Shown: one piece after another, positions 1-44,817 of the stretch
Layout: each line of letters starts with the position of its first letter
Numbering within the stretch: position 1 is the stretch's first letter
Source: Verrucomicrobiota bacterium
GTDB lineage: Bacteria > Verrucomicrobiota > Verrucomicrobiia > Chthoniobacterales > Chthoniobacteraceae
Direction of reading: 5' to 3'
Assembly (NCBI GenBank): GCA_026398235.1
Contig: JAPLTE010000127.1
Location: 1-44,817 of the forward strand
DNA length: 44,817 bases
Program-made: the position numbers and the translations under genes
The notes under the pieces: generated by a model
The model's input: only the letters and a program-made list of their open reading frames with translations
Databases searched by the model: none
What the model was told of the DNA's origin: nothing

Positions 1-1273
1 GGCCAAGACCAGCTTCCTCATGCATGCCCGGGGGATTGAGCACCACACCAAAGGGGTGGAGAACGTTTCGAGCTGTATCAATCTCGTGCTCGCCACAGGG
101 CGCATCGGCAAACCCTACTGTGGCTACGGTACCATCACCGGTCAGGGCAATGGCCAGGGCGGCCGCGAGCACGGGCACAAATGCGATCAACTCCCCGGCA
201 ACCGGGACATCGAAAATCCCGAGCACCGCCAATACATCGCGGGCGTCTGGGGCGTGGACGAAAAAGAGATCCCCGGCAAAGGCCTGAGCGCCTACGAGAT
301 CATTCACGCCATCCACGCGGGCGAGATCAAGGGGCTGCTTTCCATTTGCTTCAACCCGCTCGTCTCCCTGCCGAACAATAGCTATGTGCGCGAGGCGCTT
401 GAAAAGCTGGAGTTCTACGCGGTTATCGATTTCTTCCTCTGCGAAACGGCGCGCCATGCAGATATCGTCCTGCCCGGCAGCCTGCACGAGGAGGAAGAGG
501 GGACCGTCACCACCGCCGAAGGCCGCGTGGTGCGGATACGCCAGGCGGTGACCCCGCCCGGAGAGGCCCGGACGGATACCTCCATTCTCCTGGAACTGGC
601 GCGCAGGCTCGGCGCGGGGGAACGGTTCGCGTTTGACTCTTCGGAGGCGATCTTCAACGAGTTGCGCGTGGCCTCCAAGGGGGGCACTGCGGATTACTAC
701 GGCATCACCTACGAAAAGATTGAGAAGAACATGGGCGTGTTTTGGCCGTGCCCGACCCTGGATCATCCCGGCACGCCGAGACTTTGGGAAGACCGCAAAT
801 TCAAAACTCCGGACGGCAAAGCGCACTTTGTCCCAGTGAGCTACCGCGATCCCGGCGAAGTCACCGATGCCCAATTCCCGGTCATCTTGACTACCGGGCG
901 CGTGGTTTCCCAATATCTCAGCGGCACGCAGACGCGGCGCATCGGCAAACTCGTGCAACAGTATCCTGAGCCGCTTCTGGAGATCCACCCCGTGCTGGCG
1001 GCGCAGTTTGGAATCAAGGACCGGGATTTGGTGCGCGTCGTCACCCGCCGCGGCGAGGCCGAGTTTCCCGCGCAGTTGGTGGAGACGATCCGCGAGGACA
1101 CCGTCTTCGTGCCCTACCATTGGCCGGGCAGGAAGTCGGCAAACCAACTCACGAGCGGGCATCTCGACCCGGTTTCCAAGATTCCTGAATTCAAAGTTTG
1201 CGCCTGTCGGCTCGAACCGGTGGGCCGCAAAGCCCCCCGGCCAGAGGAAGGTGCCGCCTACGCCAGCCCGTAA
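1..1273 (+). CDS. nasA: Nitrate reductase catalytic subunit (NasA/NarB type), 5'-truncated
   Basis: C-terminal 423 codons of a molybdopterin oxidoreductase of the DMSO-reductase superfamily; the reading frame is already open at base 2, so the N-terminus with its expected [4Fe-4S] site lies outside the window. The stretch [13 protein letters not shown] followed by [18 protein letters not shown] is typical of assimilatory/periplasmic nitrate reductases (NasA, NarB, NapA). The molydopterin dinucleotide-binding domain occupies roughly the last 125 residues (from FPVILTTGR). The protein stops after this domain, so no C-terminal [2Fe-2S] or NADH-linked extension is present. It would reduce nitrate to nitrite. 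The next gene starts 16 bp downstream and encodes an iron-sulfur protein, a likely electron donor. Whether it is cytoplasmic or Tat-exported cannot be judged without the N-terminus. Confidence 0.9.
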
Positions 1274-1289
1274 CCTTTTCCCCAACCGC

Positions 1290-1862
1290 ATGGCCCTACT
1301 CCAAACATTCGCCACGAACGAAGAGTTCTTTCTCGATCCCCAACGCTGCATCGGCTGCCACGCCTGTGAAATGGCCTGTGCGGAATGCGAGACCAACGGG
1401 CAGTTGCCGATGATCAGCGTGGATTATGTCGACCGGTTTGCCACTACGCAAACCTCCGTGCAGATCTGTATGCATTGCGAGGACCCGGTATGCGCCAAGG
1501 TCTGCCCCGCCGACGCCATCCAGAAGGACGAATACGGCATCGTCCACAGCGCCAACGTCGCCCGGTGCATCGCCTGCTCCAACTGCGTCCTCGCCTGTCC
1601 CTTCGGCGTGCCCAAGAAAGTGGAGCCGATGCAGCTCATGATGAAGTGCAATATGTGCTACGACCGCACCAGCGCGGGCAAGCGGCCCATGTGCGCCACG
1701 GTCTGCCCCAGCGGCGCGCTTTGGTATGGGCCGCGTGAAAAAATGGCGGAGATGCGCCCCAACAGCACGCCGGTGAACACCTTCCATTTCGGCAAACAAA
1801 CTGTCCGCACCAAGGTAAACCTCATGATGCCCAAAGGCAGCACGGAACTGGTGGTGGACTGA
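1290..1862 (+). CDS. Four-cluster 4Fe-4S ferredoxin (DmsB/NrfC-like electron-transfer subunit)
   Basis: 190-residue protein with sixteen cysteines in four groups, the layout of DmsB/NrfC/PhsB subunits that carry four [4Fe-4S] clusters: [11 protein letters not shown] at 20-30, [13 protein letters not shown] at 60-72, [11 protein letters not shown] at 93-103, and CNMC (120-123) plus CATVC (135-139). An upstream extension of the frame overlaps the nitrate reductase gene and looks non-coding, so the ATG at 1290 is chosen. No signal peptide or membrane segment is seen, so it is cytoplasmic unless carried by a partner. Placed between the catalytic subunit and a Rieske protein, it is probably the electron relay to nitrate reductase (inference from context). 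Confidence 0.9.
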
Positions 1863-1874
1863 ACCCTTCTTTTT

Positions 1875-2399
1875 ATGAACGACGACCCCAAACTGCCCCA
1901 GCGCCCCAGCTGGGAGAACGATTTCCCCATCGACCGCCTCGAAGCCGTCCATGTGAGCCGGCGTGAATTCGCGAAATACCTCACCCTGCTTTCCGGCGGA
2001 CTCTGCGCAGGCAGCGGTTGGCTGGCCGTCAAAGACAGACTCTTCCCGCGTCACAGATTCCAGGGCGAGGCGTTGGTTTGCCAAACGGGCGATGTTCCAT
2101 CGGGCGGCACCTGGCCTTTCACATTGCCCGGGTCCAACGTGCCTTACATTCTCATCCATCTGGAGACGGGCGAATGGCGGGCTTTTGAACAAAAATGCAC
2201 CCATCTCTCGTGCGCGGTTTTCTATCAACCCAAAGAGGGGAAGATCGAATGTCCCTGCCACAACGGCTGGTTTGATGCCCGCACCGGCGCGGTGCTCCAA
2301 GGCCCGCCTCCACGCCCGCTGCCGCAACTCAAAGTCACCCTGCGCGGTGACAAAGTCTTCGTCTCCGAACCCGGGAGCGACTCGCCTCAAACCGCCTGA
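1875..2399 (+). CDS. Rieske [2Fe-2S] protein with Tat-like N-terminus
   Basis: 174 residues. Residues 28-34 read SRREFAK, followed by a hydrophobic stretch to about 52: a good match to a twin-arginine signal or anchor. The Rieske fold lies at about 60-165. Cluster ligands are in CTHLSC (C108, H110) and CPCHNGWF (C126, H129), with C113 and C128 placed for the usual disulfide. It begins 12 bp after the ferredoxin gene and is followed 23 bp later by the nitrate transporter gene, so it is part of the nitrate operon. The likely role is one-electron transfer between the quinone pool or a periplasmic donor and the ferredoxin/nitrate reductase pair. The partner is inferred only. It is not a cytochrome bc1 Rieske by context, since no cytochrome b gene is present. 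Confidence 0.88.
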   Translation: MNDDPKLPQRPSWENDFPIDRLEAVHVSRREFAKYLTLLSGGLCAGSGWLAVKDRLFPRHRFQGEALVCQTGDVPSGGTWPFTLPGSNVPYILIHLETGEWRAFEQKCTHLSCAVFYQPKEGKIECPCHNGWFDARTGAVLQGPPPRPLPQLKVTLRGDKVFVSEPGSDSPQTA

Positions 2400-2422
2400 A
2401 CCCATCCCCAAGCCCCTCCTCA

Positions 2423-3940
2423 ATGAGCACCTTCCGCGACGCCCAAAACCGGGCGCATCCCAACAAGACCAACACCCTGATGCTGGTTATCCTTGCGCTA
2501 TTGATCGGTGTGGTCTCCCTGCAAATCTGGTTATTGACGGCGACTCTCAATGCATCGCTCAGCGGCGATCGGGCCATCGTGTGGCCCGCCTTTTACGGTT
2601 CGCTGCTGCTGTTTGTGAGCGGCGGCGCGCTGCTCCGTTATTTACCCGATCCGCTACGACAAGCCCCGCCTTCCCCTGCCAAACCGGAGCCGTTCCCCCA
2701 AGCGGCGCTGGCCTGGCGCACGTTGGCGATCAGCTTCGTGAGTCTCACGCTTGCCTTCGCGGTCTGGTTCATGTGGTCGGCCATCGCCACCAAGATCAAT
2801 GACGCGGGCTTCCGCCTGACCAAGGAGCAACTCTTCTGGCTGACGGCCAGTCCCGTCCTGCTCGGCTCGCTCCTGCGAGTGCCTTTTGGGCTGCTGGTCT
2901 CCCGGTTTGGGAGCCGCCGCAGCAACACCTTTGTGACCCTGCTGCTGCTCCTTCCCTGCATGCTGGCGGGTTGGGCGTTGCGCACTCCGGCTACGCCCTA
3001 CTGGGTGTTACTTTTGAGCGCGGCATTGACCGGCCTCGCAGGGGCGAACTTTGCGACCTCCATGGGGGCGGTGACGCTCTGGTTTCCCAAGAAACTCCAG
3101 GGCACCGCTCTCGGCCTCAACGGCCTGGGCAATCTCGGCGTCACCGTCGCGCAGTTCACGATTCCCGTCGTCCTGCCGCTTGCGCTCTTCGGAATGCTGG
3201 CCGGGTCGGTCGCTCCTGGAGCCAGACCGATCCACCTCGCCAACGCGGCCTGGGTCTGGCTGCCCGTCATCCTTGCCTGTGCCGCGGCTCTCTGGTTTGG
3301 AACGCAAGATTACCCCGCCCAGCCCAAGACCCTCGCCTCGCAGTTGCGGGTCTGCCGGGACAAACACACCTGGGCGATTTCTTACCTCTATTTCCTCACC
3401 TTCGGCGCGTTCGTGGCCATGGGCGCGTCGCTGCCGCTGATCATCAAAGAGGTGTTCGTGAATGCGCCCGGCGGCGCGCCGAATCCCCTGACTTTTTCGC
3501 CCCTGGCTGTGCTGATCGCCACGCTGATGCGCCCCGTGGGCGGAGTGGTGGCGGACAAACTGGGGGCCGGGCGCGTGACTGCATTGGCCATCGCCGTGAT
3601 GGCGCTCGCGGGCTTCAGTCTTTCGCACTTTTTGCAGCCGCACCAGTTTACGGGATTTTTTGTGACCATCATGATCCTGTGCGCCGCGGCCGGTCTTGGC
3701 AACGGCTCGTGCTTCAAGATCATCCCCAGTGTAAATGCCGCCGAAGCGGGGCCGATGATGGGGATCGTGAGCTGCCTGGGGGCGCTGGGCGGGTTCTTTC
3801 CGCCGCTGATCCTCGCGTGGTGCATCGGGAAATTCGGTTCGCCCGCCCTGGCCTACACCGGCATGGCCGTCTTTGCCCTCACTTGCTTTTCGGTCAACTG
3901 GTGGTTCTATTGGCGCAACGAATCACCCAGCCGCTGCTAA
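2423..3940 (+). CDS. narK: NarK-family nitrate/nitrite transporter (MFS)
   Basis: 505-residue polytopic protein of the major facilitator superfamily, nitrate/nitrite porter branch. The signature GLAGANFATSMGAVTLWFP lies in the first half, followed by a glycine-rich GLNGLGNLG segment; a second glycine-rich motif, GLGNGSCFKIIP, is in the second half. It should move nitrate into, or exchange nitrite out of, the cell. An unusual N-terminal region (about residues 17-66) contains two extra predicted membrane segments before the normal first helix, which begins near WRTLAISF. This suggests 14 rather than 12 helices. It follows the nitrate reductase/ferredoxin/Rieske genes in one probable transcript, and the MOSC gene starts 2 bp after its stop. 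Confidence 0.9.
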   Translation: MSTFRDAQNRAHPNKTNTLMLVILALLIGVVSLQIWLLTATLNASLSGDRAIVWPAFYGSLLLFVSGGALLRYLPDPLRQAPPSPAKPEPFPQAALAWRTLAISFVSLTLAFAVWFMWSAIATKINDAGFRLTKEQLFWLTASPVLLGSLLRVPFGLLVSRFGSRRSNTFVTLLLLLPCMLAGWALRTPATPYWVLLLSAALTGLAGANFATSMGAVTLWFPKKLQGTALGLNGLGNLGVTVAQFTIPVVLPLALFGMLAGSVAPGARPIHLANAAWVWLPVILACAAALWFGTQDYPAQPKTLASQLRVCRDKHTWAISYLYFLTFGAFVAMGASLPLIIKEVFVNAPGGAPNPLTFSPLAVLIATLMRPVGGVVADKLGAGRVTALAIAVMALAGFSLSHFLQPHQFTGFFVTIMILCAAAGLGNGSCFKIIPSVNAAEAGPMMGIVSCLGALGGFFPPLILAWCIGKFGSPALAYTGMAVFALTCFSVNWWFYWRNESPSRC

Positions 3941-3942
3941 AA

Positions 3943-4419
3943 ATGAGCCCAGCCCAGCCCATCCAAATCGTCCACCTCTATATTTCTCCTGCGCACAATT
4001 TCTTCGGGCATCACGGCCTCGCGGCGGGTGAAGCGGCCACGGTTGAAGTGCCGGAGGTTCGGTGTATTGCGGGGCGAGGGATCGAAGGGGATCGTTTTTT
4101 TGATCACAAAGAAGACTACAAAGGGCAGATCACATTTTTTGCGTGGGAAGTTTACGAGTCGCTCGTCCGGCAATACGGCGTGAGCGAAAAATCTCCGGCG
4201 GTTTTCCGCAGAAACGCGATCACGCGCGGCGTGGATTTGAATGCGCTGATCGGCGCGACCTTTGAAATCCAGGGCGTGCGCTTCCAGGGGACGGAAGAAT
4301 GCAGGCCATGCCAGTGGATGAACCAGGCGTTTCATCCCGAGGCCGAGGTGGCTCTTAAAGGACGAGGCGGTTTACGCGCCCGCATTTTGACAGATGGAAT
4401 CCTTAAACTTATTGCGTAG
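3943..4419 (+). CDS. MOSC domain protein
   Basis: 158 residues, within the size range of stand-alone MOSC (molybdenum cofactor sulfurase C-terminal) domains. Recognisable parts are GRGIEGDRFFDH near residue 46, the RRNAITRG segment, and the conserved cysteine region EECRPCQWMNQAFHP. MOSC proteins carry or transfer sulfur to molybdenum enzymes, or act on N-hydroxylated substrates as in YiiM. The ATG at 3943 is 2 bp after narK and matches the expected domain start; longer in-frame extension overlaps narK and is rejected. Its place between the transporter and mobA supports a role in molybdenum cofactor handling. Confidence 0.85.
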   Translation: MSPAQPIQIVHLYISPAHNFFGHHGLAAGEAATVEVPEVRCIAGRGIEGDRFFDHKEDYKGQITFFAWEVYESLVRQYGVSEKSPAVFRRNAITRGVDLNALIGATFEIQGVRFQGTEECRPCQWMNQAFHPEAEVALKGRGGLRARILTDGILKLIA

Positions 4420-4423
4420 CCCG

Positions 4424-5000
4424 ATGCGCCCCACCTTCACTGCGGGGTTGCTGACGGGGGGGGCAATCCACCCGCATGGGTCGTGACAAAGCCTGCGTGG
4501 ACATCGCGGGCGTGCCGCTCTGGCGGCGCCAGCTTGGGCTTCTGGCTGCGTTGGAGCCGACGGAGTTGCTCATCTCAGGGCGTCCCGCCGCGGAGTATGC
4601 AACCAGCGGTTTCGAAATCGTTGAGGACCAAATCGCGGGTGCGGGGCCGATGGCCGGAGTCGCGGCGATGCTGGCGCGCACCCGGGCTCCGCTGCTGCTG
4701 GTGCTGGCGGTGGACATGCCATTTATGACCAGCGCCTGTCTGGAACGGGTGCTGGGTCACTGCACGAGCCCAATGGGGTCAGTCCCCTGGCACGGAGCTT
4801 TCTACGAGCCGCTCGCGGCGGTGTTTCCAAAGCGAGCGTTGCCGATGTTTGAATACGCCCTTTCCAAAGGCGACCACTCAATGCAACAGCTCGTGAGGGA
4901 CTGCATCGCTGCCCGGTTCGTCGAGGAATTCCACATTCCGGCGGCCGACTTGCCCCTTTTCCGAAGTGTCAACGCGCCCGCCGACCTGCCGTATCTATGA
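4424..5000 (+). CDS. mobA: Molybdenum cofactor guanylyltransferase MobA, apparent frameshift
   Basis: MobA adds GMP to molybdopterin. The expected N-terminal GTP-binding motif is split between two frames at an 8-G tract (4456-4463). The frame from ATG 4424 reads MRPTFTAGLLTGG and then goes wrong, stopping at 4486. The downstream frame, read directly before ATG 4476, gives GGQSTRMGRDKAC. With 7 G instead of 8 the two join as GLLTGGQSTRMGRDKA, an exact family motif. Downstream parts are intact: GAGPMAGV, LAVDMPF and the C-terminal VNAPADL. A start at 4476 alone would give 174 residues without the nucleotide-binding loop. The gene begins 4 bp after the MOSC stop and overlaps the next gene by 4 bp. 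It may be a sequencing error, a true mutation, or slippage; it is kept as one gene. Confidence 0.85.
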
Positions 5001-5725
5001 GTGAAGTCGCGCTGCCATTCCTGATCTTCAGTGCCGCGCTGCTCTACTCTTCTGTGGGGCACGGCGGCGCCTCCGCCTATCTTGCCACGATGGCACTGGC
5101 CAACGTGGACACCCATCTGATGCGGCCGCTCGTATTGCTGCTCAATGTAATGGTGGCCTCCATTAGCCTGTGGAGTTTTTCCCGGAAAGGATGGTTCTCG
5201 TGGTCGTTGTTCTGGCCCCTTGCCCTGTTTTCCATCCCTTTCGCGTGGCTGGGGGGATCGATTCTGCTGCCTGCGGTGATCTACAAAAAGATCATCGCTC
5301 TCGTGCTTATCTACTCGGCTTACCGGCTCTGGCGTCCGGCCCCGCTCCCCCGCAGCATGGACAACGCCATGAAGCGCCCGGTCGCTTTGGGGATTGGCGG
5401 AGGAATCGGCTTCCTCTCGGGGCTGACCGGCGTGGGCGGCGGCATCTTTCTTTCGCCGATCTTGATCCTTAAAGGCTGGTCCGACGTGAAATCGACCTCG
5501 GCTGTGGCTGCGGCATTTATCGTGGTCAACTCCATCTCCGGCTTGCTGGCAATCCATTCCAGGCAACTGGAGTTCCCCCACGGATTTGGATTTTGGCTGG
5601 TGGCGGCGCTTGCGGGAGGCATTATCGGCTCCCATATCGGAAGCCGGATGCTTACCCCAAACGGCCTTCGGCGAACGCTGGGAATCGTGCTTGCCGTCGC
5701 CTCGATCAGGCTCTTCATTCCCTGA
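4997..5725 (+). CDS. TauE/SafE-family sulfite/anion permease
   Basis: 242-residue hydrophobic protein with about eight membrane segments arranged as two repeats, each containing a glycine-rich motif: SSVGHGGASAYLA in the first and LTGVGGGIFLSP in the second. This matches the TauE/SafE (DUF81) family, which exports sulfite or organosulfonates or moves other anions. ATG overlaps the mobA stop (ATGA), so it is translationally coupled within the cofactor operon. The substrate is unknown. A sulfur compound, sulfite or an oxyanion linked to molybdenum enzymes would fit the context. Confidence 0.82.
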   Translation: MSEVALPFLIFSAALLYSSVGHGGASAYLATMALANVDTHLMRPLVLLLNVMVASISLWSFSRKGWFSWSLFWPLALFSIPFAWLGGSILLPAVIYKKIIALVLIYSAYRLWRPAPLPRSMDNAMKRPVALGIGGGIGFLSGLTGVGGGIFLSPILILKGWSDVKSTSAVAAAFIVVNSISGLLAIHSRQLEFPHGFGFWLVAALAGGIIGSHIGSRMLTPNGLRRTLGIVLAVASIRLFIP

Positions 5726-5729
5726 CCCC

Positions 5730-6707
5730 ATGTCGCACGCAACGCCCCAACGCACCGTTGATTACCTGCGCATCTCGATCACCGACCGGTGCAACGAGCG
5801 GTGCCTCTATTGCCTGCCGGAAGGTTTCACCGACTGGAAGCCGCGCGAGGAGATCTTGCGTTACGAGGAGTTGATCGAAATCGCCCGGGTTGCCACTACG
5901 CTGGGCTTCCGAAAATTTCGCGTAACGGGGGGCGAACCACTCGTGCGCCGCGATGTGGAGCAGTTTCTTTGCGACCTGACGGCGTTGCCGGGAGTCGGGC
6001 AAGTCAACCTTTCCACCAATGGACTCCGTCTGGCGCGGGTGGCTCCGCAGTTGGCGGCGGCGGGAATCCAGAGCGTCAACATCAGTTTGGATGCGATTGA
6101 TCCGGCCCTCTACAACCGGATCACCGGCGGAAAAGTAGCCGACGTGCTTTCCGGGATCGCTGCCGCGCAGTCGGCGGGCATTCCCCGTATTAAACTGAAT
6201 ACAGTCCTGATGCGCGGCGTGAATGAAAAGCAAATCTGGCCCTTGATTGAGTTCGCAGCCAAACACCACCTGCTACTTCGCTTTATCGAGTTGATGCCCG
6301 TGAGCCTCACAGAAGTGCTCACCGACGCGAACTTCTTCCCCATCGCCGACGCGCAACGAGCGATCAGGGAGCGCACCGCGATGGTGCCGGATGCGCGCCG
6401 ATACGGAAACGGTCCCGCCGGCTACTACGACCTTCCCGAGTTCGGAGTGAGCGTGGGATTTATCGGCGCGATGACGAATCTCCATTTCTGTGACGCCTGC
6501 AACAAAATGCGGCTGACAGCGGACGGGAAGATCCGCCCTTGTCTCGGCCATCACGGGGAAATCGACCTCATGCCTGCGCTTCGGCCTGTATTGGACGCGG
6601 GACATTTGCGGGAATTGTTTTTGCAAGCCCTTCGCGAAAAGCCGCTCGAACACAGTTTCCGAGATCAATATCAACCGGGGCGCGTGATGACCGCCATTGG
6701 AGGCTGA
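5730..6707 (+). CDS. moaA: GTP 3',8-cyclase MoaA (radical SAM)
   Basis: 325 residues, normal for MoaA. The radical-SAM cluster motif is C21-x3-C25-x2-C28 (CNERCLYC). The second, substrate-binding cluster motif lies near the C-terminus: CDAC...C with spacing C-x2-C-x13-C. The protein ends in GG, as MoaA proteins do, and FRVTGGEPL is the expected SAM-binding segment. It converts GTP to 3',8-cyclo-GTP with MoaC, the first step of molybdopterin synthesis. The ATG at 5730 lies 4 bp after the permease stop; upstream in-frame codons overlap the permease and are not used. Confidence 0.96.
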   Translation: MSHATPQRTVDYLRISITDRCNERCLYCLPEGFTDWKPREEILRYEELIEIARVATTLGFRKFRVTGGEPLVRRDVEQFLCDLTALPGVGQVNLSTNGLRLARVAPQLAAAGIQSVNISLDAIDPALYNRITGGKVADVLSGIAAAQSAGIPRIKLNTVLMRGVNEKQIWPLIEFAAKHHLLLRFIELMPVSLTEVLTDANFFPIADAQRAIRERTAMVPDARRYGNGPAGYYDLPEFGVSVGFIGAMTNLHFCDACNKMRLTADGKIRPCLGHHGEIDLMPALRPVLDAGHLRELFLQALREKPLEHSFRDQYQPGRVMTAIGG

Positions 6708-6711
6708 CCCC

Positions 6712-6951
6712 ATGAAAGTTGTATTTCTTGCCCAAATAAAGGTGAACACTGGCTGCGAAGAGATCGCACTGCCTCTGTCCCAGCCGATCCACGCGGCGGA
6801 ATTGTGGCGACTTTTGGAAACCAAATTTCCCGGAATCCAACGCTACCAATCTTCCACGCGCCTCGCCGTGAATTTCGAATTTGTAAATTCAGACGCACTC
6901 CTTGCCGATGAGGATGAGGTAGCTCTCATTCCCCCAGTTTCAGGCGGTTAG
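6712..6951 (+). CDS. moaD: Molybdopterin synthase small subunit MoaD
   Basis: 79-residue ubiquitin-fold protein ending in SGG; the C-terminal diglycine is where MoeB-type enzymes adenylate and thiolate it. A TTG 15 bp upstream is open but the ATG at 6712, 4 bp after the moaA stop, gives the usual N-terminus (MKVVFLAQIK). It pairs with MoaE, whose gene follows at 6962, to insert the dithiolene sulfurs into precursor Z. Confidence 0.93.
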   Translation: MKVVFLAQIKVNTGCEEIALPLSQPIHAAELWRLLETKFPGIQRYQSSTRLAVNFEFVNSDALLADEDEVALIPPVSGG

Positions 6952-6961
6952 CGATCACGCC

Positions 6962-7357
6962 ATGAGCACCATCGAAACAACCCTCACCCCGCACGTGTTG
7001 CCGCCTTTCACAGGCCGCACGCCGGACGGCTGTGGAGCGGTGGTGGAGTTTTTTGGTATCGTTCGCAGCGAGGAAAACGGCGAACCCATTGCCGCTCTCG
7101 AATACGAAGCTTACGAACCGATGGCAGGCCTCCAGATGCAGCGGATCATCCGCGAGTTACAGTCCGAGTATCCGTGCGAGGTCGTGCGGGTGATTCACCG
7201 GATCGGCATCGTCCCCGTTGGCGAGGCGGCCATCGCTCTGCAAGTGGTGGCCCGGCATCGCGGCCCCGCCTTTGCCATGCTGGGGTGTTTTATGGACCGT
7301 TTGAAACAGGAGGTGCCGATCTGGAAAATCAGAGCTTTGCCAGCCCCCATTTTATGA
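6962..7357 (+). CDS. moaE: Molybdopterin synthase catalytic subunit MoaE
   Basis: 131 residues. Family markers in order: VEFFGIVR, LEYEAYEPMA, HRIGIVPVGEAAI and the active-site segment KQEVPIWK. MoaE and thiocarboxylated MoaD convert cyclic pyranopterin monophosphate to molybdopterin. The gene lies 10 bp after moaD, and its stop overlaps the moeA start (ATGA), implying coupled translation. Confidence 0.94.
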   Translation: MSTIETTLTPHVLPPFTGRTPDGCGAVVEFFGIVRSEENGEPIAALEYEAYEPMAGLQMQRIIRELQSEYPCEVVRVIHRIGIVPVGEAAIALQVVARHRGPAFAMLGCFMDRLKQEVPIWKIRALPAPIL

Positions 7358-8529
7358 AGACTGTCGCCGAAGCTCTTGCCGTGGTCCTCGCCCGCGCGAC
7401 TCTGCTGGAAACAGAAAGGGTGAGCCTGGGCAATGCCCGCTCGCGGGTCTTGAGAGAGGATGCCCGAGCCGACCGGGATCTGCCGCCGTTCGATTGCTCG
7501 GCCATGGACGGGTATGCTTTGCGATCTGACGAGCAGCACGAATGGCTGGAGCTTGTGGGAGAAATCCAGGCGGGCAACCGCGATGAGATCGTCCTCCGTC
7601 CAGGGGAGTGCGCCCGCATTTTTACCGGCGCTCCCATTCCGGCCGGAGCCAACTGCGTGCTGATGCAGGAGGACGCCGAGGTGAGCGGCAACCGTTTGAA
7701 AAATCCGCCATGCGGCGCGCCCACACACATCCGCAGGCGCGGCGAAAACTGTGCGCTCGGCGATTTGCTGGTTCCAGCAGGCCGACGACTCCGAAGCGTG
7801 GATTTGGCGGTGCTGGCCTCCTGCGGCATCACGCAACCGCTCGTAAGCCGTCGTCCGCAGGTGGTGCATTTTGCCACTGGAAATGAACTGGTTGATCCTG
7901 CGCAGACCCCGGTGGACGGTCAAATCCGGGACTGCAACTCGATCCTGATCGCTTCGCTGTTGGCGGAGTGGGGCGGCGATTTGGTTCATCAATCCCGGTT
8001 GCCCGATGAGCTGGAGAACGGCGTGGCATCAATCCTGGCGCAGGAGGGCTTCGATCTCCTTCTCCTTTCCGGCGGGGCCAGTGTGGGCGACTATGATTAT
8101 GCACGGCCACTCCTGGAAAAAGCGGGATTTTCCGTCGCCTTTCATGGCATCAATTTGCGCCCGGGAAAGCCGCTGCTCTTTGCGACCCGCGGACGGCAGT
8201 TGGCCTTTGGCTTGCCGGGCAACCCGGTCTCGCACGCCGTTCTCCTTCGCCTGTTTTTGGCTCCTTTGCTGGCGACAATGGAAGGCGCTGACGCTTCCCA
8301 CTCCTTCCTGCAAGGTCTTGTGGACGGGAGTGCGTTCCAGAAAGGCAATCCCCGCGAATCGTTCTGGCCTTGCCATGCGGATTGTGAGGAGGGATCGTAT
8401 CGTCTGCGCCCGGTTCCAATCAAAAGCTCCGGGGACATCACCGGCATCACCAACGCCAACGCGCTCCTGCGCATTCCGGCCGGCCAGGGGTTGCAGCAGG
8501 ATGATCCAGCGCAGTTTCTTTGGCTCTAA
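7354..8529 (+). CDS. moeA: Molybdopterin molybdenumtransferase MoeA
   Basis: 391 residues, the usual MoeA length. Markers: DLPPFDCSAMDGYA near residues 43-56, RIFTGAPIPAGANCV, the MPT-binding LLSGGASVGDYD, and the GLPGNPVS loop in the third domain. MoeA ligates molybdate to adenylylated molybdopterin. The start is the ATG overlapping the moaE stop; longer extension runs over moaE. The gene sits mid-operon, 18 bp before moaC. Confidence 0.95.
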   Translation: MKTVAEALAVVLARATLLETERVSLGNARSRVLREDARADRDLPPFDCSAMDGYALRSDEQHEWLELVGEIQAGNRDEIVLRPGECARIFTGAPIPAGANCVLMQEDAEVSGNRLKNPPCGAPTHIRRRGENCALGDLLVPAGRRLRSVDLAVLASCGITQPLVSRRPQVVHFATGNELVDPAQTPVDGQIRDCNSILIASLLAEWGGDLVHQSRLPDELENGVASILAQEGFDLLLLSGGASVGDYDYARPLLEKAGFSVAFHGINLRPGKPLLFATRGRQLAFGLPGNPVSHAVLLRLFLAPLLATMEGADASHSFLQGLVDGSAFQKGNPRESFWPCHADCEEGSYRLRPVPIKSSGDITGITNANALLRIPAGQGLQQDDPAQFLWL

Positions 8530-8547
8530 TCCAGAATACTCCAATCC

Positions 8548-9039
8548 ATGCCAGCACGAAAATCACCCAAAGGGAAACGGGCCACCTCCAAGCCCCCCAA
8601 GCTTTCGCATCTTTCCGCATCGGGAGAAGCGCGGATGGTCAACGTCGGAGCCAAGCCCGACCAGCGGCGGCGCGCCGCCGCTGAAGGGCGTCTCTGTTGC
8701 CACAAGCAAACCATCAAGCTCCTCAAAGAGAGCGCGCTACCGAAAGGCGACGTGCTGACGGTGGCCAAAATCGCGGGCATCCAGGCGGCAAAAATGACGA
8801 GCCAGCTCATCCCGCTTTGCCATCCCCTCCCATTGCACCACGTCAGCGTCGAGTTCCAAATCGAGGCCGACGGCATCCTGATCCGTGCGGAAACGGAAAC
8901 CAACGGCAAGACAGGCGTGGAGATGGAAGCGCTTACCGCCGTGAGCGTCGCCGCCCTCGCCATCTACGACATGTGCAAGGCCGTCGACAAGGCGATGCGC
9001 ATCGACAATATCCGCGTGGTGGAAAAGATCAAGCAATGA
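8548..9039 (+). CDS. moaC: Cyclic pyranopterin monophosphate synthase MoaC
   Basis: 163 residues. Markers: MVNVGAKPDQRRRAAAEG near residue 30, MTSQLIPLCHPLPLHHV, and GVEMEALTAVSVAALAIYDM. It turns MoaA's 3',8-cyclo-GTP product into cyclic pyranopterin monophosphate. The N-terminal 29 residues are basic and rich in lysine, proline and serine before the conserved domain, so the true start could lie further in. Its stop overlaps the mogA start by ATGA. Confidence 0.95.
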   Translation: MPARKSPKGKRATSKPPKLSHLSASGEARMVNVGAKPDQRRRAAAEGRLCCHKQTIKLLKESALPKGDVLTVAKIAGIQAAKMTSQLIPLCHPLPLHHVSVEFQIEADGILIRAETETNGKTGVEMEALTAVSVAALAIYDMCKAVDKAMRIDNIRVVEKIKQ

Positions 9040-9527
9040 AAATCGCGCGCATCACCCTCAGCGACCGCGCCGCCGAGGGCATCTACGAGGATTTGAGCGG
9101 GCCCGAAATCGAGCGGATCGTCCAGGCACTCTTCGATGAACCCCTTGAATGGCGGCGCGTGGTATTGCCCGATGAACAACAACTCATCGAGCAGGCCCTG
9201 AGAAACTTCGCTGATCTCGAGCATTGCCCCCTGATCATCACCACCGGAGGGACCGGCCCCTCCGCCCGCGATGTGACGCCGCAAGCCACCCGTAACGTGC
9301 TGGAAAAAGAACTGCCCGGGTTTGGCGAACTGATGCGGATGCGCAGCTACGAAAAGGTGAAGACGGCGATCCTCTCGTGCGCGACGGCTGGGGTGCGGGC
9401 GCAATCCCTGATCATCAATCTGCCGGGGCGACCCACCTCGATTTCCGAATGTCTTCCGCTCTTTGTCCCGGCCATCTGCGAGGCTCTGGAGCACCTCACG
9501 GGATTCAGACCGCGACTGAAAGAGTGA
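9036..9527 (+). CDS. mogA: Molybdopterin adenylyltransferase (MogA/MoaB family)
   Basis: 163 residues with the MPT-binding motif TTGGTGPSARDVTPQAT and a C-terminal INLPGRPTSISECL loop. It adenylates molybdopterin before MoeA inserts molybdenum. The ATG at 9036 overlaps the moaC stop; upstream in-frame sequence is moaC. It is the last gene of the plus-strand block and converges on the moeB-like gene. MoaB and MogA are hard to separate by eye; the length and the ThrThrGlyGly motif fit either. Confidence 0.92.
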   Translation: MKIARITLSDRAAEGIYEDLSGPEIERIVQALFDEPLEWRRVVLPDEQQLIEQALRNFADLEHCPLIITTGGTGPSARDVTPQATRNVLEKELPGFGELMRMRSYEKVKTAILSCATAGVRAQSLIINLPGRPTSISECLPLFVPAICEALEHLTGFRPRLKE

Positions 9528-9593
9528 TGGCCCGCGAACCGGTCGCCGCCACCAGTTGCTCAATGACGAACCCCTCGATACGGCGGTTTGCCC

Positions 9594-10766
9594 TCAATAC
9601 CGCAGCATGGCCTTATCCACCTCGCGCGCCCAGGCCGCGATGCCGCCCTGGACATTTCGCAAGCTCCCAAAGCCCGCTTCTCTGAGCAGGTGGAGGGCTC
9701 TTCCGCTACGCATGCCCGATTTGCAAATCAGCACAATCTCCCCGGCACGGTCCAGCTCGCCCAACCGAGCGGAAAGTTCGCCCAGCGGGATGAGTTTCGC
9801 GCCCGGGATGTGGCAGATGTCCCACTCAAACGGCTCGCGCACATCCAGAAGCAGGAATTTTTCTCCCGCGTCGAGCCGCCGTTTGAGAGCCGTAACCGAA
9901 AGCGTTCCTTCCCCCGCATCCCCGCCAGATTTCGGCGCGGGAACGCCGCAGAACCGGTCATAATCAATCGGCGCGGTGATCGATGGATGTTCTCCGCAGA
10001 CCGGGCACTTCGGGTCCTTGCGGAGCTTGAATTCGCGGAACTTGAAATTGAGGGCGTCCACGTGAACCAGTCGCCCCACGAGGGGTTCGCCCATGCCGAC
10101 GATCAGCTTGATCGCCTCGATCGCCTGCATCACGCCGATCATTCCGGGTAACACTCCCAGCACGCCGCCTTGGGCGCAGTCAGGCACCGCGCCTGCGGGC
10201 GGTGGGTCGGGGAGCATGCAGCGGTAGCAGGGGCCGCCCAGATGCGGCGCAAAAACGGAGCACTGCCCCTCGAACCTCAGGATGGAACCGTAAATATTCG
10301 GCTTCCTGAGGAAGACACAGACATCATTGGAGAGATAACGCGTTGGAAAATTGTCGGTGCCGTCGATTACCACATCATAATCTTGAGCAATAGTCATTGC
10401 ATTTTCCGCCCGGAAATAAACCTCGTGCAAAACGACTTGCACCTTTGGATTCACATCAAGCAGTCGGTCGCGCGCCGAGGCCAACTTTTTGCGACCTATG
10501 TCCTTTGTCCCGTGGAGAATCTGCCGTTGCAGGTTGGAGAGATCGACGGTATCGGCGTCGACCAGCCCGATGCGCCCCACCCCCGCCGCGGCGAGATAAA
10601 GAGCAATGGGAGAGCCGAGGCCGCCAGTGCCGATGCAAAGCACGCTGGCGGACTTGATCCGCCGCTGGCCTTCAAGCCCGACCTCCGGCAACGCGAGGTG
10701 CCGCGCATACCGCGCCAGCTCATCGCTGCTCAGCTCAACAGATTCAAATGGTTCAGAACCGATCAC
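9594..10766 (-). CDS. moeB: Molybdopterin-synthase adenylyltransferase MoeB fused to a rhodanese domain
   Basis: 390 residues: an E1-like ThiF/MoeB domain (about 15-260) followed by a rhodanese domain (about 285-390), the architecture of MOCS3/Uba4-type sulfur activators. Seen: nucleotide loop GTGGLGSP, DTVDLSNLQRQILH, DGTDNFPTRYL, zinc cysteines in CYRC and CPVC, and the rhodanese active-site loop CKSGMRSG. It would adenylate the MoaD C-terminal glycine and donate sulfur to it; it could also serve ThiS-like carriers. It is convergent with mogA, 66 bp apart, so it is expressed separately from the main block. Confidence 0.94.
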   Translation of the reverse strand: MIGSEPFESVELSSDELARYARHLALPEVGLEGQRRIKSASVLCIGTGGLGSPIALYLAAAGVGRIGLVDADTVDLSNLQRQILHGTKDIGRKKLASARDRLLDVNPKVQVVLHEVYFRAENAMTIAQDYDVVIDGTDNFPTRYLSNDVCVFLRKPNIYGSILRFEGQCSVFAPHLGGPCYRCMLPDPPPAGAVPDCAQGGVLGVLPGMIGVMQAIEAIKLIVGMGEPLVGRLVHVDALNFKFREFKLRKDPKCPVCGEHPSITAPIDYDRFCGVPAPKSGGDAGEGTLSVTALKRRLDAGEKFLLLDVREPFEWDICHIPGAKLIPLGELSARLGELDRAGEIVLICKSGMRSGRALHLLREAGFGSLRNVQGGIAAWAREVDKAMLRY

Positions 10767-11329
10767 GTTTCCAACCTATCCGAAATCGGGCCGGAGGAAA
10801 TCAGTTTCCCTATTTTGCCTTCATTTTGAACGCGGCCTTTGGGCCCGTGCTGGAGGTGCCGTGGGCCTTCCCTTCGGCCTTGATCTTGTTTGTCAAGGTG
10901 GCCATGGCTGTTTTGCGGGATGGTCAGCACGTCGCGCCTGTAGACGAGTGATGCCAGGGCCGCGCCCAGAAGCTTTTTTTGGATTTGCCTAGTGTAACCT
11001 GACGCGCGAGCTCCGTATTGTGTCCAACGTGGCCTTTGAACAAAGCCAGTCGGGTGCACTGTGAACCGCGCTGGATGCCAGTGGCCATGCAGTCGTGAAG
11101 CAGATAGCCGGTCCCTCGTGGCGTCGCAGTCGAGCTTCTCTTCCTCGATAAAACACAGGAAAGCCGGTGAAACTGAGAGCGCACCAAAACGTATTGTGAA
11201 TCAGATTGCACGACACTTCCCTCCAGCGGATCCCAGCTAGGTTATAGGGCATTCTGAAAGCACATTCGTAATATCCATTACCTGACCGATGCTGCTGGCG
11301 CTTTTCTGGTGGGATCCAGCCCGATTTGC
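10767..11329. other. Gene-poor stretch upstream of moeB
   Basis: 563 bp with no gene I can support. On the minus strand a 31-codon frame (10905 to 10810), MATLTNKIKAEGKAHG..., ends in a lysine-rich tail. It is reminiscent of small basic proteins but has no clear ribosome binding site. Minus-strand frames across 10950-11330 remain open for up to about 110 codons, but the three frames share no recognisable domain and change frame if compared. This could be a decayed gene. The sequence is visibly less GC-rich than the operon before it. Confidence 0.4.
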
Positions 11330-12844
11330 TCAATGCGCAAGGTTGGAGATCGCGGGGCCGTTCAACACCGTTCCATCTTTGTCAAAGCGGGAACCATGAC
11401 AGGGGCAGTCCCAAGTCTGTTCCATAGTGTTCCACGCCACAATACAGCCCAAATGCGGGCAAACGGCAGAGAACTCGTATAACCTCCCGTCTTCGTCACG
11501 GCAAAGTGCATCTTTCCTGAGTCCGTGGCGGAACACAGTGCCCGTGCCGGGAAGGATGGCCGCTGGATCTTGCCCTCTCCCGGCTGTGATTTTCTCAACA
11601 TACTGGGCTGCCACATTTAAATTTTCCTGAGCAAAATCTTTGACCGCGCCCAGCGTCTTGCGTGCGGGATCATAAAGCTCTGCCCAAGCGTTTTCTCGTC
11701 CCGCGATCAGATCGGAAATCAAAATTCCGGCAATGGTTCCGTGAGTCATGCCATTCCCAGAGTCTCCGGTAACGATATAAACATTCTTTTTATCTAGCGG
11801 ATTGCGACCAATGAACGCCAGCCCATCTACCGGCTCCATTACCTGGCCTGACCATCTGTAAGCGATGCTCTCAATCATCGGGAATCGCGCGCGCGCCCAT
11901 TCTTCCAGCCTCAAATAACGTGCCTGCCCGTCATCGGCCTGTCCCGTTTTGTGATCTTCGCCTCCGATGATCAACAGATCGCTTTGTTCCGACGACTGGA
12001 GGCGAACATAATGATACGGGTCTGGGGTATCCCAGTACAGTCCTTTGGGGATTGATCCCCGTGGGATAGTAGCTCCGATTACATAAGTGCGATAGGCCGC
12101 CTGCTTTGTATGAATGAGCATGCGGTCGTTGACTGGAGTATTTGTGGCAACGACCACGGCGCCTGCACTGACGATGTGGCCCCCCTGGGTTTCGATCCGG
12201 GCTGGCTCACCGCCTTCCACTGCGGTTACATGCGTTTCCGTGTAAATGCGGCCTTTATATTTGAGGAACGCTTGCGCAAGAGCGGCAAGGTATTTAAGCG
12301 GATGAAACTGCGCCTGCCGGGGAAACCGAAGGGCCGGGCCGGTGTCGAAGGAGGGAATCGGAACGCGCGAAACCCTTTCCACAGCGCTCAATCCTGCGCG
12401 GTGGGCGGCAATTAGTTCCCGCTCCAGAATCTGCGGGGATTCGCCCGGAGGGGTGAAGAGGTAACCATCCAACCGCTCAAAATCGCAGAGGATGTTTTCC
12501 GTCGTAATGATCTCTTCGATGGCGTCTATTGCCGCGGAATGACTTTCAGCCGCAAGACGAGCCCCCTTTTCTCCGTGCAGCCGTTCTAGTTCAAAGTAGC
12601 GATCATCCAGTGCATACGTCAGGTGCGCTGTCGTCCGTTCGGTTTCTCCAGAAAGGATCGGTCCATCGTCCAGAACGATAACGGATATGCCCAAGCGCGC
12701 GAGGAGATAGGCGGTAGTCAATCCCGCGATCCCGGCACCAATCACGCAAACTTCTGCTGACTCATTCCCAAGGATTTTTGGAAAAATGGGCAGGCTGGAA
12801 GTGGCCATCCAAATGGAAACGCTTTTTCCTGAGTGTTTGCTCAT
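11330..12844 (-). CDS. FAD-dependent oxidoreductase with C-terminal Rieske domain
   Basis: 504 residues. A DAO-type FAD fold starts at about residue 30 with the dinucleotide loop GAGIAGLTTAYLLA, followed by GETERTTAHLT. A late FAD-contact segment reads VTGDSGNGMTHGTIAG. A Rieske domain at about 420-500 has CPHLGC and CPCHGSRF, carrying the cluster ligands. Its last strand is short: the protein stops just after GPAISNLA. The start is supported by a strong AGGAAAGGA site 7 bases before ATG 12844. The substrate is unknown; homologues of this architecture are common in soil bacteria and often lie near stress genes. Codon use is less GC-biased than in the flanking operons, which suggests acquisition. 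Confidence 0.88.
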   Translation of the reverse strand: MSKHSGKSVSIWMATSSLPIFPKILGNESAEVCVIGAGIAGLTTAYLLARLGISVIVLDDGPILSGETERTTAHLTYALDDRYFELERLHGEKGARLAAESHSAAIDAIEEIITTENILCDFERLDGYLFTPPGESPQILERELIAAHRAGLSAVERVSRVPIPSFDTGPALRFPRQAQFHPLKYLAALAQAFLKYKGRIYTETHVTAVEGGEPARIETQGGHIVSAGAVVVATNTPVNDRMLIHTKQAAYRTYVIGATIPRGSIPKGLYWDTPDPYHYVRLQSSEQSDLLIIGGEDHKTGQADDGQARYLRLEEWARARFPMIESIAYRWSGQVMEPVDGLAFIGRNPLDKKNVYIVTGDSGNGMTHGTIAGILISDLIAGRENAWAELYDPARKTLGAVKDFAQENLNVAAQYVEKITAGRGQDPAAILPGTGTVFRHGLRKDALCRDEDGRLYEFSAVCPHLGCIVAWNTMEQTWDCPCHGSRFDKDGTVLNGPAISNLAH

Positions 12845-13491
12845 AGATATCCTTTCCTGCTCAGCCAGATCTCTTCAGACGACCCTAGAAGCCTACCTTG
12901 TTCCTCTTCGTTACAGAAAATTCGAGGATTGAGGCGAAGGCGGTTGTTTTGGAACAATATTCGACAGGATTCTCAGGCCTTTGGGCTGCGACGCCTGCGA
13001 GGAGTTTTGCGGCTTTACGGCTGGCACGGTCACCAATCGAGCGTTGATTTCCCGAACGGTGCCGTGTTCGTTCGCCCCGTTGACGTCGTGCATGGCGGAA
13101 AACGAGGCGTCGGAGACCGGCGTTGGTTTGTTTGACAATTAACCGGACCGGGGTCGTCGCCCCTGTATTTGCGGGCTCTGGAGGTTATCGCATTGCCTCT
13201 CAGCAGTTGCTCCCATGAGGAGCCACAAAACTACGGAAAAATCACGGAAACAGGGAACTTTAAAGAGTTTCGCTCTCGCAAGTTACTGTTTACTAACTGC
13301 TTCCGAGCCTGCGAGCAGTTGATTCCGAAATCAACAGGTCTTCTGAATTTTGCCAAGCCAGAGGACAAAAACCCAGTAAACTCACCCCGAAAGACTACGG
13401 AAAAATACAAAATCTTAGGAGATGTCCTGAGATGAAAGGCTTTTGTATTTTGGTGTAGACCCGTATTTTATTGATAATCAGCACAATACAA
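12845..13491. other. Long intergenic stretch between the FAD-Rieske gene and tRNA-Thr
   Basis: About 650 bp, AT-richer than the rest. On the minus strand a TTG-started 75-codon frame (13138 to 12911; internal ATG at residue 16) encodes a Pro/Ser/Gln-rich peptide. It has no Shine-Dalgarno site and I do not recognise it, so it is possible but unsupported. On the plus strand 13169-13435 is open but has no start signal. The phrase ACTACGGAAAAAT occurs twice (near 13230 and 13394). No promoter or terminator stands out. Confidence 0.4.
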
Positions 13492-13567
13492 TGGAGCCAA
13501 CGACGGGACTCGAACCCGTGACCTGCTGATTACGAATCAGCTGCTCTACCAACTGAGCTACATTGGC
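13492..13567 (-). tRNA. tRNA-Thr (anticodon CGT)
   Basis: A 76-nt cloverleaf on the minus strand with encoded CCA. The acceptor stem is GCCAATG/CGTTGGC with one G-T pair, the D arm is GCTC...GAGC, and the anticodon stem GCTGA/TCAGC encloses loop TTCGTAA, giving anticodon CGT (threonine codon ACG). The T arm ACGGG-TTCGAGT-CCCGT is perfect. The discriminator base is T. It is a single tRNA, with no neighbouring tRNA genes in the window. Its 3' end faces the atypical region at 10767-13491. Confidence 0.96.
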
Positions 13568-13683
13568 GTTGACTCCCGGACTTCTTTATCCGGTCCCACG
13601 TCTTTTATCTTCCGACCGCAGCCCCGGCAAGTCAAATGCGCGATCGCAGAACAGAACCACTGCGTGGCGACTGTTTTTAGCAA

Positions 13684-14793
<1,110 letters not shown>

Positions 14794-14825
14794 CTACTGT
14801 TCGTGGAGCAAAGGCATCAAAATTT

Positions 14826-14918
14826 ATCAGGAAATCAGGAAATCACGAAAAAAAGGGGGTTCCGGGCCCTCGCCAGCCTGTGCCACGGGGGGCTGGGCAT
14901 CATGCCTGAGTGCCTGAT
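14826..14918. repeat. TCAGGAA-type imperfect hairpin, copy 1
   Basis: The left arm starts ATCAGGAAATCAGGAAATCA (14826 onward) and the right arm is TGCCTGAGTGCCTGAT (14903-14918). The arms pair over two TCAGG/CCTGA blocks with A/C mismatches between them. It is similar in design to the hairpins at 40467 and 44476. It lies between the secretin stop and the leuB start, so it could serve as a terminator here, though no U-tract is seen. Confidence 0.5.
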
Positions 14919-14925
14919 CTTCCCG

Positions 14926-16590
14926 CTACTGCTCGCGCGCGGGCACCGTCACCTTAAAATTGGGATTCCCTTTTCTGACCGGCGCGGGAGCGGTTCCCGG
15001 CTTGGGGTAATCGGCGACAATCGGGCGGTTGGAAGTAGGCACGATCCGGACGGCTCCACGGGCGTTATTGCGCCAACCGTTGGGATCGGCAAACTCTTCG
15101 CCGCTGTTTTTGAGCCCCGAAATCTGGTTTTCCAGCCCGGTGCCATACCCTTGTTTGATGATGGTGGGGGTGATGAACACGAGCAGGTTGCGCTTGGTGC
15201 GGGCGTTGACGTGTTCCTGGAAGAGATAGCCCAACACAGGGATGTCGCCCAGGACCGGAACCTTGGCGCGCGTTTTGGAGTTTTCATCCTGGAGAAGGCC
15301 GCCAATGGCCAGCGTGTCGCCGCTCTTGATGAGCACGTTGCTTTCCAGGGACCGGGTGTCGATTACAGGAGTCGTCACGCTGATCTCCGGTTTGACCAGC
15401 ATGGTGACGAAGTTGTCCTTGTTGATCGTCGGGGTGACCGAAAGGGTATTGCCATATTCCTTGTCATCAAACCCGCTGAAGACGGCGGTGGCGGTCTGCT
15501 CGTTGAAATTGAGCTTGGGCACCGGCTGTTTGCGCGTGATTTTGATGTCGGCCTTGAGGTTATTGGCCGTGACCACCCTCGGGTTGGCCAAGAATTCCGT
15601 ATCCGTATCTTCGTTCATGAGCCGGAGGGTGGCGCTCATCTGTGGCACACTCAAGATGGCGAACTGGCCTGCAAGCGCGTCTCCGAATTGCATCCCGCGT
15701 CCATTGAGCAGGAGGTCTGAGAGGATGGTTCCGTTGTTGCTCACAATTTTGCCAGTCAGGGGATCCAAGCTGGATATCGCCTTGTCCACCGTCAAGCCAC
15801 CCCCCGCGTATCTAAACGTCTGCGCTGCCTGGGACCCCCCCAGCGTTCCCGCCCAGTTGATCCCATAGCTCTGTTTTGGGTTGGCGTTGACCTCCACCAG
15901 GCGCGCCTCGATCATGACCTGCTGGGTGGGGCAATCGATGGACTCGAAGAACAGCGCCAAGTTGGGCATGTTGGATTTGTAATCCCGGTAAAAGACGGTG
16001 TTGGTGCGCACATCGATTTGCGGGGCGATCCCGCTTTGGATTTGCGTGGTGATGAGCGCCAATGCCTCCGGCGCTTTCGCGTAACTGAAGGTGTAGCTGC
16101 CGCTCTCAGTCGGTTCCTTGGCCTTTTCGGCGGCGGTCTTAATGAAAAAGACATTGTTGCTCTGGGACATTTCGAGCCCCTTGGCTTCGACAATTACCTT
16201 GATCGCCTCCAGGGGCGTCATGTTCTCCAAACGCATGTTGATCGTGCCGAGGATCTGGTCGCTCACTACGACATTAATGCCTGCCTGCCGCGCCAGGAGG
16301 CGCAAAATAGTGGCCGCCTCTTCCCCTTGAATATCGTGCACCCGCCGTGCGCTCGGGGCAAGAGCGGGAGCCGCTGTTTCCGCCGCCGCAGAAGGAATGG
16401 CCGGGTTGGCCGCGGGAGGCGCTGCTTCCACTGGAGCGAGGGGCAGTGCCGGGACCGGGGCGATGAAGGGAGGCGCTACCGGTGCGCCCCCGGTTCCGGG
16501 AGTCGCCGGGGCGGTCACGACGGGAGCAGGGGATTCCTGGGCTTCCAGGGAAGCCAGGGAGACGAAACAAAGGAGGGCCAGTTTCCGCAT
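14926..16590 (-). CDS. Secretin (GspD/PilQ-like outer-membrane channel)
   Basis: 554 residues. There is a short signal peptide (about 1-17), an alanine/proline-rich linker (about 20-80), an STN-like domain (about 85-150: LLARQAGINVVVSD), a secretin N-type domain (about 165-225) and the secretin barrel domain (about 310-485). The secretin hallmark VPVLGDIPVLGYLF lies around residue 445. The C-terminal ~70 residues are a Pro/Asn-rich tail. Such proteins form the outer-membrane ring of type II secretion, type IV pili or similar machines. No other secretion or pilus gene is adjacent. The ATG at 16590 has no clear Shine-Dalgarno site. Confidence 0.9.
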   Translation of the reverse strand: MRKLALLCFVSLASLEAQESPAPVVTAPATPGTGGAPVAPPFIAPVPALPLAPVEAAPPAANPAIPSAAAETAAPALAPSARRVHDIQGEEAATILRLLARQAGINVVVSDQILGTINMRLENMTPLEAIKVIVEAKGLEMSQSNNVFFIKTAAEKAKEPTESGSYTFSYAKAPEALALITTQIQSGIAPQIDVRTNTVFYRDYKSNMPNLALFFESIDCPTQQVMIEARLVEVNANPKQSYGINWAGTLGGSQAAQTFRYAGGGLTVDKAISSLDPLTGKIVSNNGTILSDLLLNGRGMQFGDALAGQFAILSVPQMSATLRLMNEDTDTEFLANPRVVTANNLKADIKITRKQPVPKLNFNEQTATAVFSGFDDKEYGNTLSVTPTINKDNFVTMLVKPEISVTTPVIDTRSLESNVLIKSGDTLAIGGLLQDENSKTRAKVPVLGDIPVLGYLFQEHVNARTKRNLLVFITPTIIKQGYGTGLENQISGLKNSGEEFADPNGWRNNARGAVRIVPTSNRPIVADYPKPGTAPAPVRKGNPNFKVTVPAREQ

Positions 16591-16614
16591 AAGAAAATAT
16601 AAATTTATCGCGTT

Positions 16615-16631
16615 CTAAGGGAATACCTTAG
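16615..16631. promoter_or_regulatory. Perfect palindrome upstream of the secretin gene
   Basis: CTAAGG-GAATA-CCTTAG, a 6-bp perfect inverted repeat with a 5-bp spacer, 25 bases upstream of the secretin start codon in an AT-rich leader. This position suits an operator or a small mRNA hairpin. Function is unproven and the repeat is short enough to be chance. Confidence 0.35.
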
Positions 16632-16863
16632 CACAAACCGAACCAACGTACCCTACTTCGATTCATTTTTATCTAATTGGGCCGGTTTATTTTCAAAAAT
16701 GGCATGCAAAGAAGAAAAGAGCGGGGTGGGAGCCCTCGAATCGCCCACGGAGTGGTCGATCCACCTTTCCCGAGTGCCGGTGGATCGCGACCTCCGGGCG
16801 CGATGGGACGGCGCGTGCCATCCTCATTGTATCCTTAAGGGAGATCCCCCTCTGCTTCCGGGG

Positions 16864-17523
16864 TCAGTTCCCCGCCAGCGCCTCATTTTCGCGGAGGGCG
16901 GCGATCAATGCGCGCATCCGGCCCCTGTCTTTTTTGCAGGAATGAGACTCGACCCCGCTTGCAACGTCCACCGCATGCGGGCGCACCGTGCGCACCGCCG
17001 CCGCGACGTTTTCCGGGGTTAACCCCCCGGAAAGAATCACCCGCAGACCGGGATTTTCGCGCACAAACGCCGCCGCCAGTTCCAAATCGATCAAAGAACC
17101 CGTGCCGCCGTACGCGCCGGGCACAAAGGCATCCAGGAGAATCGCGGAGGCTCCGTAGCGGCTCGCCGCGCCCAGTGCGCTCCGGTCTTTGGCCGCCAAT
17201 GCCTTGATAAAGCCTCGTTGGGAAAAGGAGGCGCAAAATTCCGGGGTCTCATCCCCGTGAAACTGGAGCCGATCCACTCCCGGCAACCGTTGCACCGCCA
17301 CCGCCTCCGCCAAAGTCGGGTTCACCAGCACCGCCACTCGCGTCACGAACGGCGGGAGTTGCGCCATCCAGGGGGAGGCCGTCGCAAGGTCCAGAAAGCG
17401 TTTGGAGCCGGGAAAACCGTTGAACCCGAGCGCATCGGCCCCGGCCTCGATGGCATCCAGAGCATCTTGCGGGTTGGTGATGCCGCAGATTTTTACGCGG
17501 ATTCTATTCGGGGTCGGATTCAT
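16864..17523 (-). CDS. trpF: Phosphoribosylanthranilate isomerase TrpF
   Basis: 219 residues forming a TIM barrel. Markers: VKICGIT with the catalytic cysteine (C13), LQFHGDE, LLDAFVPGAYGGTG with the catalytic aspartate, VILSGGLTPENV, and VDVASGVES near the end. It isomerises phosphoribosylanthranilate in tryptophan synthesis. The start at ATG 17523 overlaps the upstream membrane-protein gene by 20 bp; a GTG at 17535 is an alternative with greater overlap. No other trp gene is in the window. Confidence 0.94.
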   Translation of the reverse strand: MNPTPNRIRVKICGITNPQDALDAIEAGADALGFNGFPGSKRFLDLATASPWMAQLPPFVTRVAVLVNPTLAEAVAVQRLPGVDRLQFHGDETPEFCASFSQRGFIKALAAKDRSALGAASRYGASAILLDAFVPGAYGGTGSLIDLELAAAFVRENPGLRVILSGGLTPENVAAAVRTVRPHAVDVASGVESHSCKKDRGRMRALIAALRENEALAGN

Positions 17524-17959
17524 GCTCAATGACACGCCCTTGGACTTTTTTCATTCCGGTGGGGTTGGAAGGAGGCGAGGGGGGAGAATAGGTGTGCACC
17601 CGCACGGTGCTGCTCTCTGCGCGCAGCAAGCCGTTGAGAGCCCACGAAACCAGGCTGATGACAATGGAGCCCACAAGCGCCGAGCCAAAACGGGCCACGT
17701 GAAACCCGGGAATCCACCCGCCGCCGACAAAGCTCAAGAGCATCGCGTTGATCAGCGGAATCATTAACCCAAGGGTAAGCACGATCAACGGCAGGCTCAA
17801 GAGCAAGAGCACCGGGCGCACCACCGCGTTGAGGATTCCCAGCAGCAACCCCGCCAAGATCAGCGCCTCCGGGTTCTCGGCGGTGATTCCCGGCACGAAC
17901 CCGGTCGCGATAAACACCGCGAAAGTCGTGGAGGCCCATCGGACAAAAAACGATCTCAT
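17504..17959 (-). CDS. Phage-holin-family-IV-like membrane protein
   Basis: 151 residues with four hydrophobic segments at about 8-24, 32-50, 54-82 and 92-112, and a hydrophilic C-terminal tail. This is the layout of the small 'phage holin family' (mycobacterial 4-TMS, superfamily IV) proteins widespread in bacterial chromosomes. Motifs LLGILNAVVRPVLLLLSLP and GLMIPLINAMLL fit that family. No phage genes are present, so a lysis role is unlikely; these chromosomal proteins have no settled function. Its 3' end overlaps trpF. Confidence 0.78.
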   Translation of the reverse strand: MRSFFVRWASTTFAVFIATGFVPGITAENPEALILAGLLLGILNAVVRPVLLLLSLPLIVLTLGLMIPLINAMLLSFVGGGWIPGFHVARFGSALVGSIVISLVSWALNGLLRAESSTVRVHTYSPPSPPSNPTGMKKVQGRVIEHESDPE

Positions 17960-17978
17960 TTTTTTGACATTTCGCGGG

Positions 17979-18212
17979 CTAGCTCCGCTTGGCCAAAATC
18001 CGCAGTTGGTCGGCCTGGAGCTTCATCTCCTCGAGTTTTTGAAGCGTTTTTTGCTGTTTGAGCAGCAGTTCCGCATTCGAGGCTCTGAGAGCGGCGAGCA
18101 GCTCCGTCGGCGTTTTTGCAGCCGCCCGGTTCTCCTGCGAATTGAGCCGGGCTTGGGAAGCGAAGAACGTTGCAAGCGCTGCCACTGCGAGGAGTTGGGA
18201 AAAGCGGTTCAT
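17979..18212 (-). CDS. Small exported coiled-coil protein
   Basis: 77 residues: an N-terminal hydrophobic signal or anchor (MNRFSQLLAVAALATFFAS), then a charged helix from about 35 to 70 rich in Leu, Glu, Lys and Gln (LLLKQQKTLQKLEEMKLQ), likely a coiled coil. No family is recognised. Its ATG overlaps the stop of the upstream gene (ATGA), so the two small proteins are co-translated. The pair is read away from rpoN on the opposite strand. Confidence 0.65.
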   Translation of the reverse strand: MNRFSQLLAVAALATFFASQARLNSQENRAAAKTPTELLAALRASNAELLLKQQKTLQKLEEMKLQADQLRILAKRS

Positions 18213-18472
18213 TTGCCCCCCCTTCCTGCGCGTGCGACGAACAGACGCGCTTGCCGGATGGATTCGGCGATTTCGTCGACTTTGGCATCCATCGCGGCCT
18301 GATTGGCGGCGAGCTGCTTGTTTTGCGCCGTTAATTCCGCAACGAGCGCCCCCAGTTGCGGAGAGACTTCGGCCGGAGCGGCGTCCTGTCCCGAGATCGG
18401 CTGGGGCGCTGCGAGGCAAAACAAAACCGCGCCACTGGCGACGGCTAGAAGAGAAAGCGAGTGGGTCTTCAT
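18209..18472 (-). CDS. Small exported coiled-coil protein, partner of the next gene
   Basis: 87 residues from ATG 18472: a signal peptide to about residue 25 (LLAVASGAVLFCLAAPQPIS), then a helical segment from about 38 to 75 (VAELTAQNKQLAANQAAMD) typical of a coiled coil, and a basic glycine-rich end (ARAGRGGK). The frame is open further upstream, but that part lacks a signal sequence and overlaps the rpoN promoter region. It resembles the following protein in design (signal plus short coiled coil) and overlaps it by 4 bp. Function unknown; complex formation between the two is a reasonable guess. Confidence 0.65.
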   Translation of the reverse strand: MKTHSLSLLAVASGAVLFCLAAPQPISGQDAAPAEVSPQLGALVAELTAQNKQLAANQAAMDAKVDEIAESIRQARLFVARAGRGGK

Positions 18473-18589
18473 ACCGGGAACACTACGCGCATCCCGCCCG
18501 TGCGTATAGCCAAAGCTGAAAAAGGAGCCCAAAAAACATTGGCGCGAATTCTGCTTGCCCAACCGCCCCGTCCGCATACTTTCCCCCTA

Positions 18590-19990
18590 ATGGCCGGGAT
18601 GCAACAGACTCAAAACCTTTCGCTACAGCAAACTCTGGCGCCGCAGCTCCAGCAAAGCTTGCAGATTTTGCAGGCTCCCATCCTGGAGTTGCGGAACCTG
18701 ATTCAGGCGGAGCTTTCGGTCAATCCGGTGATTGAAGAAGAGCGCACCGAGCCCACGATCGAAGACAAGCAGGCCGAGCACGACGAGTTCAAAGAGGAAT
18801 TCGAGCACCTGGCCAAGCTCGACGAGGAATGGCGCGATTACATGTCCCAAAGCAGCGCCTATTCCAGCCGCTCGCAGGAGGACGAGGAGCGGCGCCAGTT
18901 TTTTTTCGACTCCATCATCACCAACGAAACCCTCCAGCAGCATCTGCTTGAGCAACTCCAGACCAGCGATCTCACGTCGCAACAGCGCAAAATCGCCGAG
19001 CTGATCATCGGCAACATCGACGAGCGCGGATTTCTGCAACTTTCCCCGCAGGAAATGGCGCAAAACACGGGGCTGGACGCCGCCAAAATCCAGGAAGTCC
19101 TGGAGGTCATCCAAATGTTCCATCCCGTGGGCGTGGGCACGCGGGATTTACGGGAATGTCTGCTGGTTCAACTGCGCCGCCTGGGCAAGGGGGAAAGCAT
19201 GGAATACCGCATCGTGGCCAATCACCTCGAAGACCTCGGCAAACACCGCTTTCCCGAGATCGCGCGGCGGCTCAACAGCACGCCCGAGCAGATCCAGAAA
19301 TGCGCCGATTTCATTTCGACTCTCGACCCCAAACCGGGCCAGCTTTTCACGCCCGACATGACCAACTACGTCCTGCCGGATGTCACCGTGGAGAAAGTCA
19401 CCGGTGAATGGCAGGTGAGCCTCAACGGCGAGCAGATTCCGCATCTGCGCATTTCCAACACGTACAAGGATTTGATGGCGCGCGACGAGAACCCGGCTGA
19501 TGTGCGGGATTACATCCGGGAAAAAATCCGCAACGGCAAGTTCCTCATCAAGAGCATCCACCAGCGCCAGCAGACCATTTCCAACATCGCCCACGAAATC
19601 CTCACCCGGCAGACGGAGTTCTTTGAAAAAGGCCCTGCGGCCCTGCGGCCCCTGACGATGGTGCAGGTCGCGGAAGTGGTCGGGGTGCACGAAACCACCG
19701 TCAGCCGCGCCATCTCCGGCAAATACATGGCGACCCCGTGGGGCGTGTTTGATCTGAAATATTTCTTCACCCCCGGCTACCAGACCGCCGATGGCGGGAC
19801 GACCAGCAACACCAGCGTCAAGAACGCGATCATCGAGTTGGTGAAAGGGGAGGACACGCGCAATCCGCTCTCGGACAAGGAAATCGTGGATATCCTCACC
19901 GAGCGCGGCATCCCGATTGCGCGGCGCACGGTGGCCAAATACCGGGCGGAAGCCGGAATATTACCCAGCAATATGCGCAAGAGCTACTAG
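18590..19990 (+). CDS. rpoN: RNA polymerase sigma-54 factor RpoN
   Basis: 466 residues. Region I is glutamine/leucine-rich (LAPQLQQSLQILQ), an acidic region II lies at about 50-100, the core-binding domain follows, and the DNA-binding helix-turn-helix is around VAEVVGVHETTVSRAISGKY. The RpoN box is ARRTVAKYR at 444-452, an exact match. It directs transcription from -24/-12 promoters with AAA+ activators. The start is ATG 18590 (a second ATG at 18599 also fits). It is divergent from the small exported pair. No activator gene is in the window. Confidence 0.96.
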   Translation: MAGMQQTQNLSLQQTLAPQLQQSLQILQAPILELRNLIQAELSVNPVIEEERTEPTIEDKQAEHDEFKEEFEHLAKLDEEWRDYMSQSSAYSSRSQEDEERRQFFFDSIITNETLQQHLLEQLQTSDLTSQQRKIAELIIGNIDERGFLQLSPQEMAQNTGLDAAKIQEVLEVIQMFHPVGVGTRDLRECLLVQLRRLGKGESMEYRIVANHLEDLGKHRFPEIARRLNSTPEQIQKCADFISTLDPKPGQLFTPDMTNYVLPDVTVEKVTGEWQVSLNGEQIPHLRISNTYKDLMARDENPADVRDYIREKIRNGKFLIKSIHQRQQTISNIAHEILTRQTEFFEKGPAALRPLTMVQVAEVVGVHETTVSRAISGKYMATPWGVFDLKYFFTPGYQTADGGTTSNTSVKNAIIELVKGEDTRNPLSDKEIVDILTERGIPIARRTVAKYRAEAGILPSNMRKSY

Positions 19991-20063
19991 GCATTGCGAA
20001 ACAGCAGAGTCCCCGAAAAACCGCAGAAGAAAAACGGGCGGGGGACGCATGGCTGGCCCGGTC

Positions 20064-20675
20064 CTATTTCAATTCCCCGAGCTTCTTCACGTCGATCTTT
20101 TTGAGCCACTCCCGGAGTTGCTTGGGGTCTTGGTTGGTCACTTCGATCTGGATAAAATAACGTTTCGCGGCCACCACTGCGAGCGAACTGCTGTTGGCCG
20201 CCTTGCTGTAATGCTCGTAGCCGGGCATCCCGTCGATCTCGACCGCTTTGTCGTAGCCGTCGGGAGTTTCGGCGTTCGTTTTCCACAACACCGTGGCGCT
20301 CTCGAAATACCCTTGGTGTCCACCGGCGTCGATGAGGGTCACCGTCACCACCGGGGCGTTGTCTTCCTCCCCTTTTTGATAGGTTTGCGAAACCGTGGTG
20401 AGGTTGAACACCTCGATCTGATCCGTCGATCCCGACGGTTTTTCGGCGATCCAACCGGCAGGGGCTGCCGGCAGGAACGGGATCAATTTTTCGTAGGGAA
20501 CGACTCCGGGAGGGGTGGGACGGGCCTGCGCCTGCGGCGTGGAGTTTGCAGCCGGAAGGGAAGGGGCCGTCGGGAGAGCCTCGGCCGTCCCATTTTGGGT
20601 GATCCGGGGGATCGCGAAGCATTCGCTCGCGGGCAACCCAGCCACCAGCGCCAGCCATAGGAAACGCATTCTCAT
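20064..20675 (-). CDS. Exported protein of unknown function
   Basis: 203 residues with a signal peptide (about 1-20), a low-complexity Ala/Pro/Thr region to about 55, then a globular domain. The domain contains a tryptophan near residue 75 (PAGWIAEKPSGSTD), strands around VVTVTLIDAGGHQGY and a C-terminal lysine-rich helix. I do not recognise a family. The 'PxGW...' opening and beta-rich core are typical of periplasmic or lipoprotein domains of Verrucomicrobia-like genomes, but that is impression only. It converges with rpoN, with a 73-bp gap containing GTCCCC/GGGGAC arms and no clear terminator. Confidence 0.6.
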   Translation of the reverse strand: MRMRFLWLALVAGLPASECFAIPRITQNGTAEALPTAPSLPAANSTPQAQARPTPPGVVPYEKLIPFLPAAPAGWIAEKPSGSTDQIEVFNLTTVSQTYQKGEEDNAPVVTVTLIDAGGHQGYFESATVLWKTNAETPDGYDKAVEIDGMPGYEHYSKAANSSSLAVVAAKRYFIQIEVTNQDPKQLREWLKKIDVKKLGELK

Positions 20676-20741
20676 GTGGGGAATCTATCCGGCGAGCTGG
20701 ACCAAATGTCAAACCTTCTGCAAACAGCCGTGGCGTCCGAA

Positions 20742-22244
20742 TTATTCCGGCGGCAGATCGTAAACCATCAATCCCGGGTGAAGATAAGCGACGCGACCCC
20801 GCGGCCGTTCCCAGAGAGGCTTGCGGTTCTCCCGCAAGGCCCGGTAGAGCGCGCCGGTTTTTCGCCACGCCTCTTCGCCCCCGCTCTGCGGCCGAAGGCT
20901 TTTGACTTCGTAGCCGCCGAAATCCCCCTGGCACAGCGCCACCAACGTCACGCCGCAGGCACGCAGGGCCGCGAGATCGGCGAGTTTATCCAGCGGTTCG
21001 CCAATGACCCGGGCCGACAACACCGGCTGGTAGGGCAGAAACCTTTTTTCCTGCGACGTCGGCAAGAGGGTTCGCTGGTCCTGGGCAATCACCGCGGCGG
21101 GTTGGTTCGTATTGAGCCAGGCGGTCAATTCGGCCCGGTCGTCGGTCTGGAACGCGCGGTAATAGCTCCATAAATCGTGTTTGGGAATACCCGCAATTTG
21201 CAAGGCAAGGGCGCACGCCATCAGGGCCGGAACCGCCTTGTGCCAGCCCGGGCGCAAGGCGAGTTGCCCCGCCCCGAGCGCCGCCGCGCAGACAAACAGC
21301 CCGGTGGCAGGCAGGAAATAGCGGTCATGCGTTTTCGGGGCAAACGAGAGGAGCGCCATGTAGGCGAGCGGCAAGAACAGAAGCACCGCCCCGAGTGCAT
21401 TCCGGTTGCCGCGGCGCGTCCAGAAATGGGCCAGGGCGATGCCGAGAAAAGGCCAGAGCCCGAACGGGACGTTGTCGCGGAAGGCCGTCAAATAAACCGT
21501 GTGCGGAACGGAGCGGGTCATGCCGCGCTGGCCATGCAGGACCAATCCGACCTCCCGGTGGAAGCTGGATTCGAAGGTTCCCATTTGCAGTAGCAGCGGG
21601 AGATTCACAAGGGCAAAAACGGCCGCCAATGCGGCGAGGAACCCCCCGAGAAGCGCGCCGCGCCGACCGGGCTGGGCGTAGTGGGGGATCAGCAAAAGCG
21701 AGAGCAACGGGGCGAATATGCCGACGTATTTCCCGGAGAGCGCCAATGCCGCGCCGACGCCCACCCCTGCGGCGGTGGTCCAATCGGGACGCTTTGCGTA
21801 GAGCGCCAACGCCAGCAACCAGGCGCTCGTTCCAAAGAGCAGCGCGGTGTCTTCCTTGAAATAATGGGCAAGCTCAAAAAGCTGATGGTTCGTGAGCAAA
21901 AGCAGCCCGGCGCTGATTCCTGCAAACCGTCCGCCGATCTTCCACGCAAGGGCGGCAAGCAGGGCGACCGCCGCCGCGGCAAACCCGGCCGAAACCCAGC
22001 GACCCACTTCGACCACGCGCTGCGGGTTGGCCGCCTCCGCCCCGATCCCGTTCACCGCCAACCGGGCCGTGGTGAGCATCAGCATCGGGTGGTTGAAATT
22101 CCAATGCGCCGTCTGGATCTGCTTCACCTTCACCGGTTCATCGGGATGATAATAGAACGGGAACGCGTTGGAGCGGGTGAACAGGCCGAGCCCGGCGGCG
22201 AACAGGAACGCCGCGAAAAGCCAGATTTGCAGGGATGTGCGCAC
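20742..22244 (-). CDS. GT39/ArnT-like membrane glycosyltransferase
   Basis: About 500 residues with roughly ten membrane helices in the N-terminal 400 residues and a soluble C-terminal domain. The first external loop contains the acidic pair D35-E36 in YYHPDEPVKV, the position of the catalytic acid in protein-O-mannosyl- and ArnT-type (GT39/GT83, PMT_2) enzymes; HYFKEDTALL is another typical loop. These enzymes move sugars from polyprenyl-phosphate donors to lipid, protein or glycan acceptors. The start is uncertain: GTG 22244 precedes the first helix, while the frame stays open to 22448 and would overlap the divergent mpa gene. Confidence 0.8.
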   Translation of the reverse strand: MRTSLQIWLFAAFLFAAGLGLFTRSNAFPFYYHPDEPVKVKQIQTAHWNFNHPMLMLTTARLAVNGIGAEAANPQRVVEVGRWVSAGFAAAAVALLAALAWKIGGRFAGISAGLLLLTNHQLFELAHYFKEDTALLFGTSAWLLALALYAKRPDWTTAAGVGVGAALALSGKYVGIFAPLLSLLLIPHYAQPGRRGALLGGFLAALAAVFALVNLPLLLQMGTFESSFHREVGLVLHGQRGMTRSVPHTVYLTAFRDNVPFGLWPFLGIALAHFWTRRGNRNALGAVLLFLPLAYMALLSFAPKTHDRYFLPATGLFVCAAALGAGQLALRPGWHKAVPALMACALALQIAGIPKHDLWSYYRAFQTDDRAELTAWLNTNQPAAVIAQDQRTLLPTSQEKRFLPYQPVLSARVIGEPLDKLADLAALRACGVTLVALCQGDFGGYEVKSLRPQSGGEEAWRKTGALYRALRENRKPLWERPRGRVAYLHPGLMVYDLPPE

Positions 22245-22386
22245 AGGCAGGAGATTACAGGTTTTTCGGAAAGCGTCACGGAGGATCGGCCAATTTTGCA
22301 GCAGTAGGAAACACCTGCCATTCAAGGAATCGCTGAATCCACCAGTATGAGGCCGGAAACCATAGGGGTGCCGTAAACATATACAA

Positions 22387-24057
22387 ATGCAGAATGCGCC
22401 CTTCCACAAATATGCCCCTGAACCGGAGCTTTCTCCGCTGGAACGCATCGATAGGGCGATCGCTTCGGTGCCGCCCGGTCATCCGTTGCAGCGCGATCTT
22501 GTCGAATTGCGCGCCTCCCTGTCCGAGAGCGAGGGAACGATGGCTGAGGCCCGCCAGACGATTGAAAAACTCGAACAGATCGTGCAAAAGCTGAGTGCTC
22601 CTGCAAACCGCATCGGCACGTTTCTCAATGCGCCCAACGCCGAGACGGCACAGATTGTCGTGGGAGGCGCGGATTACTATTGCAATGCCGATCCGCGCCT
22701 GGCCTTGGGCGGTTTAAAGCGAGGCACGCGGGTGTTGGTGAACGAGGCGTTCGCGGTTGTGGGCGATCTTGGCTACGACACCACGGGCCCTGTCGCAAAA
22801 GTCACGGAGGTGCTCGGCGAGGAGCGCCTACGCGTGGGGACCGAGCATGGGGTGCAATCGGTGGTGCTGCAACGCGGGGCCGATCTCCTGGCGACTACCG
22901 TCAAAAGCGGCGACGAGGTGCGAGTGGACTCGAATTTTCGGGTCGCGGTGGAGGTGCTCTCGCGCTCCAAGGCTGATGATTATTACCTGGACGCCGTGCC
23001 GGAATTGCCTTGGGAAAAGGTGGGGGGACAAGAGGAGGCGCTCGTCGCCATCAAAGATGCGGTGGAATTGCCTCTCTTGCACCGGGAATTATTCGCCCGC
23101 TTCAAGCACCAGACCCCCAAGGGATTCCTGCTCTACGGGCCGCCGGGGTGCGGCAAGACGCTGATCGGCAAAGCAACAGCGTACAACCTCACCGCCATGC
23201 TCTCGGAACAGAGCGGCGCACCGGTCAAAGAGTGTTTCATGCACATCAAGGGCCCGGAAATTTTGAACATGTGGGTCGGCGAGAGCGAACGGATTGTGCG
23301 GGAAATCTTCGCCACAGCCCGCGAAAAGCGCCGCGAGGGGTTCCTCCCGTTCCTGTTCATTGACGAGGCCGAGAGCGTGCTCGGGACAAGGCGCGCCTCG
23401 CGTTACTCCAACATCCTTTCCACGCTCGTGCCGATGTTCTGCGCGGAGATGGACGGCATCGAATCGCTCAACGACGTGGTGATCATCCTCGCCAGCAATC
23501 GTGCGGATTTGATCGACCCGGCGATCCTGCGCCCGGGCCGCATCGACCGCAAAATCAAGGTGAACCGGCCTGACCGTGCAGGCGCGCGCGAGATTTACAA
23601 AATTTATCTCACCCCGGATCTTCCGTATGATCCCAAGCTGGTGGCGAAATCCGGCGGTGCGCAAGAAACCGTGGAGCGGTTGGTGGAGAGCCTTTTGGAT
23701 TGGCAATTCGCGCGCCGGGACGAAAACCGCTTCATTGAGGTGACGCTGCGCAGCGGGCGCAAGGAGATCCTTTACCGGGGAGACCTCGTCAGCGGAGCCA
23801 TCATCGCTTCCATCGTGGAACGGGCGAAGGCGGTGGCGATCAAGCGGGCGATTGCGAACGGCGGCGCGGAGGGGATCAGGGAGTCGGATTTGCGCTGTTC
23901 GCTCGATGCGGAATACATCGAGAACGACATTTTTCCGCCAACGGACATCACGGAGGATTGGCTCAAGCTGATTGATTACGATGCCGAAAACGTCGTCCGC
24001 ATCACACCGGTGCGCCCCGGCCTCGCCAAGGCCCCTCCGCACACGCACGTGGTTTAG
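22387..24057 (+). CDS. mpa: Proteasome-associated AAA ATPase (Mpa/ARC)
   Basis: 556 residues in the order seen in Mpa/ARC: an N-terminal coiled coil (about 40-70), OB-fold interdomain (about 75-200) and AAA module. Walker A GPPGCGKT is at 251-258, Walker B FLFIDEAES has D326-E327, and the second-region motif is NRADLIDPAILRPGRID. In actinobacteria this ring unfolds pupylated proteins for the 20S proteasome. Mpa there ends in GQYL to open the proteasome gate; this protein ends PPHTHVV, so neither that motif nor an HbYX tail is present. Dop follows 11 bp downstream; no pup/UBact, prcA/prcB or pafA is within the window. It starts divergently from the glycosyltransferase gene. Confidence 0.92.
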   Translation: MQNAPFHKYAPEPELSPLERIDRAIASVPPGHPLQRDLVELRASLSESEGTMAEARQTIEKLEQIVQKLSAPANRIGTFLNAPNAETAQIVVGGADYYCNADPRLALGGLKRGTRVLVNEAFAVVGDLGYDTTGPVAKVTEVLGEERLRVGTEHGVQSVVLQRGADLLATTVKSGDEVRVDSNFRVAVEVLSRSKADDYYLDAVPELPWEKVGGQEEALVAIKDAVELPLLHRELFARFKHQTPKGFLLYGPPGCGKTLIGKATAYNLTAMLSEQSGAPVKECFMHIKGPEILNMWVGESERIVREIFATAREKRREGFLPFLFIDEAESVLGTRRASRYSNILSTLVPMFCAEMDGIESLNDVVIILASNRADLIDPAILRPGRIDRKIKVNRPDRAGAREIYKIYLTPDLPYDPKLVAKSGGAQETVERLVESLLDWQFARRDENRFIEVTLRSGRKEILYRGDLVSGAIIASIVERAKAVAIKRAIANGGAEGIRESDLRCSLDAEYIENDIFPPTDITEDWLKLIDYDAENVVRITPVRPGLAKAPPHTHVV

Positions 24058-24068
24058 GAACAACAAAT

Positions 24069-25601
24069 GTGAACCAGATCTTTCCAACCGGTATGAACAG
24101 GGTGTTCGGAATCGAGACGGAATACGGGATCGCCGTGGATGGTCAGGAAGCTGTCGATGTGGTGCAGGAGTCGATCGAGATTGTCCGCAGCTACACCGAT
24201 CACGGGGCCTCGATGAAGTGGGATTACGACTTGGAAGACCCGCACAAGGACGCGCGCGGCTTCCGTGCCCGCGAACTGCTTCAGGATACCGACGAGGCGG
24301 CCTATTACGAAATGGACCAAAACCGCCCGCTCAGCTTCGAGGAGATCAAGGGCGACCTCGTGTTGAGCAACGGGGCGCGGTTTTATAACGACCATGCCCA
24401 CCCCGAATACAGCACGCCGGAATGCACGACCTTGCGCCAGGTCGTCGCGCAGGACAAGGCGGGCGAGCGCGTCATGTGGGAATGCGCCCGTCGGCGCAAC
24501 GAGCGGATCGCCGAAATATCCGCAGGGCGCACCGTGAGGCTCTACAAAAACAACACCGATTTCGTGGGGCACTCCTACGGCTGCCATGATAATTATCTGA
24601 TGTCGCGGGAGACGCCTTGGGACCGGATCGTCACCGGAACAGTCCCGTTCCTGGTCACACGCCAGATTTTTGCGGGCGCAGGCAAGATGGGCATCGAGGG
24701 GGAAAATACCCAGCCGCAGCCGGGCGTGTTCCAGATTTCACAACGAGCGGATTTCTTCAGCGTGCTGGTTTCCATCGATACGATGAACCGGCGGCCCATC
24801 GTGAACACGCGCGACGAACCGCACGCCGATACCTCCAAATATCGCCGCTTCCATGTCATTATCGGCGATGCCAATATGAACGAGGTGGCGACGGCCCTCA
24901 AAATGGGGACGACTTCGCTGGTGCTGGAGTTGATTGAAAAAGGGCACGCCCCCGCGCTGGAACTGGCCAACGCGGTCGAGGCCGCCAAGTCAATCAGCCG
25001 CGATGCGGATTACGATTGGATCGTTGAACTTTCCAACGGGCGAAAAATCTCCGCCATCGAAATCCAGCGCATCTACCTCGATGCCGCCTCCAGGCATTGT
25101 GATCAAAGCAATCAAGAAACGCGCTGGGTGTTGGCCGAATGGGAGGCGATCCTCAACGATTTGCAGGCCGATCCGCTCGGCTGCACGGATCGGGTCGATT
25201 GGGCGGCAAAAAGATTTCTCCTCACAACCTTCCGCGAAGCGGAGAAGCTCGAATGGTCCGACCCGTGGCTGCAATCCATCGACATGGAATACCACAACAT
25301 CGATCCGGTGGCCGGACTTTATCATGAGATGATCCGCACCTGTGCCGTGCGGCGTTTCCTGGATGAGGAAGAGATTCGCGATGCGATCTTCCAGCCGCCG
25401 GAAACCACGCGGGCGTTTTTCCGAGGCCGGGCGGTGGCGAAGTTCAACGACTCCATATCCTCTATTCAGTGGGACGAAGTCGTTTTCAGAACCCCATTGG
25501 GGCCGCGCTCGGTGCGGCTGGTGGAGGCGTTCGGCGACGAAGCGATCGACAAGCTCTGCGAGCGGATCGCGCGGGCGGATTCCGTGAGCGATCTGTTTTG
25601 A
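24069..25601 (+). CDS. dop: Dop-type deamidase/depupylase
   Basis: 510 residues of the carboxylate-amine ligase-like Pup ligase/deamidase family. FGIETEYGI near the start and GARFYNDHAHPEYSTPEC (D108 at the catalytic aspartate position) are diagnostic; GHSYGCHDNYLMSR and RDEPHADTSKYRR also fit. The DHAHPEY form and the roughly 35-residue insertion before it (about 62-95, the Dop loop) indicate Dop rather than PafA. Dop deamidates Pup's C-terminal Gln and removes Pup or a Pup-like protein from substrates. GTG 24069 has an AGGA 9 bases upstream; ATG 24093 is an alternative matching the usual N-terminus. It forms an operon with mpa. Confidence 0.93.
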   Translation: MNQIFPTGMNRVFGIETEYGIAVDGQEAVDVVQESIEIVRSYTDHGASMKWDYDLEDPHKDARGFRARELLQDTDEAAYYEMDQNRPLSFEEIKGDLVLSNGARFYNDHAHPEYSTPECTTLRQVVAQDKAGERVMWECARRRNERIAEISAGRTVRLYKNNTDFVGHSYGCHDNYLMSRETPWDRIVTGTVPFLVTRQIFAGAGKMGIEGENTQPQPGVFQISQRADFFSVLVSIDTMNRRPIVNTRDEPHADTSKYRRFHVIIGDANMNEVATALKMGTTSLVLELIEKGHAPALELANAVEAAKSISRDADYDWIVELSNGRKISAIEIQRIYLDAASRHCDQSNQETRWVLAEWEAILNDLQADPLGCTDRVDWAAKRFLLTTFREAEKLEWSDPWLQSIDMEYHNIDPVAGLYHEMIRTCAVRRFLDEEEIRDAIFQPPETTRAFFRGRAVAKFNDSISSIQWDEVVFRTPLGPRSVRLVEAFGDEAIDKLCERIARADSVSDLF

Positions 25602-25621
25602 GCGGCACCAGACGCGCCGCT
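25601..25621 (+). terminator. Hairpin directly after dop
   Basis: AGCGGC (25601-25606) pairs with GCCGCT (25616-25621) around a 9-nt loop, starting at the last base of the dop stop codon. No U-tract follows on this strand, so it is at best a weak or factor-assisted terminator. Its last base overlaps the putative -35 box of gmhA. Confidence 0.35.
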
Positions 25622-25648
25622 TGCGAAAAAAAGGAAACCCTTTATCAT
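25621..25648 (+). promoter_or_regulatory. Putative sigma-70 promoter of gmhA
   Basis: TTGCGA (25621-25626), 16-bp spacer, TATCAT (25643-25648). With a start about 7 bases after the -10 box, the 5' leader before ATG 25659 would be only a few bases. Confidence 0.45.
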
Positions 25649-25658
25649 TGCCCTCGCA

Positions 25659-26282
25659 ATGAATCCCCATCTTTCCTGCCTGCTCCAACGCGCACCGGCA
25701 CTCGCGCCGTGCCTCGAAGACATCCAAAACGCTTTTGAAGCGATGCGCTGTTCGCTGGCCGGCGGCGGCAAACTGCTGCTCTGTGGCAATGGCGGCAGCG
25801 GGGCCGATGCGGAACATTGGGCGGGCGAGTTGCTCAAAGGGTTTGGGAGCAAACGGCCCATTGGCGGCGGGTTGTTGGAGAAATTGGGTGCGCCACTGGC
25901 GGGGCAATTGCAAGGAGCGCTGCCGGTTATCCCGCTCACCGGTTTCCTGGGGTTGCGCACCGCGTGGCAAAACGATTGTGATCCCGACTACGTCTATGCG
26001 CAACTCGTGCTGGCGTTCGGACGCCCCGGCGATACGCTCGTGGGGATCAGCACTTCCGGAAATTCCCGAAATGTCGCGCACGCTCTGGAAACCGCCAACA
26101 AGCTGGGGCTTCGCACCGTGGCGATGACCGGCGCGGGGGGCGGAAAAGCGGCGCAACTCGCGCAAACCAGCATCCGCGTGCCGTCCTGCGAGACCTATCT
26201 CATCCAGGAATTGCATCTGCCGGTTTATCACACGCTCTGTTTGATGCTGGAAGAGGAGTTCTTCCCGGCGGCTGCAATCTAG
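25659..26282 (+). CDS. gmhA: SIS-domain phosphoheptose isomerase (GmhA-like)
   Basis: 207 residues, single SIS domain. The loop LLCGNGGSGADAEHWAGEL carries the His/Glu metal ligands, STSGNSRNV is the phosphosugar-binding loop, and IQELHLPVYH supplies the late Gln/His pair, all as in GmhA. It isomerises sedoheptulose 7-phosphate to glycero-manno-heptose 7-phosphate for LPS core or other heptose glycans. A DiaA-like role is possible but the catalytic residues favour GmhA. The insertion SKRPIGGGLLEKLGAPLAGQ is slightly long. Confidence 0.87.
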   Translation: MNPHLSCLLQRAPALAPCLEDIQNAFEAMRCSLAGGGKLLLCGNGGSGADAEHWAGELLKGFGSKRPIGGGLLEKLGAPLAGQLQGALPVIPLTGFLGLRTAWQNDCDPDYVYAQLVLAFGRPGDTLVGISTSGNSRNVAHALETANKLGLRTVAMTGAGGGKAAQLAQTSIRVPSCETYLIQELHLPVYHTLCLMLEEEFFPAAAI

Positions 26283-26357
26283 CTCGGCGCTGTTTTTACC
26301 GGGGTCGGGCCGCTCTGCTCTGAGCCCAGTTTACTGAAGAAATGGTGTCATTCAGGG

Positions 26358-26386
26358 TTGCCCTGACTCTTTTTTCGGGGTATACT
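26358..26386 (+). promoter_or_regulatory. Putative sigma-70 promoter of mrp
   Basis: TTGCCC (26358-26363), exactly 17-bp spacer, TATACT (26381-26386). The -10 box ends 9 bases before ATG 26396, so the transcript would be leaderless or nearly so. Confidence 0.55.
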
Positions 26387-26395
26387 GCTGTGTTC

Positions 26396-27451
26396 ATGAT
26401 GGCTGCACTTCAAGAAGATCTGATCCGCTCTGCTCTTTCCCAAGTACGCTACCCTGGGTTTAGCAGGGATATTGTTTCATTCGGCCTGGTCAAGAGCATC
26501 CAGATCCAAAGCGCGGACGTCACGGTGGTTCTCCAAATCACGACGGCCGATTCCGCGATTCCCCAAGCAATCCAGGCGGAAAGCGAGAAGGTGTTGCGCG
26601 CTTTGCCGGGAGTCGGAAAAGTCACCGTGCAAGTGGAGACGCGCGCGCCTGCCGCGCAAACCGCCCCGACTCCTCAGGGACCGACCCACATTGCGGGCGT
26701 CAAGCAGGTGATCGCCGTCGCCAGCGGCAAAGGCGGCGTCGGCAAATCCACGGTTTCCGCCAATCTCGCGCTGGCGCTTGCGAAAACCGGCGCTTCGGTG
26801 GGGATTTGTGATTGCGACATTTACGGGCCGAGCATTGCGCTGATGTTCGGCAGCCGGGAGCGGCCGATGGCGACCGAGGACGACCAGATTCTTCCGATCG
26901 AAACCGCGGGCCTCAAGCTGATGTCGATGGGGTTCCTCCTCGACGATACCTCGCCCGCCGTGCTGCGCGGGCCGATGGTGACGCGCACGACCCAACAATT
27001 TTTACGGCAGGTGGAATGGGGAAACCTCGATTACCTCATCCTCGATTTGCCGCCCGGCACCGGGGACATTCAACTGACCGTCGTTCAGGGGGTGACGCTC
27101 GCCGGGGCGATCCTCGTCACGACCCCGCAGGAAGTCGCGCTCATTGATGTCCGCAAGGCCGCTTCCATGTTTGGCAAAGTCAATGTCCCGATCTTGGGGG
27201 TCATTGAAAACATGAGCTACTTCCTCTGCCCGAGCGACGGCAAGCGCTACGACATTTTCGGTTCCGGCGGCGGAGCCCGCGAAGCCCAGCGCCTGGGGGT
27301 GCCCCTCCTGGGAGAGATCCCCATCGACATTGCCACGCGCGAAGCAGGGGACCGGGGTGTTCCGATCGTCGCCGCAGATTTGGAATCTCCTGTGAGCCGG
27401 GCTTTTATGGCAACCGCAGCCCTCGTTCGCACCACTCTTTCTTCCGTATGA
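26396..27451 (+). CDS. mrp: Iron-sulfur cluster carrier Mrp/ApbC (P-loop NTPase)
   Basis: About 351 residues: an N-terminal MIP18/DUF59 domain (1-85), then a deviant Walker A SGKGGVGKST, the switch DCDIYGPSI, and DLPPGTGDIQLT. This is the Mrp/ApbC/Nbp35 family that assembles and transfers Fe-S clusters. Typical members have a C-x2-C near the C-terminus for the bridging cluster; here the segment reads YFLCPSDGKRYDIFG, so the second cysteine is an aspartate. ATG 26396 or 26399 is chosen because the conserved domain starts at once; the in-frame upstream part spans the promoter. The following small gene overlaps or adjoins its stop. Confidence 0.92.
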   Translation: MMAALQEDLIRSALSQVRYPGFSRDIVSFGLVKSIQIQSADVTVVLQITTADSAIPQAIQAESEKVLRALPGVGKVTVQVETRAPAAQTAPTPQGPTHIAGVKQVIAVASGKGGVGKSTVSANLALALAKTGASVGICDCDIYGPSIALMFGSRERPMATEDDQILPIETAGLKLMSMGFLLDDTSPAVLRGPMVTRTTQQFLRQVEWGNLDYLILDLPPGTGDIQLTVVQGVTLAGAILVTTPQEVALIDVRKAASMFGKVNVPILGVIENMSYFLCPSDGKRYDIFGSGGGAREAQRLGVPLLGEIPIDIATREAGDRGVPIVAADLESPVSRAFMATAALVRTTLSSV

Positions 27452-27528
27452 GTGCTTTTCCTTCCTACAACAGCAGCCGCATCACCCGTAAATTTTCGCG
27501 ATCCAGAATTGACGCCGGAGCCATTCTT

Positions 27529-27762
27529 ATGAAAAGTGGCCCCAACATGGATCATCCGAACCCAGACAACTCGGATCTTGTCAAGAACTCCGTCCTGTAC
27601 CGCGAGTTCCTTGCCGAGCGGGAACAAATTCTCGTCCACAAGTGGCTGGAGAGCGAAAAAGCCGGCCACGACATCGGCTTTGAACGCGCGCTGCTCGACT
27701 GGATCGTCAAGCACCGATCGGCTTGGCGCGAGAAACGCCGACAGGAAATTACCGGAAAATAG
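27529..27762 (+). CDS. Small conserved hypothetical protein
   Basis: 77 residues. The charged, largely helical core VLYREFLAEREQILVHKWLESEKAGHD, followed by GFERALLDWIVKHRSAWR, resembles small uncharacterised proteins I have seen in cyanobacteria and other phyla, but I assign no function. The start at 27529 is supported by GGAG eight bases upstream. An ATG at 27448 overlapping the mrp stop would add 27 weakly conserved residues. It ends 9 bases before the pyrR leader hairpin. Confidence 0.65.
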   Translation: MKSGPNMDHPNPDNSDLVKNSVLYREFLAEREQILVHKWLESEKAGHDIGFERALLDWIVKHRSAWREKRRQEITGK

Positions 27763-27770
27763 ACCGATCA

Positions 27771-27805
27771 TCCTTTAACCGCGGCCCAGTGAGACCGCCA
27801 AGGAG
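27771..27805 (+). promoter_or_regulatory. PyrR-binding-like hairpin overlapping the pyrR ribosome binding site
   Basis: Lower stem TCCTT (27771-27775) pairs with AAGGA (27800-27804). A 5' internal loop TAACC and a single C on the 3' side separate it from the upper stem GCGG-C/G-CCGC (27781-27786 with 27793-27798, one C-A mismatch). The loop is CAGTGA (27787-27792), matching the CNGNGA hexaloop of PyrR sites. The lower stem includes most of the Shine-Dalgarno AAGGAG five bases before ATG 27811, so binding would block translation. Confidence 0.6.
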
Positions 27806-27810
27806 ACCCA

Positions 27811-28380
27811 ATGCCCAAACAGCAAAACCCCACGCCACCGCCACCCGGCGCCGTTCTCGTCCTCGATGCCCCGGCCATTGACCGCATCCTGAGGCGCATT
27901 GCGCACGAAATCATCGAGGGCAACCCCGATCTCGACCGCCTCTCCCTCGTCGGCATCCCCTCGCGCGGAGTGGAAATCGCGCGCCGCATCGCCGCGCATA
28001 TTTCCCAAATCGCGGGCCGCCCGATCGAAGCCGGAGCCATTGATGTCTCGATGCACCGGGACGACCTGCACATCCGCCAGCGGCTTTCGGTCATCGAATT
28101 GTCCCATCTCCCAGAGAACCTCGACGAGCGGACCATTGTCCTCGTGGATGATGTGCTCTACTCGGGCCGCACCTGCCGCGCCGCGATGGACGCCCTCGCC
28201 TCGTTCGGGCGCCCCGCGCGCATTCAGTATGCCGTGTTGATCGATCGCGGCCATCGCGAGCTACCCATCCGGGCCGACTACGTCGGCAAGAACATTCCCA
28301 CGGCCCCCGGCGAGCGCGTCTTCGTGCGGCTGGAAGCCACCGACCGCCAGCCGGATTCGGTCTGGATCAGCAAACCGTAA
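27811..28380 (+). CDS. pyrR: Bifunctional pyr operon regulator/uracil phosphoribosyltransferase PyrR
   Basis: 189 residues. The PRPP-binding motif [12 protein letters not shown] is at 110-121; [13 protein letters not shown] (45-57) and DVSMHRDD (78-85) are PyrR hallmarks. PyrR binds pyrimidine-operon mRNA in response to UMP and has weak uracil phosphoribosyltransferase activity. Residues 1-13 are a proline-rich extension. The gene opens a pyrR-pyrB-pyrC operon (gaps 14 and 17 bp), with a candidate target hairpin directly in its own leader. Confidence 0.94.
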
Positions 28381-28394
28381 AGGCCACCCCCACC

Positions 28395-29324
28395 ATGATC
28401 GCCTGGAACCGCAAAGACCTCGTCGCCCTCGAGGACCTCACTCCTGCCGAGATCAACCACATCCTCGACACCGCCGCCGCCTTCAAGCAGGTCGGCACTC
28501 GGGACATCAAAAAAGTCCCGTCCCTGCGCGGCCAAACCCTCGTCAACTTTTTCGTCGAGGCGAGCACGCGCACGCGCACCTCGTTCGAGTTAGCCGCCGT
28601 CCGGCTGAGCGCCGACGTCGTCAATATTTCCGTGAGCACCTCCAGCCTCACCAAAGGCGAGACGCTCAAGGACACCGCGCTCAACCTGCAGGCGCTCCAT
28701 TCCGACATCATTGTTTTGCGCCATTCCAGCGCCGGAGCGGCGAAATTCCTGGCCGAGCGCCTCGAGGCCAGTGTCATCAATGCCGGGGACGGTTCGCACG
28801 AGCACCCCACCCAGGCATTGCTGGACACCTTCACCATTCGCGAAAAACTCGGGCGCGTCGCGGGCCTGCACGTCGCCATCATCGGCGACATCCTCTTCTC
28901 ACGCGTAGCCCGCAGTAATATCCACGCCCTTTTGAAACTCGGCGCGCGCGTCACGCTCGTTGGCCCGAGCACGCTCGTCCCGCGCGAGTTTGAAAGAATG
29001 GGCGTCGCCGTCACCCACCGCATCGACGACGTGTTGGAAGAGGTGGATGTCGTCAACCTCCTGCGCATCCAGCACGAGCGGCAACGGCAGGAATATTTCC
29101 CGAGCCTCGGCGAATACACCGCGCTTTTCGGGCTCACCAAAGAACGAGCGGCGCGGCTCAAACCCAACGCGCTCATCATGCACCCCGGCCCCATCAACCG
29201 GGGTGTCGAGATCGACAGCGACATCGCCGACAGCGGGCGCAGCGTCATCCTGGACCAAGTCACCAACGGCCTCGCCGTGCGCATGGCCGTCCTCTACCTC
29301 TGCGCCGGGGCGCGCGGGAAATAA
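28395..29324 (+). CDS. pyrB: Aspartate carbamoyltransferase catalytic chain PyrB
   Basis: 309 residues. The carbamoyl-phosphate loop is STRTRTS at 57-63, and [14 protein letters not shown] and [11 protein letters not shown] are the other active-site segments. It joins carbamoyl phosphate and aspartate in pyrimidine synthesis. No pyrI regulatory chain is adjacent; pyrC follows, as in species where PyrB and PyrC form a joint complex. Confidence 0.96.
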
Positions 29325-29341
29325 AACTGGAACTTAGGAAA

Positions 29342-30619
29342 ATGATTACCACCCTCCTCCGCAACGGCCGCGTGATCGACCCGGCCAATCAACGTGACGA
29401 AATCGCCGATGTTCTTCTCGTCGATGGACGCATCGCCGATCCCGCCACCGCTCACGGCAAAAAATTCGAGGAAATCGACTGCACCGGGTTGGTGGTTGCG
29501 CCGGGGTTGATCGACATTCATGTCCACTTCCGCGAGCCGGGACAGTCGGCCAAGGAAACCATCGGCAGCGGTGCGAAAGCGGCGGCGGCGGGCGGATTCA
29601 CCAGCGTGGTTTGCATGCCGAATACCAGTCCCGCCATAGATAGCGCCAGCGTGGTCGGCTGGGTCAAAGACAAGGCGCGCGCCGAAGCGTGCGTGAACGT
29701 TTTTCCCACCGGCGCAATCACCAAAGGCATCGCAGGCGAAGAACTTGCCCCAATCGGAGCCATGTTTAAAGCCGGCATCGTCGCGCTCACCGACGATGGC
29801 AGGTGCGTTCAAAATCACGAACTCATGCGGCGGGCTTTGGAATACGCCCGCATGTTTGATCTCCCGATTATGGACCATTGCCAGGATTACAACCTCGTCG
29901 GCAAAGGGGTCATGCATGAAGGTCCTACCAGTGCCGCGCTGGGGTTGGAAGGATGGCCCTCCGTGGGCGAGGAGATCATTGTCCAGCGCAACGCCCAACT
30001 CGCCGAACTCACCGGCACGCCCGTCCATTGCCAGCACCTCTCGGCGGCAGGCAGCGTCCGCATTCTGCGCCGCGTGCGCGCACGGGGCATCCCGATCACC
30101 GGCGAAGTCTGCCCGCACCACATCGCGCTTACCGACGAGTCGGTCCGGGCGTTTGATACCAATTACAAAATGAACCCGCCGTTGCGCACCGCGCACGACG
30201 TGGATGCCCTTCTCGAAGGGATCGCCGATGGCACTGTTACAATTCTCGCCAGCGACCACGCGCCGCACTGCGCCTTTGAAAAGGAGGTCGAGTTCGATAT
30301 GGCCCCGTTCGGCATTTTGGGATTGGAGACCGAGCTGGGCCTCTTCCTGGACATCCTGATTCACAAAAAGAAAGTCATCGACCTGCCACGGCTCATCGAG
30401 CTGTACACGCTCAACCCTGCACGGCTTTTAAAGCTCGACCGGGGCACGCTTTCGGTGGGCGCGCCCGCCGATGTGACGCTCATCAACCCCGGCCTGGAAT
30501 GGACCGTGGACAAGGAGACTTCCTTCTCGCGTTCCCGCAATACCCCGTTTCACGGCTGGGAACTCAAAGGCCGCGCCGTGCGGACGATTGTGGCCGGGAA
30601 GACGGTCTGGGCGGTGTAG
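29342..30619 (+). CDS. pyrC: Dihydroorotase PyrC (class I)
   Basis: 425 residues of the amidohydrolase fold. The metal and substrate motif DIHVHFREPGQ has H60, H62 and R64; GFTSVVCMPNT, ALTDDGRCV, MDHCQD and ILASDHAPH follow in the usual order. It cyclises carbamoyl aspartate to dihydroorotate. The full set of ligands is present, so this is an active enzyme rather than the inactive PyrC-prime partner. It is the last gene of the pyr operon; 98 bp without a gene follow. Confidence 0.95.
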   Translation: MITTLLRNGRVIDPANQRDEIADVLLVDGRIADPATAHGKKFEEIDCTGLVVAPGLIDIHVHFREPGQSAKETIGSGAKAAAAGGFTSVVCMPNTSPAIDSASVVGWVKDKARAEACVNVFPTGAITKGIAGEELAPIGAMFKAGIVALTDDGRCVQNHELMRRALEYARMFDLPIMDHCQDYNLVGKGVMHEGPTSAALGLEGWPSVGEEIIVQRNAQLAELTGTPVHCQHLSAAGSVRILRRVRARGIPITGEVCPHHIALTDESVRAFDTNYKMNPPLRTAHDVDALLEGIADGTVTILASDHAPHCAFEKEVEFDMAPFGILGLETELGLFLDILIHKKKVIDLPRLIELYTLNPARLLKLDRGTLSVGAPADVTLINPGLEWTVDKETSFSRSRNTPFHGWELKGRAVRTIVAGKTVWAV

Positions 30620-30717
30620 GCGGGGGGAACAAAAATCCAGAAAAATTTGCGTTAATCTGCGAGATCTGTGGATAAAACTCTTCACATACCCGCCCGGTTC
30701 GGCATGATATCCCCATT

Positions 30718-31362
30718 ATGAACAAGACTGAAATTCTCGATCGCATAGTCAATCCCGGCATCGTGGCGATCATTCGCGCCGACTCTTCCGATCAATTGCT
30801 CTGCGCTGCCGAGGCGCTTTACGAAGGTGGTGTTACGGGGATGGAAGTCACCATGACCACCCCCAACGCTCTTCAGGTGATCAACGATGTGGCCAAGCGT
30901 TTCGGCAAGAAAATCCTCATCGGCGTTGGCAGCGTGCTGGACTCTGAAACCTGCCGCGCCGCCATCCTCGCCGGAGCGGAATTTGTCGTGACACCCACGA
31001 CCCGCCCCGAGGTCATCAAGATGTGCAACCGTTACGGCATGCCGATCGCCAGCGGCGCGTACACCCCGACGGAAGCGCTCACGGCCTATGAGGCAGGCGC
31101 GGATTTCGTCAAAATTTTCCCCGCCGACCAGCTCGGGCCGCAATACATCAAGAACATCCTCGCGCCGATGCCGCAGCTTCAAATCATCCCGACGGGCGGC
31201 GTGACAATCGCCACCACGGAAGCGTTCATCAAGGCGGGCAGCGTCGCGCTCGGAGTGGGGGGGAGCCTTGTGAGCAAGGAGATCCTCAAAGCCCAGGACT
31301 GGAAGAAACTCACCGAGACCGCCGCAGCGTTTGTCGAGGCGATCAACAAGGCGCGCGCTTAA
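30718..31362 (+). CDS. eda: KDPG/KHG aldolase (Eda)
   Basis: 214 residues, class I aldolase barrel. Catalytic glutamate E43 is in GMEVTMTTP and Schiff-base lysine K132 in DFVKIFPA; VGSVLD and IPTGGVT bind phosphate. It cleaves 2-keto-3-deoxy-6-phosphogluconate and/or 4-hydroxy-2-oxoglutarate. No Entner-Doudoroff dehydratase is nearby, so the physiological substrate is open. It stands alone between pyrC and ruvC. Confidence 0.92.
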   Translation: MNKTEILDRIVNPGIVAIIRADSSDQLLCAAEALYEGGVTGMEVTMTTPNALQVINDVAKRFGKKILIGVGSVLDSETCRAAILAGAEFVVTPTTRPEVIKMCNRYGMPIASGAYTPTEALTAYEAGADFVKIFPADQLGPQYIKNILAPMPQLQIIPTGGVTIATTEAFIKAGSVALGVGGSLVSKEILKAQDWKKLTETAAAFVEAINKARA

Positions 31363-31421
31363 TTTATCCCCATTTTGGGGGCTGGACAATGACGCGGGTT
31401 GCGCTCAAATAAAGCACACCC

Positions 31422-31928
31422 ATGCGCATCGTAGCCATCGACCCTTCCCTGCGTTCCACCGGCTTTGCCGTCTTGGAGCGGCTTGCAGGCACCAAGGTGC
31501 GGGCGCTGGAATATGGGACCATTTCCAACGCGGCCAAATTGCTGCCGTCCTCCTGCCTCATGGCGATTCATGAGCGGCTCGCGGAATTGATTGACCGCCA
31601 CCAGCCGGAATGCGCGGCGGTCGAAGCGGTTATTTTCGTGCAGAGCCACCGGACGGCAATCACTTTGGGAGCCGCGCGCGGTTCGGCGATTCTCGCGCTG
31701 GCCCAGCGCGGGCTGCCTGTTTTTGAATACGCCCCGACCGACGTGAAGCAAGCGGTGGTGGGCCGCGGCGGCGCGTCCAAGGGGCAGGTCGCCTTCATGG
31801 TTCGCGCGCTGCTTGGGTTGACGGAAACCCCGCAAGCGGATGCCGCCGACGCGCTTGCCATCGGGCTCACCCATTTCCAAAGCCACGACTCCGTCCAACG
31901 GGGCGTCAAAATTTTACAGCGCATATGA
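31422..31928 (+). CDS. ruvC: Holliday junction resolvase RuvC
   Basis: 168 residues with an RNase H-like fold. The acidic catalytic set is D7 (AIDPSLRSTGFAV), E68 (AAVEAVIF), and D140 and D143 (QADAADALAIGLTH). It cuts four-way junctions with RuvAB. The stop overlaps the lipB start by 4 bp (ATGA). No ruvA or ruvB gene is in the window. Confidence 0.95.
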   Translation: MRIVAIDPSLRSTGFAVLERLAGTKVRALEYGTISNAAKLLPSSCLMAIHERLAELIDRHQPECAAVEAVIFVQSHRTAITLGAARGSAILALAQRGLPVFEYAPTDVKQAVVGRGGASKGQVAFMVRALLGLTETPQADAADALAIGLTHFQSHDSVQRGVKILQRI

Positions 31929-32557
31929 AACTGGATACCCGCTGGTTGGGCCGCATTGCTTTTGAAGAGGCGCTCGCGCTGCAAGACACTTTGGTGGCCG
32001 AACGCGTCGCATCGCAACCGGGGGCCGATCTCCCGCCGGAGGTGCTTCTTTTGCTGGAACACGAGCCGGTGTACACGATCGGGCGCAACCCGGATCAATC
32101 CAGCCTGCGGGACCCCGCCCACCTGCCGCATCCGGTTGTGCAGATCAACCGGGGCGGGCAAGCCACCTACCACGGGCCGGGTCAACTTGTCGGCTACCCG
32201 ATTCTCCGTCTCGCCGCGCGCGGGCAGGATCTCCACCGCTACCTGCGCGAGTTGGAAGAGGTGCTCATCGAGGCGCTGGCGGAATACGGTGTCGCAGCCA
32301 CCCGGCGCGAGGGACTCACGGGTGTGTGGGTCGGCCAACGCAAAATTGCTTCCATCGGGGTTGGCGTGCGGCGTTGGATCTCGATGCACGGCTTTGCCCT
32401 GAACGTCTGCGGCGATTTGACGCCCTTTAACGAGATCACCCCGTGCGGCATTCTCGGAGTGGAGATGACCAATCTGGAGCGCGAAACGGGCCAGCCAGCC
32501 GACGTGCGTTCCGTGGCCGACCGGGTGGCTGCCGTGTTTGAACGCCGCTTTTATTGA
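31925..32557 (+). CDS. lipB: Octanoyl-ACP:protein octanoyltransferase LipB
   Basis: 210 residues. Markers: EHEPVYTIGR, RGGQATYHGPGQLVGYP, catalytic lysine K140 in RKIASIG and catalytic cysteine C174 in ITPCGI. It transfers octanoate from ACP to lipoyl domains. It is coupled to ruvC at its start. lipA is not nearby. Confidence 0.95.
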   Translation: MKLDTRWLGRIAFEEALALQDTLVAERVASQPGADLPPEVLLLLEHEPVYTIGRNPDQSSLRDPAHLPHPVVQINRGGQATYHGPGQLVGYPILRLAARGQDLHRYLRELEEVLIEALAEYGVAATRREGLTGVWVGQRKIASIGVGVRRWISMHGFALNVCGDLTPFNEITPCGILGVEMTNLERETGQPADVRSVADRVAAVFERRFY

Positions 32558-32559
32558 AT

Positions 32560-34089
32560 ATGAAGTGGCACGTAAGCCCATCCTTTTTGGGTCTGCTGGT
32601 GGCCCTCGCTGCGGTGGCGCTGTACCTCCCGACCCTGGGATACGATTTCGCGTATGACTCCGTGGTGCAAATCCAGAACGATGATTTCATTCACCAACCC
32701 CGGCACTTCGCCGATCTCCTCTCGTTTCGGGTGCTCGGTATGGATGTTCTGGATTTCAACCGGCCTGTGAATCTCTTCACCCTTTTGGTGGATGCGGTGT
32801 TTTGGGATCGGAATCCGGCCGGGTATCGGTTGACCCAATTGCTGCTGCACGGCGCTTCCGCCGCGTTATTATTTCGTTGGCTGCGGCTCCTCACAGGCCA
32901 GGTTGGGCCCGCGTTGTTGGGGGCTCTTTTTTTCGCGGTGCACCCGCTCCAGTGCGAAACCGTGGTGGAGGTGGGCTACCGGGAGGATTTGTTGGCAACG
33001 CTCTTTCTGCTCGCGGGCCTGAACGCCGCCTTCGCCTTCCGGCCGGGAGAAAAAGGGAAGACGTGGGCGCCTGCGTTGCTCGCGGTTGCGAGCTTCTTTC
33101 TCGCGGCAGCCTCCAAGGAGACGGGCATCGCCGGGCCGGTGGTCCTCGCGACATTTTGGGGGTTGTTTCGGCGGGATAACCCGAAAATCCAGCGCGCATG
33201 GCTGCTGCTTGTCACGACAACAACGCTTGCCGTGGGAACATTTTACGCCCTGCGCTTTGCCTTGGAACCCAAACCGTCGCTGATTTTCACCCAGCCGGCC
33301 CAGCCGATCGCCTTGGGCGTCGATTGGCTGCTGGTGCAGAGCCGGATTTGGAGCGCCGATTTTCTGCGGATCCTCTGGCCCGCGCATCTCTGCGCCGATT
33401 ACGGCCCCTACAATCTCCGCAACATCCCTCCGGCTTGGGCGCTGATCGGTTTTCTATTCACCATCATCCTGTGGGCTTTTGGTTCGGCTCGGAACCGCAA
33501 ATTCGCCTTGGCGACCGTGCTCTTTTGGGCTGCGCTTCTGCCCGTGGCCAATTGGGTCCCGATCTATTGCCCGATGGCGGACCGCTACCTGTACCTGCCA
33601 CTGACAGGCGTGGCGCTCTGGCTCGCGCTGTTTTTGGGAGGATTGCGGCACGGCGCAATGCGTGTGATCGGCTTCGGGGCGGTCCTGAGCGGGATCGCCG
33701 CCTTGAGCCTCGTCACCTTCCATCAACAGAGCGTCTGGAAAGACACCGCCTCCCTCTGGCGTGCGGTGGCCCAGGAAAACCCAGGCTCATTGAATGCCTG
33801 GCTGGGCCAGGGGGATGCCTGTCTGGACCGGGGCCAACCCGGCGCAGCACTCCCGTATTTCCAGCACGCCGCCCTTCTAGCCCAAGAAAAGAAAGCCGAG
33901 CCGTTTGCAGGCATGGCCGTGGCTTACGACGCATTGGGGCAACCCCGGCAGGCAGCCGAAGCACTCGCCTGCGCTACAAAGCTTGATTCCCGTTACGCCC
34001 GGCCTGAGACTCTCGTGCGTGCTTTGGCCCTTCCTGTGGACCAAGCGCAACGCCTTACCACCCTTTCGATTCGCGCCAGAGAACCTTAA
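32560..34089 (+). CDS. TMTC-like polytopic membrane protein with C-terminal TPR repeats
   Basis: 509 residues: about ten membrane helices in residues 8-405, then a soluble helical region (about 415-495) that looks like two or three tetratricopeptide repeats (LNAWLGQGDACLDRGQPGAA). The start resembles TMTC/O-mannosyltransferase-like proteins, whose first loop carries acidic residues (FAYDSVVQIQNDD here, where relatives usually have Asp-Asp). NRPVNLFTLLVDAVFW and KETGIAGPVV are also typical. A role in sugar transfer from a lipid donor is likely by family, but the acceptor is unknown. It begins 2 bp after lipB. Confidence 0.75.
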   Translation: MKWHVSPSFLGLLVALAAVALYLPTLGYDFAYDSVVQIQNDDFIHQPRHFADLLSFRVLGMDVLDFNRPVNLFTLLVDAVFWDRNPAGYRLTQLLLHGASAALLFRWLRLLTGQVGPALLGALFFAVHPLQCETVVEVGYREDLLATLFLLAGLNAAFAFRPGEKGKTWAPALLAVASFFLAAASKETGIAGPVVLATFWGLFRRDNPKIQRAWLLLVTTTTLAVGTFYALRFALEPKPSLIFTQPAQPIALGVDWLLVQSRIWSADFLRILWPAHLCADYGPYNLRNIPPAWALIGFLFTIILWAFGSARNRKFALATVLFWAALLPVANWVPIYCPMADRYLYLPLTGVALWLALFLGGLRHGAMRVIGFGAVLSGIAALSLVTFHQQSVWKDTASLWRAVAQENPGSLNAWLGQGDACLDRGQPGAALPYFQHAALLAQEKKAEPFAGMAVAYDALGQPRQAAEALACATKLDSRYARPETLVRALALPVDQAQRLTTLSIRAREP

Positions 34090-34093
34090 CTTT

Positions 34094-35182
34094 ATGATCG
34101 GCCTCTTCACACCACGTTATATCAAGAACGGCACGGAAATGCTCCACGCCGCCCGCAAAATGCTTTCGTATAAACGCGACCTGCTGAAACCCGAAGAAGT
34201 GCAGCGGGTGGAGGGGGATATTGCCCATCTCCAAGCCGCCTTGCGCCATCGTGACCGTCCGGCTGTGGAGAAAACCAGCCACGAACTCGACCGGTTTTTT
34301 GGAGAACGGTTTCCGACGCCCACGCACCCCGAGTTGCGCGAAAACTGTGAAGTGTTCCTGGTGGCCATTGTCATTGCCCTGGGCATCCGCACCTTTTTTC
34401 TCCAGCCGTTCACGATCCCCACCGGTTCCATGCAGCCGACCCTCAACGGGATCAAGGTGGAAGCCACCTTCGAGATGGCCTGCTACGGGCGCAGCTATTT
34501 CAATATCGTCTCCAAAGAGGACGACACGATTATTTCCATGCGGGATATCACCCGGTTGCGCTTTTTCAGCTACGCCGAAATCCAGTGCCTCAAGCAGACG
34601 TTCCTCATCCCGGCATCGGCCCGGGCCGTGGCCGAGCGTTTCAAATTACAGCCGGGCACTTCTTTTCAGGCGGGCCAGGTGGTGGCGCGCGGCTATGCCG
34701 ACACCGGCGACCATGTGTTCGTCAACAAGATGGCGTACAACTTCCGCAACCCGCGCCGGGGAGAGGTCTTCGTTTTCAGCACAGCGAATATTTTGACCGA
34801 GGAAAACAAGATGAATCCCGGGGGTCCGTCACAATATTATATCAAGCGCCTCGCCGGTTTGCCCGGGGATGAGTTGCGGGTGGATCCCCCCAAGCTTTTC
34901 ATCAATGGCAAGGTGGCCCACACCCCCGCCTTTGCCCGCGTCATGTCGGGCAGCTACGACCAACCGAACAACGGGTATAGAGGCTATGGCAATGGCCCGG
35001 CGTATCTCACCGACCCGGACTCGACTTTCCGCGTGCCCGAGAAACGCTACTTCGCCATGGGCGACAACTCCTACAACAGCGCCGACAGCCGGTATTGGGG
35101 CACCGTGCCGGAAGAAAATCTCGTGGGCTGCGGCCTCTTTGTCTATTGGCCCTTTACCCACCATTGGGGACTCATCCACTAA
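34094..35182 (+). CDS. lepB: Signal peptidase I LepB
   Basis: 362 residues, longer than E. coli LepB's roughly 320. There is a helical, charged N-terminal domain (1-84), one membrane helix (about 86-104), then the catalytic region. The serine is S112 in PTGSMQPT and the lysine K251 in YYIKRLAGLPGD. The last box is GDNSYNSADSRYWG. A 110-residue insertion between the serine and lysine boxes is notable. It removes signal peptides from exported proteins. The ATG 34094 lies 4 bp after the TMTC-like gene. Confidence 0.92.
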   Translation: MIGLFTPRYIKNGTEMLHAARKMLSYKRDLLKPEEVQRVEGDIAHLQAALRHRDRPAVEKTSHELDRFFGERFPTPTHPELRENCEVFLVAIVIALGIRTFFLQPFTIPTGSMQPTLNGIKVEATFEMACYGRSYFNIVSKEDDTIISMRDITRLRFFSYAEIQCLKQTFLIPASARAVAERFKLQPGTSFQAGQVVARGYADTGDHVFVNKMAYNFRNPRRGEVFVFSTANILTEENKMNPGGPSQYYIKRLAGLPGDELRVDPPKLFINGKVAHTPAFARVMSGSYDQPNNGYRGYGNGPAYLTDPDSTFRVPEKRYFAMGDNSYNSADSRYWGTVPEENLVGCGLFVYWPFTHHWGLIH

Positions 35183-35194
35183 ACCACCGCTCGC

Positions 35195-35902
35195 ATGCAC
35201 AACGAACTCCTCGCCTTGGCCCACTGGGCCGGAAACCACCCCGCCCGCCTTGTCCTCGGTTGCGAAGGGGCGGTCGCCGCAACTGTCCCTGACGGCGCAA
35301 CCTTTGTCATCAGCGCCACCCAGGCCAAGCTCATCGAGCTGCAAGCAGCAAACCTTGTGCAGTTGGATCTCGTCAAAGCGCGGGCGCTGATCGCTCTCGA
35401 AGACGCCACTCCCGAACAGCTTGCCGCCGCGCAGATGGATCCCGCCACCGAAGCTCCGAGCGCCGATGCTTTGGCGGTCGCCGATCTTTTCGCCTTTCCA
35501 GGCGTCCATTTTGCCCTCCATACCCAGCCGATCCCGGTCAACCAGGTGATCTGCTCTCCGCGCGCCCGGCAGTTCTCGGACCGCCGTAATCTCCCCGACG
35601 AAATCCTCGCCTGCGGCCAAGCCAGTGTGCTGGTGCCGTTCATGCCGCCGGGATTGCCCCTTGCGAAAGAAATCCGCCGCAGGATCGCCCTCTGGCGGGA
35701 CCGCTACAAAACCATCCCGCGGTTGATCCTCATCCAGAACCATGGGATGATTGCCTTGGGCGCAACCGCTGCGGAAGTGCAAACCATCACGGAAATGGCG
35801 GTCAAATACGCGGAGATTTTCATCGGTGCGGCCATGATGGGCGGGCCGGAATTTTTGAAGCCGAATTACGTGACGCAGATCGACGCTACAAAAATCGTTT
35901 AA
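35195..35902 (+). CDS. Class II aldolase/adducin-fold protein
   Basis: 235 residues matching the class II aldolase N-terminal domain. An early glycine-rich region contains ATVPDGATFVIS, a histidine pair HFALHTQP sits where the zinc-binding HxH normally lies, and LIQNHGMIALGAT carries the conserved late histidine. The zinc site looks partly changed (H-x3-H). Family members split sugar phosphates (fuculose, ribulose or rhamnulose phosphates) or have dehydratase/epimerase roles. The substrate is not predictable here. It follows lepB by 12 bp. Confidence 0.78.
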   Translation: MHNELLALAHWAGNHPARLVLGCEGAVAATVPDGATFVISATQAKLIELQAANLVQLDLVKARALIALEDATPEQLAAAQMDPATEAPSADALAVADLFAFPGVHFALHTQPIPVNQVICSPRARQFSDRRNLPDEILACGQASVLVPFMPPGLPLAKEIRRRIALWRDRYKTIPRLILIQNHGMIALGATAAEVQTITEMAVKYAEIFIGAAMMGGPEFLKPNYVTQIDATKIV

Positions 35903-35950
35903 TTTTTGGGGATGCAAAATGGGTCGCCCGTTTCGACCTCAATCGCCTTT

Positions 35951-37165
35951 ATGAATCCTGAACTCCGTTTCTGGCTGCTGGTCGCGGGCGCGCTTGCCGG
36001 GTACGGAGCGCTCCTGTTCGCAAACCCGGTCCGGGACTCCCTGCGCGACGGTTTGCGCTGCATACGGCGCTACCCGACGCTTTGGATCACACTCGCGGTT
36101 TTTGGTCTTTGCTATGCCCTTTTTCAACAAGTCGGCCTCCGCCTGCTCGACTTTTATCTCCTGCCTGAAGGGGAGCGGCCCATTTGGCAATGGACGCGCG
36201 CCTGGTTCCTGCCGCACACCTTCCAACTCGAAGCGGCCCAGCGTTCCGTGCTCCCGGCCCTGGAAAGTGTGGCGGGTCTTTTCAATAACGTCATCGCCAC
36301 CTTCCCGTTTTCAGTCGTGGCGGCGCTCCTGCTGCTCATCAATTGGAAAGGGCACCATCTGGTGCTCAACCGGGCGCTGCGCCGCCGTTATGGAACATGG
36401 GGCTGGATACTTTACGGGATCATTACGGCGGCCGCCATCGCCACCTTGGCCAAGCCGCTGGTGCTCTACGCAGGGCTCCCGTTTTTGGCGAGGTTCCTGC
36501 CGGGGGCCCTTCTGCTCGCCTCCGGGTTCACCATCGACTGGCTTTCCTTTCTGTTCGAATACCTCTTCGGCTTCTGTATTCAGATTTACCTGATCCTGCT
36601 CGTGTATGCGTGGGTGCGCGGCGTGAGCTTTACCCCGCAGCATCTTTTAGACTTCGCCATCCGGCGGTTTGCCGCCGTCCTGGAATGGGCCGCCGTCGTC
36701 CTCGCGCTCAGCTCGGCCCTCATTCATCTGCCGTTGATCCTGTCCACGCTCCCGCCGTTTTCCAGTTGGGTGGATGTCTCCACGGTAATCTCCTATGTCG
36801 GCCATGTCGCCCGGCCCGCGCTGGCGATTTTCCTGATTTTCTTTGCGACCTTCCAAATCACACTCACCTTTCACAGCGAATCGCTGGCTCACGCCTTGCG
36901 GGATCACTTGCGTTTTCTCCGGCGCAACGGGGGGGGACTTTGCTGGTTCCTCCTCATCGCATTCGTCCATTTTTACGCCTTCCATTTCCTCAACAACGCC
37001 CTCACGTTTGGCCTCGGCGCAGGGGCCGCGCAGGGAATCGCGTGGCAACTCGCCGCGCCGCTTCTGGAAGCGTTTGTTGCCGCCTGGCTACTGGCAAGCT
37101 GGGTTTGTTTTTTCAAAAAGTGCGTTTCCGGCCACGCGCACGACTCTCATTGGATCACTTTTTAA
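35951..37165 (+). CDS. Polytopic membrane protein coupled to a degenerate ABC ATPase
   Basis: 404 residues with about nine hydrophobic segments (near 8-24, 43-60, 115-131, 151-175, 184-225, 243-270, 286-305, 329-350 and 365-388). I recognise no family; it does not look like an FtsX- or LolC-type permease because there is no large periplasmic domain. An 8-G tract at about 36929-36936 encodes in-frame glycines. ATG 35951 is preferred to a TTG at 35906. The stop is 2 bp before the pseudo-ABC gene, whose Shine-Dalgarno (AAGGA) overlaps it, so the two are co-translated and likely form one complex. Confidence 0.75.
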   Translation: MNPELRFWLLVAGALAGYGALLFANPVRDSLRDGLRCIRRYPTLWITLAVFGLCYALFQQVGLRLLDFYLLPEGERPIWQWTRAWFLPHTFQLEAAQRSVLPALESVAGLFNNVIATFPFSVVAALLLLINWKGHHLVLNRALRRRYGTWGWILYGIITAAAIATLAKPLVLYAGLPFLARFLPGALLLASGFTIDWLSFLFEYLFGFCIQIYLILLVYAWVRGVSFTPQHLLDFAIRRFAAVLEWAAVVLALSSALIHLPLILSTLPPFSSWVDVSTVISYVGHVARPALAIFLIFFATFQITLTFHSESLAHALRDHLRFLRRNGGGLCWFLLIAFVHFYAFHFLNNALTFGLGAGAAQGIAWQLAAPLLEAFVAAWLLASWVCFFKKCVSGHAHDSHWITF

Positions 37166-37167
37166 GG

Positions 37168-37866
37168 ATGGACTCCCTCTTGGCACGCAACATCACTTTT
37201 TCCCGCACCGTTTCCGGCGCGCCCGAGCAACTGCATGCGATGACGCTCGGCTTTGAGCCCGCCTCCTTGCACCTCCTCTTCGGCGGCCCCGGCTCAGGGC
37301 GCAATTTGCTGCTGCGGCTCTTGGGCCTGCTTGAGCGCCCCGCTTCCGGCGAAATCGTCATTACTGGCGAATCGACCCGCGACTGGACCGAGGCCCAATG
37401 CACCGACTTCCGCAGCCGTTATTTTGGGTTCGTCTTTGAAGCCCCGCTGCTGCTGCCTTCCTTCAACGTCGTCGAAAACATCGCCACCCCCTATTTTAAG
37501 CTGACCGAAGCGACCCCCGAGCAAGCCCGCGAAGAAACCCACCGGGTGCTCGAGCACGTCGGCCTGAAAGACTACGCGGGCTCGGCCATCGAGGCGCTCC
37601 CGTTGTGGGCGCAACAGCGCGTCGCATTGGCCCGGGCGCTGATCACCCGTCCGCAGGCGATTTTTGTGGAAAACATCGACAGCTTCGCGCGCGATGGCGA
37701 GTTGATTTCCCTGCTCGAATTGCTCTCCGCCACCCGGCGTTCCCTGGGTTGCTGCATCATCGCCACTGCCGCCTCTCGGGATCTGGTCTATTTCGCCAAT
37801 CGCGCCGTGGAAATGGCCGAAGGCCGTATCGTGAGGGACTGGCGTCCCGGAGGGCTGCTCTCGTGA
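37168..37866 (+). CDS. Degenerate ABC-type ATPase (pseudo-ATPase), LolD-like
   Basis: 232 residues, full ABC nucleotide-binding-domain length and order, most like LolD/MacB-type domains. Every catalytic motif is altered: Walker A (39-46) reads GGPGSGRN, with Lys replaced by R45 and Ser/Thr by N46; the Q-loop glutamine is E91; the signature LSGGQ is LPLWA (144-148); Walker B Asp-Glu is E168-N169; and no H-loop histidine is present near 200-204. The open frame has no stops, so it is a maintained protein, not a pseudogene. It lies between a nine-helix membrane protein and a squalene/phytoene synthase gene, overlapping the latter by GTGA. A regulatory or scaffolding subunit is the best guess. Confidence 0.85.
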   Translation: MDSLLARNITFSRTVSGAPEQLHAMTLGFEPASLHLLFGGPGSGRNLLLRLLGLLERPASGEIVITGESTRDWTEAQCTDFRSRYFGFVFEAPLLLPSFNVVENIATPYFKLTEATPEQAREETHRVLEHVGLKDYAGSAIEALPLWAQQRVALARALITRPQAIFVENIDSFARDGELISLLELLSATRRSLGCCIIATAASRDLVYFANRAVEMAEGRIVRDWRPGGLLS

Positions 37867-38699
37867 ACCCGCCCCCTTCCAGCGCCGAGGCGATCACCCG
37901 TTCCAGCAAGAGCAATTTCGCCCTCGCCTTCCTCGCCCTGCCGCCGGAGCGCCGCCGGGATTTGACGACGTTTTACGCCTTTTGCCGCGTGATTGACGAC
38001 CTCGCCGACCAACCCGGGCGGTCGCCTGAAGAAAAAAAAGGCCAGCTCTCCGAATGGAAACGGGCGCTCTCCGAATCTTTCGATGGGGAACCGCCTCTCG
38101 CCGCCGAAGTGCGGGCGCTGAGGGCCAAATACGGCATCGGCGCGGAGCTTTTGGCGGAACTGATCCAAGGGTGTGAGATGGACCTCGTTCCCGCCCGGTA
38201 CCAAACCAGTGAAGATCTTCTGCGCTATTGTTACCGCGTGGCGAGTGTGGTCGGGCTGGCGAGCATCGAAATTTTTGGCTATCAGAATCCCGCGACGAAA
38301 GAGTATGCGATTGAACTCGGCTACGCCTTGCAATGGACAAATATCGTGCGCGATGTCGCCACCGATTTTGCGAACGGCGGGCGCATTTACCTGCCGCTGG
38401 AGGATTTTGCCCGTTTCGGCATCACCCCCGAAGACCTCGCCTTGCGCAAGGGCGGGCCGCGTTTCGGCGAGTTGATGGCCTTTGAAGCCGAGCGTGCGGA
38501 AAGTTTTTACGCGCGCGCCCTGGCCAAGCTGCCGCCCGAAGACCGCCATTCCCTGGCCCCCGCCGAAATCATGCGACGCATCTACCATCGGCTCCTTAAA
38601 AAAATGCGTCGCGACGGCTTCCGCGTTTTCGAGAAGGAATATCGTCTCGGCAAACTCGAAAAGCTCGCCATGGCGGCCCGTGTCCTGCTGGGATGCTAG
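37863..38699 (+). CDS. Squalene/phytoene synthase family protein (HpnD/CrtB-like)
   Basis: 278 residues. First aspartate-rich motif YAFCRVIDDLAD, then YCYRVASVVG and the second motif NIVRDVATD followed by RIYLPLEDF, as in HpnD, HpnC and CrtB. It condenses two prenyl diphosphates, most likely farnesyl diphosphate to presqualene diphosphate for hopanoids or geranylgeranyl diphosphate to phytoene; the sequence alone does not decide. The start is GTG 37863, overlapping the pseudo-ABC stop. No other terpenoid gene is in the window. Confidence 0.88.
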   Translation: MNPPPSSAEAITRSSKSNFALAFLALPPERRRDLTTFYAFCRVIDDLADQPGRSPEEKKGQLSEWKRALSESFDGEPPLAAEVRALRAKYGIGAELLAELIQGCEMDLVPARYQTSEDLLRYCYRVASVVGLASIEIFGYQNPATKEYAIELGYALQWTNIVRDVATDFANGGRIYLPLEDFARFGITPEDLALRKGGPRFGELMAFEAERAESFYARALAKLPPEDRHSLAPAEIMRRIYHRLLKKMRRDGFRVFEKEYRLGKLEKLAMAARVLLGC

Positions 38700-38757
38700 A
38701 CTAGGCATAAAATACCTACGCGCGCAGGCCTTTTGCCATTCCCGATGCCCTAGTAAG

Positions 38758-38997
38758 ATGAAAAAGCTATCCATTCTTACTGCAACAGGTTGCGCGCTCG
38801 TCACGATCAGTTTTTCAGGCTGTGAAACCCCGACGCAAGGGGCCGGAACCGGCGCAGCGGCTGGTGCGATTATCGGCGGGATTGCAGGAGGCAACATTCG
38901 GAGTGCTGCGATCGGCGCAGGAGCCGGGGCGCTCACGGGAGCGGCGATCGGCCAGTCTAATAAAGAACAGGCAATCCGTCGGGGTTATTATTATTGA
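38758..38997 (+). CDS. Glycine-zipper lipoprotein 1
   Basis: 79 residues: a signal peptide ending at a lipobox-like FSGC (Cys near residue 22), then GCETPTQ and a glycine/alanine-rich zipper (GAAAGAIIGGIAGG, AIGAGAGALTGAAIG) and a short basic, tyrosine-rich tail. Glycine-zipper lipoproteins usually insert in or brace the outer membrane. ATG 38758 is preceded by AGTAAG. It is a paralogue of the next gene; the two share the signal-to-zipper region almost position by position. Confidence 0.75.
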   Translation: MKKLSILTATGCALVTISFSGCETPTQGAGTGAAAGAIIGGIAGGNIRSAAIGAGAGALTGAAIGQSNKEQAIRRGYYY

Positions 38998-39062
38998 ACA
39001 GAACGCAACAAAACAGCGTCGAATGTGATAGACAGTTCAAATCTGCCAACAAAATTATCTTT

Positions 39063-39446
39063 ATGAGAAATCTTCCCATAGCTGTTATCGCCGGAACCGC
39101 CCTCGTGACCATGAGCTTTTCCGGGTGTGAAACTCCCACAGGCCAAGGCGCGGGATTTGGAGCCGCCACCGGAGCCATTCTCGGGGGCATCGCGGGTAAC
39201 AATGTCCGGGGAGCCGCCATTGGGGCGGGTGCTGGTGCGTTGGCGGGCGCAGTGATCGGGCACCTTGCCGCAGAAGACCGCCGCGCGGGTTATGTGGGGT
39301 ACGAATACCGGGTGGCCTCGCCCTCGCGGCATTACGGCTATGTAGTCAGCCCGTACAGGCCGTTTGCGCTGGTGGATGTTCGGGGCATCCGCTCGGGGGC
39401 ACGCGTGATGGACCCGGTCAGTGAACGCGTCTTTATCAACCCGTAA
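39063..39446 (+). CDS. Glycine-zipper lipoprotein 2
   Basis: 127 residues. The signal peptide ends MSFSGC, followed by ETPTGQGAGFGAATGAILGG and the zipper AAIGAGAGALAGAVIGH. A C-terminal extension (about 75-127), absent from its neighbour, is tyrosine- and arginine-rich (YRVASPSRHYGYVVSPYRP), with a possible small beta domain (VMDPVSERVFINP). Tandem duplicate of the preceding gene, 65 bp apart. The MITE-like element lies 28 bp beyond its stop. Confidence 0.78.
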   Translation: MRNLPIAVIAGTALVTMSFSGCETPTGQGAGFGAATGAILGGIAGNNVRGAAIGAGAGALAGAVIGHLAAEDRRAGYVGYEYRVASPSRHYGYVVSPYRPFALVDVRGIRSGARVMDPVSERVFINP

Positions 39447-39474
39447 AGAGGGATTCAGAACAGCCGTTTCCTAA

Positions 39475-39824
39475 GAAGCTGTCTAAAAATTGGGAGCGGG
39501 GTGCGTTGCAGCAGGTTTTGGGGTTGGCCAAGGCGGTGAGGAGGGAGCATATCTTTACGATCTGCGACCGACGAGCAACGCAGGCCAGCGCCAAAAGATG
39601 CGCAACCCAAAGGGCAAGAGCCAGCGTGACGCTGGACCCCTTTCGCGCTGACGCGCGCCCCCCGATAAAAGAGCGCTATTCTGCAACCTTTCAGGCAACA
39701 GGTGTAAACGGGCTCTGACTGTGTTGCTCCCTCGTCGCCTATCCACAGATAGGCTCCTCGCTCGCGCCTTGTCATACCCCGTTTTCCCCTCTTGCGCACC
39801 CTCGCCGAATTTTTAGACAGCTTC
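39475..39824. mobile_element. MITE-like element (350 bp) with 17-bp terminal inverted repeats
   Basis: Left end GAAGCTGTCTAAAAATT (39475-39491) and right end AATTTTTAGACAGCTTC (39808-39824) are perfect inverted copies. TAA flanks the element on both sides (39472-39474 and 39825-39827), consistent with a 3-bp TNA target duplication as seen in some IS5-family groups. There is no transposase; the interior carries frames that do not look coding. It is inserted in the gap between a lipoprotein gene and trmB (39447-39839), which holds nothing else. Confidence 0.8.
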
Positions 39825-39839
39825 TAAAAGAGCGGCGGT

Positions 39840-40454
39840 TCAAATGCGCCGCAGCAACGCCCGGTAAATGGGCAATCCCTGGCTGCGGAAAAGCCGTTCA
39901 AAATCGGTTTGAGGGTAATCGGGTTCGGGCGTCCACGGTTCCTCGGCAAAGCCGCAGTGCGCCTTAAAAACGGCGCACATGTGTTTGAAATACGGGAGAT
40001 CATCCGTAGTCAGCCGCAGTTCTCCACCTGGGGCCAACGCTTCGCGGGCATCGTCCAGGAATTCCGTCTGGATGAGCCGTTTGAACTGGTGGTGCCGTTT
40101 GGGCCAGGGATCGGGGCACATCACGTGCAGAACACTCACCGAGCCGCGCGGCAAGAGGTGGCGCACAAGGTAGTGGCTCTCGACCCGGATCACGCGGCCA
40201 TTGCGAGCTTCCGTGCGGGCCATGCGCCGACAGGTCTTGCGCACCCGGCCCAACAGCCGTTCGACTCCGAGGAAATTGCGATTGGGATAACGATTGGCCA
40301 TTTCCACCAGGAAACCTCCATCGCCAGACCCGAGATCGACTTCCAGCGGCGCGTTGGAGCGCCCGGGGAAAACCACGTCCAGATCCAGCGGCACGAAATA
40401 ATTTTCGGGGCGGAACTCGACGGTTTCAGGCGGGATCAGGAAAACGGATTGCAT
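39840..40454 (-). CDS. trmB: tRNA (guanine-N7-)-methyltransferase TrmB
   Basis: 204 residues, class I methyltransferase. The SAM motif is LEVDLGSGDGGFLVEMA, then NFLGVER, the catalytic DPWPKRHHQFKRL and TDDLPYFKHM. It methylates G46 of tRNA. Its 3' end abuts the MITE: the last codons end 16 bp inside the right boundary of the inserted sequence's flank, and the frame is intact. Confidence 0.93.
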   Translation of the reverse strand: MQSVFLIPPETVEFRPENYFVPLDLDVVFPGRSNAPLEVDLGSGDGGFLVEMANRYPNRNFLGVERLLGRVRKTCRRMARTEARNGRVIRVESHYLVRHLLPRGSVSVLHVMCPDPWPKRHHQFKRLIQTEFLDDAREALAPGGELRLTTDDLPYFKHMCAVFKAHCGFAEEPWTPEPDYPQTDFERLFRSQGLPIYRALLRRI

Positions 40455-40466
40455 CAGAGGAAATCT

Positions 40467-40529
40467 ATCAGGAACTCAGGAAATCAGGAAAGGGAATGCG
40501 CCGCCCTCTCTGATTCCTGAGTTCCTGAT
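40467..40529. repeat. TCAGGAA-type hairpin, copy 2 (perfect 16-bp arms)
   Basis: ATCAGGAACTCAGGAA (40467-40482) and TTCCTGAGTTCCTGAT (40514-40529) are perfect inverted copies; pairing can continue for about four more bases past a one-base bulge. It sits between the divergent trmB and dsbD starts, so it is not a terminator. Related hairpins lie at 14826 and 44476. Confidence 0.75.
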
Positions 40530-40579
40530 CCGCTTTTCCGTGGTTTGCCCAATGGCCACTCTCATGATACGAGTAGCGC

Positions 40580-42625
40580 ATGCTGCGAACCTTTCTTGCG
40601 TTTCTGGTGGTGGTCTTGAGCGGCGTCCCTGCGGGTTGGACTGCCGAAGAGTCGACGGATGCGTCTGCCAATGTGGTCGCTGCATTGGTGGCGGACACCT
40701 CGGCTGTTGTCCCCGGCAGACCGTTCACTGCGGGCTTGCATCTGCGCATGGCTCCCGGCTGGCATACGTATTGGCAGAACCCCGGCGACTCCGGGCTTCC
40801 GGTTTCCATCACCTGGAAACTCCCTTCCGGCTGGAAGGCCGGGCCGTTGCAATGGCCGCTGCCCCAAAAGCATGTGGAGGAGATCGGGATCACCTACGGC
40901 TACGCGGATGAAGTGCTGCTCCTCACGGAATTGACCCCGCCCGGCGATCTCCCGGTCGGCGGGCCCGTCACCTTGGAAGCCGAAGCCTCCTGGCTTGCTT
41001 GTGCGAAAACGTGCGTTCCAGGCCGCGCCACGGTACAGATCGCGCTGCCTGTCGGTCTCACCGCTGAACCGGCGCATGTCGCGCAGTTTTCCCAAGCCCG
41101 CGCGCAGTTACCCGAATCCGGCCCGCCCCCTTTCCCGCTCCGCTGGCAACCGGGGGATACGGAGACGCTGATTCAAATGGAGAAGCTGCCCGCCGAATCC
41201 AAGCTGGATTATTTTCCTCTCGAACCGGCCACCATCCATCCCGAGCTGCTTCCCCCCCATGGGGTCCGCCTCGCGTTTGGACAGGACAAACCGGCCGGCA
41301 TCCGGGGCGTGCTTGTCCTGGAAACCGCGGGAGTGCGCAAAGGGTGGAACATCCGTTATCCCGTGGACCCGGTCGCAACCGGCGCCACGTCGAGCATTCC
41401 GCAATCTGCCGCTTCCGCCGTCCCGAGCCTGACTCTGCCGCGGGCGCTCGGGTTCGGATTTATCGGCGGGTTCATTCTGAATTTGATGCCGTGCGTTCTG
41501 CCGGTGATCGCGCTCAAAATTTTCGGCTTTCTCGGTCAAGCCGGGGAATCGCGGCAACGTGTTTTCCGAACGGGGCTGGCATTCGTGGGGGGCATCTTTG
41601 CTTGGTTTCTCGGGCTCGCGGCTCTCATCATTGCCGCCCGCACCGCCGGGGCGCAAGTGACTTGGGCGTTCCAGTTCCAGAACCCGGCGTTCGTTCTGGG
41701 CATGATGCTCATCGTTTTTGTGTTCGCCTTGAATTTGTTGGGCGTCTTTGAACTGTGGTTGCCCGGTTCGGGCAAGCTCGTCGCGCTCTCCGGGCGGGAA
41801 GGGTATGGCGGCGCTTTTCTGCATGGGATGTTTGCCACGCTCTTGGCCACTCCTTGCACCGCGCCGTTCCTTGGTTCGGCGCTCGCGTTTGCCTTCACCC
41901 AAAACGCGCCGGTTACGCTCGCGATGTTCGCCTCCATCGCTGCCGGGATGAGCTTTCCCTATCTCCTCCTCACCGCGCAACCGGGCTGGATGCGTTTTCT
42001 GCCCAAGCCGGGGCTGTGGATGGTGCGGCTCAAACAAGCGATGGGATTCCTGATGCTCGGCACGGTCGTTTGGCTGCTCGGCGTGCTCGGAGCGCAGAGC
42101 GGCGTTTCGGGCGCGGTCGGTGCAGCTTGGATTTTGTTGGGGATCGGCGCCGCGTGCTGGGTTTTTGGAACCTGGGTTACGCCCGCCGCGCAGGGGTGGC
42201 ACCGCTTGATGGCGCTCGCTGCCATGGCGGGTCTTATCGTGTTTGGCGCGATGATGGCGGTGCGCCAGAGCGCTCCCGCCGCCGCAGGTTGGGAGCCGTG
42301 GTCGCTGGAACGGGTGGCTGCGTTGCAAAAAGAAAAGAAAGCGGTGTTCATCGACTTCACCGCCGACTGGTGCCTCAACTGCAAATACAACGAGCGGTTT
42401 GTGCTCGAAACCGCGCCCGTGCGCGAAGCGTTGCGCGGTTTTGCCACGCTTAAGGCCGACTGGACGCAGGGCGACCCCCGCATTACTGCCGAACTCAAGC
42501 GCCTGGGTCGCGCAGGCGTTCCGGTCTACGTTGTAATCCCTGCCCACGGCGGTGCGCCGCAAGTGCTCCCTGAGTTGCTCACCCAGCGCACCGTTGTCGA
42601 TGCACTGGAGCGGGCGAAAAAGTGA
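40580..42625 (+). CDS. dsbD: Thiol:disulfide interchange protein DsbD (three-domain)
   Basis: 681 residues: a signal peptide (1-22), an N-terminal periplasmic domain with a cysteine pair C141-x3-C145 (CAKTC), a CcdA-type membrane domain (about 290-560) with the two conserved cysteines C305 (NLMPCVLP) and C426 (ATPCTAPF), and a thioredoxin-like C-terminal domain with C598-LN-C601 (ADWCLNC). It passes electrons from cytoplasmic thioredoxin to periplasmic thiol proteins, including cytochrome c maturation. The architecture equals DsbD/ScsB. It is divergent from trmB. Confidence 0.92.
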   Translation: MLRTFLAFLVVVLSGVPAGWTAEESTDASANVVAALVADTSAVVPGRPFTAGLHLRMAPGWHTYWQNPGDSGLPVSITWKLPSGWKAGPLQWPLPQKHVEEIGITYGYADEVLLLTELTPPGDLPVGGPVTLEAEASWLACAKTCVPGRATVQIALPVGLTAEPAHVAQFSQARAQLPESGPPPFPLRWQPGDTETLIQMEKLPAESKLDYFPLEPATIHPELLPPHGVRLAFGQDKPAGIRGVLVLETAGVRKGWNIRYPVDPVATGATSSIPQSAASAVPSLTLPRALGFGFIGGFILNLMPCVLPVIALKIFGFLGQAGESRQRVFRTGLAFVGGIFAWFLGLAALIIAARTAGAQVTWAFQFQNPAFVLGMMLIVFVFALNLLGVFELWLPGSGKLVALSGREGYGGAFLHGMFATLLATPCTAPFLGSALAFAFTQNAPVTLAMFASIAAGMSFPYLLLTAQPGWMRFLPKPGLWMVRLKQAMGFLMLGTVVWLLGVLGAQSGVSGAVGAAWILLGIGAACWVFGTWVTPAAQGWHRLMALAAMAGLIVFGAMMAVRQSAPAAAGWEPWSLERVAALQKEKKAVFIDFTADWCLNCKYNERFVLETAPVREALRGFATLKADWTQGDPRITAELKRLGRAGVPVYVVIPAHGGAPQVLPELLTQRTVVDALERAKK

Positions 42626-42658
42626 TGGGCGAGAAGCCCTCAACCCGAACCGATTCAA

Positions 42659-44464
42659 TCAGGAAACAACCGCACCGGATGCGTCGATCACGTAAACGCC
42701 GGGGGTGGTGAAGGCATACACCTTCGCCCCGCGGTTTTCGATCCGGTACCCGCGGATGCGCAAATACTCGGGCGTCGCTTCGCTTTTCATTTCCGCGTCG
42801 GTAAGCCGCACGAGCTCGAAGCCGTCGTTGGCGACTTTCAAATTCCGGACGGTTACCTCTGCTCCCGCGCAGGCTTGGATTACCAGCGCCGCGCCGTCGG
42901 CGATCTCGACGTTCTTGAGGCGGACATCCCCCTCCAGCACGAGCGTTGCCTCGCCGCTGATGGAACCGCCGGAGATTTTGGAGCGCACTTCGTCCAGCGT
43001 CAGCGCAAAGGAAGGCCGCAAGATCACGCGCGGGCCGGGCGTCATCGGAATGTCCAGAATCAGCGTTTCCTGCGCTTCGTGGACTGTCATTCCCGCGACG
43101 GAAAGACGGGTGCGGCCCGCCCCGTAAAAATCGGATTCCGCCGTCGCGCCGGATTCCGGCGGGCCGCCCGCTGCGTGCTTGGCGGCGGCATCGGCGACGT
43201 TGTTTTTAATGGCGGAAAAGCACCAGCTCCGGTCAAAGACGGAGACACCGACCCGCTCGTTCGGCCCGAAGAGCTTCGCGAGATCCTGCATCATCGTTTC
43301 AAGCCGGGTCGGCTTCTTGAAAGCAGTCCGCGTGCTGTCCGCATACTTCGGGTTCACGAACTCGGCGATATTGCCCTGCGTGCGTTCGAGGATGCGTGTG
43401 TAGGAGGCCAGCTTCACCACCAGGACGTTGATGTTGCCGGGAAAAAGGGAGAAGCCGCGCTCGTTGGGGACATCCCCCTCCGGGCTGACGGTCGCACGGA
43501 GCAGCGGGTCGAGCTGGTTGTATTCCACGTTGATCACGAGTTCCTTGCCGTTGCCGACCAGCCGGGCCAGCCCGCCCACCGCTTCGCCGGGAATGCGGTT
43601 GACGGCGAGGGAGTTGAAGTCGAACCCTTTTTCCACCGAGACGCCGAGGGCGGCGGGCACGGCATTGAAGACTTGTCCGTTGGTGTCCTGAATAAAAACG
43701 AGATGTTCGAACCCTTGCTCCTTGAGCCGAGCGGCGATTCCGCTGGTGTGCAGGAGCATGTGGATGTCGCCGTGCCCATGCGGCTTGAGGATGAGCTTGT
43801 ATTTTTCCTTCAACGCAAGGTGTCCCTCGTTGTCGGCGATGGCCGGAACGAGTTCCTGCTTGAGAATGTGCACCTGCTCTTTTTGCAGGCCGAACCAGTG
43901 GTGGGCTTCGAGCGAGGCGAGCGTCTTTGCATTGGTGTCCTCGGAAGTCATGATAATCAAAGGCACGGGACGCGGGGCGTCCATGCGGGACTCCATGGCC
44001 TTGAGGCAGGCGGCGTAATGGGCGATGTAAGGAGTGGTCTCCGTCACTTCCACCGGGATGTCGAGTTTGATCCCCGAATACCCCAGCCGTTCGCCGAGTC
44101 CGCCCGCCACCAGCACGAATGCGGTTTTGAAAAAATGGGCTTTGCCCAGAGCTTCATAGTGATCGTAGCTGGCGTCGAATTGCGTCAGATCGACGGGATT
44201 GGGTTGATGGGGCACACACCCCTCGAAGGGATTGGTGCCTTCCCTCGCTTCTGCCAGGAGGGTGCGGGCATTCGAGATGTAACCGACGAGTCCACCGGGA
44301 TAGGAGGCATCGATCCGGGTGAGGTCAGCCAAGAACGCGGCCTTCGCCTCGTCGTTCGTGCCCGGTTGGTCCCAGTCGGCAAAGAGATGCTCTTGATGCG
44401 CCTCCAATAATTTCGCGATGAGCGCCTGTTCAGCCGGGTTGTGGGTCAGATTTTCTCGATTCAT
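42659..44464 (-). CDS. UDP-sugar pyrophosphorylase (plant USP/AGX-UGP-like)
   Basis: 601 residues, much longer than bacterial GalU (about 300) and the same size as plant UDP-sugar pyrophosphorylase. The nucleotide-binding loop is LVAGGLGERLGYSGIK, with the double Gly-Gly and Gly-x-Arg typical of eukaryote-type UDP-sugar pyrophosphorylases. Further markers: PLIIMTSEDTN, the PHGHGDIHMLL substrate loop, and FIQDTNGQ with the metal-binding Asp. A C-terminal region (about 455-601) is rich in short beta-strands, as in left-handed beta-helix domains. It makes UDP-glucose and possibly other UDP-sugars from sugar-1-phosphates. The dsbD stop converges with it 33 bp away. Confidence 0.88.
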   Translation of the reverse strand: MNRENLTHNPAEQALIAKLLEAHQEHLFADWDQPGTNDEAKAAFLADLTRIDASYPGGLVGYISNARTLLAEAREGTNPFEGCVPHQPNPVDLTQFDASYDHYEALGKAHFFKTAFVLVAGGLGERLGYSGIKLDIPVEVTETTPYIAHYAACLKAMESRMDAPRPVPLIIMTSEDTNAKTLASLEAHHWFGLQKEQVHILKQELVPAIADNEGHLALKEKYKLILKPHGHGDIHMLLHTSGIAARLKEQGFEHLVFIQDTNGQVFNAVPAALGVSVEKGFDFNSLAVNRIPGEAVGGLARLVGNGKELVINVEYNQLDPLLRATVSPEGDVPNERGFSLFPGNINVLVVKLASYTRILERTQGNIAEFVNPKYADSTRTAFKKPTRLETMMQDLAKLFGPNERVGVSVFDRSWCFSAIKNNVADAAAKHAAGGPPESGATAESDFYGAGRTRLSVAGMTVHEAQETLILDIPMTPGPRVILRPSFALTLDEVRSKISGGSISGEATLVLEGDVRLKNVEIADGAALVIQACAGAEVTVRNLKVANDGFELVRLTDAEMKSEATPEYLRIRGYRIENRGAKVYAFTTPGVYVIDASGAVVS

Positions 44465-44475
44465 GGTGTCTTAAA

Positions 44476-44561
44476 TTCAGGAATGGGCTCTTTATGCTGT
44501 GGGATTCTGCGATCCATTTCAAGGAGATCGTCATCCCGCTCTGAATCACCCAGTTCCTGAA
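44476..44561. repeat. TCAGGAA-type hairpin, copy 3 (diverged)
   Basis: TTCAGGAATGGG (44476-44487) can pair with CCCAGTTCCTGAA (44549-44561), with a one-base bulge. It is between the divergent starts of the UDP-sugar pyrophosphorylase and metallophosphoesterase genes, the same kind of site as copy 2. Confidence 0.45.
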
Positions 44562-44650
44562 CCGGTAAGCGTTGCATTTTTCCCACTGCGCCGTTAATAG
44601 GCAGTGGACCCTGCGCGAACGTTTTTCGTTCGCATCGACAGCCCAGCCTC

Positions 44651-44817
44651 ATGACGCGCATTCTTTCCGATCTTCACTTTGGCCATGCCAGCAGCCGCGT
44701 GCGGGAGTTGCGCCAGCTTGCCCCGCTGCTGGAAGGGGCGAACCAGATCGTCTTCAATGGCGATTCGGTGGAAATGCTTTTCCTCGACGAACGCGAACAG
44801 GGTGCCGCCGCCGTCGC
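44651..44817 (+). CDS. Calcineurin-like metallophosphoesterase (LpxH-like), 3'-truncated
   Basis: First 55 codons of a gene that runs off the window. ILSDLHFGHASS gives the first metal-binding motif (Asp-x-His, D7 and H9), and VFNGDSVEM gives the second (Gly-Asp). This opening is shared by LpxH/LpxI-type UDP-diacylglucosamine hydrolases and other phosphoesterases. Family identity beyond 'metallophosphoesterase' is not decided by the part seen. Confidence 0.8.
   Translation, partial: MTRILSDLHFGHASSRVRELRQLAPLLEGANQIVFNGDSVEMLFLDEREQGAAAV

Follow-up and report, generated by a model that had tools for sequence, protein, structure and literature searches.

The window analysed here, a 44,817-nucleotide stretch of DNA from a Verrucomicrobiota bacterium, contains a gene for an ABC protein in which every catalytic motif has been replaced within an intact reading frame, and the question raised by this locus is what such a protein is kept for. 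The initial annotation had proposed selection for a non-hydrolysing role in a lipid-related setting, with an upstream polytopic membrane protein as the principal partner. The genes concerned, all on the forward strand, are as follows.

34103 to 35182, forward strand: lepB, signal peptidase I (start of the homologous part; Pfam Peptidase_S26), which may be the ancestral neighbour of the synthase gene
35195 to 35902, forward strand: class II aldolase-like gene, flanked by lepB and the membrane-protein gene, found in some loci of the order and not in others
35912 to 37165, forward strand: polytopic membrane protein of an order-restricted family, an optional partner (alternative start ATG at 35951)
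37168 to 37866, forward strand: dead LolD-like ABC protein, 232 amino acids plus a TGA stop, intact frame (Pfam ABC_tran)
37863 to 38699, forward strand: HpnD-like squalene/phytoene synthase (Pfam SQS_PSY, 237 bits), its GTG start overlapping the ABC stop (GTGA)

An ABC domain without catalytic residues

The product of the ABC gene was recognized as an ABC domain by Pfam ABC_tran (58 bits). LolD was both the best NCBIfam model, at 99.3 bits and below the curated TIGR02211 cut-off of 307.75, and the nearest sequence in the PDB (E 1e-22). The positions of the degenerate motifs were established from sequence and alignment, and these are listed together with the segment considered further below.

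37282 to 37308, forward strand: degenerate Walker A, GGPGSGRNL
37438 to 37440, forward strand: Q-loop position, residue 91, Gln replaced by Glu
37462 to 37500, forward strand: segment 99-111 (FNVVENIATPYFK), the best-conserved 13-residue window of the dead family, which borders the coupling-helix groove in LolD and FtsE
37597 to 37611, forward strand: degenerate signature, LPLWA
37660 to 37674, forward strand: degenerate Walker B, IFVEN
37771 to 37773, forward strand: H-loop position, His replaced by Ala

Walker A reads GGPGSGRN, with Arg in place of Lys and Asn in place of Ser/Thr, and so does not match GxxGxGK[ST]; the Walker B Asp-Glu pair is Glu-Asn. Together with the changes in the signature, Q-loop and H-loop, this removes all of the motifs by which a functional LolD-, FtsE- or MacB-type ATPase was assessed. 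The protein was then aligned to 21 intact paralogues encoded in genomes of the order, and nine positions (Walker A Lys and Ser/Thr, the Q-loop Gln, the signature Ser-Gly-Gly, Walker B Asp and Glu, and the H-loop His) were scored as catalytic or nucleotide-contact residues. Each intact paralogue carried nine of nine and the window protein carried none, and the motif losses described in the initial annotation were thereby confirmed in full. An AlphaFold2 model of the protein predicted a complete nucleotide-binding domain (NBD) fold with high confidence (pLDDT 93.6; TM-scores of 0.83-0.91 to solved NBDs), matching MJ0796, MetN, LolD and MacB.

Upstream of the ABC start, the same frame is free of stop codons for about 275 further codons, across the membrane-protein gene (36343-37866). 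Gene callers could misplace the ABC start on account of this high-G+C shadow frame.

Relatives, selection and a conserved segment

Relatives were searched in 57 genomes of the order and in a species-representative collection. In the raw search all 57 genomes gave a match, a figure that is uninformative, as the scores of intact paralogues reach those of divergent dead members; dead members were instead told from ordinary paralogues by synteny and motifs, which left 53 distinct dead sequences. The same kind of motif loss was present in relatives from 31 of the 57 genomes. The species-representative collection yielded 43 confirmed loci, all in Verrucomicrobiota and including Chthoniobacter flavus Ellin428; this search relied on a single short peptide pattern, and divergent members elsewhere may have escaped it. 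The 53 dead sequences, from Chthoniobacterales, lay on one side of a branch with support 100, opposite the 21 intact paralogues; the tree also contains some long branches. No close homologue with intact motifs was found among the 53, the intact proteins forming the separate paralogue branch.

Loss of the scored residues was extensive throughout: none was kept in 16 of the 53 and one in 24 (zero or one in 40 of 53), with a maximum of four. The Walker B Asp and the H-loop His were kept in no sequence, the Q-loop Gln in one, the two signature glycines in one and three, the Walker A Ser/Thr in four and the Walker B Glu in eight. The exception was the Walker A Lys, which was retained in 33 of 53. 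The expectation that the motif losses would be fixed in homologues therefore held, or very nearly so, for the Walker B Asp, the H-loop His, the Q-loop Gln, the Gly-Gly pair and Ser/Thr, but failed for this Lys. The residue after the Lys is usually Asn or Gly and, because the Lys is so widely kept, its replacement by Arg in the window's genus probably came later. Some members have lost both the P-loop Gly and the Lys, the D-loop is not conserved, and the Walker B/D-loop stretch is shorter in one subclade. Judged from these residues, ordinary binding of Mg-ATP is unlikely, since the Walker B Asp, Q-loop, H-loop and signature residues are lost, yet the P-loop Lys persists in 33 of the 53.

The dN/dS ratio of the ABC gene among five congeners was 0.11-0.32, similar to the flanking lepB (0.11-0.30) and synthase (0.09-0.28) genes, although these are Nei-Gojobori values from pairs many of which have a dS close to 1 or higher, and are reliable to an order of magnitude only. 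This is the purifying selection that the initial annotation had suggested looking for, and the reading frame was unbroken in every relative collected, with none of the interruptions that would have spoken for decay. As the family is order-wide, forms one clade and has low dN/dS, the catalytic loss is ancient and is not recent decay, and selection has maintained the dead ABC throughout an order of soil and freshwater bacteria. Selection for a non-hydrolysing role is accordingly well supported.

The pattern of conservation within the protein has shifted. Segment 99-111, which follows the pattern FxVxENxAMPLFK in the dead family, had a Jensen-Shannon conservation of 0.74, compared with 0.61 in the intact paralogues; it was chosen after its conservation had been seen, and its permutation value is descriptive only. 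The catalytic positions moved the other way, at 0.41 in the dead family versus 0.79 in the intact paralogues, and in the dead family they fall below the family mean. In Streptococcus pneumoniae FtsE, regions 71-79, 86-96 and 101-115 form the cavity for the FtsX coupling helix (PMC7468199), and in LolD the region likewise lines the coupling-helix groove (PMC11671585). Aligning FtsE Gln88 to Glu91 would place residues 89-118 of the dead ABC in the coupling-cavity region. It could be that folding, not binding, is the cause of the gained conservation.

Gene partners of the dead ABC

The claim that the ABC gene is co-translated with its neighbours is borne out by both junctions. Two nucleotides separate the end of the membrane-protein gene at 37165 from the ATG of the ABC gene, whose TGA in turn shares bases with the GTG start of the synthase gene. 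The membrane-protein family gave no significant Pfam or NCBIfam match, has invariant charged and Trp residues and, in a class sample of 236 genomes, occurred in this order only. It was considered as a known ABC permease and rejected, there being neither a Pfam/NCBIfam match nor a convincing fold match (the best Foldseek match was TTYH2, E 2e-3 with a TM-score of 0.12; CTL1 had a TM-score of 0.34). An internal repeat was also rejected, as an hhalign self-comparison gave a negligible match only.

Of the four congeners, two (G002 and G003) have no membrane gene in their genomes, and in these the ABC gene is still under purifying selection. The membrane gene also stands beside the synthase gene in five genomes of the relatives set that lack the ABC gene there. 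Among 78 synthase loci within the order, 30 had both the ABC and membrane genes, 23 the ABC gene only, seven the membrane gene only and 18 neither; when mapped on a 101-synthase tree, the ABC label required 10 changes and the membrane label 14. Conservation of segment 99-111 was 0.75 in loci with the membrane gene and 0.74 in loci without it, so the membrane protein alone cannot explain the segment. The loci that lack it and the unchanged conservation rule out the membrane protein as an obligate partner, and the core role first assigned to it is not supported.

The constant partner of the dead ABC gene is instead the downstream HpnD-like synthase. The ABC gene lies directly upstream of the synthase gene in nearly all loci where both are visible, the exception being one genome (G011) in which the two are ~ 70 kb apart on the same contig. 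A 4-nt stop/start overlap of the form NTGA was present in 45 of 50 distinct junctions, the window having GTGA. Note, however, that overlapping genes are evidence of co-production and not of complex formation. This near-invariant pairing with a squalene/phytoene-synthase-type gene upholds the lipid-related context proposed at the outset. Outside the order the dead ABC was adjacent in none of 23 sampled synthase loci, and within it several lineages, including two with 0.9 Mb genomes, have the synthase without the ABC gene. Since the synthase persists in this way, the ABC protein can be no more than an accessory that takes no part in the chemistry.

In the two strongly reduced 0.9 Mb genomes (G041 and G050; loci L202 and L205) both synthases are kept, without the ABC and membrane genes beside them; the ABC and membrane genes are both present in a congeneric genome of 2.5 Mb (L155). 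In another family of the class, lepB is directly beside the synthase gene with neither the ABC nor the membrane gene between them (L127-L133). The lepB-synthase order may therefore be ancestral, and a simple history would be insertion of the membrane and ABC genes between the two. The synthase gene is followed by a tandem pair of similar genes whose products are small, lipoprotein-like glycine-zipper proteins (38775-38999 and ~ 39063-39446).

The synthase has invariant Asp motifs and scored 273.4 bits against the HpnD model (NCBIfam TIGR03465; cut-off 278.6), with 16 of 57 relatives above the cut-off. Genomes of the order carry this HpnD-like enzyme together with a second, distant squalene-synthase homologue, which in the window's genome (L149, contig C126) resembles the eukaryote-type squalene synthase; the second homologue has a hydrophobic C-terminal helix. 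The two enzymes may split the two squalene half-reactions. HpnE was not found above cut-off in 38 genomes. A hopanoid-only role was set aside because no squalene-hopene cyclase match was present in the window's genome, which is 95% complete. That genome has two crtI-type desaturases; a carotenoid-only role was likewise rejected, as such desaturases were above cut-off in just 10 of 38 genomes and the HpnD-like gene is near universal.

Interpretation and comparison with known systems

The explanation we prefer, and hold tentatively at somewhat less than an even chance, is that the dead ABC is a pseudo-ATPase serving through its coupling groove as a non-catalytic docking or regulatory subunit of the HpnD-like synthase. 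The gene pairing, the 4-nt overlaps, the conservation of segment 99-111 and the full NBD fold support a partnership with the synthase. Near the base of Chthoniobacterales, a LolD-type ABC domain would have ceased to hydrolyse nucleotide and been retained as the dedicated partner of the head-to-head prenyl synthase encoded directly downstream. Translational coupling most likely causes the two proteins to be made together, and they would probably bind each other. Docking to the synthase or to a membrane anchor would occur through the groove into which, in LolD and FtsE, the coupling helix of the permease fits, and the static ABC subunit might thereby hold the soluble synthase at the membrane, the site of its lipid substrate and product, or tune its activity. 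The upstream membrane protein could provide the membrane side of the assembly in many species, and would not be essential to it. Binding between the two proteins, use of the groove, membrane docking and an effect on the synthase are what we infer, and the wider proposition, that an ABC fold was converted once into a stand-alone, non-hydrolysing isoprenoid-synthase subunit with the old permease-coupling groove as its binding surface, is put forward with a degree of reserve.

A different role for the same gene pair would be that of a sensor, in which the remaining P-loop binds a nucleotide, diphosphate or isoprenoid diphosphate without hydrolysing it and signals the precursor level to the synthase. 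The retained Lys in 33 of 53 relatives, usually followed by Asn or Gly, and the release of diphosphate by the paired enzyme would suit such a role, as perhaps would the Arg of the window's genus. Against it, the Walker B Asp and H-loop His are gone in every member, the Q-loop Gln in 52 of 53 and the Ser/Thr in 49 of 53, some members have lost the P-loop Gly and Lys altogether, and the catalytic site is conserved below the family mean; we regard a sensor as unlikely. The absence of both sides of the ATP sandwich, Walker and signature, together with the unconserved D-loop, bears also on the idea of a regulatory half-site, a dead NBD that pairs with an intact one such as LolD or docks without hydrolysis on a LolC/MacB-type permease. 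Known heterodimers keep one working site, and no gene for a permease of that type was found adjacent in the loci read. The LolD-type ancestry, the retained coupling-groove segment and the precedent of dead NBDs in working heterodimers (PMC7756269) speak for a half-site, which we nevertheless consider even less likely than a sensor.

An equally unlikely reading is a two-component membrane complex, in which the ABC protein scaffolds the polytopic membrane protein (nine helices in the initial annotation) and the synthase is a mere neighbour. The two genes are adjacent and closely spaced in the window, the membrane gene occurs in 30 of 53 ABC loci, and both proteins are limited to the order in the samples searched. 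It is with the synthase gene, however, that the 4-nt overlap is shared, the membrane gene is missing in congeners G002 and G003, membrane protein and synthase occur without the ABC in five genomes of relatives, and the groove is as well conserved without the membrane gene as with it. The loss of every catalytic motif and the presence of some long branches might suggest a decaying pseudogene, a reading that we find barely credible: frames are intact in all collected relatives of this order-wide clade, dN/dS is 0.11-0.32, and invariant columns and a high-confidence predicted fold are retained. A recent pseudogene is ruled out by the dN/dS values and by conservation across the order.

LolD is the ATPase of the LolCDE lipoprotein exporter and belongs, with FtsE and MacB, to the type VII ABC systems. 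It is the best sequence match to the dead ABC and shares its fold and its post-Q-loop segment; in contrast to LolD, the dead ABC reaches only 99 bits of a 308-bit cut-off, has lost all of its catalytic residues in the window protein and has no adjacent LolC/LolE-type permease. FtsE/FtsX offers the parallel of an ABC pair without transport, in which FtsE makes contact through a groove lined by the same segment (PMC7468199), but FtsE retains its ATPase motifs and the membrane protein here has no detected similarity to FtsX. Degenerate ABC sites, of which site 1 of Pdr5 is among the most extreme, are halves of working transporters, and in Pdr5 site 1 the Walker A Lys, Walker B Glu, H-loop His and signature are likewise replaced and the replacements held by selection (PMC7756269). 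The degenerate exporter sites compared (Pdr5 site 1, TAP, MRP1 and TM287/288) each belong to a working transporter that has a second site and membrane domains of its own, whereas the dead ABC is stand-alone, has neither side of the sandwich left and has an enzyme gene as its constant neighbour.

The coupled synthase resembles HpnD, presqualene diphosphate synthase (273 bits against a cut-off of 278.6), but its setting differs from that of HpnD in having no second strong HpnC-type match adjacent and no HpnE above cut-off in the 38 genomes. To our knowledge, classical hpnCDE loci do not include an ABC gene, and no description of a stand-alone dead ABC coupled to a prenyl synthase gene was found in the open-licence literature searched. 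Genes of this family risk annotation as ABC transporter ATPases. Were the preferred reading, a docking or regulatory subunit of the synthase, to be correct, the protein would be an ABC protein serving an enzyme and not a transporter. The family also offers a testable handle on the placement or regulation of HpnD-like synthases in Verrucomicrobiota, which are soluble enzymes with greasy substrates and products. With its catalytic residues lost and its frame under purifying selection, the stand-alone dead ABC family is a pseudoenzyme from the ABC superfamily and, in a superfamily whose defining feature is motion driven by ATP, a clean natural setting in which to study the ABC fold without ATP.
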